In this document: piece by piece, positions 1 to 64,000 of the stretch
Numbering within the stretch: the first letter of the stretch is position 1
How the letters are laid out: each line of letters begins with the position of its first letter
From: Sinomicrobium sp.
GTDB taxonomy: Bacteria; Bacteroidota; Bacteroidia; Flavobacteriales; Flavobacteriaceae
DNA: 64,000 nucleotides
NCBI GenBank assembly: GCA_029266035.1
Contig: JAJUFH010000002.1
Coordinates: 1-64,000 of the forward strand
Direction of reading: 5' to 3'
The notes under the pieces: model-generated
Database searches by the model: none
What the model was told of the DNA's origin: nothing
The model's input: only the letters and a program-made list of their open reading frames with translations
Translations under genes and position numbers: made by a program

Positions 1-17
1 CATCAACAAAATCTTTC

Positions 18-195
18 CTTCATTTTGTCTTGACACAAAACGAAGCAAAAAGTCAAGAAGCCTTTAAGGAAATTTCCCCGGCCTACCGGGAAACCAGCTG
101 AATTCCCGCTTCATGCTCTTTTCGCTACCGCGAACGCAATTTCGCGGGAATTCAGCTTATTTCTGAAAAGGCTTCGAACTTAGGAAATATCGAAC
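18..195. repeat. Dispersed structured intergenic repeat, copy 1
   Basis: Aligns with 20243-20405 (shared CATTTTGTCTTGAYACAAAACGAA...TCAAGAAGCC..TAAGGAAATTT..CCGG....CCGG..AAACCAGCTGAATTCCC...CAGCTTATTTCTGAAAAG.CTTC). Internal inverted repeats: 28-34/52-58, 57-65/167-175, 77-81/86-90, 96-109/144-157. Confidence 0.85.
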
Positions 196-263
196 TGTGA
201 TTCGTGCAAAGCAAAAAAACAAAAATGCAGAAACACGAAAAAACATAAACAACTAGTCAACTA

Positions 264-327
264 CCTCCATGTCTCCGCATCACCAAGTCTCCGCATCTCC
301 AAGTCTCCTCATCTCCATGTCTCCAAA
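264..327. repeat. Octamer tandem array (TCTCCNNN)x8
   Basis: CCTCCATG TCTCCGCA TCACCAAG TCTCCGCA TCTCCAAG TCTCCTCA TCTCCATG TCTCCAAA read directly. Confidence 0.85.
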
Positions 328-334
328 ACCTTCC

Positions 335-1498
335 TTATTTGCTCGCAAAGAGTTTTACGTCGCTTTCACTCACTTCTTTTCCACCGAGTATCATCAGTCG
401 TTCTACTACATTGCGCAGTTCTCTGATGTTTCCGGTCCAATCGTATTCCTGCAACAACTTTACAGCGGATGCACTAAATTTTTTTGCTCCCATACCCTGT
501 TCTTTGGCCACTTTCTCACTGAAGTGTGCTACCAACTGTGGTATATCTTCTCGGCGATCGTTTAGTGCGGGAACGTGAATGAGTATTACTGCGAGTCGGT
601 GGTAGAGGTCTTCTCTAAATTTTCCCTTTTCTATCTCCTCTTTCAGGTTTTTATTGGTCGCTGCAATTACGCGTACATCTACTTTAATATCTTTATCGCT
701 CCCCACTCGTGAGATCTTGTTTTCCTGTAGTGCGCGCAACACCTTAGCTTGGGCAGAGAGGCTCATATCGCCAATTTCGTCTAAGAAAATAGTTCCTTTA
801 TCTGCGGCCTCAAACTTCCCAGCGCGATCTTTTACTGCCGAGGTAAACGCTCCTTTTACATGACCAAAGAGTTCGCTTTCTATGAGTTCTGAAGGAATCG
901 CGGCGCAATTGACTTCTACCAAAGGAGCCTTGTTCCTATCGCTTTTTTCGTGCAACCAATGGGCTACCAATTCTTTTCCCGTACCGTTGGAACCGGTAAT
1001 CAACACTCGGGCATCGGTAGGGGCTACCTTGTCGATCATCTCCTTAATCTGTGTTATAGCCTCACTATCCCCTATCATTTCGTAATTCTTGCCAACTTTC
1101 TTTTTAAGGCGTTTATTTTCTCGCACCAGCTCTTTCTTATCCAGGGCATTTCGCACCGTATTGAGCAAGCGGTTGAGATCGGGCGGTTTTGAAATATAGT
1201 CGTATGCCCCGAGCCTCATCGTGTGCACTGCGGTGTCTAGATCGCCGTGTCCGGAAATCATCACAAATGGGATATCCGGTTTTTCCTTAGCGGCAGCTTC
1301 CAGCACTTCTACCCCATCCATCTTTGGCATTTTTATGTCGCAAAGTACCAGATCGTAATCGTTATTGCGAATTTTATCCATTGCGGACGAGCCGTCTTCT
1401 GCTTCATCTACTTGGTAGTCCTTGCTCTCTTCGGCCAATATTTTGACCAGTACTCTTCTAATGGCAACTTCATCTTCTACAACTAAAATTGAGGGCAT
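335..1498 (-). CDS. Sigma-54-dependent response regulator (receiver + AAA+ domain, no C-terminal Fis HTH)
   Basis: Receiver domain (ILVVEDE...LCDIKMPKMDG), Walker A GSNGTGKE, ELFGHVKGAFTSA, FLDEIGDM; ends shortly after the AAA+ lid (NIRELRNVVERL...). Confidence 0.9.
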   Translation of the reverse strand: MPSILVVEDEVAIRRVLVKILAEESKDYQVDEAEDGSSAMDKIRNNDYDLVLCDIKMPKMDGVEVLEAAAKEKPDIPFVMISGHGDLDTAVHTMRLGAYDYISKPPDLNRLLNTVRNALDKKELVRENKRLKKKVGKNYEMIGDSEAITQIKEMIDKVAPTDARVLITGSNGTGKELVAHWLHEKSDRNKAPLVEVNCAAIPSELIESELFGHVKGAFTSAVKDRAGKFEAADKGTIFLDEIGDMSLSAQAKVLRALQENKISRVGSDKDIKVDVRVIAATNKNLKEEIEKGKFREDLYHRLAVILIHVPALNDRREDIPQLVAHFSEKVAKEQGMGAKKFSASAVKLLQEYDWTGNIRELRNVVERLMILGGKEVSESDVKLFASK

Positions 1499-1554
1499 GA
1501 TATCTCTTGTTTACAATTAAATTTATCTGTGGTTAGCACTTCGCTATCAAGTAT

Positions 1555-2895
1555 CTAATTATACTTAAGCCATCGGTACAACTCTTTATAACTCGGTTTT
1601 TTGCCGTACATGAGTATACCTACCCGGTATATTCGCGCTGCGATCCAAACGATAAACAGGAAGGTAGTCACTAGTAAGACCACCGAGGTGATAAACTGCC
1701 ACAGCGGCACCCCTCCTTCACCTATACCTCCCGGAAGCCTCATCAGCATCACTATGGGCGAGGTGAGAGGAAAGAGCGAAAAGCCCACGGCTATCGGGCC
1801 GTGTGGGTTGTTAAAAACCGAAAAGAAGCCTACGTATACGGCTAGCATCAGGGGCATGATAACGGGAAACATAAATTGCTGTGTATCGGTTTCATTATCT
1901 ACTGCTGCTCCTATAGCTGCATAAATAGAGCTGTATATCAAATAGCCTAATATAAAGTATATAACAAAAGAAAACAACAGCCACCCCCAGGAGATTTTCA
2001 TCAGCTCTACTATATAAGGCGTGAGGTTTTCTCCTACGCCTTCCGACATTCCGTTCACGGCTTGGGTGGCCTCGGGCGACATGGCTTGCGATCCTAACTG
2101 ATCGGCACTGATACCCAATACTCCGGCCAGAATTACTCCCAACACTCCGGCCAACACAATCCAAATGAGAAACTGTGTAATTCCCGCCAAAGAGGTACCT
2201 ATAATTTTACCCAACATCAATTGAAAGGGTTTTACCGATGAGATAATAACTTCTATAATACGGCTGGTCTTTTCTTCGATAACACTTCGCATTACAAAGG
2301 CTCCGTAAATAATGATAAACATCATAATGAGATAACCGAAGCCTCCGCCAATAACGGCTTTCATCTCATTGATACCTCGTAATTTCTTTTCCCCGGTAAA
2401 ATTTTCCACATTGATCTGATAGCCTCTTTCAAGGTCTTTCATCACCTGATCTGACACCCCAAAATCGCGCAGTTTTGCCGCTCTGATATTGCGCTGTATG
2501 ACATTTTCCATACCCGACAACACTCCCATTCCGGGCGATTCTCGACAGAAAAACTCAATATTTTTGGCCACCTGTTCTATATCCGATTTTTGAGGAATAT
2601 ACAACAAGCCGTAATAGTTCTTGTGCTGGGCCGAATCTTTGGCCGCTTCTAGCGGCATCCCTTCAAAAGACACATAAGAGAGGGTCGAAGTATTTTGAAA
2701 ACTTCCTTCAAAAAACTGTCCTTCATCGAGTACGGCTATCACTTTGGCTTCGTCGTTGTTGGCACTGGTGAGAAAAAACACCAAAGCGACCATACCTACT
2801 ACAAGAAGAGGGCTCAGTATAGTCATCACAATAAAAGACCGGTTGCGCACCTTTGCGATGTATTCTCTTTTTATAATCAGTGGCAGCTTGTTCAT
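1555..2895 (-). CDS. ABC transporter permease (NatB/ABC-2 type)
   Basis: N-terminal MNKLPLIIKREYIAKVRNRSF, multiple TM segments, VIEEKTSRIIEVIISSVKPFQLMLGKI motif; overlaps the downstream end of the ATPase gene. Confidence 0.88.
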   Translation of the reverse strand: MNKLPLIIKREYIAKVRNRSFIVMTILSPLLVVGMVALVFFLTSANNDEAKVIAVLDEGQFFEGSFQNTSTLSYVSFEGMPLEAAKDSAQHKNYYGLLYIPQKSDIEQVAKNIEFFCRESPGMGVLSGMENVIQRNIRAAKLRDFGVSDQVMKDLERGYQINVENFTGEKKLRGINEMKAVIGGGFGYLIMMFIIIYGAFVMRSVIEEKTSRIIEVIISSVKPFQLMLGKIIGTSLAGITQFLIWIVLAGVLGVILAGVLGISADQLGSQAMSPEATQAVNGMSEGVGENLTPYIVELMKISWGWLLFSFVIYFILGYLIYSSIYAAIGAAVDNETDTQQFMFPVIMPLMLAVYVGFFSVFNNPHGPIAVGFSLFPLTSPIVMLMRLPGGIGEGGVPLWQFITSVVLLVTTFLFIVWIAARIYRVGILMYGKKPSYKELYRWLKYN

Positions 2896-3824
2896 AAATC
2901 ACTGTCTTTTACGGTTTGAATAAAAATGTCGTTTACTGTAGGGATTACTTCTACAAAATGAGTTACATTACCCCGATTGACAAGATAGGCCAACAAATCG
3001 TTGGGGGTCCCGTTTTCATCTAGATGTATTTTTAGTTTGAGTTCATCGGAAAGGGACTTAAAGCTGGCGTCGGATACTTGAAATTTCTGTTCAATCTCAG
3101 ATCGGATTACTACTTGATCGGAAACGTCGAGCCCCACTTCAAAAGTATTACTCCTATACTGTTTTTTAATATCTACAAGCTTGCCTTCGAGTAGTTTTTT
3201 CGACTTGTTGATCAGGGCTATATCATCGCAAAGCTCTTCTACCGACTCCATACGGTGGGTAGAGAAAATTACCGTTGCTCCCTGATCTCTCAAGTGGAGA
3301 ATCTCGTCTTTTATAAGATTGGCATTGATAGGGTCGAAACCGCTAAAAGGTTCGTCGAAAATCAGTAAGGAAGGTCGGTGAAGCACGGTGACCACAAATT
3401 GTATTTTTTGAGCCATCCCTTTGGAGAGTTCCTGTATTTTTTTATTCCACCAATCTCCTATCTCCAACCTATCAAACCAATACTTGAGTCTTTCTTTTGC
3501 CTCTGCAGACGACAAGCCTTTTAAGCGAGCGAGGTAGAGTGCCTGCTCTCCTACCTTCATGCTTTTGTACAGTCCGCGTTCTTCGGGTAGATAACCGATA
3601 TTGGCTATATGTTCCGGGTTTAACGGTGTGCCATCGAAGAGCACTGCGCCCTGATCGGGATAAGTAATTTGGTTAACAATACGGATCAGACTGGTTTTTC
3701 CCGCCCCATTGGGTCCCAACAATCCAAAAATACTGCCTTTCGGAACTTGTAGTGACACCTTGTCCAAAGCAGTATACGATCCGTACTTTTTGGAAACCTC
3801 GTTCACTTCCAGCAAGTTATTCAT
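2892..3824 (-). CDS. ABC transporter ATP-binding protein (NatA-like)
   Basis: GPNGAGKTS Walker A, LSKGMAQKIQ signature, LLIFDEPFSGFDP Walker B. Confidence 0.92.
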   Translation of the reverse strand: MNNLLEVNEVSKKYGSYTALDKVSLQVPKGSIFGLLGPNGAGKTSLIRIVNQITYPDQGAVLFDGTPLNPEHIANIGYLPEERGLYKSMKVGEQALYLARLKGLSSAEAKERLKYWFDRLEIGDWWNKKIQELSKGMAQKIQFVVTVLHRPSLLIFDEPFSGFDPINANLIKDEILHLRDQGATVIFSTHRMESVEELCDDIALINKSKKLLEGKLVDIKKQYRSNTFEVGLDVSDQVVIRSEIEQKFQVSDASFKSLSDELKLKIHLDENGTPNDLLAYLVNRGNVTHFVEVIPTVNDIFIQTVKDSDL

Positions 3825-4078
3825 AAGTTATAATCAGTTTTCATCCGACAAAATCACAGGCAACTAACAGGCATCCCAACAATATGGATTGCTATTCAGC
3901 TCCTGTATTAGCAATCTTCAAAGATATTGAAATCGCTATTAACGCCGGGAAAATTGAGGTATTTATTTATACATCGACTCCTAATTAGTGCGACAAAAAC
4001 AGCCATTACGCACAAAAAAACAGACATCATTCCCTTAAAAAACAATAATTTAATACCGAAAAAAAGATGAATATAGTG

Positions 4079-4086
4079 TATATTTG
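4079..4086 (+). promoter_or_regulatory. -7 promoter element TATATTTG for typA
   Basis: Exact match to the Bacteroidetes TAnnTTTG -7 motif, about 65 nt upstream of the typA ATG. Confidence 0.55.
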
Positions 4087-4149
4087 CGCCCTTGTTTTTC
4101 CCTGAAGGAAAAAGCAGGGTAGTACGAACAGAAAAATCGAGTCAAAAGA

Positions 4150-5949
4150 ATGACAGATATCAGAAACATTGCCATTATTGCCCACGTAGACCACGGAAAA
4201 ACAACGATGGTAGACAAGATCATGTATCACTGCCAATTGTTCCGCGAGAACGAAAATACGGGAGACCTTATCCTCGACAACAACGACATTGAACGCGAGC
4301 GGGGGATTACCATCACGTCGAAGAATGTGGCGGTAAACTACAAAGGTACCAAGATCAATATTATAGACACTCCCGGACACGCCGATTTTGGAGGAGAGGT
4401 AGAACGGGTTCTGAATATGGCCGACGGGGTATTGTTGCTGGTCGACGCTTTTGAAGGCCCCATGCCACAAACTCGTTTTGTATTGCAGAAGGCTATCGAT
4501 CTCGGACTTAAACCCTGTGTAGTAATCAACAAAGTAGACAAGGAAAACTGTACTCCCGAAGAGGTTCACGAAAAGGTATTCGACCTTATGTTTGAACTCG
4601 GTGCAGAAGAGTGGCAGTTGGACTTCCCCACCGTATACGGCTCTGCCAAGAACAACTGGATGTCTGAAGACTGGAAAAAGCAAACTGAAAATATCGAGCC
4701 CTTACTCGATATGGTACTGGAACATATTCCGGCTCCTAAAGTTTCTGAAGGAACGCCTCAAATGCTCATCACCTCATTAGACTTCTCCAGCTTTACCGGG
4801 CGTATTGCTATAGGAAGACTACAGCGAGGTACACTTACCGAAGGGATGTCTGTATCGTTGGTAAAACGCGACGGCAGCATACTGAAATCACGCATCAAGG
4901 AACTGCACACCTTTGAAGGACTGGGCAGAAAAAAGATAAGCGAAGTAAAAGCCGGGGATATATGTGCTGTAGTAGGACTAGACGGTTTTGAGATCGGAGA
5001 TACCATTGCCGATGCAGAAAACCCGGAAGCACTTAAATCGATCGCCATAGACGAGCCTACTATGAGTATGCTCTTCACTATAAACGACTCACCTTTTTTT
5101 GGTAAGGAAGGTAAATTTGTAACTTCTCGTCACATCAAGGAAAGATTGGAAAAAGAGCTGGAAAAAAACTTGGCTCTTCGTGTGGAAGAAACCGATAGCG
5201 CTGATAAATTTATGGTTTTCGGACGCGGTGTACTTCACCTTTCCGTACTTATAGAAACCATGAGACGCGAAGGTTATGAGCTGCAAATCGGTCAGCCACA
5301 AGTAATCATCAAGGAGATAGACGGTGTAAAATGCGAACCCGTTGAAGAGCTCACCATAGACCTCCCGGAAAACTTATCCGGAAAGGCTGTAGAATTTGTG
5401 AGCCTTCGCAAAGGAGATATGCTGAGCATGGAACCTCGCGGGGATCGTATGATCTGCGTATTCCACATCCCATCGAGAGGGATTATCGGACTCCGAAACC
5501 AGTTGCTCACCGCTACTGCAGGAGAGGCTATTATGTCGCACCGCTTCTTGGAATACCAACCCTACAAAGGGGAGATTCCAGGAAGAAGCAACGGTTCGCT
5601 GATCTCTATGGAAAACGGAAAAGCGATTCCTTACTCTATTGACAAACTACAAGAGAGAGGTAAGTTTTTTGTAGACCCGAACGAAGATATATACGAAGGT
5701 CAGGTAATCGGTGAAAACTCGAGAGGTGACGATATGACTGTCAATGTCACCAAGACCAAAAAATTGTCTAACGTGCGCTCTTCAGGAGCCGATGAGAAGG
5801 CCAAGATAGTTCCGGCTATCAAGTTCTCTCTCGAAGAGGCTTTGGAGTACATACAAAAAGACGAATACGTCGAAGTAACTCCGATAAGTCTTCGACTTCG
5901 GAAAATATTTCTCACTGAAAACGACCGGAAACGCAATAAGATTGCATAA
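4150..5949 (+). CDS. typA: Translational GTPase TypA/BipA
   Basis: [41 protein letters not shown]; full-length 599 aa. Confidence 0.97.
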
Positions 5950-5955
5950 TAATAG

Positions 5956-5994
5956 TATAAAAAAAAGCTACTTCAAAAGGGTAGCTTTTTTTAT
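5956..5994. terminator. Bidirectional intrinsic terminator between typA and the epimerase gene
   Basis: TATAAAAAAAAGCTAC ttcaaaagg GTAGCTTTTTTTATA hairpin with A and T tracts. Confidence 0.85.
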
Positions 5995-5999
5995 ACCTT

Positions 6000-6917
6000 T
6001 TATTTTTCTTCATCACACAACGCATCTAGCGCCTGGTCGAGGGTAGTGTACTGAAAAGAAAAGCCCATATCGGTTACTTTACGAGAGCTCACTCTCTGAC
6101 TGCTCAACAGCAGATATGCCATTTTGCCCAACGACCAGTAGAGCAGAAAAGAGGGCAGCTTAGGCATCAGTAAGGGCTTTTTCAATTTTGCAGCTATTTT
6201 TTTGGTCAGCACCGTATTGGTCACCGGCTCTGGTGCTACTCCGTTGAACACTCCGGGAAGATTGCGATTTACGACAAAGAGAAAAAGCTGAGCCAAATCG
6301 GAAATGTGTATCCACGACTGCCACTGTGTACCACGGCCAAGTGGGGCTCCTAACCAGTATTTTATAGGGCGGCTCATACGAGGCAGTGCTCCTCCTCTAC
6401 TTGAAAGCACCAATCCTATTCGTATTTTTGCCACCTTAATACCGAGTCTCTCTATCGAATCGGCAGCGGCTTCCCATTGTTGTACTACTCTTCCGGGCAA
6501 GCTGGGATCTGTATTTTTTTCGGTCTCCTCATAATAATGCCCCAAAGAATCCGGATAGACACCTATAGCCGAAGCTGTCAGCAGTATGCGCACCTTGTGT
6601 TTCTCTTCGTAGGCCAATGCACGGTGTAGCAACTGCAATGCTTTCACTCTGCTGTCTACAATCTCTTTTTTTGCGGTGGATGTCCACCGCTGTGCTATTG
6701 GTTCTCCTGCAAGATTGACAATAGCCTCTACTCCTTCAAAACACTCTCGGTCTATTTCTCCCGATTTCGGATTCCAGTAAAATCCTTTGACGGATTCAGT
6801 TTCTTTTATTTTAGAACGGTTTGTGGTGAGATAATGCACTTCTACACCCTGTGTTTTACAAAGGGCAATAATTTCACTCCCTACCAATCCTGTAGCTCCT
6901 GTAATTAAAATACGCAT
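6000..6917 (-). CDS. TIGR01777-type NAD-dependent epimerase/dehydratase (SDR)
   Basis: MRILITGATGLVGSEI; GFYWNPKSGEID; GRGTQWQSWIHISDLA motif. Confidence 0.9.
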   Translation of the reverse strand: MRILITGATGLVGSEIIALCKTQGVEVHYLTTNRSKIKETESVKGFYWNPKSGEIDRECFEGVEAIVNLAGEPIAQRWTSTAKKEIVDSRVKALQLLHRALAYEEKHKVRILLTASAIGVYPDSLGHYYEETEKNTDPSLPGRVVQQWEAAADSIERLGIKVAKIRIGLVLSSRGGALPRMSRPIKYWLGAPLGRGTQWQSWIHISDLAQLFLFVVNRNLPGVFNGVAPEPVTNTVLTKKIAAKLKKPLLMPKLPSFLLYWSLGKMAYLLLSSQRVSSRKVTDMGFSFQYTTLDQALDALCDEEK

Positions 6918-6970
6918 ACTTCATTATGTTATATTGGGAAGCCATTTACATTCAACTCTGGCTACGACTC

Positions 6971-7387
6971 TTAATCTACAAAGCTGTGAATAGCCAGTGC
7001 ATATCCCTGCATTCCAAAGCCTAGAATCACTCCCCTTGCATGAGCAGACAGATACGACTGATGCCGGAAAGCTTCTCTTCCGAAAGTATTGGATATATGC
7101 ACCTCTATCACTGGAGTAGTAATCCCTTTTACAGCATCGCCAATTCCCACTGAAGTGTGTGTATAAGCTCCTGCATTAAGGATAATACCGTCGTAAGAGA
7201 AGCCGGTTTCGTGGAGTTTATCGATAATTTCGCCCTCGATATTGGACTGATAGTAATCTAAGTGGACATCTGGAAAACGTCTTTGCAATTGCCCTAAATA
7301 CTCTTCAAAAGTTTCAGACCCGTATATTTCCGGTTCGCGTTTTCCGAGAAGATTCAAATTGGGGCCGTTGATAATAATAAGTTTCAT
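6971..7387 (-). CDS. aroQ: Type II 3-dehydroquinate dehydratase
   Basis: IINGPNLNLLGKREPEIYG, NAGAYTHTS, EVHISN motifs. Confidence 0.96.
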   Translation of the reverse strand: MKLIIINGPNLNLLGKREPEIYGSETFEEYLGQLQRRFPDVHLDYYQSNIEGEIIDKLHETGFSYDGIILNAGAYTHTSVGIGDAVKGITTPVIEVHISNTFGREAFRHQSYLSAHARGVILGFGMQGYALAIHSFVD

Positions 7388-7429
7388 TTGTAGTTGTTAG
7401 TTCGTAGTTGTTAGTTTGTGGTTTATAGT
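7388..7429. repeat. Heptad repeat array directly upstream of aroQ start
   Basis: TTGTAGT TGTTAGT TCGTAGT TGTTAGT TTGTGGT TTATAGT (+ strand). Confidence 0.7.
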
Positions 7430-7509
7430 TCTTCTAACACCTCAATACTAACATTTTTTGTAAAAATATCCAATTTCAACTGTATAAAAAAGGAAAAACA
7501 CACAAATAC

Positions 7510-7546
7510 AAAACCCCGGTAGCACCTGTGGGCTGTCCGGGGTTTT
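7510..7546 (-). terminator. Intrinsic terminator after proA
   Basis: AAAACCCCGG ... CCGGGGTTTT hairpin with T-tract on the minus strand. Confidence 0.8.
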
Positions 7547-7569
7547 GCCGTTATTTATAAGGCGTGTTA

Positions 7570-8772
7570 TCAGGCTCTTACCTGTCCGTTACCGTATACG
7601 TAATACTTGTTGGTGACTAACTGCTCTAGTCCAAGGGGACCGCGGTGGTGGAGTTTGTCTGTACTTATCGCAAGTTCAGCTCCTACTCCCATCTGTCCGC
7701 CATCGGTAAACCTTGTCGAGGCATTCTGATATACGGCAGCGCTATCTACCTGTTCCATAAAACTTCGCGCAGTATCGCTATCTCTGGTAATCACGGAGGC
7801 CGAATGCCCACCGGAATAGGTATTGATTCTCTCAATAGCATCGTCTATCCCATCTGTAGCGGCGATAACGGCTTTTAATGCCAGGAATTCTTCATACCAA
7901 ACCGATTCATCTTCAATAAGTTCGGCTTCGGGAAGTAGCGATTGAAGCTCTCTATCTGTAAGTAGCTCTACTTTGTGCTCTCTGAGTACTGATGCGAGTT
8001 GTTTTACTTTATCTTCAAAGCCGGGCAGCTGTCGGTCGACCAATATTTTGTCGAGCGCATTACAGGCCGATATCTTATCGGTTTTGGCATTTACAATGAC
8101 ATCGAGGGCGCAATCCCAGTCTCCTTCCTTGTGTACGTACAAAAAGTTATTTCCTCTTCCGCTAATCAGCACTGCACATTCGGCATTGTCTTTTACAAAG
8201 CGTATCAATCGTTCTCCTCCACGAGGCACTACCAGATCTAGCTTTTCGGTTGGATGTTTAAGGAATTCCTGTGTTTCCTCGCGGTTCATCTGCAGCAACT
8301 TTATCCAGTTTTCGGGTTCTAGGCCGTTTTCCTCCAAGGCTTTATGCCAGCACTTTTCCAATTTTTCATTGCTAAACCGGGCTTCTTTTCCACCTTTGAG
8401 CAGTATTTTATTGTTGGCCTTAAACGCCAGCACTGCTGCTTCTATGGTGACATCTGGGCGCGACTCATAGATAATCATAATGGTTCCGAAGGGAGCGGTC
8501 CGGTTTTCTATACGCAATCCGTTGTCGAGTTCGCGTGACGATTTCAGCTTGCCTACCGGATCTTGTTGCTCTCGCACCTCTCTTACGGCTTGTATCATGC
8601 CGTCTATCTTTGACTTATTGACTACTAGGCGATCGTACATGGCCTTGTCGTCACTGTTAAAGGCATCGAGGTCATTCTTATTGGCTTCAATTATAGTATT
8701 CCGCTCCTCGTCGAGTATGCGTTCCATAGATTGAAGCACTTTATTTTTAATATCTTCTGATAAAAGTTTCAT
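7570..8772 (-). CDS. proA: Glutamate-5-semialdehyde dehydrogenase
   Basis: IMIIYESRPDVTIEAAVLAFKANNKILLKGGKEA; HHRGPLGLEQLVTNKY. Confidence 0.96.
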   Translation of the reverse strand: MKLLSEDIKNKVLQSMERILDEERNTIIEANKNDLDAFNSDDKAMYDRLVVNKSKIDGMIQAVREVREQQDPVGKLKSSRELDNGLRIENRTAPFGTIMIIYESRPDVTIEAAVLAFKANNKILLKGGKEARFSNEKLEKCWHKALEENGLEPENWIKLLQMNREETQEFLKHPTEKLDLVVPRGGERLIRFVKDNAECAVLISGRGNNFLYVHKEGDWDCALDVIVNAKTDKISACNALDKILVDRQLPGFEDKVKQLASVLREHKVELLTDRELQSLLPEAELIEDESVWYEEFLALKAVIAATDGIDDAIERINTYSGGHSASVITRDSDTARSFMEQVDSAAVYQNASTRFTDGGQMGVGAELAISTDKLHHRGPLGLEQLVTNKYYVYGNGQVRA

Positions 8773-8811
8773 TGTAGTTTTATTAGTTTTTTAGTTCGTA
8801 GTTCGTAGTGC
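8773..8811. repeat. Degenerate heptad array (TAGTTNN) directly upstream of proA start
   Basis: tgtagttttattagttttttagttcgtagttcgtagtgc. Confidence 0.55.
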
Positions 8812-8827
8812 TTTGAAAAGCACCCGC

Positions 8828-9598
8828 TTATTCTACGATTCGGGTTCCCACATTTTTCCCTGCCACGATATCGAGTATTACTCTATCTTTTTTACCGTTG
8901 GCTATATAGGTAGGGATATTTTTGGCTGCTGTACTTTTGGCAATTTTCAGTTTGGAAGCCATGCCTCCCCTTCCGGAGGTTTCCCCTTTATCGGTTTCCT
9001 CGATATACTGTTCTACACGCTGATTTACCTTTACTTCCGAAAGGAGTTCAGAATCGTCATTATCCGGATGCCCGGTATAGAAGCCGTCTATATCGGTAAG
9101 GATAATCAGCATATCGGCATGGATGAGTTCGGCTATAAGGCTAGCCAACTCATCGTTGTCTGAAAACATAGAATGTGTTACTGAGGTGGCATCGTCTTCA
9201 TTGGCTACGGGTATCACTCCTTCAGAGAGCAAGCCCTCATAACAATTGATCATGTTCTCGCGGTGTTCTCCTGGTTTAAAATCGCGTTTAGTAGCCAGTA
9301 CTTGGGCGCAACGCATTCCGTAATCGTGAAACATGGAGTAGTAATACCTCATCAGTCGAGGCTGCCCTATGGCGGAGTACACCTGTCTTCTTATCGATTT
9401 GTTTTTAATTTCACTATCTCCCAGTATTTCCCGACCAGCGTTGGCCGACCCAGAACTTACCAAAACTGTCAGTACGTCGTTTTCATACAATTCGGCAATC
9501 TGATCAACCAATTTTTTCAGTATAGGTTGTACAATGCGATTGTCTTTATTGATCATTACATTGGTTCCAACCTTTACCACTATTCGTTTCTTAGACAT
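8828..9598 (-). CDS. proB: Glutamate 5-kinase (no PUA domain)
   Basis: KRIVVKVGTNVM, VSSGSANAGREILG, DIDGFYTGHP, GGMASKLKIAKS; start set at MSKKR. Confidence 0.93.
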   Translation of the reverse strand: MSKKRIVVKVGTNVMINKDNRIVQPILKKLVDQIAELYENDVLTVLVSSGSANAGREILGDSEIKNKSIRRQVYSAIGQPRLMRYYYSMFHDYGMRCAQVLATKRDFKPGEHRENMINCYEGLLSEGVIPVANEDDATSVTHSMFSDNDELASLIAELIHADMLIILTDIDGFYTGHPDNDDSELLSEVKVNQRVEQYIEETDKGETSGRGGMASKLKIAKSTAAKNIPTYIANGKKDRVILDIVAGKNVGTRIVE

Positions 9599-10412
9599 GT
9601 TGCTTACCACTCTCCTTTCCGAGCTCAACCGCCCTTTCAAAAGCTGCATAAGCCGCTTCTTTGATTAATTCTTTTACATTGTTCTCCTCCATAGAGTCGA
9701 GTGCTGCACGAGTAGTCCCTCCTTTTGAGGCCACTCGGTCCATCCAAGCGTCGGGATCGAGATCTGAACTGTTGAACAGCTCTACCGCTCCTTGAAAAGT
9801 TTGGGTCACCATAAGTCGCGCATCCCTTTGGGAAAATCCCATTTTATGAGCAGCTTCCATCATCGACTGCATAAAATAGAAAATGTATGCCGGACCGGAA
9901 CCAGATATTCCGGTAGATTTGTCAATTTCCGTTTCGTCGGCCACACGTACCGATCTTCCGGTGGTATCTATAAGCCGTTCTACCGTGAGCAGCTCCAATC
10001 TGGAAACTTCCTCAGAGGCTGTAAACGAGGTAAACCCTTGACCTACCTTAGCCGGAAGATTGGGCATCGCTCTCACAATCTTTCTGATATCCATTGCTTC
10101 TCTCATGGTTTGTATGGTTACTCCTGCCATGATGGAAACAAAAATCTGATCGGGTTTTTTGTAGTTGCGAATCACTTCAAAAAGCGCATCGCTATTGTAC
10201 GGCTTTACGGCGATAAAAACAATATCGGCCTTAGGAAGGCAGTCTTCTATCCTTTCGTAGACATCAAACGCGCCATTTTCTTTTAGCGCCTGGGTTTTCT
10301 CCTGGGCACTGTCCAAAATCATAAGATCCTTTTTTCTCAATAAGTCTGATTGGGCCATGCCCTGGGCGTAGGTTAGCCCCATATTGCCGGCGCCAATTAC
10401 AAGAACTTTCAT
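9591..10412 (-). CDS. proC: Pyrroline-5-carboxylate reductase
   Basis: VLVIGAGNMGLTYAQGM; STGISGSGPAYIFYFMQSMMEAA; proC-proB-proA operon context. Confidence 0.95.
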   Translation of the reverse strand: MKVLVIGAGNMGLTYAQGMAQSDLLRKKDLMILDSAQEKTQALKENGAFDVYERIEDCLPKADIVFIAVKPYNSDALFEVIRNYKKPDQIFVSIMAGVTIQTMREAMDIRKIVRAMPNLPAKVGQGFTSFTASEEVSRLELLTVERLIDTTGRSVRVADETEIDKSTGISGSGPAYIFYFMQSMMEAAHKMGFSQRDARLMVTQTFQGAVELFNSSDLDPDAWMDRVASKGGTTRAALDSMEENNVKELIKEAAYAAFERAVELGKESGKQHV

Positions 10413-10873
10413 TTAATAGGTTTTTAAGATTAATAATTATTTCACCTACTGACACCGCAAGGAACGTGCTGAAATTTCATACAAATTTCCTATACACTAA
10501 AAAATAACCAAACAAAAATACCGCAATAACCTGAAAAACAACAACTTAAATACATGTAAGTTATATATATAACAGTATTCACCAACTTTATGAGGCCTGA
10601 CAGGAATCCGACATATATGCACCCTCCCTGAAAAAACGGCAGGTTTTATGTTGTATAATCAACATACTTTGATTTATACAACACATTGATATGATTTCAA
10701 CCACCAAAGGAATAGTGTCTTACCTGAAATAGGAGTGTTTTAAATGTATAAGACAAGGATCTGCATTCTCTCGTTCTACCATTTTCGATATGGTTTCAAA
10801 CTCTGCTTAAAAAAAACTAAATCAATACTTTTTCACGGTATGTTTTGCTACTAATTTGTACGGCTTACAACAA

Positions 10874-10906
10874 AAAAGACTGCCTTAAAATTTAAAGCAG
10901 TCTTTT
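10874..10906 (-). terminator. Intrinsic terminator downstream of the OMP pseudogene
   Basis: AAAAGACTGC cttaaaatttaaa GCAGTCTTTT. Confidence 0.8.
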
Positions 10907-10942
10907 GAGTAAATAGGTTTATATCTACTTTCTATTTCAAAT

Positions 10943-11491
10943 TTAGAAACGGTATCCGAAACCGATTTGGAAATTGCGAGTTTTTACTGATAGATCGTAA
11001 CCACCCGTATCATATCCATCTAAATCGGCTATATCGCTTACACCAATAGTATATCTCGCATCAAAGAAGATCCCTCCTGCAAGTTCATAGCCAGCTCCGA
11101 TATTCAGTCCGAAATTGGTTTTTTTAAAACCTTCAGTACCTCCGTCGGCATCCACCAATATTCCAAATTGAGGTCCCGCATGAACACTGAGTCCTTCTAT
11201 CACATAATACTTGCAAGAACGGGAATATTCACAAACGATACATGCCCTGCATCAACACCTTCACTGGAATACAAAGCCTCGGGTTGAATGTGAAATATTT
11301 CAGAGATTGTGAAATCTGCCAATCCCCTACATAGAATCCTGTTTTTCCGTCGGGTGTAGCACCAATACCATTTGCATCAAACTTGATATTTGAAAAGTTA
11401 ACCCCTGCTTTAAGACCGAAGGTCACTTCTTGTCATTAGCCATTGATACAGTTCCGAATGCCATTGCGGCTACAAGCAAAAGTTTTTTCAC
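10943..11491 (-). pseudogene. Outer membrane beta-barrel (porin family) pseudogene with several frameshifts
   Basis: Signal peptide (V/M)KKLLLVAAMAFGTVSMANDKK, then GLKAGVNFSNIKF..., then EIFHIQPEALYSSEGVDAGHVSFVNIPVLA, then YYVIEGLSVHAGPQFG...IGFGYRF lie in different frames; collinear with the intact paralogue at 13277-13777. Confidence 0.85.
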
Positions 11492-11607
11492 AATTAAAAG
11501 TGTTAAAGTTTAGAGTGCTAATATAAACGTTATTTCCATTATTCTCTTTAGAAATGCACCTAGTGGGCAATTTATCACTTTAATCCTTCTAATTGTTGAA
11601 ACTTGTA

Positions 11608-13131
11608 CTACTGTACTCTTCTCGGCGCTACTCCTATTCTGTACCAGCCAGTTTCGTATTCCCTTGTCTTCCAATTTTCATCCTCTTTACCGAGTAGCAC
11701 TTTATCGGCAAAATTTACTATAACTTCACCTAGCTGGTCATTCCCCTGGGTAAAGGTTTTCTTTATGCTCTGGGATTCGGTAGTTTCCAGTTTGGCTCCA
11801 AACTTCAATCCTATCTTTTTGAGCACATCGCCCTGTATATCAAAATTATTGGCAAATTTCACTGTTCTAGTATCGGTGATGGTGGTGGTAACTTCCAGGT
11901 CTACTTCTTCAATTGCTATCTTTATCGAAGAAGCGTACTGATTCAAATCCCATTGAAATAGTGGAAGATTTAACTGAAGTTCTTTAAATCCTATAAACTC
12001 GGGACAGTAAAACAGTTTAAAAAATCCACTTGAGCCACATCGACTTTCGTAATTCATCTCGAACAAATCGTCGGGTGCAGCGGAAAAATATGTGATGTAT
12101 TCGTCGCCTATACCATTCCTTGCATTGATCAAAACGCTGACTTTAAACTCTAAAAAACCATCTGTCCAATCGGGATCGGAGGGATTGTAGCTTATTTTCC
12201 TCATCGGGTCGTCATCCTGGTCACTTACTTTACCAAGTGCTCCCTCTCCTCCTTTCATGGCAAAAAAGCTGATGTGTTCCTGATAGTCGTATGAAAACTC
12301 TCCTTCGGTAGTATCTGGTGTCATCCCGTAATAAATATAATCTCGATGCCAACCATTAGTACCTTCAAAGACTTCATAGGCTTCTTTTAGTTTTTGATCC
12401 GGACTGGAAATCTGCCTCGCAGCCATAGTGCGCTGTTTGTCGTTTTGCCTAAGACTTCCATCGAATACCTCGTCGAGAAAACGATAATTCACTCCACCTC
12501 GAAATACAGTAACCCCCATTGATTTAGCGGTCGATGAATACAAACCTTCGCCTGTAATTACCCTTTCGTTTTCCTTAACTACTACAACTGGAAAGGCGGG
12601 TATCATTTTAGCTTCTGCCATCTCCTCTTCTCCCGTTCCACTTACGTAATACACTTTCTCACCATCGCTCAAAGCCACGGCAACCCAAGGAATTTGCGTC
12701 GAAGTATTCCAGTTATGGGCAGAAAAGGTGTCCATAGGAAGAGAAGGTACAAAGACGGTAAGTCCCGGTACGCCCTCTAAAATCGCGGCAAAAGCTTCCT
12801 TATCCTCTCCTCTTTCCTCTGCCAACAGAGCGGCAAATGTACTGCCGTCTGCGAGCTGTTCGTCTTTAACAGCGTGATAAAGCACATCGTAATCGTTGTT
12901 GAACATCTGTAGGGCCTCTTCTTTCAAAAAGATCCTCAAGGTCTCGCTCTTGTGCATGGCTCCAGCCAAGGCCTTTGCAAAGCTTATCGCTGTACTGTCG
13001 CTGGCATTGACAGTCACAGTCTCCTCCATACCCGCATCATCTGCCGAGACTTCGGCATGCGGAGTTTCCTGCTCACACGACCACAATAGGGTCAGTGATA
13101 GACATAAGTAAAAAAAGCAAGTTTTTTTCAT
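11608..13131 (-). CDS. Hypothetical lipoprotein
   Basis: MKKTCFFYLCLSLTLLWSCEQE lipobox; no confident family. Start moved to the MKK codon. Confidence 0.75.
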   Translation of the reverse strand: MKKTCFFYLCLSLTLLWSCEQETPHAEVSADDAGMEETVTVNASDSTAISFAKALAGAMHKSETLRIFLKEEALQMFNNDYDVLYHAVKDEQLADGSTFAALLAEERGEDKEAFAAILEGVPGLTVFVPSLPMDTFSAHNWNTSTQIPWVAVALSDGEKVYYVSGTGEEEMAEAKMIPAFPVVVVKENERVITGEGLYSSTAKSMGVTVFRGGVNYRFLDEVFDGSLRQNDKQRTMAARQISSPDQKLKEAYEVFEGTNGWHRDYIYYGMTPDTTEGEFSYDYQEHISFFAMKGGEGALGKVSDQDDDPMRKISYNPSDPDWTDGFLEFKVSVLINARNGIGDEYITYFSAAPDDLFEMNYESRCGSSGFFKLFYCPEFIGFKELQLNLPLFQWDLNQYASSIKIAIEEVDLEVTTTITDTRTVKFANNFDIQGDVLKKIGLKFGAKLETTESQSIKKTFTQGNDQLGEVIVNFADKVLLGKEDENWKTREYETGWYRIGVAPRRVQ

Positions 13132-13218
13132 AATAAAAGATTTTACGTTACTTATTTGTAAGATTATACGTTTATAAATATACAAATAATAAAGAAAAAA
13201 CCTACTTTTTAAACACAA

Positions 13219-13252
13219 AAAAGCGAAAGACCAGCTGTAGTCTTTCGCTTTT
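13219..13252 (-). terminator. Intrinsic terminator downstream of OMP gene
   Basis: AAAAGCGAAAGAC cagctgta GTCTTTCGCTTTT. Confidence 0.88.
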
Positions 13253-13276
13253 GGTATGTTTAATACTTATGTCTTC

Positions 13277-13777
13277 TTAGAAAAACAGGTATCCCAAAGA
13301 TATTTGGAACACAGAGTTTTTTCCTGAACCGCCATCAGCTACATCGCTCAAACCGAAGTTGTAGCGCGCTTGTGCAAACAGGCTTCCTATCTTGTATTCT
13401 ACACCTACGGCACCTCCCATATCAAAAGATTTGATTTCGCTAATATCGTCGTCTTTGGTATTGAAACCGAATTGCGGACCGGCCATAAGGCTGAAATTCT
13501 GTACTACATAGTACTTAGCGAGTACGGGAATGTTGAGATAGTCGAGATTGAGATCTTTAAGTCCCTGAGCCGAATACAGTACTTCGGGTTGAATAGAGAA
13601 CTTACCGAGTCCTACCTCTCCCACCAAACCGAGGTGAAAACCGGTACGCCCGTCGGCATCTACATCACTGATGCTGGCGAAGTTAACCCCACCTTTGGCT
13701 CCAAAATGAAGGTTTTGTGCATTTCCAAAAAAAGCAAAACCGATAACAGCTGCAATTGCTAAAAAAGTTGTTTTCAT
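13277..13777 (-). CDS. Outer membrane beta-barrel protein (porin family)
   Basis: Signal peptide, FGAKGGVNFASI, FSIQPEVLYSAQG, NIPVLAKYYV, aromatic C-terminus LGYLFF. Confidence 0.88.
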   Translation of the reverse strand: MKTTFLAIAAVIGFAFFGNAQNLHFGAKGGVNFASISDVDADGRTGFHLGLVGEVGLGKFSIQPEVLYSAQGLKDLNLDYLNIPVLAKYYVVQNFSLMAGPQFGFNTKDDDISEIKSFDMGGAVGVEYKIGSLFAQARYNFGLSDVADGGSGKNSVFQISLGYLFF

Positions 13778-14009
13778 TGTTTAAGGTTTTAATAGTTTCT
13801 CGGTGGTAAATATACTCATTAATTTATTTACCGGTATTTTTTAATTTTTAGTTTATAATCTATTTGCTATAGTTGCATCGCTCTTAATCGGCAATAAACT
13901 ACCATATTCAACTAGTATAAAGAAGGTAGAAGCCCCTAACTCTACTCTTGTTACAACACGGCAATCTCATCGCGACATCAGTCAGCTTTTCGGAGCTTTA
14001 TTGGGCTAT

Positions 14010-15473
14010 CTATATACAGGATTTCAGGATTTTGACAGCTTGCTCCTGCTCTGCCAGATCTAAACTGGCAAAGCCCATTCTGGCAGCATTGTACTGTTGG
14101 TCTACCGAGTCGTAATACGATCCGTCGCTTATTGCCAATCCTTTTTTGCCGGCTTTTTCAGAGAGTTTTTTTAGATTGATATCGTTAAATTTTGTCCATA
14201 CCGACATTCCTCCGTTGGGAATTGTGAAACTCAGCTTGTCACCCAGCTCGTTTTTCAACAATTCGCAAAAGTGATCTCTTCGCTGCTTGTAAATTTTTAG
14301 TGATTTTTTAATGTGTTTTTCTACAACACCATCGCGATAAAGTTGGGCGAGTCCCAATTCCAAAAGCGTATCTCCCTGAAAGTCGAGTAACCTTCGGTAG
14401 GAGGTGGCAGCATCGACAAATTTTTCCACACCCGACAGAAAGCCCACCCGAACGGCCGGCGCCAGAGTTTTAGTCAGTGTCCCTATATAAACTACACTTC
14501 CATATCTATCTATACTCGCCATTGGCAACATAGGTGTACTGGCATAGTGAAAATCGTAGTCGTAATCGTCTTCTACAATCGCAAAGTTATAATCTTGTGC
14601 CAGCTCTAACAATCTGATGCGCCTCTCGGGAGACATGGTTACCGTAGTGGGAAAATGATGATGGGGAACGGTATAGATTAAAGCTGTATTCTCCCTCTTG
14701 CAAATGCGCTCTACATCTTCTATATCAAGTCCGTATTTGTCCACACTTACTTCGTGAATATTGAGTTGTAGTTGCTGAAAGAGCTCGCGGACAAAGCGGA
14801 ATCCTGGTTTACTCATAATAACATGATCACCCGGCTTAGTAATTACACGGGCAGCGATATAAATTCCCATAGTAGCACCTCGTGTCAACAACAAATTATC
14901 AGGTCTCACAGGCATCCCCCTGGTGTCATTCAGATAATTGGCCAGCACCTCGCGCAACTGCCCATTTCCTTTTGTATCGCCGTAGAGCAAGTACTTTTTA
15001 TAGGCAGGTGTTTTAGACAGTCCCCTCATAGATCGGGTCAGCTCATCTACGGGTGCTAAACGCGGATCGGGAAAGCCATCGTCGATCACGAGTCGCCTGC
15101 CTGAAGCAAACTTTATATGAGATACTCCAATCAAATTTTTATCGACCTCAAACGGTATGCTGTCGGATACCTTCTGAACGAGATCGGACTCCCCTATGGA
15201 TTTTGGCATCAGCTCCGGCAATTCATCGCTGACAAAACTGCCCTTTCTCGGTTTTTGCTCTATCCACCCTTGAGCCTGTAGTTCATCGTAAGCTGCTACT
15301 ACCGTCATACGATTTACAGACAGCCGCTCTGCAAGACTTCTCGACCCCGGTAATTTCAGTCCCCTGCGCAAACGACCACTTCTAATTTGACGAATCACCG
15401 CATTGGTAAGTTGCAGGTAAATCGGCACATTAGCCGACCTGTCAATATTCAATATATCCTGAAAGGAAGTCAT
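14010..15473 (-). CDS. MocR/PdxR-type GntR transcriptional regulator with aminotransferase domain
   Basis: GntR wHTH (PIYLQLTNAVIRQIRSGRLRRGLKLPGSRSLAERLSVNRMTVVAAYDEL) plus class I aminotransferase fold (EDDYDYDF, YIGTLTKTLAPAVRVGF). Confidence 0.93.
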   Translation of the reverse strand: MTSFQDILNIDRSANVPIYLQLTNAVIRQIRSGRLRRGLKLPGSRSLAERLSVNRMTVVAAYDELQAQGWIEQKPRKGSFVSDELPELMPKSIGESDLVQKVSDSIPFEVDKNLIGVSHIKFASGRRLVIDDGFPDPRLAPVDELTRSMRGLSKTPAYKKYLLYGDTKGNGQLREVLANYLNDTRGMPVRPDNLLLTRGATMGIYIAARVITKPGDHVIMSKPGFRFVRELFQQLQLNIHEVSVDKYGLDIEDVERICKRENTALIYTVPHHHFPTTVTMSPERRIRLLELAQDYNFAIVEDDYDYDFHYASTPMLPMASIDRYGSVVYIGTLTKTLAPAVRVGFLSGVEKFVDAATSYRRLLDFQGDTLLELGLAQLYRDGVVEKHIKKSLKIYKQRRDHFCELLKNELGDKLSFTIPNGGMSVWTKFNDINLKKLSEKAGKKGLAISDGSYYDSVDQQYNAARMGFASLDLAEQEQAVKILKSCI

Positions 15474-15553
15474 CTGGATTAGTTATTGAGTAAAAACTGG
15501 ATTATACAATTCATCCATTAAAAGTATAAATTTGAAGTGAAAACTGTGAACTT

Positions 15554-15994
15554 ATGGGAACAAAATTACCAGTAGCCTCGCTATTGTTGAGACTTGGATT
15601 GGCAGCTACAATGCTATCTGCCGTAGCCGACAGGTTTGGTTTATGGGCTGCCAAAATTTCGACTTGGGGAACTTGGAATAACTTTTTGGAGTATACCGCA
15701 TCGGTTAATTCGTTTGCCCCAGTGGGGCTGATTCCGTTTTTGGCCCAAAGCGCTACGGTGCTGGAAATTGTATTGGGTGTATTGTTGATTGTAGGTTACA
15801 AAACCCGATGGGCTGCTTTGGGTACTGCTATACTTACACTGGCCTTTGCCCTAGCCATGAGCCTTTCGTTTGGGATAAAAGCTCCTTTAGACTACAGCGT
15901 GTGGGTAGATTGTAGTGCGGCATTTTTACTGGCCTGCATTCCCAACTACAAATGGAGTATAGACGAGCTTTTACAAAAGACTTCCACTCCATAA
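15554..15994 (+). CDS. DoxX family membrane protein
   Basis: LLRLGLAATMLSAVADRFGLW; LEIVLGVLLIVGYKTRWAALGTAIL; divergent from the MocR gene. Confidence 0.8.
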   Translation: MGTKLPVASLLLRLGLAATMLSAVADRFGLWAAKISTWGTWNNFLEYTASVNSFAPVGLIPFLAQSATVLEIVLGVLLIVGYKTRWAALGTAILTLAFALAMSLSFGIKAPLDYSVWVDCSAAFLLACIPNYKWSIDELLQKTSTP

Positions 15995-16164
15995 GTCACA
16001 GCTATCGTCTTCAAAAATTTGTTACTTTTACAGAAAGTAGCACTTAGTAGCTGATTGTAAATCGTCTTCTTCTCTCGCGAGCTATATGGCTTTGTGAATA
16101 TAACGCTACAATCGGAATAAGGGACGAAAACTTTATACGACCAGGGTAAGGAATTTGTATCACA

Positions 16165-16737
16165 ATGGATAAATTACTTTCTGATATCAGGAGTTGTACG
16201 GTTTGTAAAGATTTTTTACCCTACCCTCCAAGGCCTATTGTTCAGGCGAGTAGCACTTCACAAATCGTTGTCATAGGTCAGGCTCCTGGTAAGAGGGTAC
16301 AGGATAGTGGTATTGCTTGGAACGATCCCAGCGGTGACAATCTGAGAGAGTGGCTGGGTGTAGAGAAGGATGTCTTTTACGACGAGAAAATCTTTGCTCT
16401 TATCCCTATGGGCTTTTGCTTTCCGGGTAGTGGAAAATCGGGCGACTTGCCGCCAAGACCGGAATGTGCTCCGCTATGGCACCAAAAACTACTGCACTCC
16501 ATGCCGGATATAAAACTGACTTTGTTAATCGGACTGTACGCTCAGAAGTACTACTTAAGAGAGCGCGCCAAAAAGACGCTGACAGAAACCGTACAAAACT
16601 ACGAGGAATATCTGCCCGATATCATCCCTTTACCGCATCCGTCACCGCGAAATAACATCTGGCAGAAGAAACACCCTTGGTTTAAAGAAACTCTGATACC
16701 CGTATTGCGCGAAAAAGTAAAATCTCTAGATATTTAA
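16165..16737 (+). CDS. Uracil-DNA glycosylase family protein
   Basis: IVVIGQAPGKRVQDSGIAWNDPSGDNLREWLG; IIPLPHPSPRNNIW motif. Confidence 0.88.
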   Translation: MDKLLSDIRSCTVCKDFLPYPPRPIVQASSTSQIVVIGQAPGKRVQDSGIAWNDPSGDNLREWLGVEKDVFYDEKIFALIPMGFCFPGSGKSGDLPPRPECAPLWHQKLLHSMPDIKLTLLIGLYAQKYYLRERAKKTLTETVQNYEEYLPDIIPLPHPSPRNNIWQKKHPWFKETLIPVLREKVKSLDI

Positions 16738-16829
16738 ACCGCTTTGGAGATTTGAGTCACGGTTAACCCGCCAAAAAGCACCTGAACAGGCGGAAATAGG
16801 GCGCGCTAAATGAGTATAAAGGACAGATA

Positions 16830-16867
16830 AAATTTTTATTTCTTATCTTTATGGGAAATAAAAATTT
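16830..16867. promoter_or_regulatory. 13-bp perfect inverted repeat enclosing a -7-like element upstream of the arginase-family gene
   Basis: AAATTTTTATTTC ttatctttatgg GAAATAAAAATTT, ending 11 nt before the ATG. Confidence 0.55.
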
Positions 16868-16878
16868 ATTTTTCACTC

Positions 16879-17793
16879 ATGAACCACAATATCAATATCG
16901 TAGAATTTCCCTCTAATCTCGGCCTTGAAGAACCTGCTCCCGGTAAGGAGCCGGGTGTAAAAAAGTTGCCTTCCTGGCTCCGCGAGAACGGATTTTACGA
17001 TATGCTAAAACCACAAAATATATACACAGCCAAAGCACCTGCTTACAGCGCTCGTCGCGATCCGGAAACGGGTATTCTAAACGGTACCGCTATTGTAAAC
17101 TTTGCAAAACAACAGGCCGAGCTACTCGAAGAAGTTTTGGATGAAGATCCTTTTCCGGTAATTATTGGTGGGGACTGTAGCATATTGGTAGGAAACGCTA
17201 TGGCTCTCAAGAAAAAAGGGGATTACGGACTTTTTTACCTCAACGGACAGACAAATTACGTGGTTCCTCCCTTTTCGCAATCCGACGGATTGGCAGAACA
17301 GAATCTCGCTGTAGTTTCCGGACAGGGACATCCTAAACTGAGCGATATAGACGGATTGTCTCCGTATTTTAAAGAAGAGCACATTTGGTGTGTGGGCAAT
17401 CGCGAATGCGAAGAGGAGCACCTAAACACAATACAGGAATCGGATATACACTATATGGATTTGGACACTTTGCAACACCGGGGGACAGAACACTGTACCA
17501 ATGCATTTCTCCAAATGGTAGAAGAGAAAAATCTGGACGGTTATTTTATTCACGTAGATACCGATGTGATGGACGATATGGTGATGCCTCCGGCCTTGAG
17601 CAGATCTGACGAAGGGCTTACCTATGCCGAGTTGAATCACATTATGGAGAAATTGCTCACACACGACAAGGCTGCCGGCTTGGAGATTACCTTATTGGAT
17701 CCGAATTTGGATCCTACGGCGGAGTACACGCGTGAGTTTATTGCCAATATAGGAAAGTGTATTATCGACGCCAATAAGCACTCTATGGCCTAA
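16879..17793 (+). CDS. Arginase/ureohydrolase-fold protein with degenerate metal site
   Basis: IIGGDCSILVGNAMAL, YLNGQTNY, HVDTDVMDD map to the GGDHS, DAHxD and DxDxxDP blocks. Confidence 0.85.
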   Translation: MNHNINIVEFPSNLGLEEPAPGKEPGVKKLPSWLRENGFYDMLKPQNIYTAKAPAYSARRDPETGILNGTAIVNFAKQQAELLEEVLDEDPFPVIIGGDCSILVGNAMALKKKGDYGLFYLNGQTNYVVPPFSQSDGLAEQNLAVVSGQGHPKLSDIDGLSPYFKEEHIWCVGNRECEEEHLNTIQESDIHYMDLDTLQHRGTEHCTNAFLQMVEEKNLDGYFIHVDTDVMDDMVMPPALSRSDEGLTYAELNHIMEKLLTHDKAAGLEITLLDPNLDPTAEYTREFIANIGKCIIDANKHSMA

Positions 17794-18834
17794 TCAGGAT
17801 TTATTGGCTAGCTGACCGCAGGCTGCATCGATATCCTTACCTCTCGAACGGCGTATAGTAACAGTGATACCACTGTCTTCCAAAACCTCTTTATAGCGTT
17901 CGAGTGCTGCCGGATTTGCCTGTGCGAATTCTTCATCCCCTATGGGGTTGTATTCTATGATATTTACCTTAGAGGGAGCAAATCTGCAAAAGCGGGCCAG
18001 GGCCTCGGCGTCTTTACGCTGGTCGTTGATTCCTTTCCAAACCACGTATTCGTAGGTAATTCTGCTCTTGGTTTTCTGATACCAGTACTGCAACGCTTCG
18101 CGAAGGTCTTTTAGCGGAAAATGCTCGTTGAAGGGCATAATGGATGTGCGGATATCGTCGATAGCCGAATGCAAGGAAACTGCCAATTTGAATTTCACCT
18201 CGTCGTCGGCCAGTTTTCTAATCATTTTAGGCACTCCTGAAGTCGACACTGTAATGCGCTTGGGCGACATTCCGAGACCATCGGAGGCGGTTATCCTGTC
18301 GATTGCTTTGATTAGATTACTGTAGTTCATAAGCGGTTCGCCCATGCCCATAAAGACAATATTGCTCAACGGCCTGTTGTAATACAGCCTGCTCTGTCGG
18401 TCTATGGCCACCACCTGATCGTAAATCTCGTCGGGCTGAAGGTTTCTCATCCGTTTCAACTTGGCTGTAGCGCAAAACTTGCAGTCTAAACTACATCCCA
18501 CCTGACTAGAAACACAAGCCGTAGTACGGGTATCGGTGGGAATAAGCACCGACTCTACTACAAGTCCGTCGTGTAGTTTTACCGCATTCTTAATCGTTCC
18601 GTCACTACTGCGCTGCATGCGGTCTACCCGAATGTGATTGATCACAAAATGAGCTTCAAGCATCTGCCTCGTCTGCAAGGAGAGATTGGTCATCCCTTCA
18701 AAGCTATGCGCTCCTTTAGTCCACAACCATTCGTACACCTGATTCCCCCTAAAGGCTTTATCTCCCTTAGAAGTAAAAAAATCCCGCAACTGATCACGAC
18801 TCAGTGCTCTTATATCTCGTTTTTCAGTTAGCAT
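17794..18834 (-). CDS. rlmN: 23S rRNA (adenine2503-C2)-methyltransferase RlmN
   Basis: SSQVGCSLDCKFCATAKLKRMRNL radical SAM motif; FMGMGEPLMNYSN; C-terminal RRSRGKDIDAACGQL. Confidence 0.97.
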   Translation of the reverse strand: MLTEKRDIRALSRDQLRDFFTSKGDKAFRGNQVYEWLWTKGAHSFEGMTNLSLQTRQMLEAHFVINHIRVDRMQRSSDGTIKNAVKLHDGLVVESVLIPTDTRTTACVSSQVGCSLDCKFCATAKLKRMRNLQPDEIYDQVVAIDRQSRLYYNRPLSNIVFMGMGEPLMNYSNLIKAIDRITASDGLGMSPKRITVSTSGVPKMIRKLADDEVKFKLAVSLHSAIDDIRTSIMPFNEHFPLKDLREALQYWYQKTKSRITYEYVVWKGINDQRKDAEALARFCRFAPSKVNIIEYNPIGDEEFAQANPAALERYKEVLEDSGITVTIRRSRGKDIDAACGQLANKS

Positions 18835-18863
18835 CTACCTTAAATTGGAAGCCTGCAGTAATA

Positions 18864-18905
18864 AACCATCAACCACAAACCACAAACCACAAACCACAAA
18901 CCACA
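18864..18905. repeat. Heptamer tandem repeat (AACCACA)x5 plus one degenerate unit
   Basis: Five perfect AACCACA units at 18871-18905, preceded by AACCATC. Confidence 0.95.
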
Positions 18906-18920
18906 AACTCCCCCCCTACA

Positions 18921-19970
18921 TCAAATAATCAGCATGGCGTCGCCGTAGGAATAGAATTTATACTTTTCCTTAACTGCTTCCTCATAGGCTTTTTTGATCA
19001 GATCGTGACCGGCAAAGGCCGATACCATCATCAACAGTGTTGATTTTGGTGTGTGGAAGTTGGTGATCATACAATCGGCAATACTGAATTCGTATGGAGG
19101 AAATATAAACTTGTTGGTCCACCCCTCAAAAGTGTTCAACGTTCTTTCAGACGACACTGCACTTTCCATAGCTCTCATCACCGTAGTTCCTACCGCACAT
19201 ACTCTTTTTTTATTGCGCTTGGCGGCATTGACCACTTCGGTAGCTGCGGGGAGAATAGACAGCTCTTCACTGTCCATCTTGTGCTTAGACAGGTCTTCTA
19301 CCTCTACCGGATTGAAGGTTCCTAGTCCGACATGCAAGGTTACCTCGGCAAATTCTACACCTTTAATTTCCAGTCGTTTCAAAAGGTGTTTAGAGAAGTG
19401 CAATCCGGCAGTAGGTGCTGCTACAGCTCCTTCGTGCTTTGCGTAGATGGTTTGATATCGCTCCTCATCTTCCGGCTCTACTTCTCTTTTTATGTATTTG
19501 GGCAGAGGAGTTTCGCCCAACTCTTTGAGCTTAACTCTAAAATCTTCATACGAACCGTCGTATAAGAATCGCAATGTTCTTCCTCTGGATGTAGTGTTGT
19601 CTATCACCTCAGCTACCAAACTTTCATCCTCACCGAAATAGAGTTTATTCCCTATTCGTATCTTCCTTGCCGGATCTACAAGCACATCCCAGAGGCGTTG
19701 TTCTTCATTGAGTTCTCTCAACAGGAAAACCTCAATTCTCGCCCCTGTCTTTTCTTTATTTCCGTATAAACGAGCCGGAAAGACCTTGGTATTGTTCAGC
19801 ACCATGACATCTCCCTCATCGAAATAGTCGATCAGGTCTTTAAACATCTTGTGTTCTATAGTCCCGTCTTTGCGGTTTACGACCATAAGTCTTGCTTCAT
19901 CCCGGTTTTCTGATGGGTATTCAGCGAGTAATTCTTTTGGAAGGTCAAAATTAAAATGTGATAATTTCAT
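18921..19970 (-). CDS. queA: S-adenosylmethionine:tRNA ribosyltransferase-isomerase
   Basis: [55 protein letters not shown]; start set at MKLSH. Confidence 0.96.
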
Positions 19971-20181
19971 GCTGTACATTTTTTTTAAAGGCACTATTGG
20001 CAGAAGCTATTGCAATATGCCCGGAAGATCTTTCTCCACTCATTTATACGAAGCTGCAAATATACAATGCCGAGAGAGGGGATGTCAAGGAAATACACGA
20101 ATTTATTTGATAGGAGCTATTCGGTCGCTCTTAAGATAGTTAACACCTAAGAATTGTACTGGCTTTCAGCCCGGAAAAACT

Positions 20182-20229
20182 TCTCCTCATCTCCCTTTTT
20201 CCTCGTCTCCAAGTCTCCAACTCGCCCCA
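20182..20229. repeat. Octamer array (TCTCCNNN) next to dispersed repeat copy 2
   Basis: TCTCCTCA TCTCCCTT TTTCCTCG TCTCCAAG TCTCCAAC TCGCCCCA. Confidence 0.7.
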
Positions 20230-20242
20230 TGACACTCCCTCT

Positions 20243-20405
20243 GTTCATTTTGTCTTGATACAAAACGAACTAAAAAATCAAGAAGCCTCTAAGGAAATTT
20301 TCCCGGCACACCGGAAAACCAGCTGAATTCCCACTCCTCGCTCCTTTTGCTGCGCAAATGCGATTCCGTGGGGATACAGCTTATTTCTGAAAAGACTTCA
20401 AGATT
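20243..20405. repeat. Dispersed structured intergenic repeat, copy 2
   Basis: Direct alignment with 18-195; same orientation; conserved hairpins with compensatory differences. Confidence 0.85.
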
Positions 20406-20712
20406 GCAAAAATAAGGAAGGGGAATAGCTCTTACAAAACAGAAAAACAAAAAGCAAAACACCACTACGAACTAATCAACTACAGAACTTAAAAACAATC
20501 ATTTCTAAGAGCAAAATAGAAAAAAAGACATCTTCATGTACATGATATTATTATGTATATTTGGGAGTTGGAGTTCCGGCTTCTTTATTCCTATGAAATA
20601 CAAAACTACACAACATTAACGATCATTTTGTAAAAACCACTAAAAATAAACAAACGAAAACCATTGAACTAATTTTGTAAATTGGCAACCGAACTATTAA
20701 CGATAAAATCCA

Positions 20713-21477
20713 ATGGCAAACAAATACCTAAACTTTATTTCAGATAATCACCTATTAAATTGTATTGAAAATTTACATAAATCGTATTTAAGTGCTAAAA
20801 GTGAAATTAACAAAAAGCAATTTTATAAAAATAAAATTGATACGATTAAATTGACATTTGATGCTAAATTCAATAACATCAACGAAGAAGATTTAATTCA
20901 GTCTGAAATTCTTCGGCAAATCGATAAATCAATCAACAATTCTATCGGAACTTTTCACGAACAAATTTTGGGTGGAATTACCGGTTACGAAATGGGAAAT
21001 TTAAGCGGTTTTGACATCAAAGCAAATGATGATACTTTATTCGCAGACATCAAAAACAAACACAATACGATGAACAGTAGTTCGGCGGAAGCTTTATTTC
21101 AAAAACTAGCTCGTTATGCAAACGATTACAAAAAAGCAAAATGTTATTGGGTTCAGATTTTAGCAAAAAATAGTTTCAACGAACATTGGCAAGGCGAAAT
21201 TAATGGGAAAGAATATAGCCATTCTCGAGTTTTTAAGATTTCGGGCGACCAATTTTATGCTTTACTTTCCGGACAAGATGATGCTCTTTTTCAATTGTAC
21301 AAGGTACTTCCAAAAGCAATTAACGACTATTTAAAATCCGTTGAAAAAGATGACAACATAAAAGAAAATTCGGCTTTAGATGAAATTACATCAGAAACCG
21401 AACAATCAAAACGTTCTATTCTTGACCAAATTACTTTCGAAAATTACAGCTATTATTTGGGATTTGACAAACTGTAA
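20713..21477 (+). CDS. Type II restriction endonuclease, Eco47II/Sau96I-like
   Basis: LNFISDNHLLNCIENLHKSY; IGTFHEQILGGITGYEMGNLSGFDIKANDDTLFADIKNKHNTMNSSS; adjacent C5-MTase. Confidence 0.82.
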   Translation: MANKYLNFISDNHLLNCIENLHKSYLSAKSEINKKQFYKNKIDTIKLTFDAKFNNINEEDLIQSEILRQIDKSINNSIGTFHEQILGGITGYEMGNLSGFDIKANDDTLFADIKNKHNTMNSSSAEALFQKLARYANDYKKAKCYWVQILAKNSFNEHWQGEINGKEYSHSRVFKISGDQFYALLSGQDDALFQLYKVLPKAINDYLKSVEKDDNIKENSALDEITSETEQSKRSILDQITFENYSYYLGFDKL

Positions 21478-22691
21478 TAATCATTCAAAAATTTCACAAT
21501 CGAATAGCCTACTTCACGACCAAAATTAACGGGAACCGCGTTTCCAATTTGTTTGTATTGTTGTGCCAACGAACCTGCAAATTCCCAATCATCGGGGAAA
21601 GTTTGAATTCGTGCATATTCCCGAACTGTAAACGGGCGAGTTTCGTCAGGATGACAACGTTCGGTTTGCTTTTGCGCCGGACTGCAAGTCAATGTTAAAC
21701 AAGGTTCGTCCCAACCAATTCTTCGCGCCATTCCCGTTTTTCCACCACCTAAATAGAAACTTCCACCCATATAAACTTTTTGAATCTCCAAAGGCAAATC
21801 GCGCCAATATCCTTTTGGCGGAACCAAATCCAACACAGCTTTTTTACTTTCAGGATATTTTGCTCCCTTAGATTCCGGAACATCACAATCGAACAATTCG
21901 CCCTTTTTCAGAGCGTCTTTTAAACTATAAATCTTTTTATGAGGTTTAGGATATTCGTATTTTACGTTAATATCCTTTCTAATTCCAACCAAAATTAATC
22001 GCTCTCTTTTTTGCGGAACTTTGTAATGAATCGCTTTTAAAACTTCGACAGGAACAACATTATAACCGATTTCGTCCAAAATAGAAATCATTCCTTGCAA
22101 AGTTTTTCCATTGTCGTGGCTCAACAAGCCACGAACATTTTCACCTATACAAATCGGTGGATTAACTTCTTTCACAACTCTCGCAAACTCGTAAAAAAGT
22201 GTTCCACGAGCATCTGCCAAACCTAACTTTTTCCCTGCATAACTAAAGGCTTGACAAGGAAAACCACCCGTTACTACATCAATTTTTCCTTTATAATCCG
22301 AAAAATCAAAGTCTTTAATATCACCTTCTAAAACTTTCCAATTCGGACGATTTTTACGCAAAGTTTGACAAGCAAATTTATCAATTTCATTAAGTGCTTC
22401 GCATTTTAAACCAGCCCTTTCCATTCCAACAGCCAAACCACCTGCACCAGCAAAAAGCTCTAAAACTTTATATTCGTGATTGGGTTCTACAAAATTGGAA
22501 ATTGTTTCGGTTGCATCAGTTTGAATGAAATCAGAAAACAACTTTAAAACATCGGATTTTCGATACACACGATAATTGCTTATCGGTTCACGAATCGCAG
22601 AAAGTTTACCTTCTTCGTCCCAACGGCGAAGCGTTTTAGTACTTTTATTCAGTAATTTCGCAGCTTCTGAAATCGTCAAATAAACACTCAT
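21453..22691 (-). CDS. DNA (cytosine-5) methyltransferase with N-terminal MerR-like HTH
   Basis: LTISEAAKLLNKSTKTLRRWDEEGKL; YKVLELFAGAGGLAVGMERAG; GGFPCQAFSYAG; ENVRGL; ARIQTFPDDW; QIGNAVPV. Start set at MSVYL. Confidence 0.95.
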   Translation of the reverse strand: MSVYLTISEAAKLLNKSTKTLRRWDEEGKLSAIREPISNYRVYRKSDVLKLFSDFIQTDATETISNFVEPNHEYKVLELFAGAGGLAVGMERAGLKCEALNEIDKFACQTLRKNRPNWKVLEGDIKDFDFSDYKGKIDVVTGGFPCQAFSYAGKKLGLADARGTLFYEFARVVKEVNPPICIGENVRGLLSHDNGKTLQGMISILDEIGYNVVPVEVLKAIHYKVPQKRERLILVGIRKDINVKYEYPKPHKKIYSLKDALKKGELFDCDVPESKGAKYPESKKAVLDLVPPKGYWRDLPLEIQKVYMGGSFYLGGGKTGMARRIGWDEPCLTLTCSPAQKQTERCHPDETRPFTVREYARIQTFPDDWEFAGSLAQQYKQIGNAVPVNFGREVGYSIVKFLNDYYSLSNPK

Positions 22692-22722
22692 AACCAAATT
22701 ATACAACATTAGACATTGGTTA

Positions 22723-22753
22723 CAAATTTAATATGAAATTTCGAATTGACAAA
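22723..22753 (-). promoter_or_regulatory. Consensus promoter for the methyltransferase gene (TTTG-N19-TAAATTTG)
   Basis: Minus strand TTTGTCAATTCGAAATTTCATATTAAATTTG, about 32 nt upstream of the MTase start. Confidence 0.7.
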
Positions 22754-22889
22754 CAACCGAATAAAAAAAGAACAACAGGTAACTTCAGTACCCCCTACAC
22801 AATTTTGGTTTTCAGAAATTCCCCTTCACTTCATCATAACAAAGAGCCGATGTGGTAATCTCTTGGTACAAACATAGGATGACACTAGG

Positions 22890-24119
22890 TCATCCTCTAC
22901 CTTCTGTTTTATACCCTAGGTTTTCCATGTCTTTCCAGAAGTCTGGATACGATTTGCTCACTACTCCGGCGTCTTCGACAATCAAGGGTACTTTTAATCC
23001 GAGTGGCGCAAAGGCCATAGCCATTCTGTGATCGTTGTAGGTGGATATGGAAATATTTTCCTTTATTGTTTTTGCCGGCTCCAAGAAGAGCTCGGCATCT
23101 GTCACTCTAATCGTTGCACCCAATTTGGTAAGCTCGTTGCGAAGTGCTTCCAATCGGTCGGTTTCCTTTATTTTTAGGGTGTGTAGTCCTTTGAGCTGAC
23201 ATCCTCTACCCAATCCAAAACAGGTCACAGCGATAGTTTGGGCTATGTCGGGAGCATTGGACAAGTCTAAAACAAGGGGAGCCGAAGAGGCTTCGCTTTC
23301 TTTAATCAGGCTAATACTATTTTCTTTAAAAACAGTGTTCACTCCAAATTGTTCGTATATTTCTGCCAGTACACTATCGCCTTGCAAACTGGATTCTTTG
23401 TATGCGGATAGGTTTATTTCCGCTCCTTCTTCTGCAAGAGCGGCTATGCTGTAAAAATAAGAGGCTGAACTCCAATCCGATTCCACGGTAAGTGTTGCGG
23501 GATTTATTTCGGGGGTATGGCTTACGGTAATTTTTTGTCCTTCAAAAGCGGTGGTCACCCCTACTTCTTCCAACAGAGCAAGTGTCATTTTTATATAAGG
23601 CACTGATGTTATTTTCCCTTCTAGAGTGAGTTCCAATCCTCCCGGAAGCGTCGGTCCTACCAGCAATAAGGCCGATATGTACTGACTGCTTACTCCGGCC
23701 TGTAAAGACACTTTGTTTGTCTCGGGCTGCTTGCCTTTTATGTGTAGTGGCGGATAACCTTCGTTTACCGTATAGGTAATATCTGCACCCAATTGTCTCA
23801 GCGCATCAACCAGAATTTTAATAGGCCTTTCGGTCATGCGTTTCGATCCTGTAAGGGTCACTTCTCTACCCGGACGGGTGGCAAAAAAGGCGGTGAGAAA
23901 CCTCATGGCCGTACCGGCATGGTGAATATCTACCACCTCCTCATCGGTAGTCAGTGCCTTTTGCATCACTACGGAGTCGTCGGAATTGGAAAGGTTTTCG
24001 ATAGCTATATCGGGATATAGCGCTTGTAGTAGCAACAACCTATTGGATTCACTCTTGGATCCGGTGATTTTTATATTTCCCTTTATGAGTTTTTGGGGAT
24101 TGAAAATTCTGAGATTCAT
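22890..24119 (-). CDS. aroA: 3-phosphoshikimate 1-carboxyvinyltransferase (EPSP synthase)
   Basis: GNIKITGSKSESNRLLLLQAL; HHAGTAMRFLTAF; IKETDRLEALRNELTKLGA; STYNDHRMAMAFAPL. Confidence 0.95.
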   Translation of the reverse strand: MNLRIFNPQKLIKGNIKITGSKSESNRLLLLQALYPDIAIENLSNSDDSVVMQKALTTDEEVVDIHHAGTAMRFLTAFFATRPGREVTLTGSKRMTERPIKILVDALRQLGADITYTVNEGYPPLHIKGKQPETNKVSLQAGVSSQYISALLLVGPTLPGGLELTLEGKITSVPYIKMTLALLEEVGVTTAFEGQKITVSHTPEINPATLTVESDWSSASYFYSIAALAEEGAEINLSAYKESSLQGDSVLAEIYEQFGVNTVFKENSISLIKESEASSAPLVLDLSNAPDIAQTIAVTCFGLGRGCQLKGLHTLKIKETDRLEALRNELTKLGATIRVTDAELFLEPAKTIKENISISTYNDHRMAMAFAPLGLKVPLIVEDAGVVSKSYPDFWKDMENLGYKTEGRG

Positions 24120-24133
24120 GGATATTCCTCGCC

Positions 24134-24460
24134 TTATTTTAATTTCTCGTTGTTGTGATGCCTATCGTGATCGCGACGGGTTTTTTTGTCCATCTTGCGG
24201 TCGAAGGCTTCTTGTAAGTCTATTCCGGTCTGATTTGCCAGGCACAACACCACAAATACCACATCGGCCAGTTCTTCTCCGAGGTCTTTGTCTTTATCGC
24301 TCTCCTTCTCGCTCTGCTCTCCGTACCTTCTGGCAATTATACGAGCCACCTCGCCTACCTCTTCGGTGAGTTGTGCCATATTGGTAAGTTCGTTAAAATA
24401 GCGAACCCCGTGTGTTTTTATCCAATCATCTACTTCTTGCTGGGCGTTTTTGATATTCAT
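24134..24460 (-). CDS. MazG-like nucleotide pyrophosphohydrolase
   Basis: NELTNMAQLTEEVGEVARIIARRYG...DLGEELADVVFVVLCLANQTGIDLQEAFDRKM. Confidence 0.9.
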   Translation of the reverse strand: MNIKNAQQEVDDWIKTHGVRYFNELTNMAQLTEEVGEVARIIARRYGEQSEKESDKDKDLGEELADVVFVVLCLANQTGIDLQEAFDRKMDKKTRRDHDRHHNNEKLK

Positions 24461-24530
24461 TTGGTTTGTGGTTTGGTGTTTATTGTTTATTGTTTGTGGT
24501 TTGTGGTTTGCGGTTTGTGGTTTGCGGGTT
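24461..24530. repeat. Heptamer array, 10 units (core GTGGTTT)
   Basis: TTGGTTT GTGGTTT GGTGTTT ATTGTTT ATTGTTT GTGGTTT GTGGTTT GCGGTTT GTGGTTT GCGGGTT; begins at the base after the MazG-like start codon. Confidence 0.9.
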
Positions 24531-24594
24531 GGACTTCTGCTTTCTGTTATTTCGTCCTTTACAAACTAGAGATGATATAATCTTTACAACAATC

Positions 24595-25047
24595 TTACTC
24601 TTTGTTTTTGGTATCGATAACAATTGTTACCGGACCGTCGTTGAGTAGGGATACTCTCATATCTGCACCAAATTCTCCGGTACCTACTTCTTTTCCGAGC
24701 TCGGCGCTGATACGTCTTACAAAAGCTTCGTAGAGGGGTACAGACCGTTCGGGTTTTGCCGCCTTGATATACGAAGGGCGATTGCCTTTTTTGGTGGAAG
24801 CATGGAGCGTAAACTGGCTCACAACCAGTATATCGCCCTCGACCTCCTTGACCGATTTATTCATCACTCCGTTTTCATCTCCGAATATTCTGAGATTTGC
24901 GATTTTACGCGTCAGCCAATCTATATCTTCTTCACTATCGGCATCTTCTATACCGAGCAATACGAGAAGTCCGCCTCCTATAGACGATTTGAGTTGTCCT
25001 TCTATTACTACTTCTGCTTGGCTAACACGTTGTATTACTGCTCTCAT
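24595..25047 (-). CDS. dtd: D-aminoacyl-tRNA deacylase
   Basis: MRAVIQRVSQAEVVIEG; VSQFTLHASTKKGNRPSY; EFGADMRVSLLNDGPVTI. Confidence 0.96.
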   Translation of the reverse strand: MRAVIQRVSQAEVVIEGQLKSSIGGGLLVLLGIEDADSEEDIDWLTRKIANLRIFGDENGVMNKSVKEVEGDILVVSQFTLHASTKKGNRPSYIKAAKPERSVPLYEAFVRRISAELGKEVGTGEFGADMRVSLLNDGPVTIVIDTKNKE

Positions 25048-25070
25048 AAAAAAACAAGCTTAAGAAAAAG

Positions 25071-26021
25071 TTAGTCTTCCCCGTAATTGTCGGTTCGATA
25101 GTTTTCTGCTTCGCCTTCCAGTATCTGAAGGTAGCTCTTATACCTACTCCACGAGATTTCTCCATCTTCAAGACCTTGTTTTACGGCGCAGTGTGGTTCT
25201 TCGAGATGGAGGCAGTTGTTAAATCTGCACTCTCCTTTTCTGGCAAAAAATTCGGGAAAGTAATCGCCGATTTCTTCTTTCTCCATATCGATAATCCCGA
25301 AGCCCTTTATCCCCGGGGTATCGATAATTCTAGCTCCAAAGCTGAGGTCGAACATCTCGGCAAAGGTAGTGGTGTGCTGCCCTTGTCGGTGCTGTTCAGA
25401 TATTTCGGCTGTCTTGAGGTCGAGCCCGGGCTCCACAGCGTTGATAAGCGTTGATTTCCCCACTCCTGAATGCCCTGAAAACACACTTACCTTATCTTTC
25501 ATATACGCCTTTAGTTTGTCTGTATTTTTCCCGGTAAGAGCCGATACTCCCAGACATTCATAACCTATATCTCTGTACATATTGGCGAGGTATTTCACTT
25601 CGAGCAACTCTTCTTCATCGTACTGATCCGACTTATTGAAAAGCAATACAGTATCTATATCATACGCCTCGGCAGTTACCAGAAATCGATCGATAAAGGT
25701 AGTAAGGGTCATTGGGTTTTTAAGGGTTACCAGCAAAAACACCTGATCTATATTAGAAGCGATAATATGCTTCTGCTTTGACAGGTTTACCGATTTTCTG
25801 ACGATATAGTTCTTCCTGTCGTGAATATGGGTGATAACCCCTGTATTCCCCTCTACTTCCGTTTCGAGTGTAAAGTCTACTACATCGCCTACAGCAACCG
25901 GATTGGTACTCTTGATGCCGCGAATGCGGAATTTACCCTTAATCCTGCACTCATAGGTCTGAGCCTCGGCAGTTTTAACGGTATACCAGCTACCTGTAGA
26001 TTTATAGACTGTTCCTGTCAT
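25071..26021 (-). CDS. rsgA: Ribosome small subunit-dependent GTPase A
   Basis: Circularly permuted GTPase: LFNKSD, GHSGVGKSTLIN, DTPGIKGFG, zinc-binding CRFNNCLHLEEPHC. Confidence 0.96.
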   Translation of the reverse strand: MTGTVYKSTGSWYTVKTAEAQTYECRIKGKFRIRGIKSTNPVAVGDVVDFTLETEVEGNTGVITHIHDRKNYIVRKSVNLSKQKHIIASNIDQVFLLVTLKNPMTLTTFIDRFLVTAEAYDIDTVLLFNKSDQYDEEELLEVKYLANMYRDIGYECLGVSALTGKNTDKLKAYMKDKVSVFSGHSGVGKSTLINAVEPGLDLKTAEISEQHRQGQHTTTFAEMFDLSFGARIIDTPGIKGFGIIDMEKEEIGDYFPEFFARKGECRFNNCLHLEEPHCAVKQGLEDGEISWSRYKSYLQILEGEAENYRTDNYGED

Positions 26022-26115
26022 AGGTTTTGCAAAGAGGTCTGGGCGTACTTCGCTAAACTCAGTACAGCTTCAGACCTCATTTGATATTAATTGCGAAATC
26101 TGTACTGTGGCAAAT

Positions 26116-27198
26116 TTACGCTTTTAATATTTTCTCTTGGTGATTGATAGACTCCTGGTGAATAGCCTTAAACATTTTTAAGATAAACTCTTCACTAAGT
26201 CCTTTTTCCTGACCTTCCAGTATCATTCTACCGAGTATTTCGTTCCATCTTTTATTCTGGAGTATCGCGACGTTTTTCTGTTTTTTGAGCTGACCGATTT
26301 CGTCGGATATTCTCATTCGCTTACCTATAGTCTCAATCAGTCCGTTATCTATCACGTCGATTTGCGCGCGCAGTGTTCCGAGTTTGCTGTTGTACTCCGC
26401 TTCGGCATCGCTTTCCTTTCGTATTTTGAGATCTTTCATAATCTGGATCAATACGTCGGGAGTTACTTGTTGAGCTGCATCGCTCCACGCATTATCCGGA
26501 TCGTCGTGAGTTTCTATCATCAGTCCGTCGAAATTCAGATCGAGAGCGGTTTGAGACACATCGAAAATCATATCTCTATTTCCGGTGATATGAGACGGAT
26601 CGCATATCAGAGGTAAGTCGGGGAATCTGCTCTGAAGTTCGATAGCTAGTTGCCACTCGGGTATATTGCGGTATTTGCTTTTTTCATAGGTGGAAAATCC
26701 GCGGTGGATGACACCGAGTTTTTTGATATCTGCAGTATACAGTCGTTCTATACCTCCCAGCCATAGAGACAGATCGGGGTTTACCGGGTTTTTGACTAGT
26801 ACTACCTTATCTGTTCCCTTCAGGGCATCGGCTATTTCCTGTACAATAAATGGGCTTACAGTAGATCGTGCTCCTATCCACAACAAGTCTATATCGTGTT
26901 CCAAAGCCAATTGTACATGAGCAGCATTGGCCACTTCGGTACCTACGAGCATTCCGGTTTCTTCCTTGGCTCTTTGCAACCATTTCAGTCCTAATGCACC
27001 TACACCTTCAAAATTTCCGGGACGGGTACGGGGTTTCCATATTCCTGCGCGGAGATAGGTTACATCGGTGTCTTTTAAGGCGTGTGCTATACGCAGTACT
27101 TGCTCTTCAGTTTCTGCACTACAGGGCCCTGCAATGACCAAGGGATGATCTAACCCCAGGTCGTTCAGCCACGTTCTCATCTCTTTCGAATTTTCCAT
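26116..27198 (-). CDS. Bifunctional DAHP synthase/chorismate mutase
   Basis: VIAGPCSAETEEQVLRIA, RAGIWKPRTRPGNFEGVG, DPSHITGNRD plus C-terminal AroQ-type CM domain (LRAQIDVIDNGLIETIGKRM). Confidence 0.95.
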   Translation of the reverse strand: MENSKEMRTWLNDLGLDHPLVIAGPCSAETEEQVLRIAHALKDTDVTYLRAGIWKPRTRPGNFEGVGALGLKWLQRAKEETGMLVGTEVANAAHVQLALEHDIDLLWIGARSTVSPFIVQEIADALKGTDKVVLVKNPVNPDLSLWLGGIERLYTADIKKLGVIHRGFSTYEKSKYRNIPEWQLAIELQSRFPDLPLICDPSHITGNRDMIFDVSQTALDLNFDGLMIETHDDPDNAWSDAAQQVTPDVLIQIMKDLKIRKESDAEAEYNSKLGTLRAQIDVIDNGLIETIGKRMRISDEIGQLKKQKNVAILQNKRWNEILGRMILEGQEKGLSEEFILKMFKAIHQESINHQEKILKA

Positions 27199-27226
27199 AA
27201 TCGTTTTAATTTGTATTCCGGTTTTA

Positions 27227-28099
27227 CTATTTTTTATCAGAGGCGGGAACGGATATTCCCTTTAATATTTCCTTAATTCTGTTGGTATTTTCCATCTCCT
27301 TAAAAATCCCTTCAAAATCACCTTCTTCCATCAGCGTTCTGAAGTGCTGTAGATTGGCTATATATTCGTCAAGGGTCTCCATAACATTAGCTTTGTTTTG
27401 CTCAAAAATGGGTGCCCACATAGCGGGAGAGCTTTTTGCCAATCTCACTGTACTCTCAAAACCACTCCCTGCCATGTCAAAAATATCACGTTCGTTCTTT
27501 TCTTTTTCGATAACGGTCTTTCCCAACATAAAAGAGCTGATATGTGACAAATGTGACACATAGGCTATATGTCGGTCGTGAGCTGCCGGATCCATATAAC
27601 GGATGCGCATTCCTATATCGGAAAAGAGTTTCAGTGCCCTTTCCTGTAGTTTGAATGCCGTTTTTTCTACCTCACAGATAATGTTTACCTTGTCTTTGTA
27701 CAATCCTCTCAACGCAGCCGAAGGTCCGGAAAATTCGGTACCCGCTATGGGGTGAGCCGCAAGAAAATTACGGCGTTTAGGATGTGAAGCCAGTGCTTCA
27801 CACACTTGCAACTTAGTTGAGCCCGCATCGCAAACCACAGCGTTGTCAGACACCCGGTCGAGGACCTCCTTAAGCAAGTCTATACTAGCGTTTACCGGCA
27901 CTGCGACTATAACCACATCTGCTTTATCCAAATCGTCTACAGTAGCTTTTTGGTCTATCAATCCCAATTCCAATGCCTGCTCCAGGTGATCTTCGTTACG
28001 GTCTATTCCGTACACTCTAGTCTCCTCACAAACTTCTCGGATATCCAGAGCAAAAGACCCTCCTATAAGCCCGAGTCCTATTACAAATACATTTGTCAT
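27227..28099 (-). CDS. tyrA: Prephenate dehydrogenase
   Basis: NVFVIGLGLIGGSFALDI; AAHPIAGTEFSGPSAA; DRHIAYVSHLSHISSFML. Confidence 0.93.
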   Translation of the reverse strand: MTNVFVIGLGLIGGSFALDIREVCEETRVYGIDRNEDHLEQALELGLIDQKATVDDLDKADVVIVAVPVNASIDLLKEVLDRVSDNAVVCDAGSTKLQVCEALASHPKRRNFLAAHPIAGTEFSGPSAALRGLYKDKVNIICEVEKTAFKLQERALKLFSDIGMRIRYMDPAAHDRHIAYVSHLSHISSFMLGKTVIEKEKNERDIFDMAGSGFESTVRLAKSSPAMWAPIFEQNKANVMETLDEYIANLQHFRTLMEEGDFEGIFKEMENTNRIKEILKGISVPASDKK

Positions 28100-28119
28100 T
28101 TCAATAGCTTTTTCTCTGG

Positions 28120-29265
28120 TTACAACCTACTGATGGCTTCTTCTATTTTTTCTTCGGGAGTACACAGTGAAAAGCGTATATAACCCTGACCGTTTTTACC
28201 AAAAATAGTTCCCGGAGTAATAAAAATATGCTTGTCGTAAAGTATGCTGTCGATAAATTCTTCAGCCTCGCTAACTCCTTCGGGCAAACGCGCCCAGACA
28301 AACATTCCCACCGCGTCTTTGCTGTATGAACAGTCCAGTTTTTCAACCAGTTTGTATATGAGTTCTCTACGTTTGGCATACACGTCATTCATCTCTTTAT
28401 ACCAGTTGTCGGAACACTGTAATGCTGCAACAGCTCCCTTCTGTATACCGTAAAACATTCCGCTGTCCATATTGCTCTTTACTTTGAGCACTGCATCTAT
28501 ATGGTCTGCACTTCCCAGCACCATCCCCACACGCCATCCGGCCATATTAAAGGTCTTGCTCAGCGAATTCAACTCCATCGCCACTTCTTTGGCTCCATCT
28601 ACCTGTAGTATACTTCGAGGATTGTTGTTGAGCACAAAACTATACGGATTGTCGTTTACCAGCAATATATTGTTTCGCTTTGCAAAAGCCACCAATTTGT
28701 CGTAAAGCTCAGTGTTGCCATTTGTCCCTGTGGGCATATGTGGATAGTTGAGCCACATGAGTTTTACCCGAGAGAGGTCTGTGCTTTCCAGAGCATCCAA
28801 ATCGGGCAGCCACCCTTGGGCTTCCGTAAGATCGTAATACCTGGGTGTAGCACCTACCAACCGAGTTACCGAAGTATAAGTGGGATATCCCGGATCGGGA
28901 ATAAGCACCTCATCTCCTTCGTTCAGAAAAGCCAGTGAAATATGCATTATACCTTCCTTAGACCCCATAAGTGGCAGCACTTCTCGGTTGCTGTCCAGTG
29001 CTACTCCGAAATGCTTGCGGTAAAAACCGGCCATATTTTCGCGTAACTCAGGCAGTCCTTGATAGCTTTGATATTGATGCGCCATAGGGTCGCTCACCGA
29101 ATTTTTCAGGGCATCGATCACCTCTGGTGCAGGGTGGAGATCCGGACTTCCTATTCCCATATTAATCACAGGATTCCCCTCAGCTATCAGTTGTCGTACC
29201 TCGCGGAGTTTCCTAGAGAAGTAGTATTCTTCTACTGTATTTAGTCGTTGTGCAACTGCTATCAT
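28120..29265 (-). CDS. Class I/II pyridoxal-phosphate aminotransferase (probable aromatic pathway member)
   Basis: NMGIGSPDLHPAPEVIDAL; MWLNYPHMPTGT; SLSKTFNMAGWRVG; operon context. Confidence 0.9.
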   Translation of the reverse strand: MIAVAQRLNTVEEYYFSRKLREVRQLIAEGNPVINMGIGSPDLHPAPEVIDALKNSVSDPMAHQYQSYQGLPELRENMAGFYRKHFGVALDSNREVLPLMGSKEGIMHISLAFLNEGDEVLIPDPGYPTYTSVTRLVGATPRYYDLTEAQGWLPDLDALESTDLSRVKLMWLNYPHMPTGTNGNTELYDKLVAFAKRNNILLVNDNPYSFVLNNNPRSILQVDGAKEVAMELNSLSKTFNMAGWRVGMVLGSADHIDAVLKVKSNMDSGMFYGIQKGAVAALQCSDNWYKEMNDVYAKRRELIYKLVEKLDCSYSKDAVGMFVWARLPEGVSEAEEFIDSILYDKHIFITPGTIFGKNGQGYIRFSLCTPEEKIEEAISRL

Positions 29266-30089
29266 GATTTTGCATTTTTGTATTCTCCGAGTATCTTAAA
29301 CTCGTCTGTCATAATCCCGAGTAGTGATTTTGCTTTCTTAAAATCGTCGTATTTCTCAAAAGTCACATCTACAAAAAAGGAATATTTCCAGGGTGTTTCT
29401 ATAACGGGAAGGGATTGTATTTTGGTAAGGTTTAGTCGGCAATCGCTCATCACATTGAGCACCGTAGCCAGGCTTCCTCTTTTGTGTTCTGTCTTAAATT
29501 TTATCGAAGCCTTATTGATCTCCGCTTCGGGCAATACCGAGTTTTGTGTCTGTACGACGACAAAACGGGTGGAATTATCTTGAATGGTCTGAATATTTTC
29601 TGCCAGTATTTCCATATTGAAGAGTTCGGCAGCTGTTTTGCTGGCTATGGCTCCGATTGAAGTGATCTCGCCTTGGCGTATTCTCCGCGCTGTCTCAGCC
29701 GTATCGACATCTTCTACCAATTTGATATGGGGATACTCCCTAAAAAACTTCTTGCACTGCAACAAGGCCATAGGGTGTGAATGCACCTCTTTAATTTCGG
29801 CTATGCTTTGGCCGGGAAGAGCCATCAGATTGTGGTGTATGTTTACATAGTGTTCCCCTATGATGTGCAGGTTATTGTTGTCGATAAGAGCGTAATTGGG
29901 AATAATAGAACCCGCTATAGAATTCTCTATGGCCATAACAGCCACGTCTGAACTCTTGTCGAGCAGACAGTCTACCAGTTTGTCGAAAGAAAGACATTCG
30001 AGTACTTCTGTATTTCCACCGAAAAACTCTCTGGCTACCTGGTGATGAAAAGAACCCCTAACCCCTTGTATGGCTATCTTTCTTTTCAT
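29262..30089 (-). CDS. pheA: Prephenate dehydratase
   Basis: KIAIQGVRGSFHHQVAREFF; MAIENSIAGSIIPNYALI; NSTRFVVVQT; C-terminal ACT domain (RGSLATVLNVMSDCRLNLTKIQSLPV). Confidence 0.94.
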   Translation of the reverse strand: MKRKIAIQGVRGSFHHQVAREFFGGNTEVLECLSFDKLVDCLLDKSSDVAVMAIENSIAGSIIPNYALIDNNNLHIIGEHYVNIHHNLMALPGQSIAEIKEVHSHPMALLQCKKFFREYPHIKLVEDVDTAETARRIRQGEITSIGAIASKTAAELFNMEILAENIQTIQDNSTRFVVVQTQNSVLPEAEINKASIKFKTEHKRGSLATVLNVMSDCRLNLTKIQSLPVIETPWKYSFFVDVTFEKYDDFKKAKSLLGIMTDEFKILGEYKNAKS

Positions 30090-30132
30090 AGTGTTGCGAT
30101 TGGTTGCATCTTTACTGTTTTACTTTTTTCAC

Positions 30133-30159
30133 AAAAAAAAATCCCGGAATTTTCCGGGA
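30133..30159 (-). terminator. Attenuator terminator in the pheA leader
   Basis: Minus strand TCCCGGA-AAAT-TCCGGGA followed by nine T, located between the leader peptide ORF and the pheA start. Confidence 0.92.
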
Positions 30160-30190
30160 CTTGTTATCTATATATCATGCTCAAAATAGC

Positions 30191-30268
30191 CTATAACTGT
30201 CCCGTTCTTCCTTTAAAAAAATAAAAGAAGAAAAAATAAAAGTTCCAGTTATAAACAGTTTGAGTCAT
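30191..30268 (-). CDS. Phe/Tyr-rich leader peptide of the aromatic operon attenuator (25 aa)
   Basis: ATG ACT CAA ACT GTT TAT AAC TGG AAC TTT TAT TTT TTC TTC TTT TAT TTT TTT AAA GGA AGA ACG GGA CAG TTA TAG = MTQTVYNWNFYFFFFYFFKGRTGQL*. Below the ORF-track length cutoff. Confidence 0.9.
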   Translation of the reverse strand: MTQTVYNWNFYFFFFYFFKGRTGQL

Positions 30269-30290
30269 TCGTTCATTCTATTTGACGCTG

Positions 30291-30320
30291 CTAAAGTAAT
30301 TATAAATATGAAACGGACAA
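30291..30320 (-). promoter_or_regulatory. Predicted promoter for the pheA leader transcript (TTG-N19-TACTTTAG)
   Basis: Minus-strand TTG (30318-30320), 19-nt spacer, TACTTTAG (30291-30298); one mismatch to TAnnTTTG. Confidence 0.6.
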
Positions 30321-30494
30321 GTGATTGGTGATATTTTTTTTGTTTTTTCACAAAAAGATCAATTCACATCCTTATTTCCGTCTGTTTACCACACTTATTT
30401 GGCTGTAATCAGTCCCGTTTATTATAGCCGAGACGACTAGTATCATCGTTTCCAGTGTTTTTTAAAGGACAAACTCCTCAGCTATTTGCAGTTC

Positions 30495-31190
30495 TCATTC
30501 TTTCTTTTCCCGAAACGAGATTTGGGTCAAGCCGTCTTCAGAAGCAAATGTTTTGTAATAAGCACTCAGCTCTTTTGCTTTCACTTCTATGGTTTGCTCT
30601 TCAAAATCACTGCTGTTCATCTGTTCGATAGGGCGTGCCGTTTTGCTCATTTCAATACTTTTTGCCAGATGGTAGGTATCACCATCTATGCTGACTACTT
30701 TAAAACAACCAAATTCTCCTTGCATTCCTAGCGGATTTCCCTTTTCTTTATAAACTTCTATACGTCCGAGGTAGATATCACCTGGGTGTAGCTGCGTCAA
30801 TTCGGCACGTCGTTTTTCGTGTTGCTCTGTCCGTTCGGGCGCTGCGACTAGTCCGTCATAAGCGAGGTAACCAAACAGCACTAATGCACCGAGAAGAAAA
30901 ATCCAACCGACAACTGTAAGTCTAAACACGGATTTTTGAAGTGGAATCTGCTCCAGCTCCCTTTGTGCAAAGGTTTTCATCGGTTCGGTCCACTTCCGTC
31001 TGGGCACTGTTTTCCCTGTAGCGGTCTCTATATATCGAAAATACACCCTTTTGTTTTTTGTCACAAAAAAGGCTGTACTCGTCTCTCGCTGAAAAAGGTC
31101 GAGCAGCATATGATTACCTGGGTTCTCAAGATTTTCCAGGTTATTGGCATCGACTCGCTTTACACTGATATCTGTTATTCTTATCCACAT
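30495..31190 (-). CDS. Hypothetical protein with one central TM segment
   Basis: Long ORF with hydrophobic stretch FRLTVVGWIFLLGALVLFGYLAY; no recognised family. Confidence 0.7.
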   Translation of the reverse strand: MWIRITDISVKRVDANNLENLENPGNHMLLDLFQRETSTAFFVTKNKRVYFRYIETATGKTVPRRKWTEPMKTFAQRELEQIPLQKSVFRLTVVGWIFLLGALVLFGYLAYDGLVAAPERTEQHEKRRAELTQLHPGDIYLGRIEVYKEKGNPLGMQGEFGCFKVVSIDGDTYHLAKSIEMSKTARPIEQMNSSDFEEQTIEVKAKELSAYYKTFASEDGLTQISFREKKE

Positions 31191-31232
31191 ACTAGTCTAT
31201 GGTTAACGATTTAATCCTACTAATCTCTGGAC

Positions 31233-32909
31233 TTACCAGAACAAGGCATAGAACATCGCTACAATGAGCAAGATTGCAAAAGCACCTATATTGAATGCCG
31301 GTCCGGTTTTAAACATAGATTTGCTTATCGCGATAGCCTTAGGGTGATCTTTACCTTTGCTTTCTGTATAGCTCACTACAATCATGATTAGCATGGTAAT
31401 AATCCAGGTTATCATCATCTGGTTCATAAAAGGCAACTCAACAAACAGTGGACTGTGTATCCAGCCATTGGGTCCGACTTTAAAATACAGGGCGATAGGA
31501 ATAGAGGCCAACACCCCGATAATAGCGGCTCTACTGGTTGTTTTCTTCCAGAACAGCCCCAACATGAACACTGCGAGTATACCCGGACTCACCAAACCTG
31601 TGTACTCTTGGATATATTGGAATACCTGCCCTAGATTGGCCAGTTGTGGAGCCAAAATAACGGCTACTACCAAGGCTAAAGCAGCGGACAAACGCCCTAC
31701 TCTTACCAATTTTTTCTCCGAAGCGTTTTTCTGGATATAAGGTTTGTAAATATCCATGGTAAAAATGGTCGCCGTAGAGTTGAGCATAGACGCGATAGAG
31801 GAAACAATGGCAGCAGCCAATGCCGAAACCACTAATCCTTTTATTCCTGCGGGGACAAACTCGCGTATCAACCAAGGGGCAGCGTTATCGTTAATTATCG
31901 CACCAGAAGTACTAAAGAATGAAGAGGATGCTGAAGCCTGTGTAATATTTCCTTCCGGATCCATATTCATTACATAAGCTATGATACCGGGAATCACCAC
32001 CATAAGGGGAATCAGTATCTTTAAAAAGCCGGCAAGGATAATTCCCTTCTGGGATTCGCGCAAACTCTTGGCTGCCAAAGTACGTTGAATAATGTACTGA
32101 TTAAAGCCCCAGTAATACAGGTTGGCCACCCAAAGTCCGCCAATAAGCACGGCTATACCCGGCAAATCCCACCAAGCGTCTTTTCCGTTGGGTGTAAAAA
32201 TCTCGCCTTTTTCAAGAATCATGGAGAATTTCTGTGGCACTTTTTCATAGAGTTCTACCATTCCAGAAACCGCACTACCATCGGTAGAAATATGAGTCAG
32301 TCCAATATAGGTAGTGATAAGACCACCGATTACGAGCAGCACTACCTGTACCACATCGGTCCAAGCCACCGCCGAGAGTCCTCCGTATAAGGAGTAGGCT
32401 GCTGCGAAGAGAGCCAGCCCGAATATAGTCCACAAAAACAAGGATCCGTCTCCTGTTCCGAGTATGGTATCGAGAGCCGTAGCTCCGAGATACAGTACCG
32501 AAGTGAGGTTTACAAAAACAAAGAGACACACCCAAAATACCGCTAATATGGTTTTTAAGGTTTTGTTGTAGCGTACTTCTACGAATTCGGGTATGGTATA
32601 CAGCTTTTTCTCGATAAAAATAGGAAGGAAATACTTCCCTACAACCAACAGAGTGATGGCAGCCATCCACTCGTACGAAGCTATAGCTAGCCCAATGGCA
32701 AATCCCGATCCGGACATCCCTATAAACTGTTCAGCAGAAATATTGGCAGCGATAAGTGATGCACCTATGGCCCACCAAGGCAGTGATTTACTCGCTAGAA
32801 AATAATCTTCGGAGGTTTCTCCTTTTCCTCTCGACACCCATAAGCCTATACCTATGATGAGCACGGCATAAGCTGCAAATATAATTTTGTCAAGTAATCC
32901 GAATTCCAT
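31233..32909 (-). CDS. Sodium/solute symporter (SLC5/SSS family, sugar-type)
   Basis: About 14 TM segments; GASLIAANISAEQFIGMSGSGFAIGLAIASYEWMAA; SALAAAIVSSIASMLNSTATIFTMDIY. Confidence 0.93.
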   Translation of the reverse strand: MEFGLLDKIIFAAYAVLIIGIGLWVSRGKGETSEDYFLASKSLPWWAIGASLIAANISAEQFIGMSGSGFAIGLAIASYEWMAAITLLVVGKYFLPIFIEKKLYTIPEFVEVRYNKTLKTILAVFWVCLFVFVNLTSVLYLGATALDTILGTGDGSLFLWTIFGLALFAAAYSLYGGLSAVAWTDVVQVVLLVIGGLITTYIGLTHISTDGSAVSGMVELYEKVPQKFSMILEKGEIFTPNGKDAWWDLPGIAVLIGGLWVANLYYWGFNQYIIQRTLAAKSLRESQKGIILAGFLKILIPLMVVIPGIIAYVMNMDPEGNITQASASSSFFSTSGAIINDNAAPWLIREFVPAGIKGLVVSALAAAIVSSIASMLNSTATIFTMDIYKPYIQKNASEKKLVRVGRLSAALALVVAVILAPQLANLGQVFQYIQEYTGLVSPGILAVFMLGLFWKKTTSRAAIIGVLASIPIALYFKVGPNGWIHSPLFVELPFMNQMMITWIITMLIMIVVSYTESKGKDHPKAIAISKSMFKTGPAFNIGAFAILLIVAMFYALFW

Positions 32910-33107
32910 ACAGTTGTTGTTTATTGGTATTTTTTACGGTGGTTTCTAAAAAAATCTGCTAAAGATAAAAGTTATATTTTAATCGACTAGCACATCAAAT
33001 GATTTTAAGTGTAAAAAAGACAAAGATAATATTATTTGTCAGTTATTTGTTCACTCTTGGCTCTCGTTTTGTATTTTTGACTGTGACAAAAACGACAACG
33101 GTACAAA

Positions 33108-34016
33108 ATGTCTATAGACCTCAGTAATATCACAAAGAATTACGGAAACCGGAAAGCTCTGGACGCTGTTTCCTTTTCGATAAAAAAGGGGGAGATTGTA
33201 GGATTACTGGGACCCAACGGAGCTGGGAAATCCACTTTAATGAAGACCCTCACCACCTATATTCGCCCCACATCGGGTTCTGCTGCGGTAAATGGCTTTG
33301 ACATTCTCAGCCAAAAAAAGGAAGTACAGCAAAGTATAGGTTATCTGCCCGAGCACAACCCACTATACTTGGATATGTATGTACGGGAATACCTAAATTT
33401 TACGGCTTCACTGTATCGCACATCGAATAAAAGGATTGGAAAGGAGGCCGTAGAACGCGCATTAGAGCTCACCGGACTCCAATCGGAAGCCTATAAAAAA
33501 ATAGGTCAGCTCTCTAAAGGATACAGACAGCGAACCGGACTTGCCGCTGCCGTGATACACGATCCGGAGGTACTGATTCTCGACGAGCCTACCACAGGAC
33601 TCGATCCGAATCAGATTATTGAAATCAGGAAGTTGATTCGAAATGCAGGAAGGGAAAAAACCGTACTACTGTCTACTCATATCATGCAGGAAGTAGAGGC
33701 CATGTGCGATCGGGTAATCATTATAAACCGCGGACAGGTAGTGGCTGATAAACAGCTTTCTGTCCTCAAAGAGGGTGAAGCGCAGGTGGTTGAAGTGGAG
33801 TTTGACTTTCTGGTAGAACCGCGTCTGCTGCAAGATCTGCCCTATATAACCGAAGTAAACAACATATACGATTGCGTATATGAACTGCACTTCAAAACCT
33901 CTATCGATATGCGACCTGCCATTTTTGATTTTGCACACGACAACGGACTAAAAACACTGCAGCTCCACCACAAAAATCGAAATTTGGAAAGCTTGTTCCG
34001 GGAACTGACACGGTAA
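33108..34016 (+). CDS. gldA: Gliding-motility-associated ABC transporter ATP-binding protein GldA
   Basis: MSIDLSNITKNYGNRKALDAVSFSIKKGEIVGLLGPNGAGKSTLMKTLTTYI...SKGYRQRTGLAAAVIHDPEVLILDEPTTGLDPNQIIEIR. Confidence 0.88.
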   Translation: MSIDLSNITKNYGNRKALDAVSFSIKKGEIVGLLGPNGAGKSTLMKTLTTYIRPTSGSAAVNGFDILSQKKEVQQSIGYLPEHNPLYLDMYVREYLNFTASLYRTSNKRIGKEAVERALELTGLQSEAYKKIGQLSKGYRQRTGLAAAVIHDPEVLILDEPTTGLDPNQIIEIRKLIRNAGREKTVLLSTHIMQEVEAMCDRVIIINRGQVVADKQLSVLKEGEAQVVEVEFDFLVEPRLLQDLPYITEVNNIYDCVYELHFKTSIDMRPAIFDFAHDNGLKTLQLHHKNRNLESLFRELTR

Positions 34017-34067
34017 TTTTTGCAATCTGAACTATAGGCGCAAAACACAACCGATTGCCATATTTCA

Positions 34068-34817
34068 TTATTCCCTGAATAACAACTCTCCTCGATAGTG
34101 GGTTTGAACTTCCGTTAGCTCTGGTTTGTTTACTGCAATTACATTCCCTGTACCGTAAATATCACCTTTCAAGCGATAGGTCGGATTTACAACAATATCG
34201 TTGGAACCTCGGTGGTAAAAGTTCACTTCGGTTGCTGTGAGCTCTTCGGCTTCCACACGAGAGTTTCCGGCAGCGAGGTAAATATCCAATTTCTCTGTAG
34301 TGCCACTGAGATAACAGTTGGAAAGGTTGTTGAACAATACACTGATGCTGGCATTCTCAACGCGTAGATAGAAATTACCGGTATTGTTGTAGTCGGTTCC
34401 GTAATCTTCTGAAACAATCCGCAGTGAAGGATAGGTCAATACCCCCTGCGAACGTATATCGAACTGTGTAGAACTCCTAATTTCGGAAAGGGCTGGAGCC
34501 GACACATACACCACGGTGTTGTCGTATTCACGGAAAAGATTGCAACTGGTTTCATCAGACAACAACAGTCGATTCTCTTTTACCTCAACCTTGATATCGT
34601 CTATCAAATTTTTCCCGGTTTTAACCACCACGCTGTATTCCTCATCTTCCCGGATAACCACCTGCACTCCCTCTCCTGCCGTAATCGCCGAAAAAGGAGC
34701 GACATCGATCTCTCTACTCACGGTATAGCCTGCCAATTTAACACAGTCGCTCCCCCCTTCGCTATCACAGGAAAACATCCAGAACACTAAAAGATATAAG
34801 AGTGTTTTTTTTACCAC
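34068..34817 (-). CDS. DUF2807/head GIN domain lipoprotein
   Basis: Lipobox FWMFSC; PFSAITAGEGVQVVIREDEEYSVVVKTGKNLIDDIKVEVKENRLLL. Confidence 0.82.
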   Translation of the reverse strand: MVKKTLLYLLVFWMFSCDSEGGSDCVKLAGYTVSREIDVAPFSAITAGEGVQVVIREDEEYSVVVKTGKNLIDDIKVEVKENRLLLSDETSCNLFREYDNTVVYVSAPALSEIRSSTQFDIRSQGVLTYPSLRIVSEDYGTDYNNTGNFYLRVENASISVLFNNLSNCYLSGTTEKLDIYLAAGNSRVEAEELTATEVNFYHRGSNDIVVNPTYRLKGDIYGTGNVIAVNKPELTEVQTHYRGELLFRE

Positions 34818-34858
34818 AACCTATTTATTTTTTTATCCGACCGAGTATTTCAAGCACA

Positions 34859-35959
34859 TTACAAACGTATTCCAACTCCCAATTCTACCGCTTCTGCTTT
34901 GGCAGCATGTGTTTTTAGTGTCAATGCTGCAAAGAGTTTCTTTCCGAGATAGTACTTCACGCCCACCCTCTGGTAAAGTCGCCCTTCAAATTCTACCGGA
35001 TAATACACATAATATCCCAACTGGGTAATCAGAGACAGACTGTTTACAAACAGTTCGTGCCCCACAAATATCCCGGCTCGCTTGTGATCCTCCCTTCCGG
35101 TGATTCCTTCTTCCGGAAAGGCTATACTTTTATAACGTATGTATTCTTTGAGGAAATTGGAGTAAAAAACATCTGTCCCGAGCTGAATTGCACTTTTCCT
35201 GCCCAATCGCTTATCGGCGTAGAAAGAGAACACGTAAAAGGGATATTGTCCACTACCGATTATATCGCTTTCGTTTACTCCAGCTCTAAAAACTGCATTG
35301 TAACGAATGGGTTCGGTGTATTTTTCTACCTGGGGATAGGAATAGTAATCCGGTAAATTGTCTTGCAACTGGTAGTTCAACCCTATATTGAATGTCACGC
35401 TGTTTACACTGGTATTTGGCGCTTTTACATTGGCGTTGGAATAATGTATGAGCGACAAGCCCATCTGAAACCCTATTCCCTTCCACAGGTTTTCTTTTTT
35501 GAAGTTGAGCATCAGGTAAGTACTGCTGAGCAAACGCGAGCCAAAAGCGACGTTTCTGTAATTCTCTTCTCTGTCGTACGGCGAGGTGGCATAGGCCAAT
35601 CCCTGCCCCAATCGGAGCATGAGATTTCGCTTAAAGAAATAAAAATTATAGTGACCGTAAAGAGCGTAGTTCTCGCCCAAAGCACTATTTTTTAAATTCT
35701 GATAGGCAAAAGAGACCCCGTAATCGGGATAGTTGTAATACTGCTCCCAGCCTTCAAAACCAAAAGTCTTCTTGTTCCAACTGAGAATAAAGCCTTCCGG
35801 ATGACCGGTCACCAAATGTCGTATATCTTTGTTGTGCAGGGCTATATTGCCGTAGAAATAGTTAATATCTACAGAAGAGAAATGCCTGCTTTCGGCCTTC
35901 TCCTGGGCAGAAACAAACACTTGAGCTACCAGAATAAAAACAATATACAGGTTTTTCAT
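34859..35959 (-). CDS. Outer membrane protein, acyloxyacyl hydrolase (lipid A deacylase PagL-like) family
   Basis: Signal peptide MKNLYIVFILVAQVFVSAQ; SLIHYSNANVKAPNTSVNSVTFNIGLNYQL is a PagL-like H/S region; beta-barrel pattern. Confidence 0.65.
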   Translation of the reverse strand: MKNLYIVFILVAQVFVSAQEKAESRHFSSVDINYFYGNIALHNKDIRHLVTGHPEGFILSWNKKTFGFEGWEQYYNYPDYGVSFAYQNLKNSALGENYALYGHYNFYFFKRNLMLRLGQGLAYATSPYDREENYRNVAFGSRLLSSTYLMLNFKKENLWKGIGFQMGLSLIHYSNANVKAPNTSVNSVTFNIGLNYQLQDNLPDYYSYPQVEKYTEPIRYNAVFRAGVNESDIIGSGQYPFYVFSFYADKRLGRKSAIQLGTDVFYSNFLKEYIRYKSIAFPEEGITGREDHKRAGIFVGHELFVNSLSLITQLGYYVYYPVEFEGRLYQRVGVKYYLGKKLFAALTLKTHAAKAEAVELGVGIRL

Positions 35960-35992
35960 ACCACTGGTTCGGCACAAATGTAGCTCTTATTT

Positions 35993-36946
35993 TTAAAATA
36001 CTGCCGAGGCTACAGCTTTGACATTATCCGATTTTCCCATAGAATAATAATGCAGTACCGGAACACCGGCCTCTTTTAGTTCCTTAGATTGTTGTATACA
36101 CCATTCTACTCCAACCTGCCTTACATCCTTATTGTTCTTACACTGTTCTACAGCCTTGATAAGGTCTTCAGGCATATCGATTTTGAACACCTGTGGCAAG
36201 AGTTGGAGATGCCTTGCCACCGCTATGGGCTTAAGTCCGGGAATAATTGGAACATCTATCCCCATGGCTCTGGCTCTTTCTACAAACTCGAAGAACTTCT
36301 TATTGTCAAAAAACATTTGAGTCACTACATAATCAGCTCCTGCATCTACTTTGTCTTGTAGTCTTTTAAGATCGTATTCCAGCGAAGGAGCCTCCAAATG
36401 TTTTTCGGGATAGCCTGCCACACCAACACAAAAATCGGGCTTGTTAACGGCCTCTACTGTGTCGTGCAAATATTTCCCTCGGGTAATATCTTTTATCTGA
36501 CTGACCAGTTCGTTGGCATAGGTATGTCCACCCTGTGTAGGTTCGAAATAACGCTGGTGTTTCATAGCATCGCCGCGCAGTGCCATAACATTTTCTATAC
36601 CGAGATAATGGCAATCTACCAGCATATACTCTGTCTCTTCTCTGGTAAACCCACCACATAAAACATGAGGTACCGTGTCTACCTGATACTTGTGTTTTAT
36701 CGATGCACATATCCCAACTGTTCCGGGACGCATACGCACTATTCTTCGATCTAGAAGACCTTCCTTTTCTATGTACACAAACTCTTCTCTCGAGGTAGTG
36801 ACATCTATAAAGGGTGGTTTGAACTCCATCAGAGGATCTATATTATCGTAGAGGTCCTGTATATTTTTTCCTTTCTGAGGCGGAACTACTTCAAAGGAAA
36901 ACAGGGTTTTTCCTTTGGCATTTTCTATGTGTTCTGTAACTTTCAT
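35993..36946 (-). CDS. metF: Methylenetetrahydrofolate reductase
   Basis: FSFEVVPPQKGKNIQDLY; GADYVVTQMFFDNKKFFEFV; IPGLKPI. Confidence 0.95.
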   Translation of the reverse strand: MKVTEHIENAKGKTLFSFEVVPPQKGKNIQDLYDNIDPLMEFKPPFIDVTTSREEFVYIEKEGLLDRRIVRMRPGTVGICASIKHKYQVDTVPHVLCGGFTREETEYMLVDCHYLGIENVMALRGDAMKHQRYFEPTQGGHTYANELVSQIKDITRGKYLHDTVEAVNKPDFCVGVAGYPEKHLEAPSLEYDLKRLQDKVDAGADYVVTQMFFDNKKFFEFVERARAMGIDVPIIPGLKPIAVARHLQLLPQVFKIDMPEDLIKAVEQCKNNKDVRQVGVEWCIQQSKELKEAGVPVLHYYSMGKSDNVKAVASAVF

Positions 36947-36997
36947 ATCGCGGTCTTCCGGTTTGTCCGGAACACTGTTTTTTATTTGTAATCTAAA

Positions 36998-39739
36998 TTA
37001 ATCAGCTATGTTTGGGTTCAGCCATTTCTTGGCTTCCTCTTCAGAAATACCCCTTCTGACAGCATAATCGGCTACTTGGTCTTCCTTAATTTTTCCAAGG
37101 CCGAAGTACTTGCTTTCGGGATGGCCGAAATAATATCCCGAAACCGAAGAGGCCGGCCACATGGCGAGGCTTTCGGTGAGTTGAATACCCGAGTTTTTCT
37201 CTACGTCAAGTAGACTCCATATTGTTTTTTTCTCCAAGTGATCTGGACAGGAGGGATATCCCGGGGCGGGTCTTATCCCTTTGTACGATTCCTTTATGAG
37301 CTCTTCGTTGTCTAAGGCCTCATCTACGGCGTACCCCCAGTATTCTTTTCTTACTTTCTCGTGTAGGTATTCAGCAAAAGCCTCGGCAAAACGATCGGCC
37401 AGAGCTTTTATCATTATAGAGTTGTAGTCGTCGTTATTTTTTTGAAATTCGGCTGCTCTCTCCTCTACTCCAAAGCCTGCAGAGACAGCAAACGCCCCTA
37501 CATAATCAGTAACACCTCCACTTTTTGGAGCGACAAAATCGGCGAGAGCGATATTGGCAGCTCGTTTGTTCTTTTTGGACTGTTGCCGCAGGGTGAGAAA
37601 ACTAGTTATCTGTTTTCCACTCTCATCGTAAATCGCGATATCGTCTTCATCTATCTGATTGGCCGCAAAAATTCCATACACCCCTTTTGCTTGTAGCCAT
37701 TCCTCCTCGATGAGCTGATTCAACATCGTATTCGCCTCTTCAAACAACAAGCTAGCCTGCTCACCCACTACCTCATCGGTGAGTATGGCAGGGTATTTAC
37801 CGTGCAACTGCCAAGTTCTGAAAAACGGAGTCCAGTCGATATAATCTAACAGTTCTTCCGGTTTTACACTTACCTGATACACTCCGAGCTTGTTTGGCTT
37901 GAAAGGTGTATACCCTTCCCAATCCAACTGCAACTTATTGTTTCGAGCTTCTTCTATGGTCAGATATTCCTTTACCTTAGAACGGTTTAGAAATCCTTCT
38001 CTCAATTTGTCGTACTCTTCCCTTACGGAACGGCAATATTCAACCTTTGTCTTTTCGTTGAGCAGGTTACTAGCTACTGTAACAGCACGGGAAGCGTCGT
38101 TTACGTGAACTACGGTTTCCCTATAGGCAGGGGCAATCTTTACCGCGGTATGTGCCCGCGAAGTTGTCGCTCCACCTATCAGTACGGGAATATTGATATT
38201 GAGTTTGTCCAGCTCTTGTGCCAGATATACCATTTCGTCTAAGGAAGGGGTTATCAATCCACTTAGCCCTATTATATCTACTTTTTCGTCTAAGGCAGTT
38301 TGTATTATTTTTTCTGGAGGTACCATCACCCCAAGGTCCACTACCTCGTAGTTATTACAGCCCAGCACTACGCTCACGATATTTTTTCCTATATCGTGTA
38401 CATCTCCTTTTACAGTAGCCATCAACACCTTTCCGGCTGCTTGAGAACTACCTTCTCCAGCCGGAAATTTTTTCTTTTCTTCTTCGATAAAGGGCAGTAG
38501 ATAGGCCACTGCCTTTTTCATAACCCTAGCCGATTTTACTACCTGGGGCAAGAACATCTTTCCACTTCCAAACAGATCACCAACTACATTCATCCCGTTC
38601 ATCAGATGGGTTTCAATAACCTCTATGGGTTTGCTAACCTGCAAACGGGCTTCTTCTACATCCTCTTCTATAAATTCGTCAATACCCTTTACCAGTGCGT
38701 GGGTGATGCGTTGCTGCAAATCTTCTGCACGCCACTCCTGCGTTTTTTTGTCTCCCGACTTTTCACCTTCTTTTACCTGTTCTGCATAGTCTAACAGGCG
38801 TTCGGTAGCATCGTCTCTCCTATCGAGCAATACGTCTTCTATATAAGTGAGTAGTTCTTTTGGTATCTCGTCGTATACCTCCAGCATTTCGGGGTTTACA
38901 ATTCCCATATTCATACCGTGCTGTATAGCGTGGTACAAAAACGCGGCGTTCATAGCCTCTCGCACTGCGTTATTCCCTCTGAAGGAAAAGGACACATTAC
39001 TCACCCCTCCACTCACATTGGCGTAAGGCAGATTTTCTCTGATCCACTGTGTAGCTCTGAAGAAATCGACCGCATTCTTGCGATGCTCTTCCATTCCGGT
39101 ACCCACGGGGAAAATATTAGGGTCGAAAATAATGTCTTCCGGTGCAAATCCCACCTTGTTTACGAGTATATCGTAAGAGCGTTTACAAATCTCTATCCTC
39201 CGTTCGTAATTATCGGCCTGTCCTACCTCGTCGAATGCCATGACAATTACCGCGGCCCCGTATCGCATAATGGTCTTTGCGTGATGAATAAAAACATCTT
39301 CTCCCTCTTTAAGGCTGATGGAATTAACAATACACTTTCCCTGCACTACCTTGAGTCCGGCTTCGATAATTTCCCATTTAGAACTATCTATCATCAAGGG
39401 TACTCTGGCGATATCGGGTTCTGAAGCGATAAGATTGAGGAAAGTGGTCATAGCCTGCACTCCATCGATCATTCCCTCGTCCATATTAACGTCTATCACC
39501 TGGGCTCCTCCCTCTACCTGTGCTCGTGCTACGTTTAGTGCTTCCTCATATTTCTCTTCCTTAACAAGTCTCAAAAATTTTCGCGATCCGGTGACATTGG
39601 TACGCTCTCCTATATTTATAAAATTGCTCTCGGGGGTAACGATCAGCGGTTCCAATCCCGACAACTTTAGGGGTCGGATTGGCAGATCAGATCGTTTTCC
39701 CGTCAATTTATCTTCTGCTCTGTTGTTGATATTGTCCAT
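36998..39739 (-). CDS. metH: Methionine synthase, C-terminal part (folate-, B12- and SAM-activation domains)
   Basis: [47 protein letters not shown]; activation domain [12 protein letters not shown]. Confidence 0.95.
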
Positions 39740-39794
39740 TGTACTCCTTTCTACCTGTGATTATTTGCTACTGCCTTTTGTTTTCCTGTCAGAC

Positions 39795-40799
39795 TTACAA
39801 AACCGAGGTCTTGAGTTTTCGCGGTTCGTAAGCTGCTGCAACCTCTGCGATGAGTCTGATGTGTTCTGGAGTAGTACCACAGCACCCTCCTATTATATTC
39901 ACCAGATGTTCCTCGAGGTAATCTTTTATCAACATCTGCATCTCCTCGGGAGTCTGATCGTATTCCCCAAAGGCATTGGGTAGTCCGGCATTGGGATGCG
40001 CAGAAACATTCAGCTCCGTTTGCAGTCCCAATCGCTTTAGATAAGGTTTTAGCAAATCGGCTCCAAGAGCACAATTAAACCCTACACTGAGTAAGGGAAT
40101 ATGTGAAATAGAAATCAGGAAAGCCTCCACGGTCTGCCCAGACAGTGTTCTCCCGGAGGCATCTGTAATCGTACCACTCACCATAACCGCAATATCTATA
40201 TTGCGTTCTTCTTTTACCTCTTCTATAGCAAACAGAGCTGCTTTGGCATTGAGGGTATCGAAAACAGTTTCTACAAGCAGTATGTCCACTCCCCCGTCTA
40301 TCAACGCCTCCGCCTGCTGCTTATAGGCCGTTCTGAGTTGGTCGAAAGTAATAGCTCTATAGCCGGGATCGTTGACATCGGGCGACATACTCGCTGTTTT
40401 GTTGGTAGGTCCCATTGCTCCGGCTACAAATCGAGGCTTCTCGGGATTCTTTGCGGTAAAGCTGTCGGCTACCTCTCGTGCAATCCGCGCCGATTCGTAG
40501 TTGAGCTCATAGACCAAATCTTCCATATGGTAATCGGCCATGGCTATGGTAGTACTGGAAAAGGTATTGGTCTCTACGATATCTGCTCCCACTTCAAAAT
40601 ACTTTGAGTGTATTTCGGCTATAGCCTGTGGTTGTGTAAGAGACAACAGGTCGTTATTCCCTTTCAAAGGGTAGTTGTAATCCTTAAAACGCTCGCCCCT
40701 GAAGTCTTCTTCCGAAAACCGGTATTGTTGAAGCATGGTTCCCATGGCTCCGTCAAGTACCAGAATCCGCTTGGCGAGCTCTGCCTTTAATTTGCTCAT
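39795..40799 (-). CDS. Methionine synthase, homocysteine-binding domain as separate protein
   Basis: RILVLDGAMGTMLQQYRFSEEDFRG; IVETNTFSSTTIAMADY; NIIGGCCGTTPEHI zinc motif. Confidence 0.94.
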   Translation of the reverse strand: MSKLKAELAKRILVLDGAMGTMLQQYRFSEEDFRGERFKDYNYPLKGNNDLLSLTQPQAIAEIHSKYFEVGADIVETNTFSSTTIAMADYHMEDLVYELNYESARIAREVADSFTAKNPEKPRFVAGAMGPTNKTASMSPDVNDPGYRAITFDQLRTAYKQQAEALIDGGVDILLVETVFDTLNAKAALFAIEEVKEERNIDIAVMVSGTITDASGRTLSGQTVEAFLISISHIPLLSVGFNCALGADLLKPYLKRLGLQTELNVSAHPNAGLPNAFGEYDQTPEEMQMLIKDYLEEHLVNIIGGCCGTTPEHIRLIAEVAAAYEPRKLKTSVL

Positions 40800-40911
40800 A
40801 ACTCGATTTTTAATCTTTATCCCGACCATATAGTAATACTATTCAGCCCGGACAAAAACCGTTAAAATTATAAGTTATCAGAATGCAGGGAAAAATACAT
40901 GAAGTATCCTC

Positions 40912-41017
40912 GTCATCTGTCCCTGAATTCAGGGTAGAATTTAGCACCTTCTCCGCTTCAGGCTCGGAGGGTTGCTAAGGCGTCAACGGGTCTATTCCCT
41001 CTGCCTTTCTTGATAAC
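40912..41017 (-). ncRNA. SAM-I (S-box) riboswitch upstream of metH-metH-metF
   Basis: Minus strand GTTATCAAGAAAGGCAGAGGGAATAGACCCGTTGACGCCTTAGCAACCC...GAGAAGGTGCTAAATTCTACCC...GGGACAGATGAC: canonical S-box core, P1 GUUAUC/GAUGAC. Confidence 0.95.
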
Positions 41018-41088
41018 TGCAATAAAACTGATGCAAAGAAATACAATACCTTTTTCTTTTGCAAACTAATTGCTGTTTTTCTCATAAA

Positions 41089-41125
41089 AACAGCCCTGTG
41101 TAGACTATTGTTTCACAGGACTGTT
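41089..41125 (-). terminator. Terminator-like hairpin between the FNR gene and the metH riboswitch
   Basis: Minus strand AACAGTCCTGTG ... CACAGGGCTGTTTTTATG; 12 pairs with one G-U. Confidence 0.7.
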
Positions 41126-41199
41126 TCTCAAACTTTTACGAAATACGCAACCGCGGTACCCAACCAAAATAAGACAACGACTGTTGAGATACACGGCCC

Positions 41200-41227
41200 G
41201 TAGAGATGCACGGCCGTGTATCTCTAC
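41200..41227. repeat. 28-bp near-perfect palindrome downstream of the FNR gene
   Basis: GTAGAGATGCACGG CCGTGTATCTCTAC, 13 of 14 positions symmetric. Confidence 0.85.
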
Positions 41228-41246
41228 CAGGATTGGGTTTTATAGA

Positions 41247-42305
41247 TTATACCTCTATGGCTTTGATAACCTCTTTTTTGGCTTCTTTTTTGGTTCCGTC
41301 AAAACCTTGAATTCCACCTACAGTGGTATACTTCATAATGTACTTCTTATCGGGGAAAATGCGCTGATAGGCACTCTGACACATGATGGCAGCTTCGTGA
41401 AAACCTGACAAAATCAGTTTCAGTTTTCCCTTGTAGGTATTCACATCTCCTATGGCGTATATCCCGGGAATATTGGTAGCGTAATCGTAGGAGTTGTCAA
41501 CCTTGATGGCGTTTTTCTCTATTTCAAGTCCCCAGTCGGCTATGGGACCGAGCTTGGGCGACAGTCCGAACAAGGGAATAAAATAATCGGTCTCTTGAGT
41601 AAACTCACCTCGGTCTTGATGACTGATGCGTACCGACTCCAACTGTCCTTCTCCTGAAAGTCCTACCACTTCGGCACGGGTTACCAGGTTTATTTTTCCG
41701 AGTTTAGCCAGTTCGCCTACTTTGTCTACAGAATCCAAAGCGCCTCTAAATTCGCTTCTTCGGTGAACCAACGTCACTTCAGAGGCAACATCGGCTAGGA
41801 AAATGGACCAATCGAGAGCAGAGTCTCCCCCTCCAGCGATCACCACGCGCTTATCGCGATATACCTCCGGATCTTTAATCATATAGGTCACGCCTTTTTC
41901 TTCATAGTCTGCGATATTGTCTATCAGCGGTTTTTTGGGCTCAAAAGAACCCAGACCACCTGCTATGGCAACTACGGGAGCGTGGTGTTGGGTTCCTTTG
42001 TTGGTGGTCACTATAAAGCTACCATCGTCCAATTTTTCTATGGTCTCCGCCCGTTCTCCCAATGTAAATCCGGGACTAAAGGGTTTGATTTGTTCCATCA
42101 GATTATCTACCAAGGCTCCTGCTTTCACCTCTGGAAAACCTGGGATATCGTAAATAGGTTTTTTCGGATACAACTCCGCACACTGCCCACCCGGCTGTGG
42201 AAGGGCATCGATAAGGTGTGTCTTTAATTTCAACAGTCCGGCTTCAAATACAGTAAACAATCCTGTAGGGCCGGCACCGATAATCAAAATATCCGTCTTT
42301 ATCAT
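41247..42305 (-). CDS. Ferredoxin/flavodoxin--NADP+ reductase, thioredoxin-reductase-like
   Basis: TDILIIGAGPTGLFTVFEAGLLKLKTHLIDALPQPGGQCAELYPKKPIYDIPGFP; VVIAGGGDSALDW; GIYAIGDVNTY. Confidence 0.92.
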   Translation of the reverse strand: MIKTDILIIGAGPTGLFTVFEAGLLKLKTHLIDALPQPGGQCAELYPKKPIYDIPGFPEVKAGALVDNLMEQIKPFSPGFTLGERAETIEKLDDGSFIVTTNKGTQHHAPVVAIAGGLGSFEPKKPLIDNIADYEEKGVTYMIKDPEVYRDKRVVIAGGGDSALDWSIFLADVASEVTLVHRRSEFRGALDSVDKVGELAKLGKINLVTRAEVVGLSGEGQLESVRISHQDRGEFTQETDYFIPLFGLSPKLGPIADWGLEIEKNAIKVDNSYDYATNIPGIYAIGDVNTYKGKLKLILSGFHEAAIMCQSAYQRIFPDKKYIMKYTTVGGIQGFDGTKKEAKKEVIKAIEV

Positions 42306-42332
42306 CTCGTTCAGTTTCTGTGTGATTTATAG

Positions 42333-42986
42333 TTATGATGTCTGTTTGTCATTTTCTATCAACGGGCTTGAGCTATCCGCCTTGATAAAGGATTGGGTAA
42401 GGCGGTTAAGTTGAGTTACCTTACTGTCAAAACTCTCTTTAAGCGTACTGCGATAGCGATTGAGATTTTTTACCAATAGATCGATATCATCCGGAAGTAC
42501 TTCCTCAAAAAACTGTCGCAACCGCTTGGCTATGGTCGGCGATTGACCATTGGTAGAGATAGCTATTTTAAGTTGTCCTTTGGTAACGATACCTCCGAGA
42601 TAAAAATCACAGAGCTCCGGAGTATCGGCCACATTGACCAAAATATTTCTCGCTCTGGCTTCTTCACAAATCCGTCTATTTACTTCCGGGGCGTTCGTCG
42701 CCGCAATGACCAGGTGTTTTTTGTGGAGCAAGTTTGACGAATAAGGACGGAATACCAGGGGAATATCGTGTTTTTCTGCCAATTGTTTTACCTCACTGCT
42801 AAAACTATCGGCAGCGACAATAATCTTTGCCTTCGGACTCGATTTAAGCAGGAATGAAAGTTTTTCGTATCCTACCTTTCCGGCTCCTACCAGCAGTACA
42901 TTCAGTTCGCTGACCTTTAAAAACACCGGATATAGTTCGTTTTTCTCCATCTTTATTTTTTGTGTTGGTTCAAGCTGATTTATCAA
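42333..42986 (-). CDS. Precorrin-2 dehydrogenase/sirohydrochlorin ferrochelatase-like protein (CysG N-terminal type)
   Basis: YPVFLKVSELNVLLVGAGKVGYEKL; LVIAATNAPEVNRRI; VADTPELCDFYLGGIVTKGQLKIAISTNGQSPTIAKRLR. Confidence 0.92.
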   Translation of the reverse strand: MINQLEPTQKIKMEKNELYPVFLKVSELNVLLVGAGKVGYEKLSFLLKSSPKAKIIVAADSFSSEVKQLAEKHDIPLVFRPYSSNLLHKKHLVIAATNAPEVNRRICEEARARNILVNVADTPELCDFYLGGIVTKGQLKIAISTNGQSPTIAKRLRQFFEEVLPDDIDLLVKNLNRYRSTLKESFDSKVTQLNRLTQSFIKADSSSPLIENDKQTS

Positions 42987-43789
42987 CTCTTAAAAAGTGT
43001 GACTTTTTCAGGGATGCTATCGTATTTTTCCTGTTCGGGCATAGCACTGACTGTTTCGTACAGCTGTTTCAAGCGTACACTTTCGCGAACCACCTCTCCG
43101 ATAACGATAATGGCCGGTGCTCCCAGTTTTTTATCCCGAGCAATATCTACTATGGTGTTTACAGTTCCACATCCGAGATTTTCGTTGACGGTAGTTCCGT
43201 TCTGAATTACAGCTACCGGCACCTCTCCTTTTCCCTCCTGGTCGAAGTATTCCATAATTTCGCTTAGCTTACCCATTCCCATCAGTATTACAACGGTAGC
43301 GGTAGACTGCGCTGCGAGACGAATATCATCAGACAATTTTCCCGAGGAGGTGGTTCCGGTAATCACCCAAAAGCTCTCGGCAATGCTTCTCTTGGTGAGC
43401 GATATGCCCTGATTGGCAGGTACAGCTATAGAAGAAGTTATCCCTGGCACCACTTCCGTTTCCAATCCGAAACTATCTGCATAATCGATCTCTTCCGTTC
43501 CGCGGCCAAAGATAAAAGGATCTCCTCCCTTTAGTCTCACCACTGTGCCATGAGCTAAGGCATTACTGACAATAAGGCGATTGATCTCGTCTTGAGAATG
43601 ACTGTGGTATCCCTTTCGCTTTCCCACAAAAATTTTATGAGCTCCCGGGGCATAGTCTAACAACTCCCTGTTGATCAAGGCATCGTATAACACCACATCG
43701 GCTTGCTGTAAGGCTTTTATTCCTTTTAGCGTGATGAGCTCTGCATCTCCGGGTCCCGCTCCTACTAGTATTAATTTTGGTCTTTTCAC
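42983..43789 (-). CDS. cobA: Uroporphyrinogen-III C-methyltransferase
   Basis: LILVGAGPGDAELITLKGIKALQQADVVLYDALIN; RLKGGDPFIFGRGTEE; VVPGITSSIAVPA. Confidence 0.95.
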   Translation of the reverse strand: MKRPKLILVGAGPGDAELITLKGIKALQQADVVLYDALINRELLDYAPGAHKIFVGKRKGYHSHSQDEINRLIVSNALAHGTVVRLKGGDPFIFGRGTEEIDYADSFGLETEVVPGITSSIAVPANQGISLTKRSIAESFWVITGTTSSGKLSDDIRLAAQSTATVVILMGMGKLSEIMEYFDQEGKGEVPVAVIQNGTTVNENLGCGTVNTIVDIARDKKLGAPAIIVIGEVVRESVRLKQLYETVSAMPEQEKYDSIPEKVTLFKS

Positions 43790-43867
43790 GTAATAATCTC
43801 CTTATCACTCAGCTGCCCCAAATAAAATATTCAAACCGGGCTCACTGAACAGTTTATAAACAAAGGC

Positions 43868-45979
43868 TTAATTCGCCACCAAATCTCTTTCTCGATACGA
43901 CTTCACCTGATTTACAAAAGCGGTAGCGTCCTTTAGATATTTCTCTGCAAAATCGGCAGTGGGCTCATTTTCCTTAATCTGATAGATAAAATCTGTAAAG
44001 TTGATTCCGTTGCGTAGTTCCACTTTAGCTGTCGCTACAAAAACCTCCTGAAACTGATCGACAATCCCCACGTGGGTATTGGTTTTCTTACCCTCAGAAA
44101 TAAGCAATGCCTTTGCAGTATTTACAATCGAGGTATACGAATAGTAAATACTGTTTGACCATTCTTTACCTTCCAGAGCACTTTGCGCCGATTTTATCTT
44201 TTCTTCACTTTCATAGAGCAAGGTAGCTACGAGATCGATCACCACTCCTGCACATTCTCCCACACCTACTTCCTGTCTGTAGTCTTCAGTATGCCCCCAG
44301 TCTTTAAAATCATCTTCGGAGAGATTGTCTGTATCCGAGAGCTCTTTTAAAATATCGTAAAAATAGGTTTTCCCCTGACGATCGTAATAGTTTAAAAAAT
44401 TCTCCTCCGCCTGAGAATTAGCCTTAAAATCGTCCAGTACAGTACGCAACGCCTGTGGTCCACGCTTACTTGGAATTTTAATCACCTTATCGGCAAACCT
44501 TCCTTTACCATCGCCGAGAGCTCCTCCTCCCAACAACACCTGAAGTGCGGGAGCTACCAATTTACCCGAACGGATAGACATTCCTTGAAAACCGATATGA
44601 GACATCATATGCTGTCCACAGGCATTCATACAACCACTTATCTTGATAGCCATTTCTTTGTTGTCGAGATATTCGGGATACTCTTCTCGGAGCACATCCT
44701 CTAAAACCTGTGCTATACCTGTACTGTTCGCTATTCCCAAATTACAAGTATCTGTACCAGGACAAGCGGTAACATCGGCAGTACTTTCATATCCTATTTG
44801 AGTAAATCCGAGTGCGCTGAGCTCCTTGTAGAAGAAGGGAAGTAAGTCTTCGCGAACGTGACGTAGCAATATGTTTTGCCGAAGTGAAAAACGCAATTCA
44901 TTACCGGCATATTTTCTAACCAAATCGGCTAATATTCTAGCCTGATTGGTATAAAAATCTCCTATAACTACTTTTATTCCAACAGCTACAAACCCTTCTT
45001 GTTTTTGTGGAAAAACACTGTTTTTCTTCCAGTGTTCATACGCCGCCACATCATCGATCTCTACTTTTGGAATCTCGATTTTTTCCAAATTGGCAAGTGC
45101 TATCGGAAAACTGTCAAATCCTTCGGTTTTTATCGTGTAGGTCTCAAAAGGCACTGCTTTCTCTTCTTCTTTAACCAAACGGATAAACGCGTCTAAGCCT
45201 ATATCTTTTATAAGGAATTTCATCCTGGCTTTCATCCTTCTCGAACGCTCTCCATAGCGATCAAAAACCCTTACCACTCCTTCGATAAGGGGGATAACTC
45301 GATCGGCTTCGAGAAATTCGTAGATCAAATCGGCATGCCTTGGTTGAGAGCCTAATCCTCCACCCAACAAGACTTTAAACCCGTGTTTTCCATCTTTTAT
45401 TTTGGGGATAAAACCGAGATCGTGCATATAGCTCAAGGCGGTATCGGCATCGGAAGAAGAAAAAGATATTTTGAATTTTCGTCCCATTTCCTGCCCTATA
45501 GGATTTCTGAGCATATACCTATAGGTTGCATCGGCATAAGGGGTGACATCAAAAGGCTCTGCGGGGTCAATCCCCGCCGTTTCACTAGCCGTAACATTAC
45601 GCACGGTATTTCCACAAGCCTCGCGGATAGTGACATTGTCTTTTTCCAATTCAGACCACAACTCAGGTGTTCTGTCTAAGCTTACATAATGTATCTGTAT
45701 ATCCTGGCGGGTAGTGATATGCAGCCGCCCTCTCGAATACTTATCAGACACATCAGAAATACGGTGCAGCTGCTCGCTGGTCACTTTTCCATAGGGAAGT
45801 TTTATCCGCACCATCTGTACTCCGGGCTGTCTTTGCCCGTAAATACCTCTCGCTAAACGAAGACTTCGAAAGTGCTCATCGTCTACTTTCCCTTCTCTGA
45901 ATTCGCGTATTTTACGCTCGAGGGCTATAATATCTTTTGCTACAACCGGATTTTCAATTTCTGTTCTAAAGCTCTGCAT
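43868..45979 (-). CDS. Siroheme/4Fe-4S nitrite/sulfite reductase with C-terminal HEPN domain
   Basis: VTACPGTDTCNLGIANSTG and ISGCMNACGQHMMSHIGFQG siroheme-cluster motifs; C-terminus SIYYSYTSIVNTAKALLISEGKKTNTHVGIVDQFQEVFV is HEPN-like. Confidence 0.92.
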   Translation of the reverse strand: MQSFRTEIENPVVAKDIIALERKIREFREGKVDDEHFRSLRLARGIYGQRQPGVQMVRIKLPYGKVTSEQLHRISDVSDKYSRGRLHITTRQDIQIHYVSLDRTPELWSELEKDNVTIREACGNTVRNVTASETAGIDPAEPFDVTPYADATYRYMLRNPIGQEMGRKFKISFSSSDADTALSYMHDLGFIPKIKDGKHGFKVLLGGGLGSQPRHADLIYEFLEADRVIPLIEGVVRVFDRYGERSRRMKARMKFLIKDIGLDAFIRLVKEEEKAVPFETYTIKTEGFDSFPIALANLEKIEIPKVEIDDVAAYEHWKKNSVFPQKQEGFVAVGIKVVIGDFYTNQARILADLVRKYAGNELRFSLRQNILLRHVREDLLPFFYKELSALGFTQIGYESTADVTACPGTDTCNLGIANSTGIAQVLEDVLREEYPEYLDNKEMAIKISGCMNACGQHMMSHIGFQGMSIRSGKLVAPALQVLLGGGALGDGKGRFADKVIKIPSKRGPQALRTVLDDFKANSQAEENFLNYYDRQGKTYFYDILKELSDTDNLSEDDFKDWGHTEDYRQEVGVGECAGVVIDLVATLLYESEEKIKSAQSALEGKEWSNSIYYSYTSIVNTAKALLISEGKKTNTHVGIVDQFQEVFVATAKVELRNGINFTDFIYQIKENEPTADFAEKYLKDATAFVNQVKSYRERDLVAN

Positions 45980-46203
45980 ATCTATTAGTCTATTTAATCG
46001 ATAGATTTATAGGTTTGTGATGCAAATGTAAGAGATAATTGGAGATATCCTAATAGAATGGGGAGATTTTTTACAGCATTTTGCATTTGCGGAAATACTA
46101 CGGGCAATTTTGTGACTTTATACACCATGTCTGACCTGCTTATATTGTCACTTTCTATTTTAAAATCTGTCGGATATGTCACAAATTTTATTAATTTGCC
46201 CAC

Positions 46204-46878
46204 ATGGATCTCATACTCGCAGCCCTTGCTCCCATCGTGGCCATTGTCCTGTACATCTATATAAAGGACAAATATGAAAAAGAGCCTATCGGCTTACTTC
46301 TACGATGTTTTTTACTAGGAGCCATAGCCAGTGTAATCATCACCTTACTACTCTCGCGAATATTCGACTTCCTACTCCCCCTACCCGACAACAACAGCGT
46401 GATCCAGATGTTTTTGAAAGCTTTTGTAGTGGTAGGGCTTACCGAAGAATTTAGCAAATACCTCATCGTGAGGTATTACATACAGCCCAAGAGGGACTTT
46501 AACGAAACTTTCGACGGCATTGTCTATGCGGTGATGGTCTCTATGGGTTTTGCCGCCACAGAAAATCTGTTGTACGTAATGAGCAGCGGACACCAAACGG
46601 CTCTGCTGCGCGCGTTTACTGCAGTACCTGCACATGCTTGTTTTGGTATACTGATGGGGTATTTTATGGGAAAGGCCAAATTTTCAAAAAACAGAACCGC
46701 TCTGAATTTATGTGGATTACTACTAGCAGCATTATTCCACGGGGCATACGATTTCTTCCTGTTTATCAGCTTTATTCCCGGGACCTGGACAGGGGCATTT
46801 ATCTCGCTTGGCATCGCTCTTTTGTTATCTAGAAAAGCAATCAAGAAACATCAGAACAATTCCCGTTTTCGTATCTAA
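46204..46878 (+). CDS. PrsW family intramembrane metalloprotease
   Basis: KDKYEKEPIGLLLRCFLLGA; GLTEEFSKYLIVRYYI; AFTAVPAHACFGILMGYFMG; LCGLLLAALFHGAYDFFLF. Confidence 0.92.
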   Translation: MDLILAALAPIVAIVLYIYIKDKYEKEPIGLLLRCFLLGAIASVIITLLLSRIFDFLLPLPDNNSVIQMFLKAFVVVGLTEEFSKYLIVRYYIQPKRDFNETFDGIVYAVMVSMGFAATENLLYVMSSGHQTALLRAFTAVPAHACFGILMGYFMGKAKFSKNRTALNLCGLLLAALFHGAYDFFLFISFIPGTWTGAFISLGIALLLSRKAIKKHQNNSRFRI

Positions 46879-46879
46879 A

Positions 46880-48655
46880 CTACCGGTTGTCTTCTGTTAT
46901 CGAAGCCTGGAGTTCGATAAGCGACAAGCCGTCGTCTATCAGGCGTTCGACCTGTGGTTGATTTGATTTTATTTGATGTAGATGTGCTTTGATATTGAGC
47001 AGCAAACTCTCATCGTTTCTACCTACTGCGAGTTCGCACAATTCTACTGGCAACAACCAGTCTTCGGAATGTGACTTCTTCAGTTGCTCGAATATGTCGT
47101 ATAGTTTGTCAGCTTCACTTTTCCCTTCCCTGATTTCCCTGACCTTTTTATACAAATTCTCAAGGTTTTTTACTGCTTTACTCTTCTCTTTGGGCTGTGT
47201 TTTTTCGGAAGGCACATGACTTATCAGGTCGAAGCTCGAAGTATCGGCCGGACCGGCAAATGCAGAGACCACCTCTTTTCCCACCGCCATATCGTAAACT
47301 CCCCATTCGGGACGAAACAACAGTCTTTCTCCCTGACGTACGGCACAGTTTTCAAAGCTGACGAGAATGATTTTCCCCTGCAGGTTTCGCGTACCGGTAA
47401 TGATATTTCCACTCACTTCTATTCCTCCTTCAAAGAGAAGTGTTACCCGTTCTCCTTCGTAGATATCATAGGCTTTGAGATCTCTAGGACTCATATCTTC
47501 TATAGCGAGATTTATTCCCTTTAACTTGCCTACTGGACTTCCATAGCCATCTGCGTGGCTGGCGGTACCGTGTCCTACCAACTCTTTTTCGCGATAGGAC
47601 AGTGCAGTTTTTCCACGGGTTTGTATGTAAACCGGTTTTCCTTCGTCTTCCAGCACTTCAGTAAACACTCCTGAAATCTGCAATCCGGTACTTAGCTCTA
47701 CTGTACCCAGTGCTCTCGAGCCTATCAATTTGTGCACTCCCTGCAAGCCCCCCTTTCGCACCGCCATAGTATTTGCAAATTCTTCTAACACGGAGCTCAG
47801 ATGCGCAAAATCGGGGGTAACGTACAGCTGTGGCTGCGGTTTGGTAATATCAAAATCCTGGTAGGCGGCCGCTAGGGTATAGGGTATTTTTGTCACCTCC
47901 TCCGTCATACACCAGGCACTTTCTCCTATGGAAGAGAGCAGACCGGCACCGTAAATCTGAGGTTTGTCTAGGTCTCCTATCAATCCGTACTCTACCGTCC
48001 ACCAATGCAGATTTCTAATCAAGGCCATTTCACTAGGCTCTCCCATATCGCGCTGTAGCATATCGACGCGCTTTTCAGCTTCTTCTATTTCTTTTTCTGT
48101 AGTATTGGGAGCCTCTTTAATAATAGAAAGATGTCGTATGGCTTCGTACATCTCGTAGTCGTGAGCACTGGAAATTGCTTTACTTCCAATCTCTCCAAAT
48201 CGCCTCAGATATTCGGCGTACTCCGGATTGGCAATGATAGGTGCATGCCCAGCTCCTTCGTGTATTATATCGGGTGCAGGAGTGTATTCTATATGTTTCA
48301 ACTGTCGAATATCGGAAGCGATAACCAGCACATTGTACGCCTGAAATTCCATAAAAGCAGAAGGAGGAATAAAGCCGTCTACCGCTACCGCCGCCCAACC
48401 TATTTCTTTGAGAATGCGGTTCATTCCATACATATCCGGAATACGCTCTATGGATATTCCGGTTTTTCTGAGTCCTTCTAGATAAGAACCATGAGCTACC
48501 TTACTCAAATAATCTACGTTTTTGCACATCACATAGCGCCATACCGCTTGATCTATAGGAGAATAGTCTTCATAGTGCTGCGGCTTGATAAACTGTTTCA
48601 GGTGTGCCGGTAGCTTGTCTAGAACTGGATTACTTTGATACGCTTGTCCTTCCAT
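46880..48655 (-). CDS. Aromatic amino acid hydroxylase (phenylalanine 4-monooxygenase-like), long form
   Basis: YTPAPDIIHEGAGHAPIIANPEYAEYLRRFGEIG with iron-binding HE..GH; 591 aa with a large C-terminal extension. Confidence 0.93.
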   Translation of the reverse strand: MEGQAYQSNPVLDKLPAHLKQFIKPQHYEDYSPIDQAVWRYVMCKNVDYLSKVAHGSYLEGLRKTGISIERIPDMYGMNRILKEIGWAAVAVDGFIPPSAFMEFQAYNVLVIASDIRQLKHIEYTPAPDIIHEGAGHAPIIANPEYAEYLRRFGEIGSKAISSAHDYEMYEAIRHLSIIKEAPNTTEKEIEEAEKRVDMLQRDMGEPSEMALIRNLHWWTVEYGLIGDLDKPQIYGAGLLSSIGESAWCMTEEVTKIPYTLAAAYQDFDITKPQPQLYVTPDFAHLSSVLEEFANTMAVRKGGLQGVHKLIGSRALGTVELSTGLQISGVFTEVLEDEGKPVYIQTRGKTALSYREKELVGHGTASHADGYGSPVGKLKGINLAIEDMSPRDLKAYDIYEGERVTLLFEGGIEVSGNIITGTRNLQGKIILVSFENCAVRQGERLLFRPEWGVYDMAVGKEVVSAFAGPADTSSFDLISHVPSEKTQPKEKSKAVKNLENLYKKVREIREGKSEADKLYDIFEQLKKSHSEDWLLPVELCELAVGRNDESLLLNIKAHLHQIKSNQPQVERLIDDGLSLIELQASITEDNR

Positions 48656-48743
48656 GGCTTAATCGAATTACAGTTTCTCCCAAAGATACGAAAAGGGATG
48701 CACTGTAAAAAACGCCAATGTATACCACAGCAAAATATCGGTA

Positions 48744-49406
48744 TCAGGATTTGGATGCCCTGAGCATCTCTCTTTTTCCGGGAGGTCCTGGCAGGCGCTC
48801 TACGGTAAAACCGACGGATTGCATAGCTCTTCTCACACTCCCTTTGGCCGAATAGGTAACCAGCACCCCTCCGGCTTTCAGGGCTTCATACATTTTTTGA
48901 AAAATCTCTTCCGTCCACAATTCAGGTTGCACCCTCGGACCGAATGCATCGAAATAAACGAGATCGAAACACTCTTTATCTTCTATATCAGCAAAAGATT
49001 GCTTTCGCTTTAGCAATGTAAATTTATCTGTAATTTTCTGAGGGGTTTCCCAAGGACTCTCGTGTAATCGTCTGTATAAATCTCGTTGTTTTTCAGCTCC
49101 CAGAGCCTGTACGTAGTTTAGTTGTGCTACCTCTTCGGCAGATACGGGATATGCTTCAACCCCGGTATAGTGTATCTCTGTGTTTCGCTCTTCCCCTTCC
49201 AACAGGCTAATAAAAGCGTTAAGACCTGTTCCGAAGCCTATTTCGAGCACAGACAGATAGTCCGATTTAAAACAGTCCAACCCCTGATCAATAAATACGT
49301 GTTTTGCTTCGCGAACAGCACCGTGTACAGAGTGGTACTGCTCGTTCCACTCTTCGAGTTGGATGGTGGTAGAACCGTCGGCCGTAGTAATGATCTTTCT
49401 CTTCAA
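48744..49406 (-). CDS. mnmD: tRNA (5-methylaminomethyl-2-thiouridylate) methyltransferase MnmD
   Basis: VLEIGFGTGLNAFISLL; FDLVYFDAFGPRVQPELWTEEIFQKMYEALKAGGVLVTYSAKGSVRRAMQSVGFTVERLPGPPGKREMLRA. Confidence 0.93.
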   Translation of the reverse strand: MKRKIITTADGSTTIQLEEWNEQYHSVHGAVREAKHVFIDQGLDCFKSDYLSVLEIGFGTGLNAFISLLEGEERNTEIHYTGVEAYPVSAEEVAQLNYVQALGAEKQRDLYRRLHESPWETPQKITDKFTLLKRKQSFADIEDKECFDLVYFDAFGPRVQPELWTEEIFQKMYEALKAGGVLVTYSAKGSVRRAMQSVGFTVERLPGPPGKREMLRASKS

Positions 49407-49580
49407 TGGTTATTTCTTCTAAAAATGCTGTGCCTCGCGATATATCTCTTCTTTGTTATAACTTCCAAACCAAAGTACATACAGGGCTGTACAGCACTAC
49501 AAAATAAATAAATTTTACAATATTTTTATTCCGATATACTTATTAAAATGATTAATTTAGCTGATAAATTTTTTTGAAAT

Positions 49581-50651
49581 ATGAATACAGAAAAAGTTAC
49601 TCCGATAAAGGTGGAAAAGGTGGCTGCTTCTAGAATAGAGCAGGTAGATTTTAACAAGCTCACTTTTGGAAGTGTGTTTACCGACCATATGTTTGTCTGT
49701 GATTTTAAGGATGGTGAATGGCAAACACCCGAAATAAAACCTTATCAACCTCTAGCACTTGATCCTTCTGCACGTGTATTTCACTACGGACAAGCGGTGT
49801 TTGAAGGCATGAAGGCCTATAGAGACGAGCAAGACCAAATCTGGCTATTCCGTCCTAAAGATAATTTTATAAGAATTAACAAGTCTTGCGAACGCATGGC
49901 TATGCCTGTTTTTCCGGAAAACTACTTTTTCGACGGACTCGAAACACTCTTAAAGCTGGACGAACAGTGGATTAAGGGGGGTGACGGAAATTCTCTGTAC
50001 ATCCGGCCTTTTGTGATAGCTACCGAATCTGGGGTCATGGCTTCTCCGTCTAACCAGTACAAATTTATCATCATCTGTTCGCCTGCACAGTCGTACTACG
50101 GTGGTGAGGTTCGTGTAAAAATTGCAGATCACTACAGCCGTGCAGCTTCAGGAGGTATAGGTTCAGCCAAGGCTGCAGCCAACTACGGCGCGCAATTCTA
50201 CCCTACCTCCCTGGCCAATAAGGAAGGCTTTCAACAAGTGATATGGACCGATGCCAATGCTCACGAATTCTTGGAAGAAGCGGGAACCATGAACGTATTT
50301 TTTCGTATTGGAGACAGTCTATATACCGCTCCTACCAGCGATAGAATACTGGATGGTGTAACCCGAAAAAGCGTAATCACCGTTGCAGAGTCTAAAGGGA
50401 TAAACGTAGAAGTAAGACCCGTTAGAGTTGACGAAATCATAGTCGCCGCCAAAGACGGAAGTTTAAAAGAAATTTTCGGAAGTGGTACGGCCGCAGTCAT
50501 CAATCCTATCGTAGGTTTTGGATATAAAGACGAAAGGTTTGAACTGCCCTCTGTAGACAATTCATACGCTTCCCTGATCAAAAAAGCTATTGTAGACATT
50601 CAGTACAACAAGGCTGAGGATCCTTACGGATGGCGTTATAAAATTGATTGA
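49581..50651 (+). CDS. ilvE: Branched-chain amino acid aminotransferase
   Basis: FHYGQAVFEGMKAYRDEQDQIWLFRPKDNFIRINKSCERMAMP; GGIGSAKAAANYGAQFYPTSLA; FGSGTAAVINPI. Confidence 0.95.
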   Translation: MNTEKVTPIKVEKVAASRIEQVDFNKLTFGSVFTDHMFVCDFKDGEWQTPEIKPYQPLALDPSARVFHYGQAVFEGMKAYRDEQDQIWLFRPKDNFIRINKSCERMAMPVFPENYFFDGLETLLKLDEQWIKGGDGNSLYIRPFVIATESGVMASPSNQYKFIIICSPAQSYYGGEVRVKIADHYSRAASGGIGSAKAAANYGAQFYPTSLANKEGFQQVIWTDANAHEFLEEAGTMNVFFRIGDSLYTAPTSDRILDGVTRKSVITVAESKGINVEVRPVRVDEIIVAAKDGSLKEIFGSGTAAVINPIVGFGYKDERFELPSVDNSYASLIKKAIVDIQYNKAEDPYGWRYKID

Positions 50652-50681
50652 TCTATTATCAAGTAGGCAATATATTTTACA

Positions 50682-50739
50682 AAGGGGTTATTGAGTTACA
50701 TAGCACATTGCTAACACCTCAATAACCCCTTGTTTTTTT
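50682..50739 (+). terminator. Intrinsic terminator after ilvE
   Basis: AAGGGGTTATTGAG ... CTCAATAACCCCTT G TTTTTTT, 14-bp perfect stem. Confidence 0.9.
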
Positions 50740-50768
50740 CAAGCTAAAACCTGTCCTAAATCTACTGT

Positions 50769-51158
50769 TTACTCCTCGTTGAGTATTGCCGCTATATTCG
50801 GTTTAAAATAATCCGGTCCCTTCATCACCTTTCCATCCTCTCTGTAAATCGGCTTACCGTCTGCTCCGAGTTTACTCATATTGCTGCGCTGTATCTCCTC
50901 AAAAACTTCTTCTATCTTGTGCTGCATACCGTGCTCCAATATAGTACCACACAAAATATAGAGCATATCACCAAGCGCATCGGCCACCTCTACCAAATCG
51001 TCGTTTTCTGCAGCCTCTAGGTACTCTTCATTTTCCTCTGCCATCAGATTAAAGCGCAGTTTGTTTTTATCTGACCCCAAGTTTGCCAAAGGTGTATCGG
51101 ATATACCTAATCCGAATGCCTTGTGAAATTCGCCTACCGCCTCGAGTTTTCTCTTCAT
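50769..51158 (-). CDS. MazG-like/phosphoribosyl-ATP pyrophosphohydrolase-like NTP pyrophosphatase
   Basis: LRFNLMAEENEEYLEAAENDDLVEVADALGDMLYILCGTILEHGM. Confidence 0.85.
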   Translation of the reverse strand: MKRKLEAVGEFHKAFGLGISDTPLANLGSDKNKLRFNLMAEENEEYLEAAENDDLVEVADALGDMLYILCGTILEHGMQHKIEEVFEEIQRSNMSKLGADGKPIYREDGKVMKGPDYFKPNIAAILNEE

Positions 51159-51298
51159 CGCAATATTAAATTTTAGTTTGTATTCAACACTATTCCATTC
51201 GGAGAAACTTCTCCCCCAAAAGGCTTTTTCTCTCGCAACGCATGAGATATCTTCCCATTGCTGCGGATAAAATGATTATTTTTGCTAAAAATAAAGAT

Positions 51299-51487
51299 AT
51301 GTTCACAACAGGACAACTCATATTTGCTCTTTTTTTTCTCATCGCTTTTGTAAGTGTTATGTTTATCAGCTATAAAAAAGACAAAAAATTACACCTAAAA
51401 CAATACAGAGGAAGCAGTAAAATTCTAATAGCATTTATACTGTTTCTCGCAATCCTTTTACTGCTAAAATCATGGGTTAAACACTGA
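51299..51487 (+). CDS. Small membrane protein, hypothetical
   Basis: MFTTGQLIFALFFLIAFVSVMFISYKKDKKLHLKQYRGSSKILIAFILFLAILLLLKSWVKH; two TM segments. Confidence 0.65.
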   Translation: MFTTGQLIFALFFLIAFVSVMFISYKKDKKLHLKQYRGSSKILIAFILFLAILLLLKSWVKH

Positions 51488-51628
51488 GCATTCTAAGCTG
51501 TATTACTTCCAAAATACAGACACATCCTCCTTTGATCGAGAGACTCAAATCTCCTTTTTAACATCGCTTCATTGTCTTTTATTAAAAAAAGACCTACCTT
51601 AGCGCTGTGGTTTTAAAATAAAAAAGCA

Positions 51629-51805
51629 ATGATTACATTCGTAAGTGTGCTGTTTTCGCTTATTCTCCTGAATGTATTGTTACTGGTTTTCAGTATCAAC
51701 AAAACGGAGAAAAAAGCGAAGAAGCCTTTTCGATTTCATATCGAAGAGAAAAATAGAGGTTATTCCCCGAGTTTTAATATAAAAAACTATAGGGAAGCGA
51801 TTTAG
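51629..51805 (+). CDS. Small membrane protein, 58 aa, not in supplied ORF track
   Basis: MITFVSVLFSLILLNVLLLVFSINKTEKKAKKPFRFHIEEKNRGYSPSFNIKNYREAI*; preceded by TTG-N20-TACCTTAG (51572-51602). Confidence 0.55.
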   Translation: MITFVSVLFSLILLNVLLLVFSINKTEKKAKKPFRFHIEEKNRGYSPSFNIKNYREAI

Positions 51806-51936
51806 ACGGCGTTTTTTTTATTCTGACAGAGATCGCAGAAAGGGTGTTTTTCCTAAATTTGGAAAGCAATTAGGGTTCTTTTGTGCAAAATTTTACGTTA
51901 TTGCGTAAATTAGCATCGTCCTAAAAAGAATATTAC

Positions 51937-52971
51937 ATGAAAATTCTCAAATATCTTTTCTTTCTAATCCTAATACTCTTTGTTGGACTATCGGTTTACA
52001 TAGCCACACAGCCATCAGAATATCGCATCCATCACTCCCGTTTAATTCACGGCAATCCGCAATTGGTATACAGCTATATTTCCAATCTAAAAAACTGGAA
52101 AGCGTGGTCTTTTTTTCCTGACGACAACAATCCAAGCTACGGAGAGCCTTTTATGGGAATAGGTGGTAATTACAGTTGGAGTAGCGGGAAAGAAACCTTT
52201 AACCTAACTACAATTTCAGCGACTCCCTACACTCATATAGAACAGGAACTGAGTACTGAAAAACAAAAAAAAGCCGTATTGTCTTGGGAATTTCGGGAAC
52301 AAGATCAAAATACGGAAGTTTCATTGACCATTGATGGTAAAATGGATTTCACAGACAAGGCCAAGGCATTGTATTACAGATCATCGAAACACAGTATAGA
52401 ACCAGAGGTGTACAAGAGTTTTAAACTCATAGACAGCACTATCACCGAAAATCTAAAACAGTACAGTATCAGCATAGATGGAATAACGGAACAGAGCGGT
52501 GGTTTTTATCTCTATACCACAACTTCGAGCAGAATGTCAGACAGCGGTAAAAAAATTGCGACGCAACTGAAAGACATCAACACCTATATAAAGGAAAACA
52601 ACATAAGCAATACGGGAATCCCGTTTACTTATTATCACTCCAGAGACGAAGAAAACAACGCGGTTATATTTTCCAACGGAGTTTTTACAACTTCCAGAGT
52701 TATTACCGATCCGGAAAGCAATATACTCACCGGTAAGATAGAACCTTTTAAGGCACTGAAAGTAACTTTAAACGGAGACACCAAAAATCTACCCGAAGCC
52801 TGGAAAAGTGCTTTCTCTTACCTCAAGGAAAGACAAATAGCTCAAGATTCTACGGGTCCATATATGGAATTTTATCCCTCCGATGCCAGCAGTACTCCCA
52901 ATCCAGCTAAATGGGTCACCGAAATACTTATACCGGTACACGAAATAAATATGCCTCCTATAGTAGAGTAA
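51937..52971 (+). CDS. SRPBCC family protein, probably with C-terminal GyrI/effector-binding-like region
   Basis: N-terminal TM then IHHSRLIHGNPQLVYSYISNLKNWKAWSFF...GIGGNYSWSSGKET. Confidence 0.75.
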   Translation: MKILKYLFFLILILFVGLSVYIATQPSEYRIHHSRLIHGNPQLVYSYISNLKNWKAWSFFPDDNNPSYGEPFMGIGGNYSWSSGKETFNLTTISATPYTHIEQELSTEKQKKAVLSWEFREQDQNTEVSLTIDGKMDFTDKAKALYYRSSKHSIEPEVYKSFKLIDSTITENLKQYSISIDGITEQSGGFYLYTTTSSRMSDSGKKIATQLKDINTYIKENNISNTGIPFTYYHSRDEENNAVIFSNGVFTTSRVITDPESNILTGKIEPFKALKVTLNGDTKNLPEAWKSAFSYLKERQIAQDSTGPYMEFYPSDASSTPNPAKWVTEILIPVHEINMPPIVE

Positions 52972-52993
52972 GCAGCTCAATTGTAAAGAGATC

Positions 52994-53683
52994 TCAATTC
53001 ATAGGATGAAAATCTTTTACCCCTGCCCTAATGGGAATAGACAGGGTATTTTCATCAGGTACTATTGGACACGAATAAGTGGGGTTGTATGCGCAATAGG
53101 GATTGTAAGCCTTGTTAAAATCTAAGACAATCGTATCGCCTTTAGGAATTCTCAAATCGATATACCGACCACCCCCATAGGTTTCCTCTCCATTTGTAGG
53201 GTCGGAAAAAGGCAGAAACAGATAATCTTCGTACCCCTCTTGGGTAATCAGTTCCTGGTTTTGGTAGACATTGAGCTTATATTCCTTTCCGTCTATCTCA
53301 AAATACAATATTCCGTATCTCAACTCTTCAGAAACCCTATCTGTTGTAGTAGGCATAAAAAAAGGAGAAGAATCTGGGGTACGCTCTAACCTGGCCTCTA
53401 CACGAAATAAGCTATCTACAGGAAAAAAATCCAATTCCTTAAAATTCTTGAGATCGCGCTTTTTTAGCGGGGATCGATCAGGATCCATGAATTCTTTATT
53501 CAACTCCTTTTGGAATTGCGCTATTTCCCAAAAAATATCAGTAGAATCTTTCACAATTGTAGACTCATCGTGATATCTTTTATCTCCTTTACAGCCCAGA
53601 AAGGCGATAATTAACACGGCAAACAGACATTGCCTTTTCACTCCCAAACACATATTAAACAATTTATTATCAACCCAGCACAA
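52994..53683 (-). CDS. DUF1684 domain-containing protein
   Basis: LDFFPVDSLFRVEARLERTPDSSPFFMPTTTDR; GGGRYIDLRIPKGDTIVLDFNKAYNPYCAYNPTYSCPIVPDENTLSIPIRAGVKDF. Confidence 0.9.
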   Translation of the reverse strand: MCWVDNKLFNMCLGVKRQCLFAVLIIAFLGCKGDKRYHDESTIVKDSTDIFWEIAQFQKELNKEFMDPDRSPLKKRDLKNFKELDFFPVDSLFRVEARLERTPDSSPFFMPTTTDRVSEELRYGILYFEIDGKEYKLNVYQNQELITQEGYEDYLFLPFSDPTNGEETYGGGRYIDLRIPKGDTIVLDFNKAYNPYCAYNPTYSCPIVPDENTLSIPIRAGVKDFHPMN

Positions 53684-53798
53684 AGGTAAACTATTATCGC
53701 ATAATCCACCGCTTCATCCCTGTGGAGACCGGTGACATTTTGGCATAGACAAAGAGGCTTAAAACACCCCAAATATGTTTAAAAACCGACTTTTGAGG

Positions 53799-53816
53799 TT
53801 TGGCAACACTTTTGCT
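53799..53816 (+). promoter_or_regulatory. Candidate sigma-54 (-24/-12) promoter upstream of grpE-dnaJ
   Basis: TTGGCAACACTTTTGCT matches TGGCAC-N5-TTGCW with one mismatch; GG-N10-GC spacing exact; -12 lies about 20 nt before the grpE ATG. Confidence 0.6.
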
Positions 53817-53835
53817 ATATGCTTGGTCAGAATAA

Positions 53836-54396
53836 ATGACAGAACCCATGGCAAAAAAAAATAAGCACAATACAGAAGAAAACAAAGATGTTGCAACAGA
53901 AGTCAAAAACTCTGAAGAACAAGAACTTAGCATTGAAGAACAACTAAAAGAAGAGCTGAGCAAGGAAAAGGACAAATTTCTCCGCCTCTTCGCTGAATTT
54001 GAAAATTACAAAAAGCGAACAGCTAAAGAGCGCATAGACCTCTTTAAAACGGCAGGACAGGATGTCTTATCTGCCATGCTTCCGGTATTGGACGATTTTG
54101 ACAGGGCCATTGCAGAGATCAAAAAGTCGACAGAAGAAGAGACGGGTATTGTAAATGAGTTACTAAAAGGTGTAGAGCTGATAAACAGCAAATTTACAGA
54201 AACCCTTAAAAACAAAGGGCTTACACTAATCGAGGTAAATCAAGGAGATACTTTTGACGCCGAACTACACGAAGCCATCACCCAAATTTCTGCTCCGTCT
54301 GAAGACATGAAAGGCAAGATTATTGATGTGATAGAAAAAGGGTACAAACTTGGAGAAAAGATCATTCGGTACCCCAAAGTAGTTGTGGGAAACTAA
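53836..54396 (+). CDS. grpE: Nucleotide exchange factor GrpE
   Basis: KDKFLRLFAEFENYKKRTAKERIDLFKTAGQDVLSAMLPVLDDFDRAI; VIEKGYKLGEKIIRYPKVVVGN. Confidence 0.96.
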   Translation: MTEPMAKKNKHNTEENKDVATEVKNSEEQELSIEEQLKEELSKEKDKFLRLFAEFENYKKRTAKERIDLFKTAGQDVLSAMLPVLDDFDRAIAEIKKSTEEETGIVNELLKGVELINSKFTETLKNKGLTLIEVNQGDTFDAELHEAITQISAPSEDMKGKIIDVIEKGYKLGEKIIRYPKVVVGN

Positions 54397-54435
54397 GAGA
54401 ACCGGTATCTCCGTAAGGGGTAAAAAACAATTTAG

Positions 54436-55554
54436 ATGAAAGAAGATTATTACGAAATACTGGGAATAGAAAAAAGCGCTTCGGCAGCGGAGATCAAGAA
54501 AGCTTATCGCAAAAAGGCCATACAGTATCACCCTGACAAAAATCCGGGTGATGCACATGCAGAAAAAATGTTCAAAAAAGCAGCAGAGGCCTACGAAGTA
54601 CTCAGTGATCCGGACAAAAAGGCTCGATACGACCGGCACGGCCATTCTGCATTTGAAGGAAATGGTGGATTTAGCGGCGGTGGCGGTATGAATATGGAAG
54701 ACATCTTCAGTCAGTTTGGCGATATTTTCGGAGGTGCCTTTGGCGGTGGATTTGGTGGATTTAGCGGCGGTTTTGGTAGTCAGAGACGCGTAAAAGGCAG
54801 CAATCTTCGCATCCATGTAAAACTCACCTTAGAAGAGATAGCTCAAGGCGTGGAGAAAAAGGTAAAGGTGAGACGTAAAGTCCAGGCTCCGGGAGTGTCA
54901 TACAAAACATGCCCCACTTGCCACGGTACAGGACAAGTAACCCGCGTAACCAATACCATACTGGGGCGGATGCAAACTTCAGCTCCCTGTAATGCCTGTG
55001 GTGGTAGCGGACAGATAATAGACCACAAGCCAGCTGATGCCGATGCACAAGGACTCAAAATAGCCGAAGAAACAGTATCGATAAAAATACCGGCAGGAGT
55101 GGCCGACGGTATGCAGCTCAAAGTTACCGGAAAGGGAAATGAAGCTCCGGGCAACGGTATTTCGGGAGATTTGCTGGTTGTGATCAGCGAATCGGAACAC
55201 CCTACCTTAAAAAGGGAAGGAGACAACCTTCACTACGACCTATATGTAAGTGTTCCCGAAGCAATACTCGGCACCTCAAAAGAGATCGATGCAGTAGGCG
55301 GAAAGGTAAGGATCAAACTGGAAGCCGGTATACAATCTGGAAAGATTCTCAGGTTAAGGGGCAAGGGTATCCCGAGTATCAACGGCTACGGAAGCGGTGA
55401 CCTTCTGGTTCATATCAACGTATGGACTCCTAAAACACTCAGCAAGGAACAAAAAGAATTTTTCGAACAAATGCTCCAGGACGAACACTTTACTCCAAAA
55501 CCGGAAAAAAGCGATAAATCGTTTTTTGAAAAGGTAAAAGACATGTTCTCTTGA
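54436..55554 (+). CDS. dnaJ: Chaperone DnaJ with reduced zinc-finger region
   Basis: [38 protein letters not shown]-rich linker; only CPTCHGTG and CNACGGSG motifs. Confidence 0.96.
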
Positions 55555-55703
55555 GCTCAAGGTCGACAGATTGAACTCGTATCAAATATGAAAGTTTAAT
55601 TATTTTTTTACACTTTCATAATAATATCTTAAAAAAATACTATATTTGGAAAACCGCTAAGACATCTTAGTGTTAATTTTTTTCTTTTTCATAGCAATTT
55701 TTT

Positions 55704-55741
55704 CCCATCCTTGATCCCTTTTAAGGATGGGTTTTTCTTTT
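55704..55741 (+). terminator. Intrinsic terminator (+ strand)
   Basis: CCCATCCTT gatccctttt AAGGATGGG TTTTTCTTTT. Confidence 0.85.
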
Positions 55742-57019
55742 CTACTCGCTGTATTTATCACCCCAGCGTTTCTGAATAAAATCGCGTAGTTGCTCTTCTC
55801 TCGAATTACGACCTGGTGAATAAAAGACCGTGCCTTTCAAATCGTCTGGTAAAAATTCCTGATTTACAAAATTTCCCGCATAATCGTGAGCGTATTTGTA
55901 ATCTTCGCCATACCCGAGTTCTTTCATCAGCTTAGTAGGTGCGTTTCTCAGGTGCAAGGGCACGGAAAGATCACCCGTTTGCCGTACTGCCTCCAAGGCT
56001 CGGTTTACGGCCATATAGGCAGTGTTGCTCTTGGGAGAAGTAGCTAAATAAATTGCGCACTGACTCAATATTATCCTGGCCTCTGGATAACCTACAGTAG
56101 TTACCGCTTGAAAAGTATTGTTGGCGATAACCAGAGCGGTCGGATTGGCTATCCCTATATCTTCAGAAGCCGAAATAATCATTCGTCTCGCTATAAATTT
56201 CACGTCTTCTCCACCCTCTATCATTCGCGCAAGCCAATACACAGCTCCATTGGGATCACTCCCTCTTATCGATTTGATAAAGGCCGAAATTATGTCGTAG
56301 TGTTGCTCTCCGGTCTTGTCGTAACGCACCGTATTTTTCTGTACTTTTTCAAGTACCATATCGTTGGTAATCGTCACCTTATCGGTACCTTCAGAATTGA
56401 TCACCAATTCAAATATATTCAGCAGTTTACGTCCATCACCCCCCGAAAGTCTTAAAAGAGCCTCGGTTTCCCTGAGATCTATTTCTATGCCAGAAAGCAC
56501 AGTATCGCGCTCCATTGCTCGTTGCAACAGGGCTTCCATATCCTTTTTGTCAAAAGCATTCAACACATAAACCTGACACCTGGACAACAAGGCGGGAATG
56601 ACTTCAAAACTGGGATTTTCTGTGGTGGCTCCTATAAGGGTAACCCATCCTTTTTCTACCGCTCCCAACAGAGAGTCTTGTTGAGATTTGCTAAACCTAT
56701 GTATCTCATCGATAAAGAGTATAGGGTTTTTAGTCGTAAAAAGTCCGCTTCCATGTTTGGCCTTTTCGATCACTTCACGCACATCCTTAACACCGCTATT
56801 TATGGCACTGAGGGTATAGAAAGGTCTGCCGCTCTCGCTTGCTATTATATTGGCCAAGGTAGTTTTCCCGGTGCCGGGTGGCCCCCATAAAATCAGGGAT
56901 GGAATCATCCCCGTCCGAATCTGACGCGTGAGCGATCCGGTTTTTCCTACCAAATGAGACTGACTGATGTACTCTTCCAGACTCTTGGGACGTATTCTTT
57001 CTGCAAGCGGTTCATTCAT
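55742..57019 (-). CDS. rarA: Replication-associated recombination protein A (RarA/MgsA)
   Basis: [83 protein letters not shown]. Confidence 0.96.
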
Positions 57020-57064
57020 ACGGTAAAATTACTATATTTAATTTGATAATACTACCGCTCGCTA

Positions 57065-57775
57065 ATGGATAAAACACAGGATCATAAAGACATTCAATTC
57101 TCCATCGCTACAATACTATACCCATTTCTTTTTGTGGTATTAGCCTGGGTTGTGTACTGGATTCAGATAAGGTTTAGCTACGATTTTACCAGTTTTGGAA
57201 TATATCCGAGAAAGCTCTCCGGTCTAAAAGGTATTGTCTGCAGTCCCCTTCTACACGGTTCTGTACAACATTTGTACAACAACTCCATTCCCGTATTGGT
57301 TTTAGGTGGCATACTCCTTCACTTCTACCGACACCAGAGCCTGAGGGTACTGCTATACGGACTGCTGCTCTCTGGAATACTCACCTGGATTATAGGCAGA
57401 CCGGCCTATCACATAGGTGCCAGCGGACTCATCTATACCTTGTTCTCTTTTATATTCTTCAAAGGTATCGTCGCTCGACACTACAGATTGGTAGCTCTTT
57501 CGCTACTCGTAGTCTTTGTTTACGGCAGTATGTTGTGGTATGTATTTCCCATCGACAATAATGTTTCCTGGGAAGGTCACTTATCCGGTTTTATAAGCGG
57601 ACTGATTCTCGCTCTAAGCATCAAAGAAAATCTTGTTACACCTCATAAATACGAATGGGAAAAAGACGACTTCGACGAAAAGAGCGACCCCTTCATAAGG
57701 CATTTTGACGACGATGGAAATTTCATTGAATCCCCCGAATCTGAGGAGGATGATCCAGACAATGTTTCTCTGTAA
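57065..57775 (+). CDS. Rhomboid family intramembrane serine protease
   Basis: SPLLHGSVQHLYNNSIPVLVLG; HIGASGLIYTLFSFIFFKG (GxSG); WEGHLSGFISG histidine TM. Confidence 0.92.
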   Translation: MDKTQDHKDIQFSIATILYPFLFVVLAWVVYWIQIRFSYDFTSFGIYPRKLSGLKGIVCSPLLHGSVQHLYNNSIPVLVLGGILLHFYRHQSLRVLLYGLLLSGILTWIIGRPAYHIGASGLIYTLFSFIFFKGIVARHYRLVALSLLVVFVYGSMLWYVFPIDNNVSWEGHLSGFISGLILALSIKENLVTPHKYEWEKDDFDEKSDPFIRHFDDDGNFIESPESEEDDPDNVSL

Positions 57776-57802
57776 AGGCTGTTTTTTTCAAAGTGGTAAA
57801 AA

Positions 57803-58576
57803 CTAAAACCTAATCTCCAGCTCCTGAAGTACGCGTTCCCCGTTTTCGTAGTACTCCGCAATCCACTTTCCGTCTTTGAGTGTGAGCATTCCGTTCTTGT
57901 CTTTTATGATAAAAACGTTTTCCACACTGGTGTTCTGTAGTACAAAAACAATTTTGGGTGTTTGGTCTACCAGCTGGTATCCGTACTCTATGGGTTGAGC
58001 ATACAACACTTCTCCTGTCGCTTTTGCGGCCTGTTGTACTGCAGGTGCGGAACTTGGTGGGGTTTTGTGTTCTGCGACAGGCTCTGGGTTTGTAGCTTTA
58101 GCCGGCACCGATACCACAGGATTTTGTGAAGCTACAATACTCTTAGAAGCATCGTAACTGTAATTGAGCATCTCTATAGACTTAAAAGCCTTTCTCAGAG
58201 CCTCGTGATAAGCTCCTTTGTAATCCTTCTCCTTACTACTTCCAATTTCCGAAGCAAAAACCAACTCTCCTCTACAATTGGTCAATTCCACTTTAAGTTT
58301 GGTGGTAAATAAATTGGATTCATTTTTTACATCAGCTCTCAATCCCAAGCAAGTATTCGACTGTATTTCCGCACTCATTTCGTCGGCATAAACCGCGGTA
58401 AAGTTGTACTTTTCAAACAAAAATTTGGTGAGCGCATTTACCTGATATTGATCTTCACTTCTCAAAAAATCGAATTTCTTTGGGACTATAACATACTTAT
58501 ATCCGTCTACACTGCTTTGTCCAAATGCGTGAGACACACTAAAAATGGCTATAAAAATGACCAATATTTTTTTCAT
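57803..58576 (-). CDS. Hypothetical secreted protein
   Basis: Signal peptide MKKILVIFIAIFSVSHAFGQ; no recognised catalytic motif. Confidence 0.7.
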   Translation of the reverse strand: MKKILVIFIAIFSVSHAFGQSSVDGYKYVIVPKKFDFLRSEDQYQVNALTKFLFEKYNFTAVYADEMSAEIQSNTCLGLRADVKNESNLFTTKLKVELTNCRGELVFASEIGSSKEKDYKGAYHEALRKAFKSIEMLNYSYDASKSIVASQNPVVSVPAKATNPEPVAEHKTPPSSAPAVQQAAKATGEVLYAQPIEYGYQLVDQTPKIVFVLQNTSVENVFIIKDKNGMLTLKDGKWIAEYYENGERVLQELEIRF

Positions 58577-58802
58577 GACACAGATTTTAATAGTGTATAT
58601 GTTCAATATACAGAAAGTATTCCGTTTATGCTAATTTCTAAAATTTTAATCAAATATCCATCGTCACGGGCAAATTAGACCGCTCCATTGCTATTTGAAA
58701 TAACCATATCGCCAACAAGTTTATTTCAACGTAATGTGAAACATAAAACAGAGTCACTTCATACGCCAAAAAAGCAATTTTCAGGCTATGACACAGCTAA
58801 GA

Positions 58803-59117
58803 TCACGCCTCACCGGTCGGACCGAAATTAAGTGGCACAGGTGGTTGATCGTAATCCTTTATCTCTCCATGGGTCGATTCAAATCGGTTTACATTGTCTG
58901 TGAGCGCCTTGAGAAAACGCTTGGCGTGCTGGGGAGTAAGGATAATGCGACTTTTAACCTTAGCTTTGGGAGTTCCGGGCATGATACTGATAAAATCTAC
59001 TACAAATTCAGAAACAGAGTGATTGATAATTGCAAGGTTGGAATAGGTTCCCTCAGCAATATTCTCGTCCAATTCTATATCTATTTGATCCCGATTCGGA
59101 TTGTTTTGATCGCTCAT
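58803..59117 (-). CDS. DUF3467 domain-containing protein
   Basis: IDIELDENIAEGTYSNLAIINHSVSEFVVDFISIMPGTPKAKVKSRIILTPQHAKRFLKALTDNV. Confidence 0.9.
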   Translation of the reverse strand: MSDQNNPNRDQIDIELDENIAEGTYSNLAIINHSVSEFVVDFISIMPGTPKAKVKSRIILTPQHAKRFLKALTDNVNRFESTHGEIKDYDQPPVPLNFGPTGEA

Positions 59118-59160
59118 AATAGTAAAGTTTATACAACCGCTTTAATGCGGCTGTAATGCT

Positions 59161-59200
59161 AAAATAAAAAAAAGGCCGGAAAAACACTTCCCGGCCCTTT
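59161..59200 (-). terminator. Intrinsic terminator after rpoC
   Basis: Minus strand AAAGGGCCGGGAAGTGTTTTTCCGGCCTTTTTTTTTATTTT. Confidence 0.9.
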
Positions 59201-59224
59201 AAAAATCTGTATAAATTATCGGTC

Positions 59225-62200
59225 TTAATAGAGACTTGCCTCCTGTTTGCCACTCATAATCTCATTGTATTCTTCTTTTGAACCTACAATGATATTATCG
59301 TAATCGCGCATACCGGTACCCGCAGGAATTTTATGTCCTACAATTACATTCTCTTTCAGTCCTTCCAACGTGTCTACTTTTCCGCTCACCGCTGCTTCGT
59401 TGAGCACCTTGGTAGTTTCCTGGAACGAAGCTGCAGAGATAAATGACTTGGTCTGCAACGACGCTCTGGTAATACCTTGGAGCACAGGTGAAGCTGTAGC
59501 TGGAATAATATCACGGGCAACAACAAGCTGTTTGTCGGCTCTTTTCAGGATAGAATTTTCATCCCGCAATTGTCGCAGCGTAACAATTTGTCCGGCTTTG
59601 AGGTTTTCAGATTCTCCTGCATCCTCTATTACTTTTTTGCCAAACAGTCTGTCGTTTTCTTCGATAAAATCATCTTTGTGTACCAGTTGACCTTCGAGGA
59701 AAATAGTATCACCTGGATCGTTGATTTGCACTTTTCGCATCATTTGTCTCACCACCACTTCAAAGTGCTTATCGTTGATCTTAACTCCCTGCAATCGGTA
59801 TACCTCCTGAACTTCATTCACAAGATACTGTTGCACTGCAGAGGGGCCTTTGATATTCAAGATATCTTCCGGAGTTACCGATCCGTCAGAAAGTGGCATT
59901 CCAGCTCTCACAAAGTCGTTTTCCTGAACCAATATCTGGTTGGAAAGTTTTACGAGATACTTTTTCACCTCTCCTAACTTCGACTCTACAATGATCTCGC
60001 GGTTACCACGCTTGATTTTACCGAAAGAAACCACTCCGTCGATTTCGGAAACCACAGCTGGGTTTGAGGGGTTACGCGCTTCGAAAAGCTCTGTCACCCT
60101 TGGCAAACCTCCTGTAATATCCCCAGCTTTGGCAGACCTTCTCGGTATTTTGACAAGGACTTTACCCTCGTGGATCTTCTCACCGTCATCGACCATGATG
60201 TGGGCGCCCACTGGCAGGTTGTACGAACGGAGCACTTCTCCCTTACTTCCCTTGATGAGAAGGGTAGGAATAAGCTTTTTATTTCTAGACTCAGAGATCA
60301 CTTTTTCTTGGAAACCAGTTTGCTCGTCGATCTCTACCTGATAGGTAACTCCTTGTTCGATATTTTCGTAAGTGATACTTCCTGAGAATTCAGAAATAAT
60401 TACACCGTTGTAAGGATCCCACTGGCAGATAACATCTCCTTTGCTGATTTTATCTCCATCGTGAATAAACAATTGAGAACCGTAAGGTATATTATTTGTA
60501 CTCAAAACAATACCTGTTTTCTCATCGACAATCTTAACCTCTGAGGTTCTCGAGATAACCACCTCTCCCTCTTGGCCATCTACAGTTTGACTCTTCACTA
60601 TCTTGAGGTCTTCTATAGTGACCTTACCGTCGAACTTAGCCAGCAATTTACTCTCTTCCGAGATGTTACCCGCAATACCTCCCACGTGGAATGTACGCAG
60701 GGTAAGCTGAGTTCCCGGTTCTCCGATAGACTGTGCTGCAATAACACCGACGGCTTCTCCTTTCTGTACCATTTTTCCGGTAGCGAGGTTTCGTCCGTAA
60801 CATTTAGCACAGATCCCTTGTTTTGCTTCACAGGTAAGTGCAGAACGCACTTCTACTCGTTCTATAGGAGCAGCATCTATCTTTTTAGCGGCATCTTCTC
60901 CGATCTCTTCACCTGCAGCCAAGAGCAACTCTTGTGTAAGCGGATGGTGTACATCGTGAAGCGATACCCTTCCGAGTATACGATCTCCGAGCGATTCTAC
61001 CACTTCCTCATTCTTTTTAAGGGCTTCTACCTCCACACCTCTCAGCGTACCACAATCTTCCGAATTGATGATAACGTCTTGAGAAACGTCTACCAAACGA
61101 CGTGTCAGGTAACCAGCATCCGCTGTTTTAAGAGCAGTATCGGCCAGACCTTTACGGGCACCGTGGGTAGAAATAAAGTACTCAAGTATAGAAAGTCCTT
61201 CCTTAAAGTTAGAGAGGATAGGGTTTTCGATAATCTCACCCCCACCGGCAGTAGATTTTTTAGGCTTGGCCATAAGTCCTCGCATACCGGTAAGCTGTCT
61301 GATCTGTTCTTTAGATCCCCTCGCTCCTGAATCGAGCATCATATACACCGAATTAAACCCTTGCTTGTCTTCTCTAATTCGCTTCATAGCCAATTCAGTA
61401 AGCATAGCATTGGTAGAGGTCCACACATCGATCACCTGATTGTAGCGCTCGTTGTTGGTAATCAGCCCCATATTGTAGTTCATCATGATGCCGTCTACCT
61501 GTTCGTTAGCCTCCTCAATCATCTTGACTTTCTCTTTCGGGATAATAATATCTCCGAGACTGAACGACAGTCCACCTTGGAATGCCAATCGGTATCCGAG
61601 GTTTTTAATCCTGTCGAGGAAATCAGAAGCTGTAGGCACGTCGGTCACTTTCAATACGTGTCCGATAATATCTCGAAGTGATTTCTTTGTCAATACGGTA
61701 TTGATATAACCGGCTTGTGGAGGTACCACTTCGTTAAACATTACGCGTCCAACAGTAGTCGATATAATCTTGGTAACCTGTTCTCCATTTTCATCCAGGT
61801 CTTGTGTTCTCACTTTGATTCCTGCATTCAGATCTGCCTTTTTCTCGTTGTAGGCTATGATAACCTCTTCGGGAGAATAGAAGGTCAACCCTTCTCCTTT
61901 TACTTTGACCGTATCGTCACTCTTGCGCTCTTTGGTCATATAGTACAAGCCCAGTACCATATCCTGTGAAGGTACGGTAATAGGTGATCCGTTGGCCGGA
62001 TTGAGAATATTGTGCGATGCCAGCATAAGAAGCTGAGCTTCGAGTATAGCTTCTGGTCCTAACGGAAGGTGTACCGCCATCTGGTCACCGTCGAAGTCGG
62101 CGTTAAACGCCGTACACGCCAAGGGGTGCAACTGAATGGCCTTACCTTCTATCAACTTGGGCTGGAATGCCTGTATACCCAATCTGTGCAGAGTAGGAGC

Positions 62201-63526
62201 CCGGTTGAGAAGTACAGGATGTCCTTTGATTACGTTGTCTAAGATATCCCAAACCACAGGTTCCTTTCTGTCTATAATCTTTTTGGCCGATTTTACCGTT
62301 TTTACAATACCTCTTTCTATCAATTTTCTGATTACAAAAGGTTTGTATATCTCGGCAGCCATATCCTTAGGCAAACCACACTCATACATTTTCAGTTCAG
62401 GTCCTACCACAATAACAGAACGAGCAGAATAATCTACCCTTTTACCGAGCAGGTTCTGACGGAAACGCCCTTGTTTACCCTTGAGAGAATCGGAAAGTGA
62501 TTTAAGCGGTCTGTTGGATTCTGTTTTTACTGCAGACGACTTTCTGGTATTGTCGAACAGTGAATCTACAGACTCCTGAAGCATCCTCTTTTCGTTTCGG
62601 AGAATCACCTCAGGTGCTTTTATTTCCATCAGTCTCTTAAGACGGTTATTTCTAATGATAACCCTTCTGTACAAATCGTTGAGATCTGAAGTAGCAAAAC
62701 GACCACCATCCAGAGGCACCAAAGGTCTCAATTCGGGTGGGATTACGGGAATCACCTTGAGTATCATCCACTCTGGCAGATTCTCCCTGTTTTGCTGAGA
62801 CTCGCGGAAGGCCTCTACTACCTGAAGTCTTTTCAGGGCTTCTGTCTTGCGCTGTTTGGAAGTCTCGTTATTCGCCTTGTGTCTCAAATCGTAAGACAGA
62901 GCATCTAGATCTATTCTTCTGAGCAACTCGATAATACACTCAGCCCCCATTTTGGCAATAAACTTATTGGGGTCGGTATCTTCGAGATACTGATTGTCTT
63001 GAGGCAGACTGTCCAAGATATTCAAGTATTCTTCTTCTGTGAGGAAGTCCATTACCTGAAGATCTTCACCTTCTGCATTTTTTGCATTACCCGGCTGTAT
63101 CACCACATAGCGCTCGTAATAAATAATCATATCGAGCTTTTTAGACGGCAGTCCGAGTAGGTAGCCTATCTTATTGGGCAGCGATCTGAAATACCAAATA
63201 TGAGCGATAGGCACTACTAAATTGATATGCCCAACGCGGTCTCTTCGTACTTTTTTCTCAGTAACTTCTACACCACATCTGTCGCATACAATTCCTTTAT
63301 ACCGTATTCTCTTGTACTTACCACAGGCACATTCGTAGTCTTTTACCGGACCGAATATCCGCTCACAAAACAATCCGTCACGCTCTGGCTTGTGTGTCCG
63401 GTAGTTAATGGTTTCCGGTTTTAAAACCTCTCCTCGGGATTCGGCCAGGATAGATTCCGGCGATGCCAGACCTATAGAGATTTTGTTGAACCTTGTTACT
63501 GTATTCTTATCTTTTCCTCTTGCCAT
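59225..63526 (-). CDS. rpoC: DNA-directed RNA polymerase beta' subunit
   Basis: 1433 aa; [57 protein letters not shown]. Confidence 0.99.
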
Positions 63527-63559
63527 GATATATGGTGATAATGAATTAAGTGTAATTTG

Positions 63560-63600
63560 GTACTATTCGGTTTACTGTATAAGAACAAACCGAATAGCAC
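63560..63600 (-). other. rpoB-rpoC intergenic hairpin
   Basis: Minus strand GTGCTATTCGGTTT ...13 nt... AAACCGAATAGTAC, 14 pairs with one G-U; no T-tract. Confidence 0.75.
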
Positions 63601-63608
63601 CTTGTAAA

Positions 63609-64000
<392 letters not shown>

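Follow-up and report, generated by a model that had tools for sequence, protein, structure and literature searches.

The operon of pheA, an aminotransferase gene, tyrA and a DAHP synthase gene in the 64,000-nucleotide stretch of DNA analysed here (the window) is, to judge from its sequence and from comparison with related loci, very probably controlled by a ribosome-mediated transcription attenuator that couples its expression to charged tRNA-Phe and tRNA-Tyr. The contig belongs to a 3.05-Mb draft genome that we assign to Sinomicrobium (Flavobacteriaceae), because the nearest named relatives, whose PheA proteins are 82 to 90% identical, are Sinomicrobium spp. On the minus strand, the gene order is pheA, aminotransferase, tyrA, DAHP synthase-chorismate mutase and rsgA; pheA begins with an ATG at 30089, the aminotransferase gene overlaps it by 4 nt, and the family assignments support the statement of the first-pass annotation that the products of this operon are Phe and Tyr. 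The elements of the proposed attenuator and the genes behind it are the following:

30318 to 30320, minus strand: TTG, -33 element of the leader promoter (direct reading)
30291 to 30298, minus strand: TACTTTAG, -7 element of the leader promoter, consensus TAnnTTTG (direct reading)
30191 to 30268, minus strand: leader peptide ORF MTQTVYNWNFYFFFFYFFKGRTGQL, including the stop codon TAG (direct reading; conserved in 100 of 102 pheA loci)
30246 to 30253, minus strand: segment 1, core UAUAACUG, leader codons 6 to 8 (base-paired to segment 2 in the predicted fold)
30215 to 30241, minus strand: putative stall region, leader codons 10 to 18, nine consecutive Phe/Tyr codons (direct reading)
30192 to 30204, minus strand: segment 2, CGGGACAGUUAUA, last leader codons (complementary to segments 1 and 3)
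30155 to 30167, minus strand: segment 3, AUAACAAGUCCCG, partner of segment 2 (antiterminator) or segment 4 (terminator) (direct reading and comparison)
30133 to 30162, minus strand: intrinsic terminator (3:4), stem AAGUCCCGGA/UCCGGGAUUU plus nine U (reading, terminator scan and fold)
29262 to 30089, minus strand: pheA, prephenate dehydratase (ncbifam NF008865, E 1e-57, below the curated cut-off; PF00800, over the cut-off)
28120 to 29265, minus strand: PLP-dependent aminotransferase (ncbifam aminotransferase families, best E 1.3e-126, none over the cut-off)
27227 to 28099, minus strand: tyrA, prephenate dehydrogenase (NF006307, 398 bits, over the cut-off)
26116 to 27198, minus strand: DAHP synthase/chorismate mutase fusion (NF006421, NF009239 and chorismate mutase models, below the curated cut-offs)

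The pheA leader was the sole match when both strands of the 64-kb window were scanned for short ATG ORFs enriched in a single amino-acid class with a terminator behind them. Its ORF comprises 25 codons, with the ATG at 30268 and the stop codon ending at 30191, and contains the uninterrupted run of nine Phe/Tyr codons that had been described from the sequence; indeed, every element and position in the first-pass annotation proved correct to the base when the minus strand was read directly. Three pairings had been proposed. Pairing 1:2 joins TATAACTG (30253 to 30246) with CAGTTATA (30199 to 30192), pairing 2:3 joins CGGGACAGTTAT (30204 to 30193) with ATAACAAGTCCCG (30167 to 30155), and pairing 3:4 is the terminator stem (30162 to 30139; 5' arm AAGTCCCGGA, loop AAAT), with nine T at 30141 to 30133, all on the minus strand; the terminator was also found independently by a terminator scan. 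The pairings are mutually exclusive (2:3 against 1:2 and 3:4), and the minimum-energy structure of the window leader contains 1:2 together with 3:4. From leader to terminator, the RNA folds at -45.3 kcal/mol, compared with -24.8 +/- 3.0 kcal/mol for shuffles (z -6.9). Elsewhere in the window, a SAM riboswitch (RF00162, 79 bits; 40910 to 41019, minus strand) precedes a split methionine synthase operon, in which the homocysteine methyltransferase part (39795 to 40829), the cobalamin part (36998 to 39739) and a metF-like gene (35993 to 36946) are named from their translations only.

The TTG and TACTTTAG elements are separated by a spacer of 19 nt, as in the promoter first claimed for this site, and are of the Bacteroidetes type. 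Scored for a TTG lying 17 to 23 nt (mostly 18 to 19) before TAnnTTTG or TAnnTTAG, 71 of 100 leaders reached 7 to 8 of 8, against about 13 per 100 in shuffles, and in most relatives the -7 motif is found 10 to 24 nt 5' of the leader ATG. ATG is the start codon of all leaders; among the 100 loci, A occurs at -3 in 76% and at -6 in 61%, and Shine-Dalgarno-like motifs before the leader start were seen in 2. Ribosome profiling of F. johnsoniae has likewise revealed a preference for A at -3 and no use of the Shine-Dalgarno sequence (PMC6847099), so that leader starts of this kind are as expected for such ribosomes. A 3-codon ORF, ATGAACGAATGA (30265 to 30276, minus strand), overlaps the leader start in the window and is absent from other Sinomicrobium sequences.

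The comparison was based on 102 pheA upstream regions, 99 from Flavobacteriaceae (by PheA similarity) and three from other Bacteroidia, with one genome counted twice (L002 and L031). The best short ORF held at least five Phe or Tyr codons in nine in 100 of these regions. At least six were present in 99, compared with about 2.6 per 102 in dinucleotide shuffles, and at least seven in 73, compared with 0.2 per 102; at least eight were found in 22 real regions and in no shuffle (dinucleotide, 10 per region). In each of the 100 loci that have a leader, a terminator-like hairpin with a U run lies 3' of the ORF, usually starting about 20 to 45 nt past the leader stop. The aromatic windows of the 100 loci contain 703 TTY or TAY codons and zero TTR, a result partly favoured by the choice of these windows for their F/Y content, and C stands at 35% of third positions and at 1 to 2% of first and second positions. 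The variation between T and C at the third base and the lack of TTR indicate that Phe/Tyr coding is kept, beyond mere U-richness. Two Flavobacteriaceae pheA loci (L084 and L101) are without an aromatic leader, possibly through loss or because pheA has been relocated.

The pairings are conserved as well. A MAFFT alignment of 49 leaders misaligned segment 2 between the two main versions and was discarded in favour of fixed stop-codon offsets: segment 2 was placed at a constant distance from the stop, its class being set by the peptide tail alone, and segment 3 was taken from the terminator alone. Counted in this way, 2:3, the second of the pairings proposed from the sequence, is formed in 85% of cells at the fixed offset and in 29 to 42% when slid by 1 to 3 nt. 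The version CGGGAC/GUCCCG goes with peptide ends like RGTGLL and the version CGAGAC/GUCUCG with ends like RNETLYV; CGGGAU/AUCCCG and others are minor versions. At the third core pair, G-C is found in 39 loci and A-U in 43, and segments 2 and 3 pair at -14.0 kcal/mol with their own partners versus -11.1 kcal/mol when partners are swapped among loci. The covariation of 2:3 is real but narrow, formally resting on few columns, because double changes occur at only two of the six core pairs, the remaining four hardly varying and having no double change. In the terminator core, 99.8% of cells are paired and five of six pairs show double changes. The conservation of an aromatic ORF with covarying stems across Flavobacteriaceae, suggested at first pass as a check, is therefore present, with this narrowness in 2:3.

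The features by which a leader-peptide attenuator is recognized are accordingly found together: (i) a short leader ORF in which codons for the amino acids that the operon produces are abundant, (ii) an intrinsic terminator between the leader and the first gene, (iii) a mutually exclusive 2:3 antiterminator overlapping the end of the leader, and (iv), not uniformly, a 1:2 protector pairing (mean z -2.4; z < -2 in 66 of 100 loci). Leader translation might instead control pheA post-transcriptionally, through re-initiation, mRNA stability or Rho, the hairpin serving mainly to end transcripts of the upstream gene. That gene (30495 to 31190) lies 5' of the leader on the same strand as pheA, and a terminator scan of 29800 to 30800 found no second minus-strand terminator between it and pheA, as such an arrangement would have it. 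However, the leader owns a conserved promoter-like motif, and segment 2, which would be needless under this scheme, has a conserved and co-changing pairing with segment 3; furthermore, the distance from the leader stop to pheA, about 55 to 160 nt in most relatives, is too great for close translational coupling. We thus regard post-transcriptional control as very improbable.

The geometry of a stalled ribosome is consistent with attenuation of transcription. The transcript was folded as far as the terminator loop while the ribosome footprint was masked, in an equilibrium model with an assumed footprint and no kinetics. The mean occupancy of 2:3 was 0.48 when no ribosome was present, rose to 0.71 for a mid-run stall and dropped to 0.03 once the ribosome had reached the stop. 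In a scan of stall positions along the ORF, with codons counted back from the stop, 2:3 held at about 0.7 as far as codon -11 and was down to 0.1 by codon -8; in the 100 loci, the frequency of F/Y is 0.80 to 0.96 at codons -14 to -10 and declines after -8, which indicates that the stall codons end where the footprint arrives at segment 2 and stalling would cease to be useful. In the window's own RNA, 2:3 is at 0.69 for stalls up to codon 13 and at 0.24 or less for later ones. Antitermination is predicted to be favoured by stalls at Tyr6 and at Phe10 to Phe13, codons 14 to 18 being poor, and stalls late in the run favour 1:2 too. The original proposal that a stall in the run brings about antitermination is therefore upheld by masked folding up to codon 13 and only poorly for codons 14 to 18; in the window's species, efficient antitermination is predicted for the early aromatic codons only.

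The ORF, the promoter-like motif, the segments and the terminator can be read directly, and their conservation, positions and co-change follow from comparison; from them we infer the following course of events. Transcription would start just past TACTTTAG, and the leader AUG would be initiated by a ribosome without a Shine-Dalgarno sequence. With ample Phe and Tyr, the ribosome would reach the stop and cover segment 2, allowing the 3:4 terminator to form. When Phe or Tyr is scarce, a stall in the aromatic run would mask or block segment 1 and leave segment 2 free to pair with nascent segment 3, and RNA polymerase would continue into pheA. If the leader were not translated, 1:2 would form and termination would be favoured. 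This course would require the first ribosome to stay close enough to RNA polymerase in Bacteroidia.

A riboswitch or T-box-like RNA acting by direct binding of an amino acid, tRNA or protein, with the ORF incidental, is a slightly poorer candidate even than post-transcriptional control. A strongly structured leader RNA that ends in a terminator would suit it, as would the presence of riboswitches (SAM) in this genome, but the leader has no Rfam aptamer or T-box match (weak leader families only, E 0.2 to 0.6), its conserved primary feature is a set of Phe/Tyr codons varying at the third base with no aptamer core, and the position of the run fits the geometry of a ribosome. Both the riboswitch and the T-box readings were rejected, the curated aptamer and T-box models being unmatched.

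Outside Flavobacteriaceae, a leader with at least six F/Y in nine codons precedes pheA at 17 of 27 Bacteroidia loci, in 12 families; behind it, 15 of these 17 have a terminator, and 14 have a 2:3 pairing with z <= -1.9. None of 22 phylum-level prephenate dehydratase loci (21 from other classes, the last from a different family within the window's order) has an aromatic leader. At the level of sequence, these counts show that the leader type is kept across much of the class Bacteroidia. The notion of a chance U-rich stretch ahead of an ordinary terminator, without a regulatory role, draws on the A+T-richness of the region and on the occurrence of six F/Y in nine codons in about 2% of shuffled regions, and is virtually eliminated by conservation in 100 loci and 12 further families and by the strict use of TTY/TAY. 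Two loci of another Bacteroidia family (L123 and L126, family f33) have 8 to 9 F/Y in nine codons and no U-run terminator by a simple scan, and perhaps use another mode of control.

Further attenuators were sought in the same genome before hisG, before ilvD and with the Rfam model RF01692. A Bacteroid-trp element with the leader MNNSLNNIWWWSNLRRQVVS precedes a trpE-like gene on the same contig (84513 to 84637), about 20 kb past the end of the window. On another contig, near its start (L132, 312 to 368), a His-rich leader, MNISVLHHHHFYTCTQAR, is followed by a GC-rich hairpin and a T run before hisG and is likely a histidine attenuator. Ahead of ilvD on a third contig (L141, minus strand; about 360 nt from the ilvD match), an Ile/Val-rich frame that starts with GTG, VIQYSIIIVIVVVDLFSG, and a strong 16-bp terminator likely make up a branched-chain attenuator whose start is not ATG. 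Leader-peptide attenuation seems to be in general use among the amino-acid operons of this genome, and we count the trp, his and ilv leaders, each rich in its own amino acids, in favour of attenuation at pheA. A genome search for GTCYCG...CGRGACTTTT returned only an unrelated intergenic hairpin without a leader.

Attenuators were reportedly the subject of a comparative survey by Lopatovskaya et al. in 2010. Like the window's leader, the E. coli pheL-pheA and pheST leaders and the Rfam family Phe_leader (RF01859) combine an aromatic-rich peptide, 1:2, 2:3 and 3:4 pairings and an intrinsic terminator, with pheA downstream; the window leader scores 21.2 bits with RF01859, below the gathering score of 55. 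It differs from the proteobacterial Phe attenuators in that (i) its run has Tyr besides Phe, (ii) its promoter is of the TTG-N19-TAnnTTTG type and its start sites lack a Shine-Dalgarno sequence, and (iii) its operon also makes Tyr and the first enzyme of the common pathway. Bacteroid-trp, an Rfam family since 2010, is likewise a Bacteroidetes element before an amino-acid operon, but one with Trp codons and trp genes, and its model, RF01692, did not match the pheA leader region even when E values up to 1 were allowed.

The novelty in Bacteroidetes that was first attributed to the pheA attenuator was too strong a claim, given Bacteroid-trp and a report from 2021 (PMC9723704). The latter describes a structured 5' element without an Rfam match before pheA of Flavobacterium psychrophilum, common to other genera of Flavobacteriaceae and hence at the same gene and in the same bacterial family as the window's leader, and speaks of 'strong clues' that amino-acid operons in general are under leader-peptide attenuation; for pheA, its main text sets out neither an anatomy nor a peptide or pairing scheme, and it reports no range past the family. 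Short ORFs reminiscent of attenuators have been noted in the 5' UTRs of B. thetaiotaomicron (PMC7366714), and we found little else on leader-peptide attenuation in the phylum beyond these two papers and PMC2864571. The attenuator is thus of a classical type and its novelty is limited; what is new is the full anatomy, the codon-level evidence and tests, and the class-wide range.

To conclude, we consider it likely that the pheA leader is an ancestral, class-wide Phe/Tyr attenuator of Bacteroidia, standing outside the proteobacterial Phe_leader family and operated by ribosomes that do not use Shine-Dalgarno sequences, the conservation of which would imply that the first ribosome paces RNA polymerase in this class. 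A textbook control circuit would thereby be extended to a class with a different translation start, in which ribosome-polymerase coupling has been little studied, and such a widely conserved attenuator would offer a ready natural reporter for the coupling question in F. johnsoniae or Bacteroides. It would also allow a leader peptide to be annotated consistently ahead of pheA in many genomes, and is a candidate for a new Rfam family.
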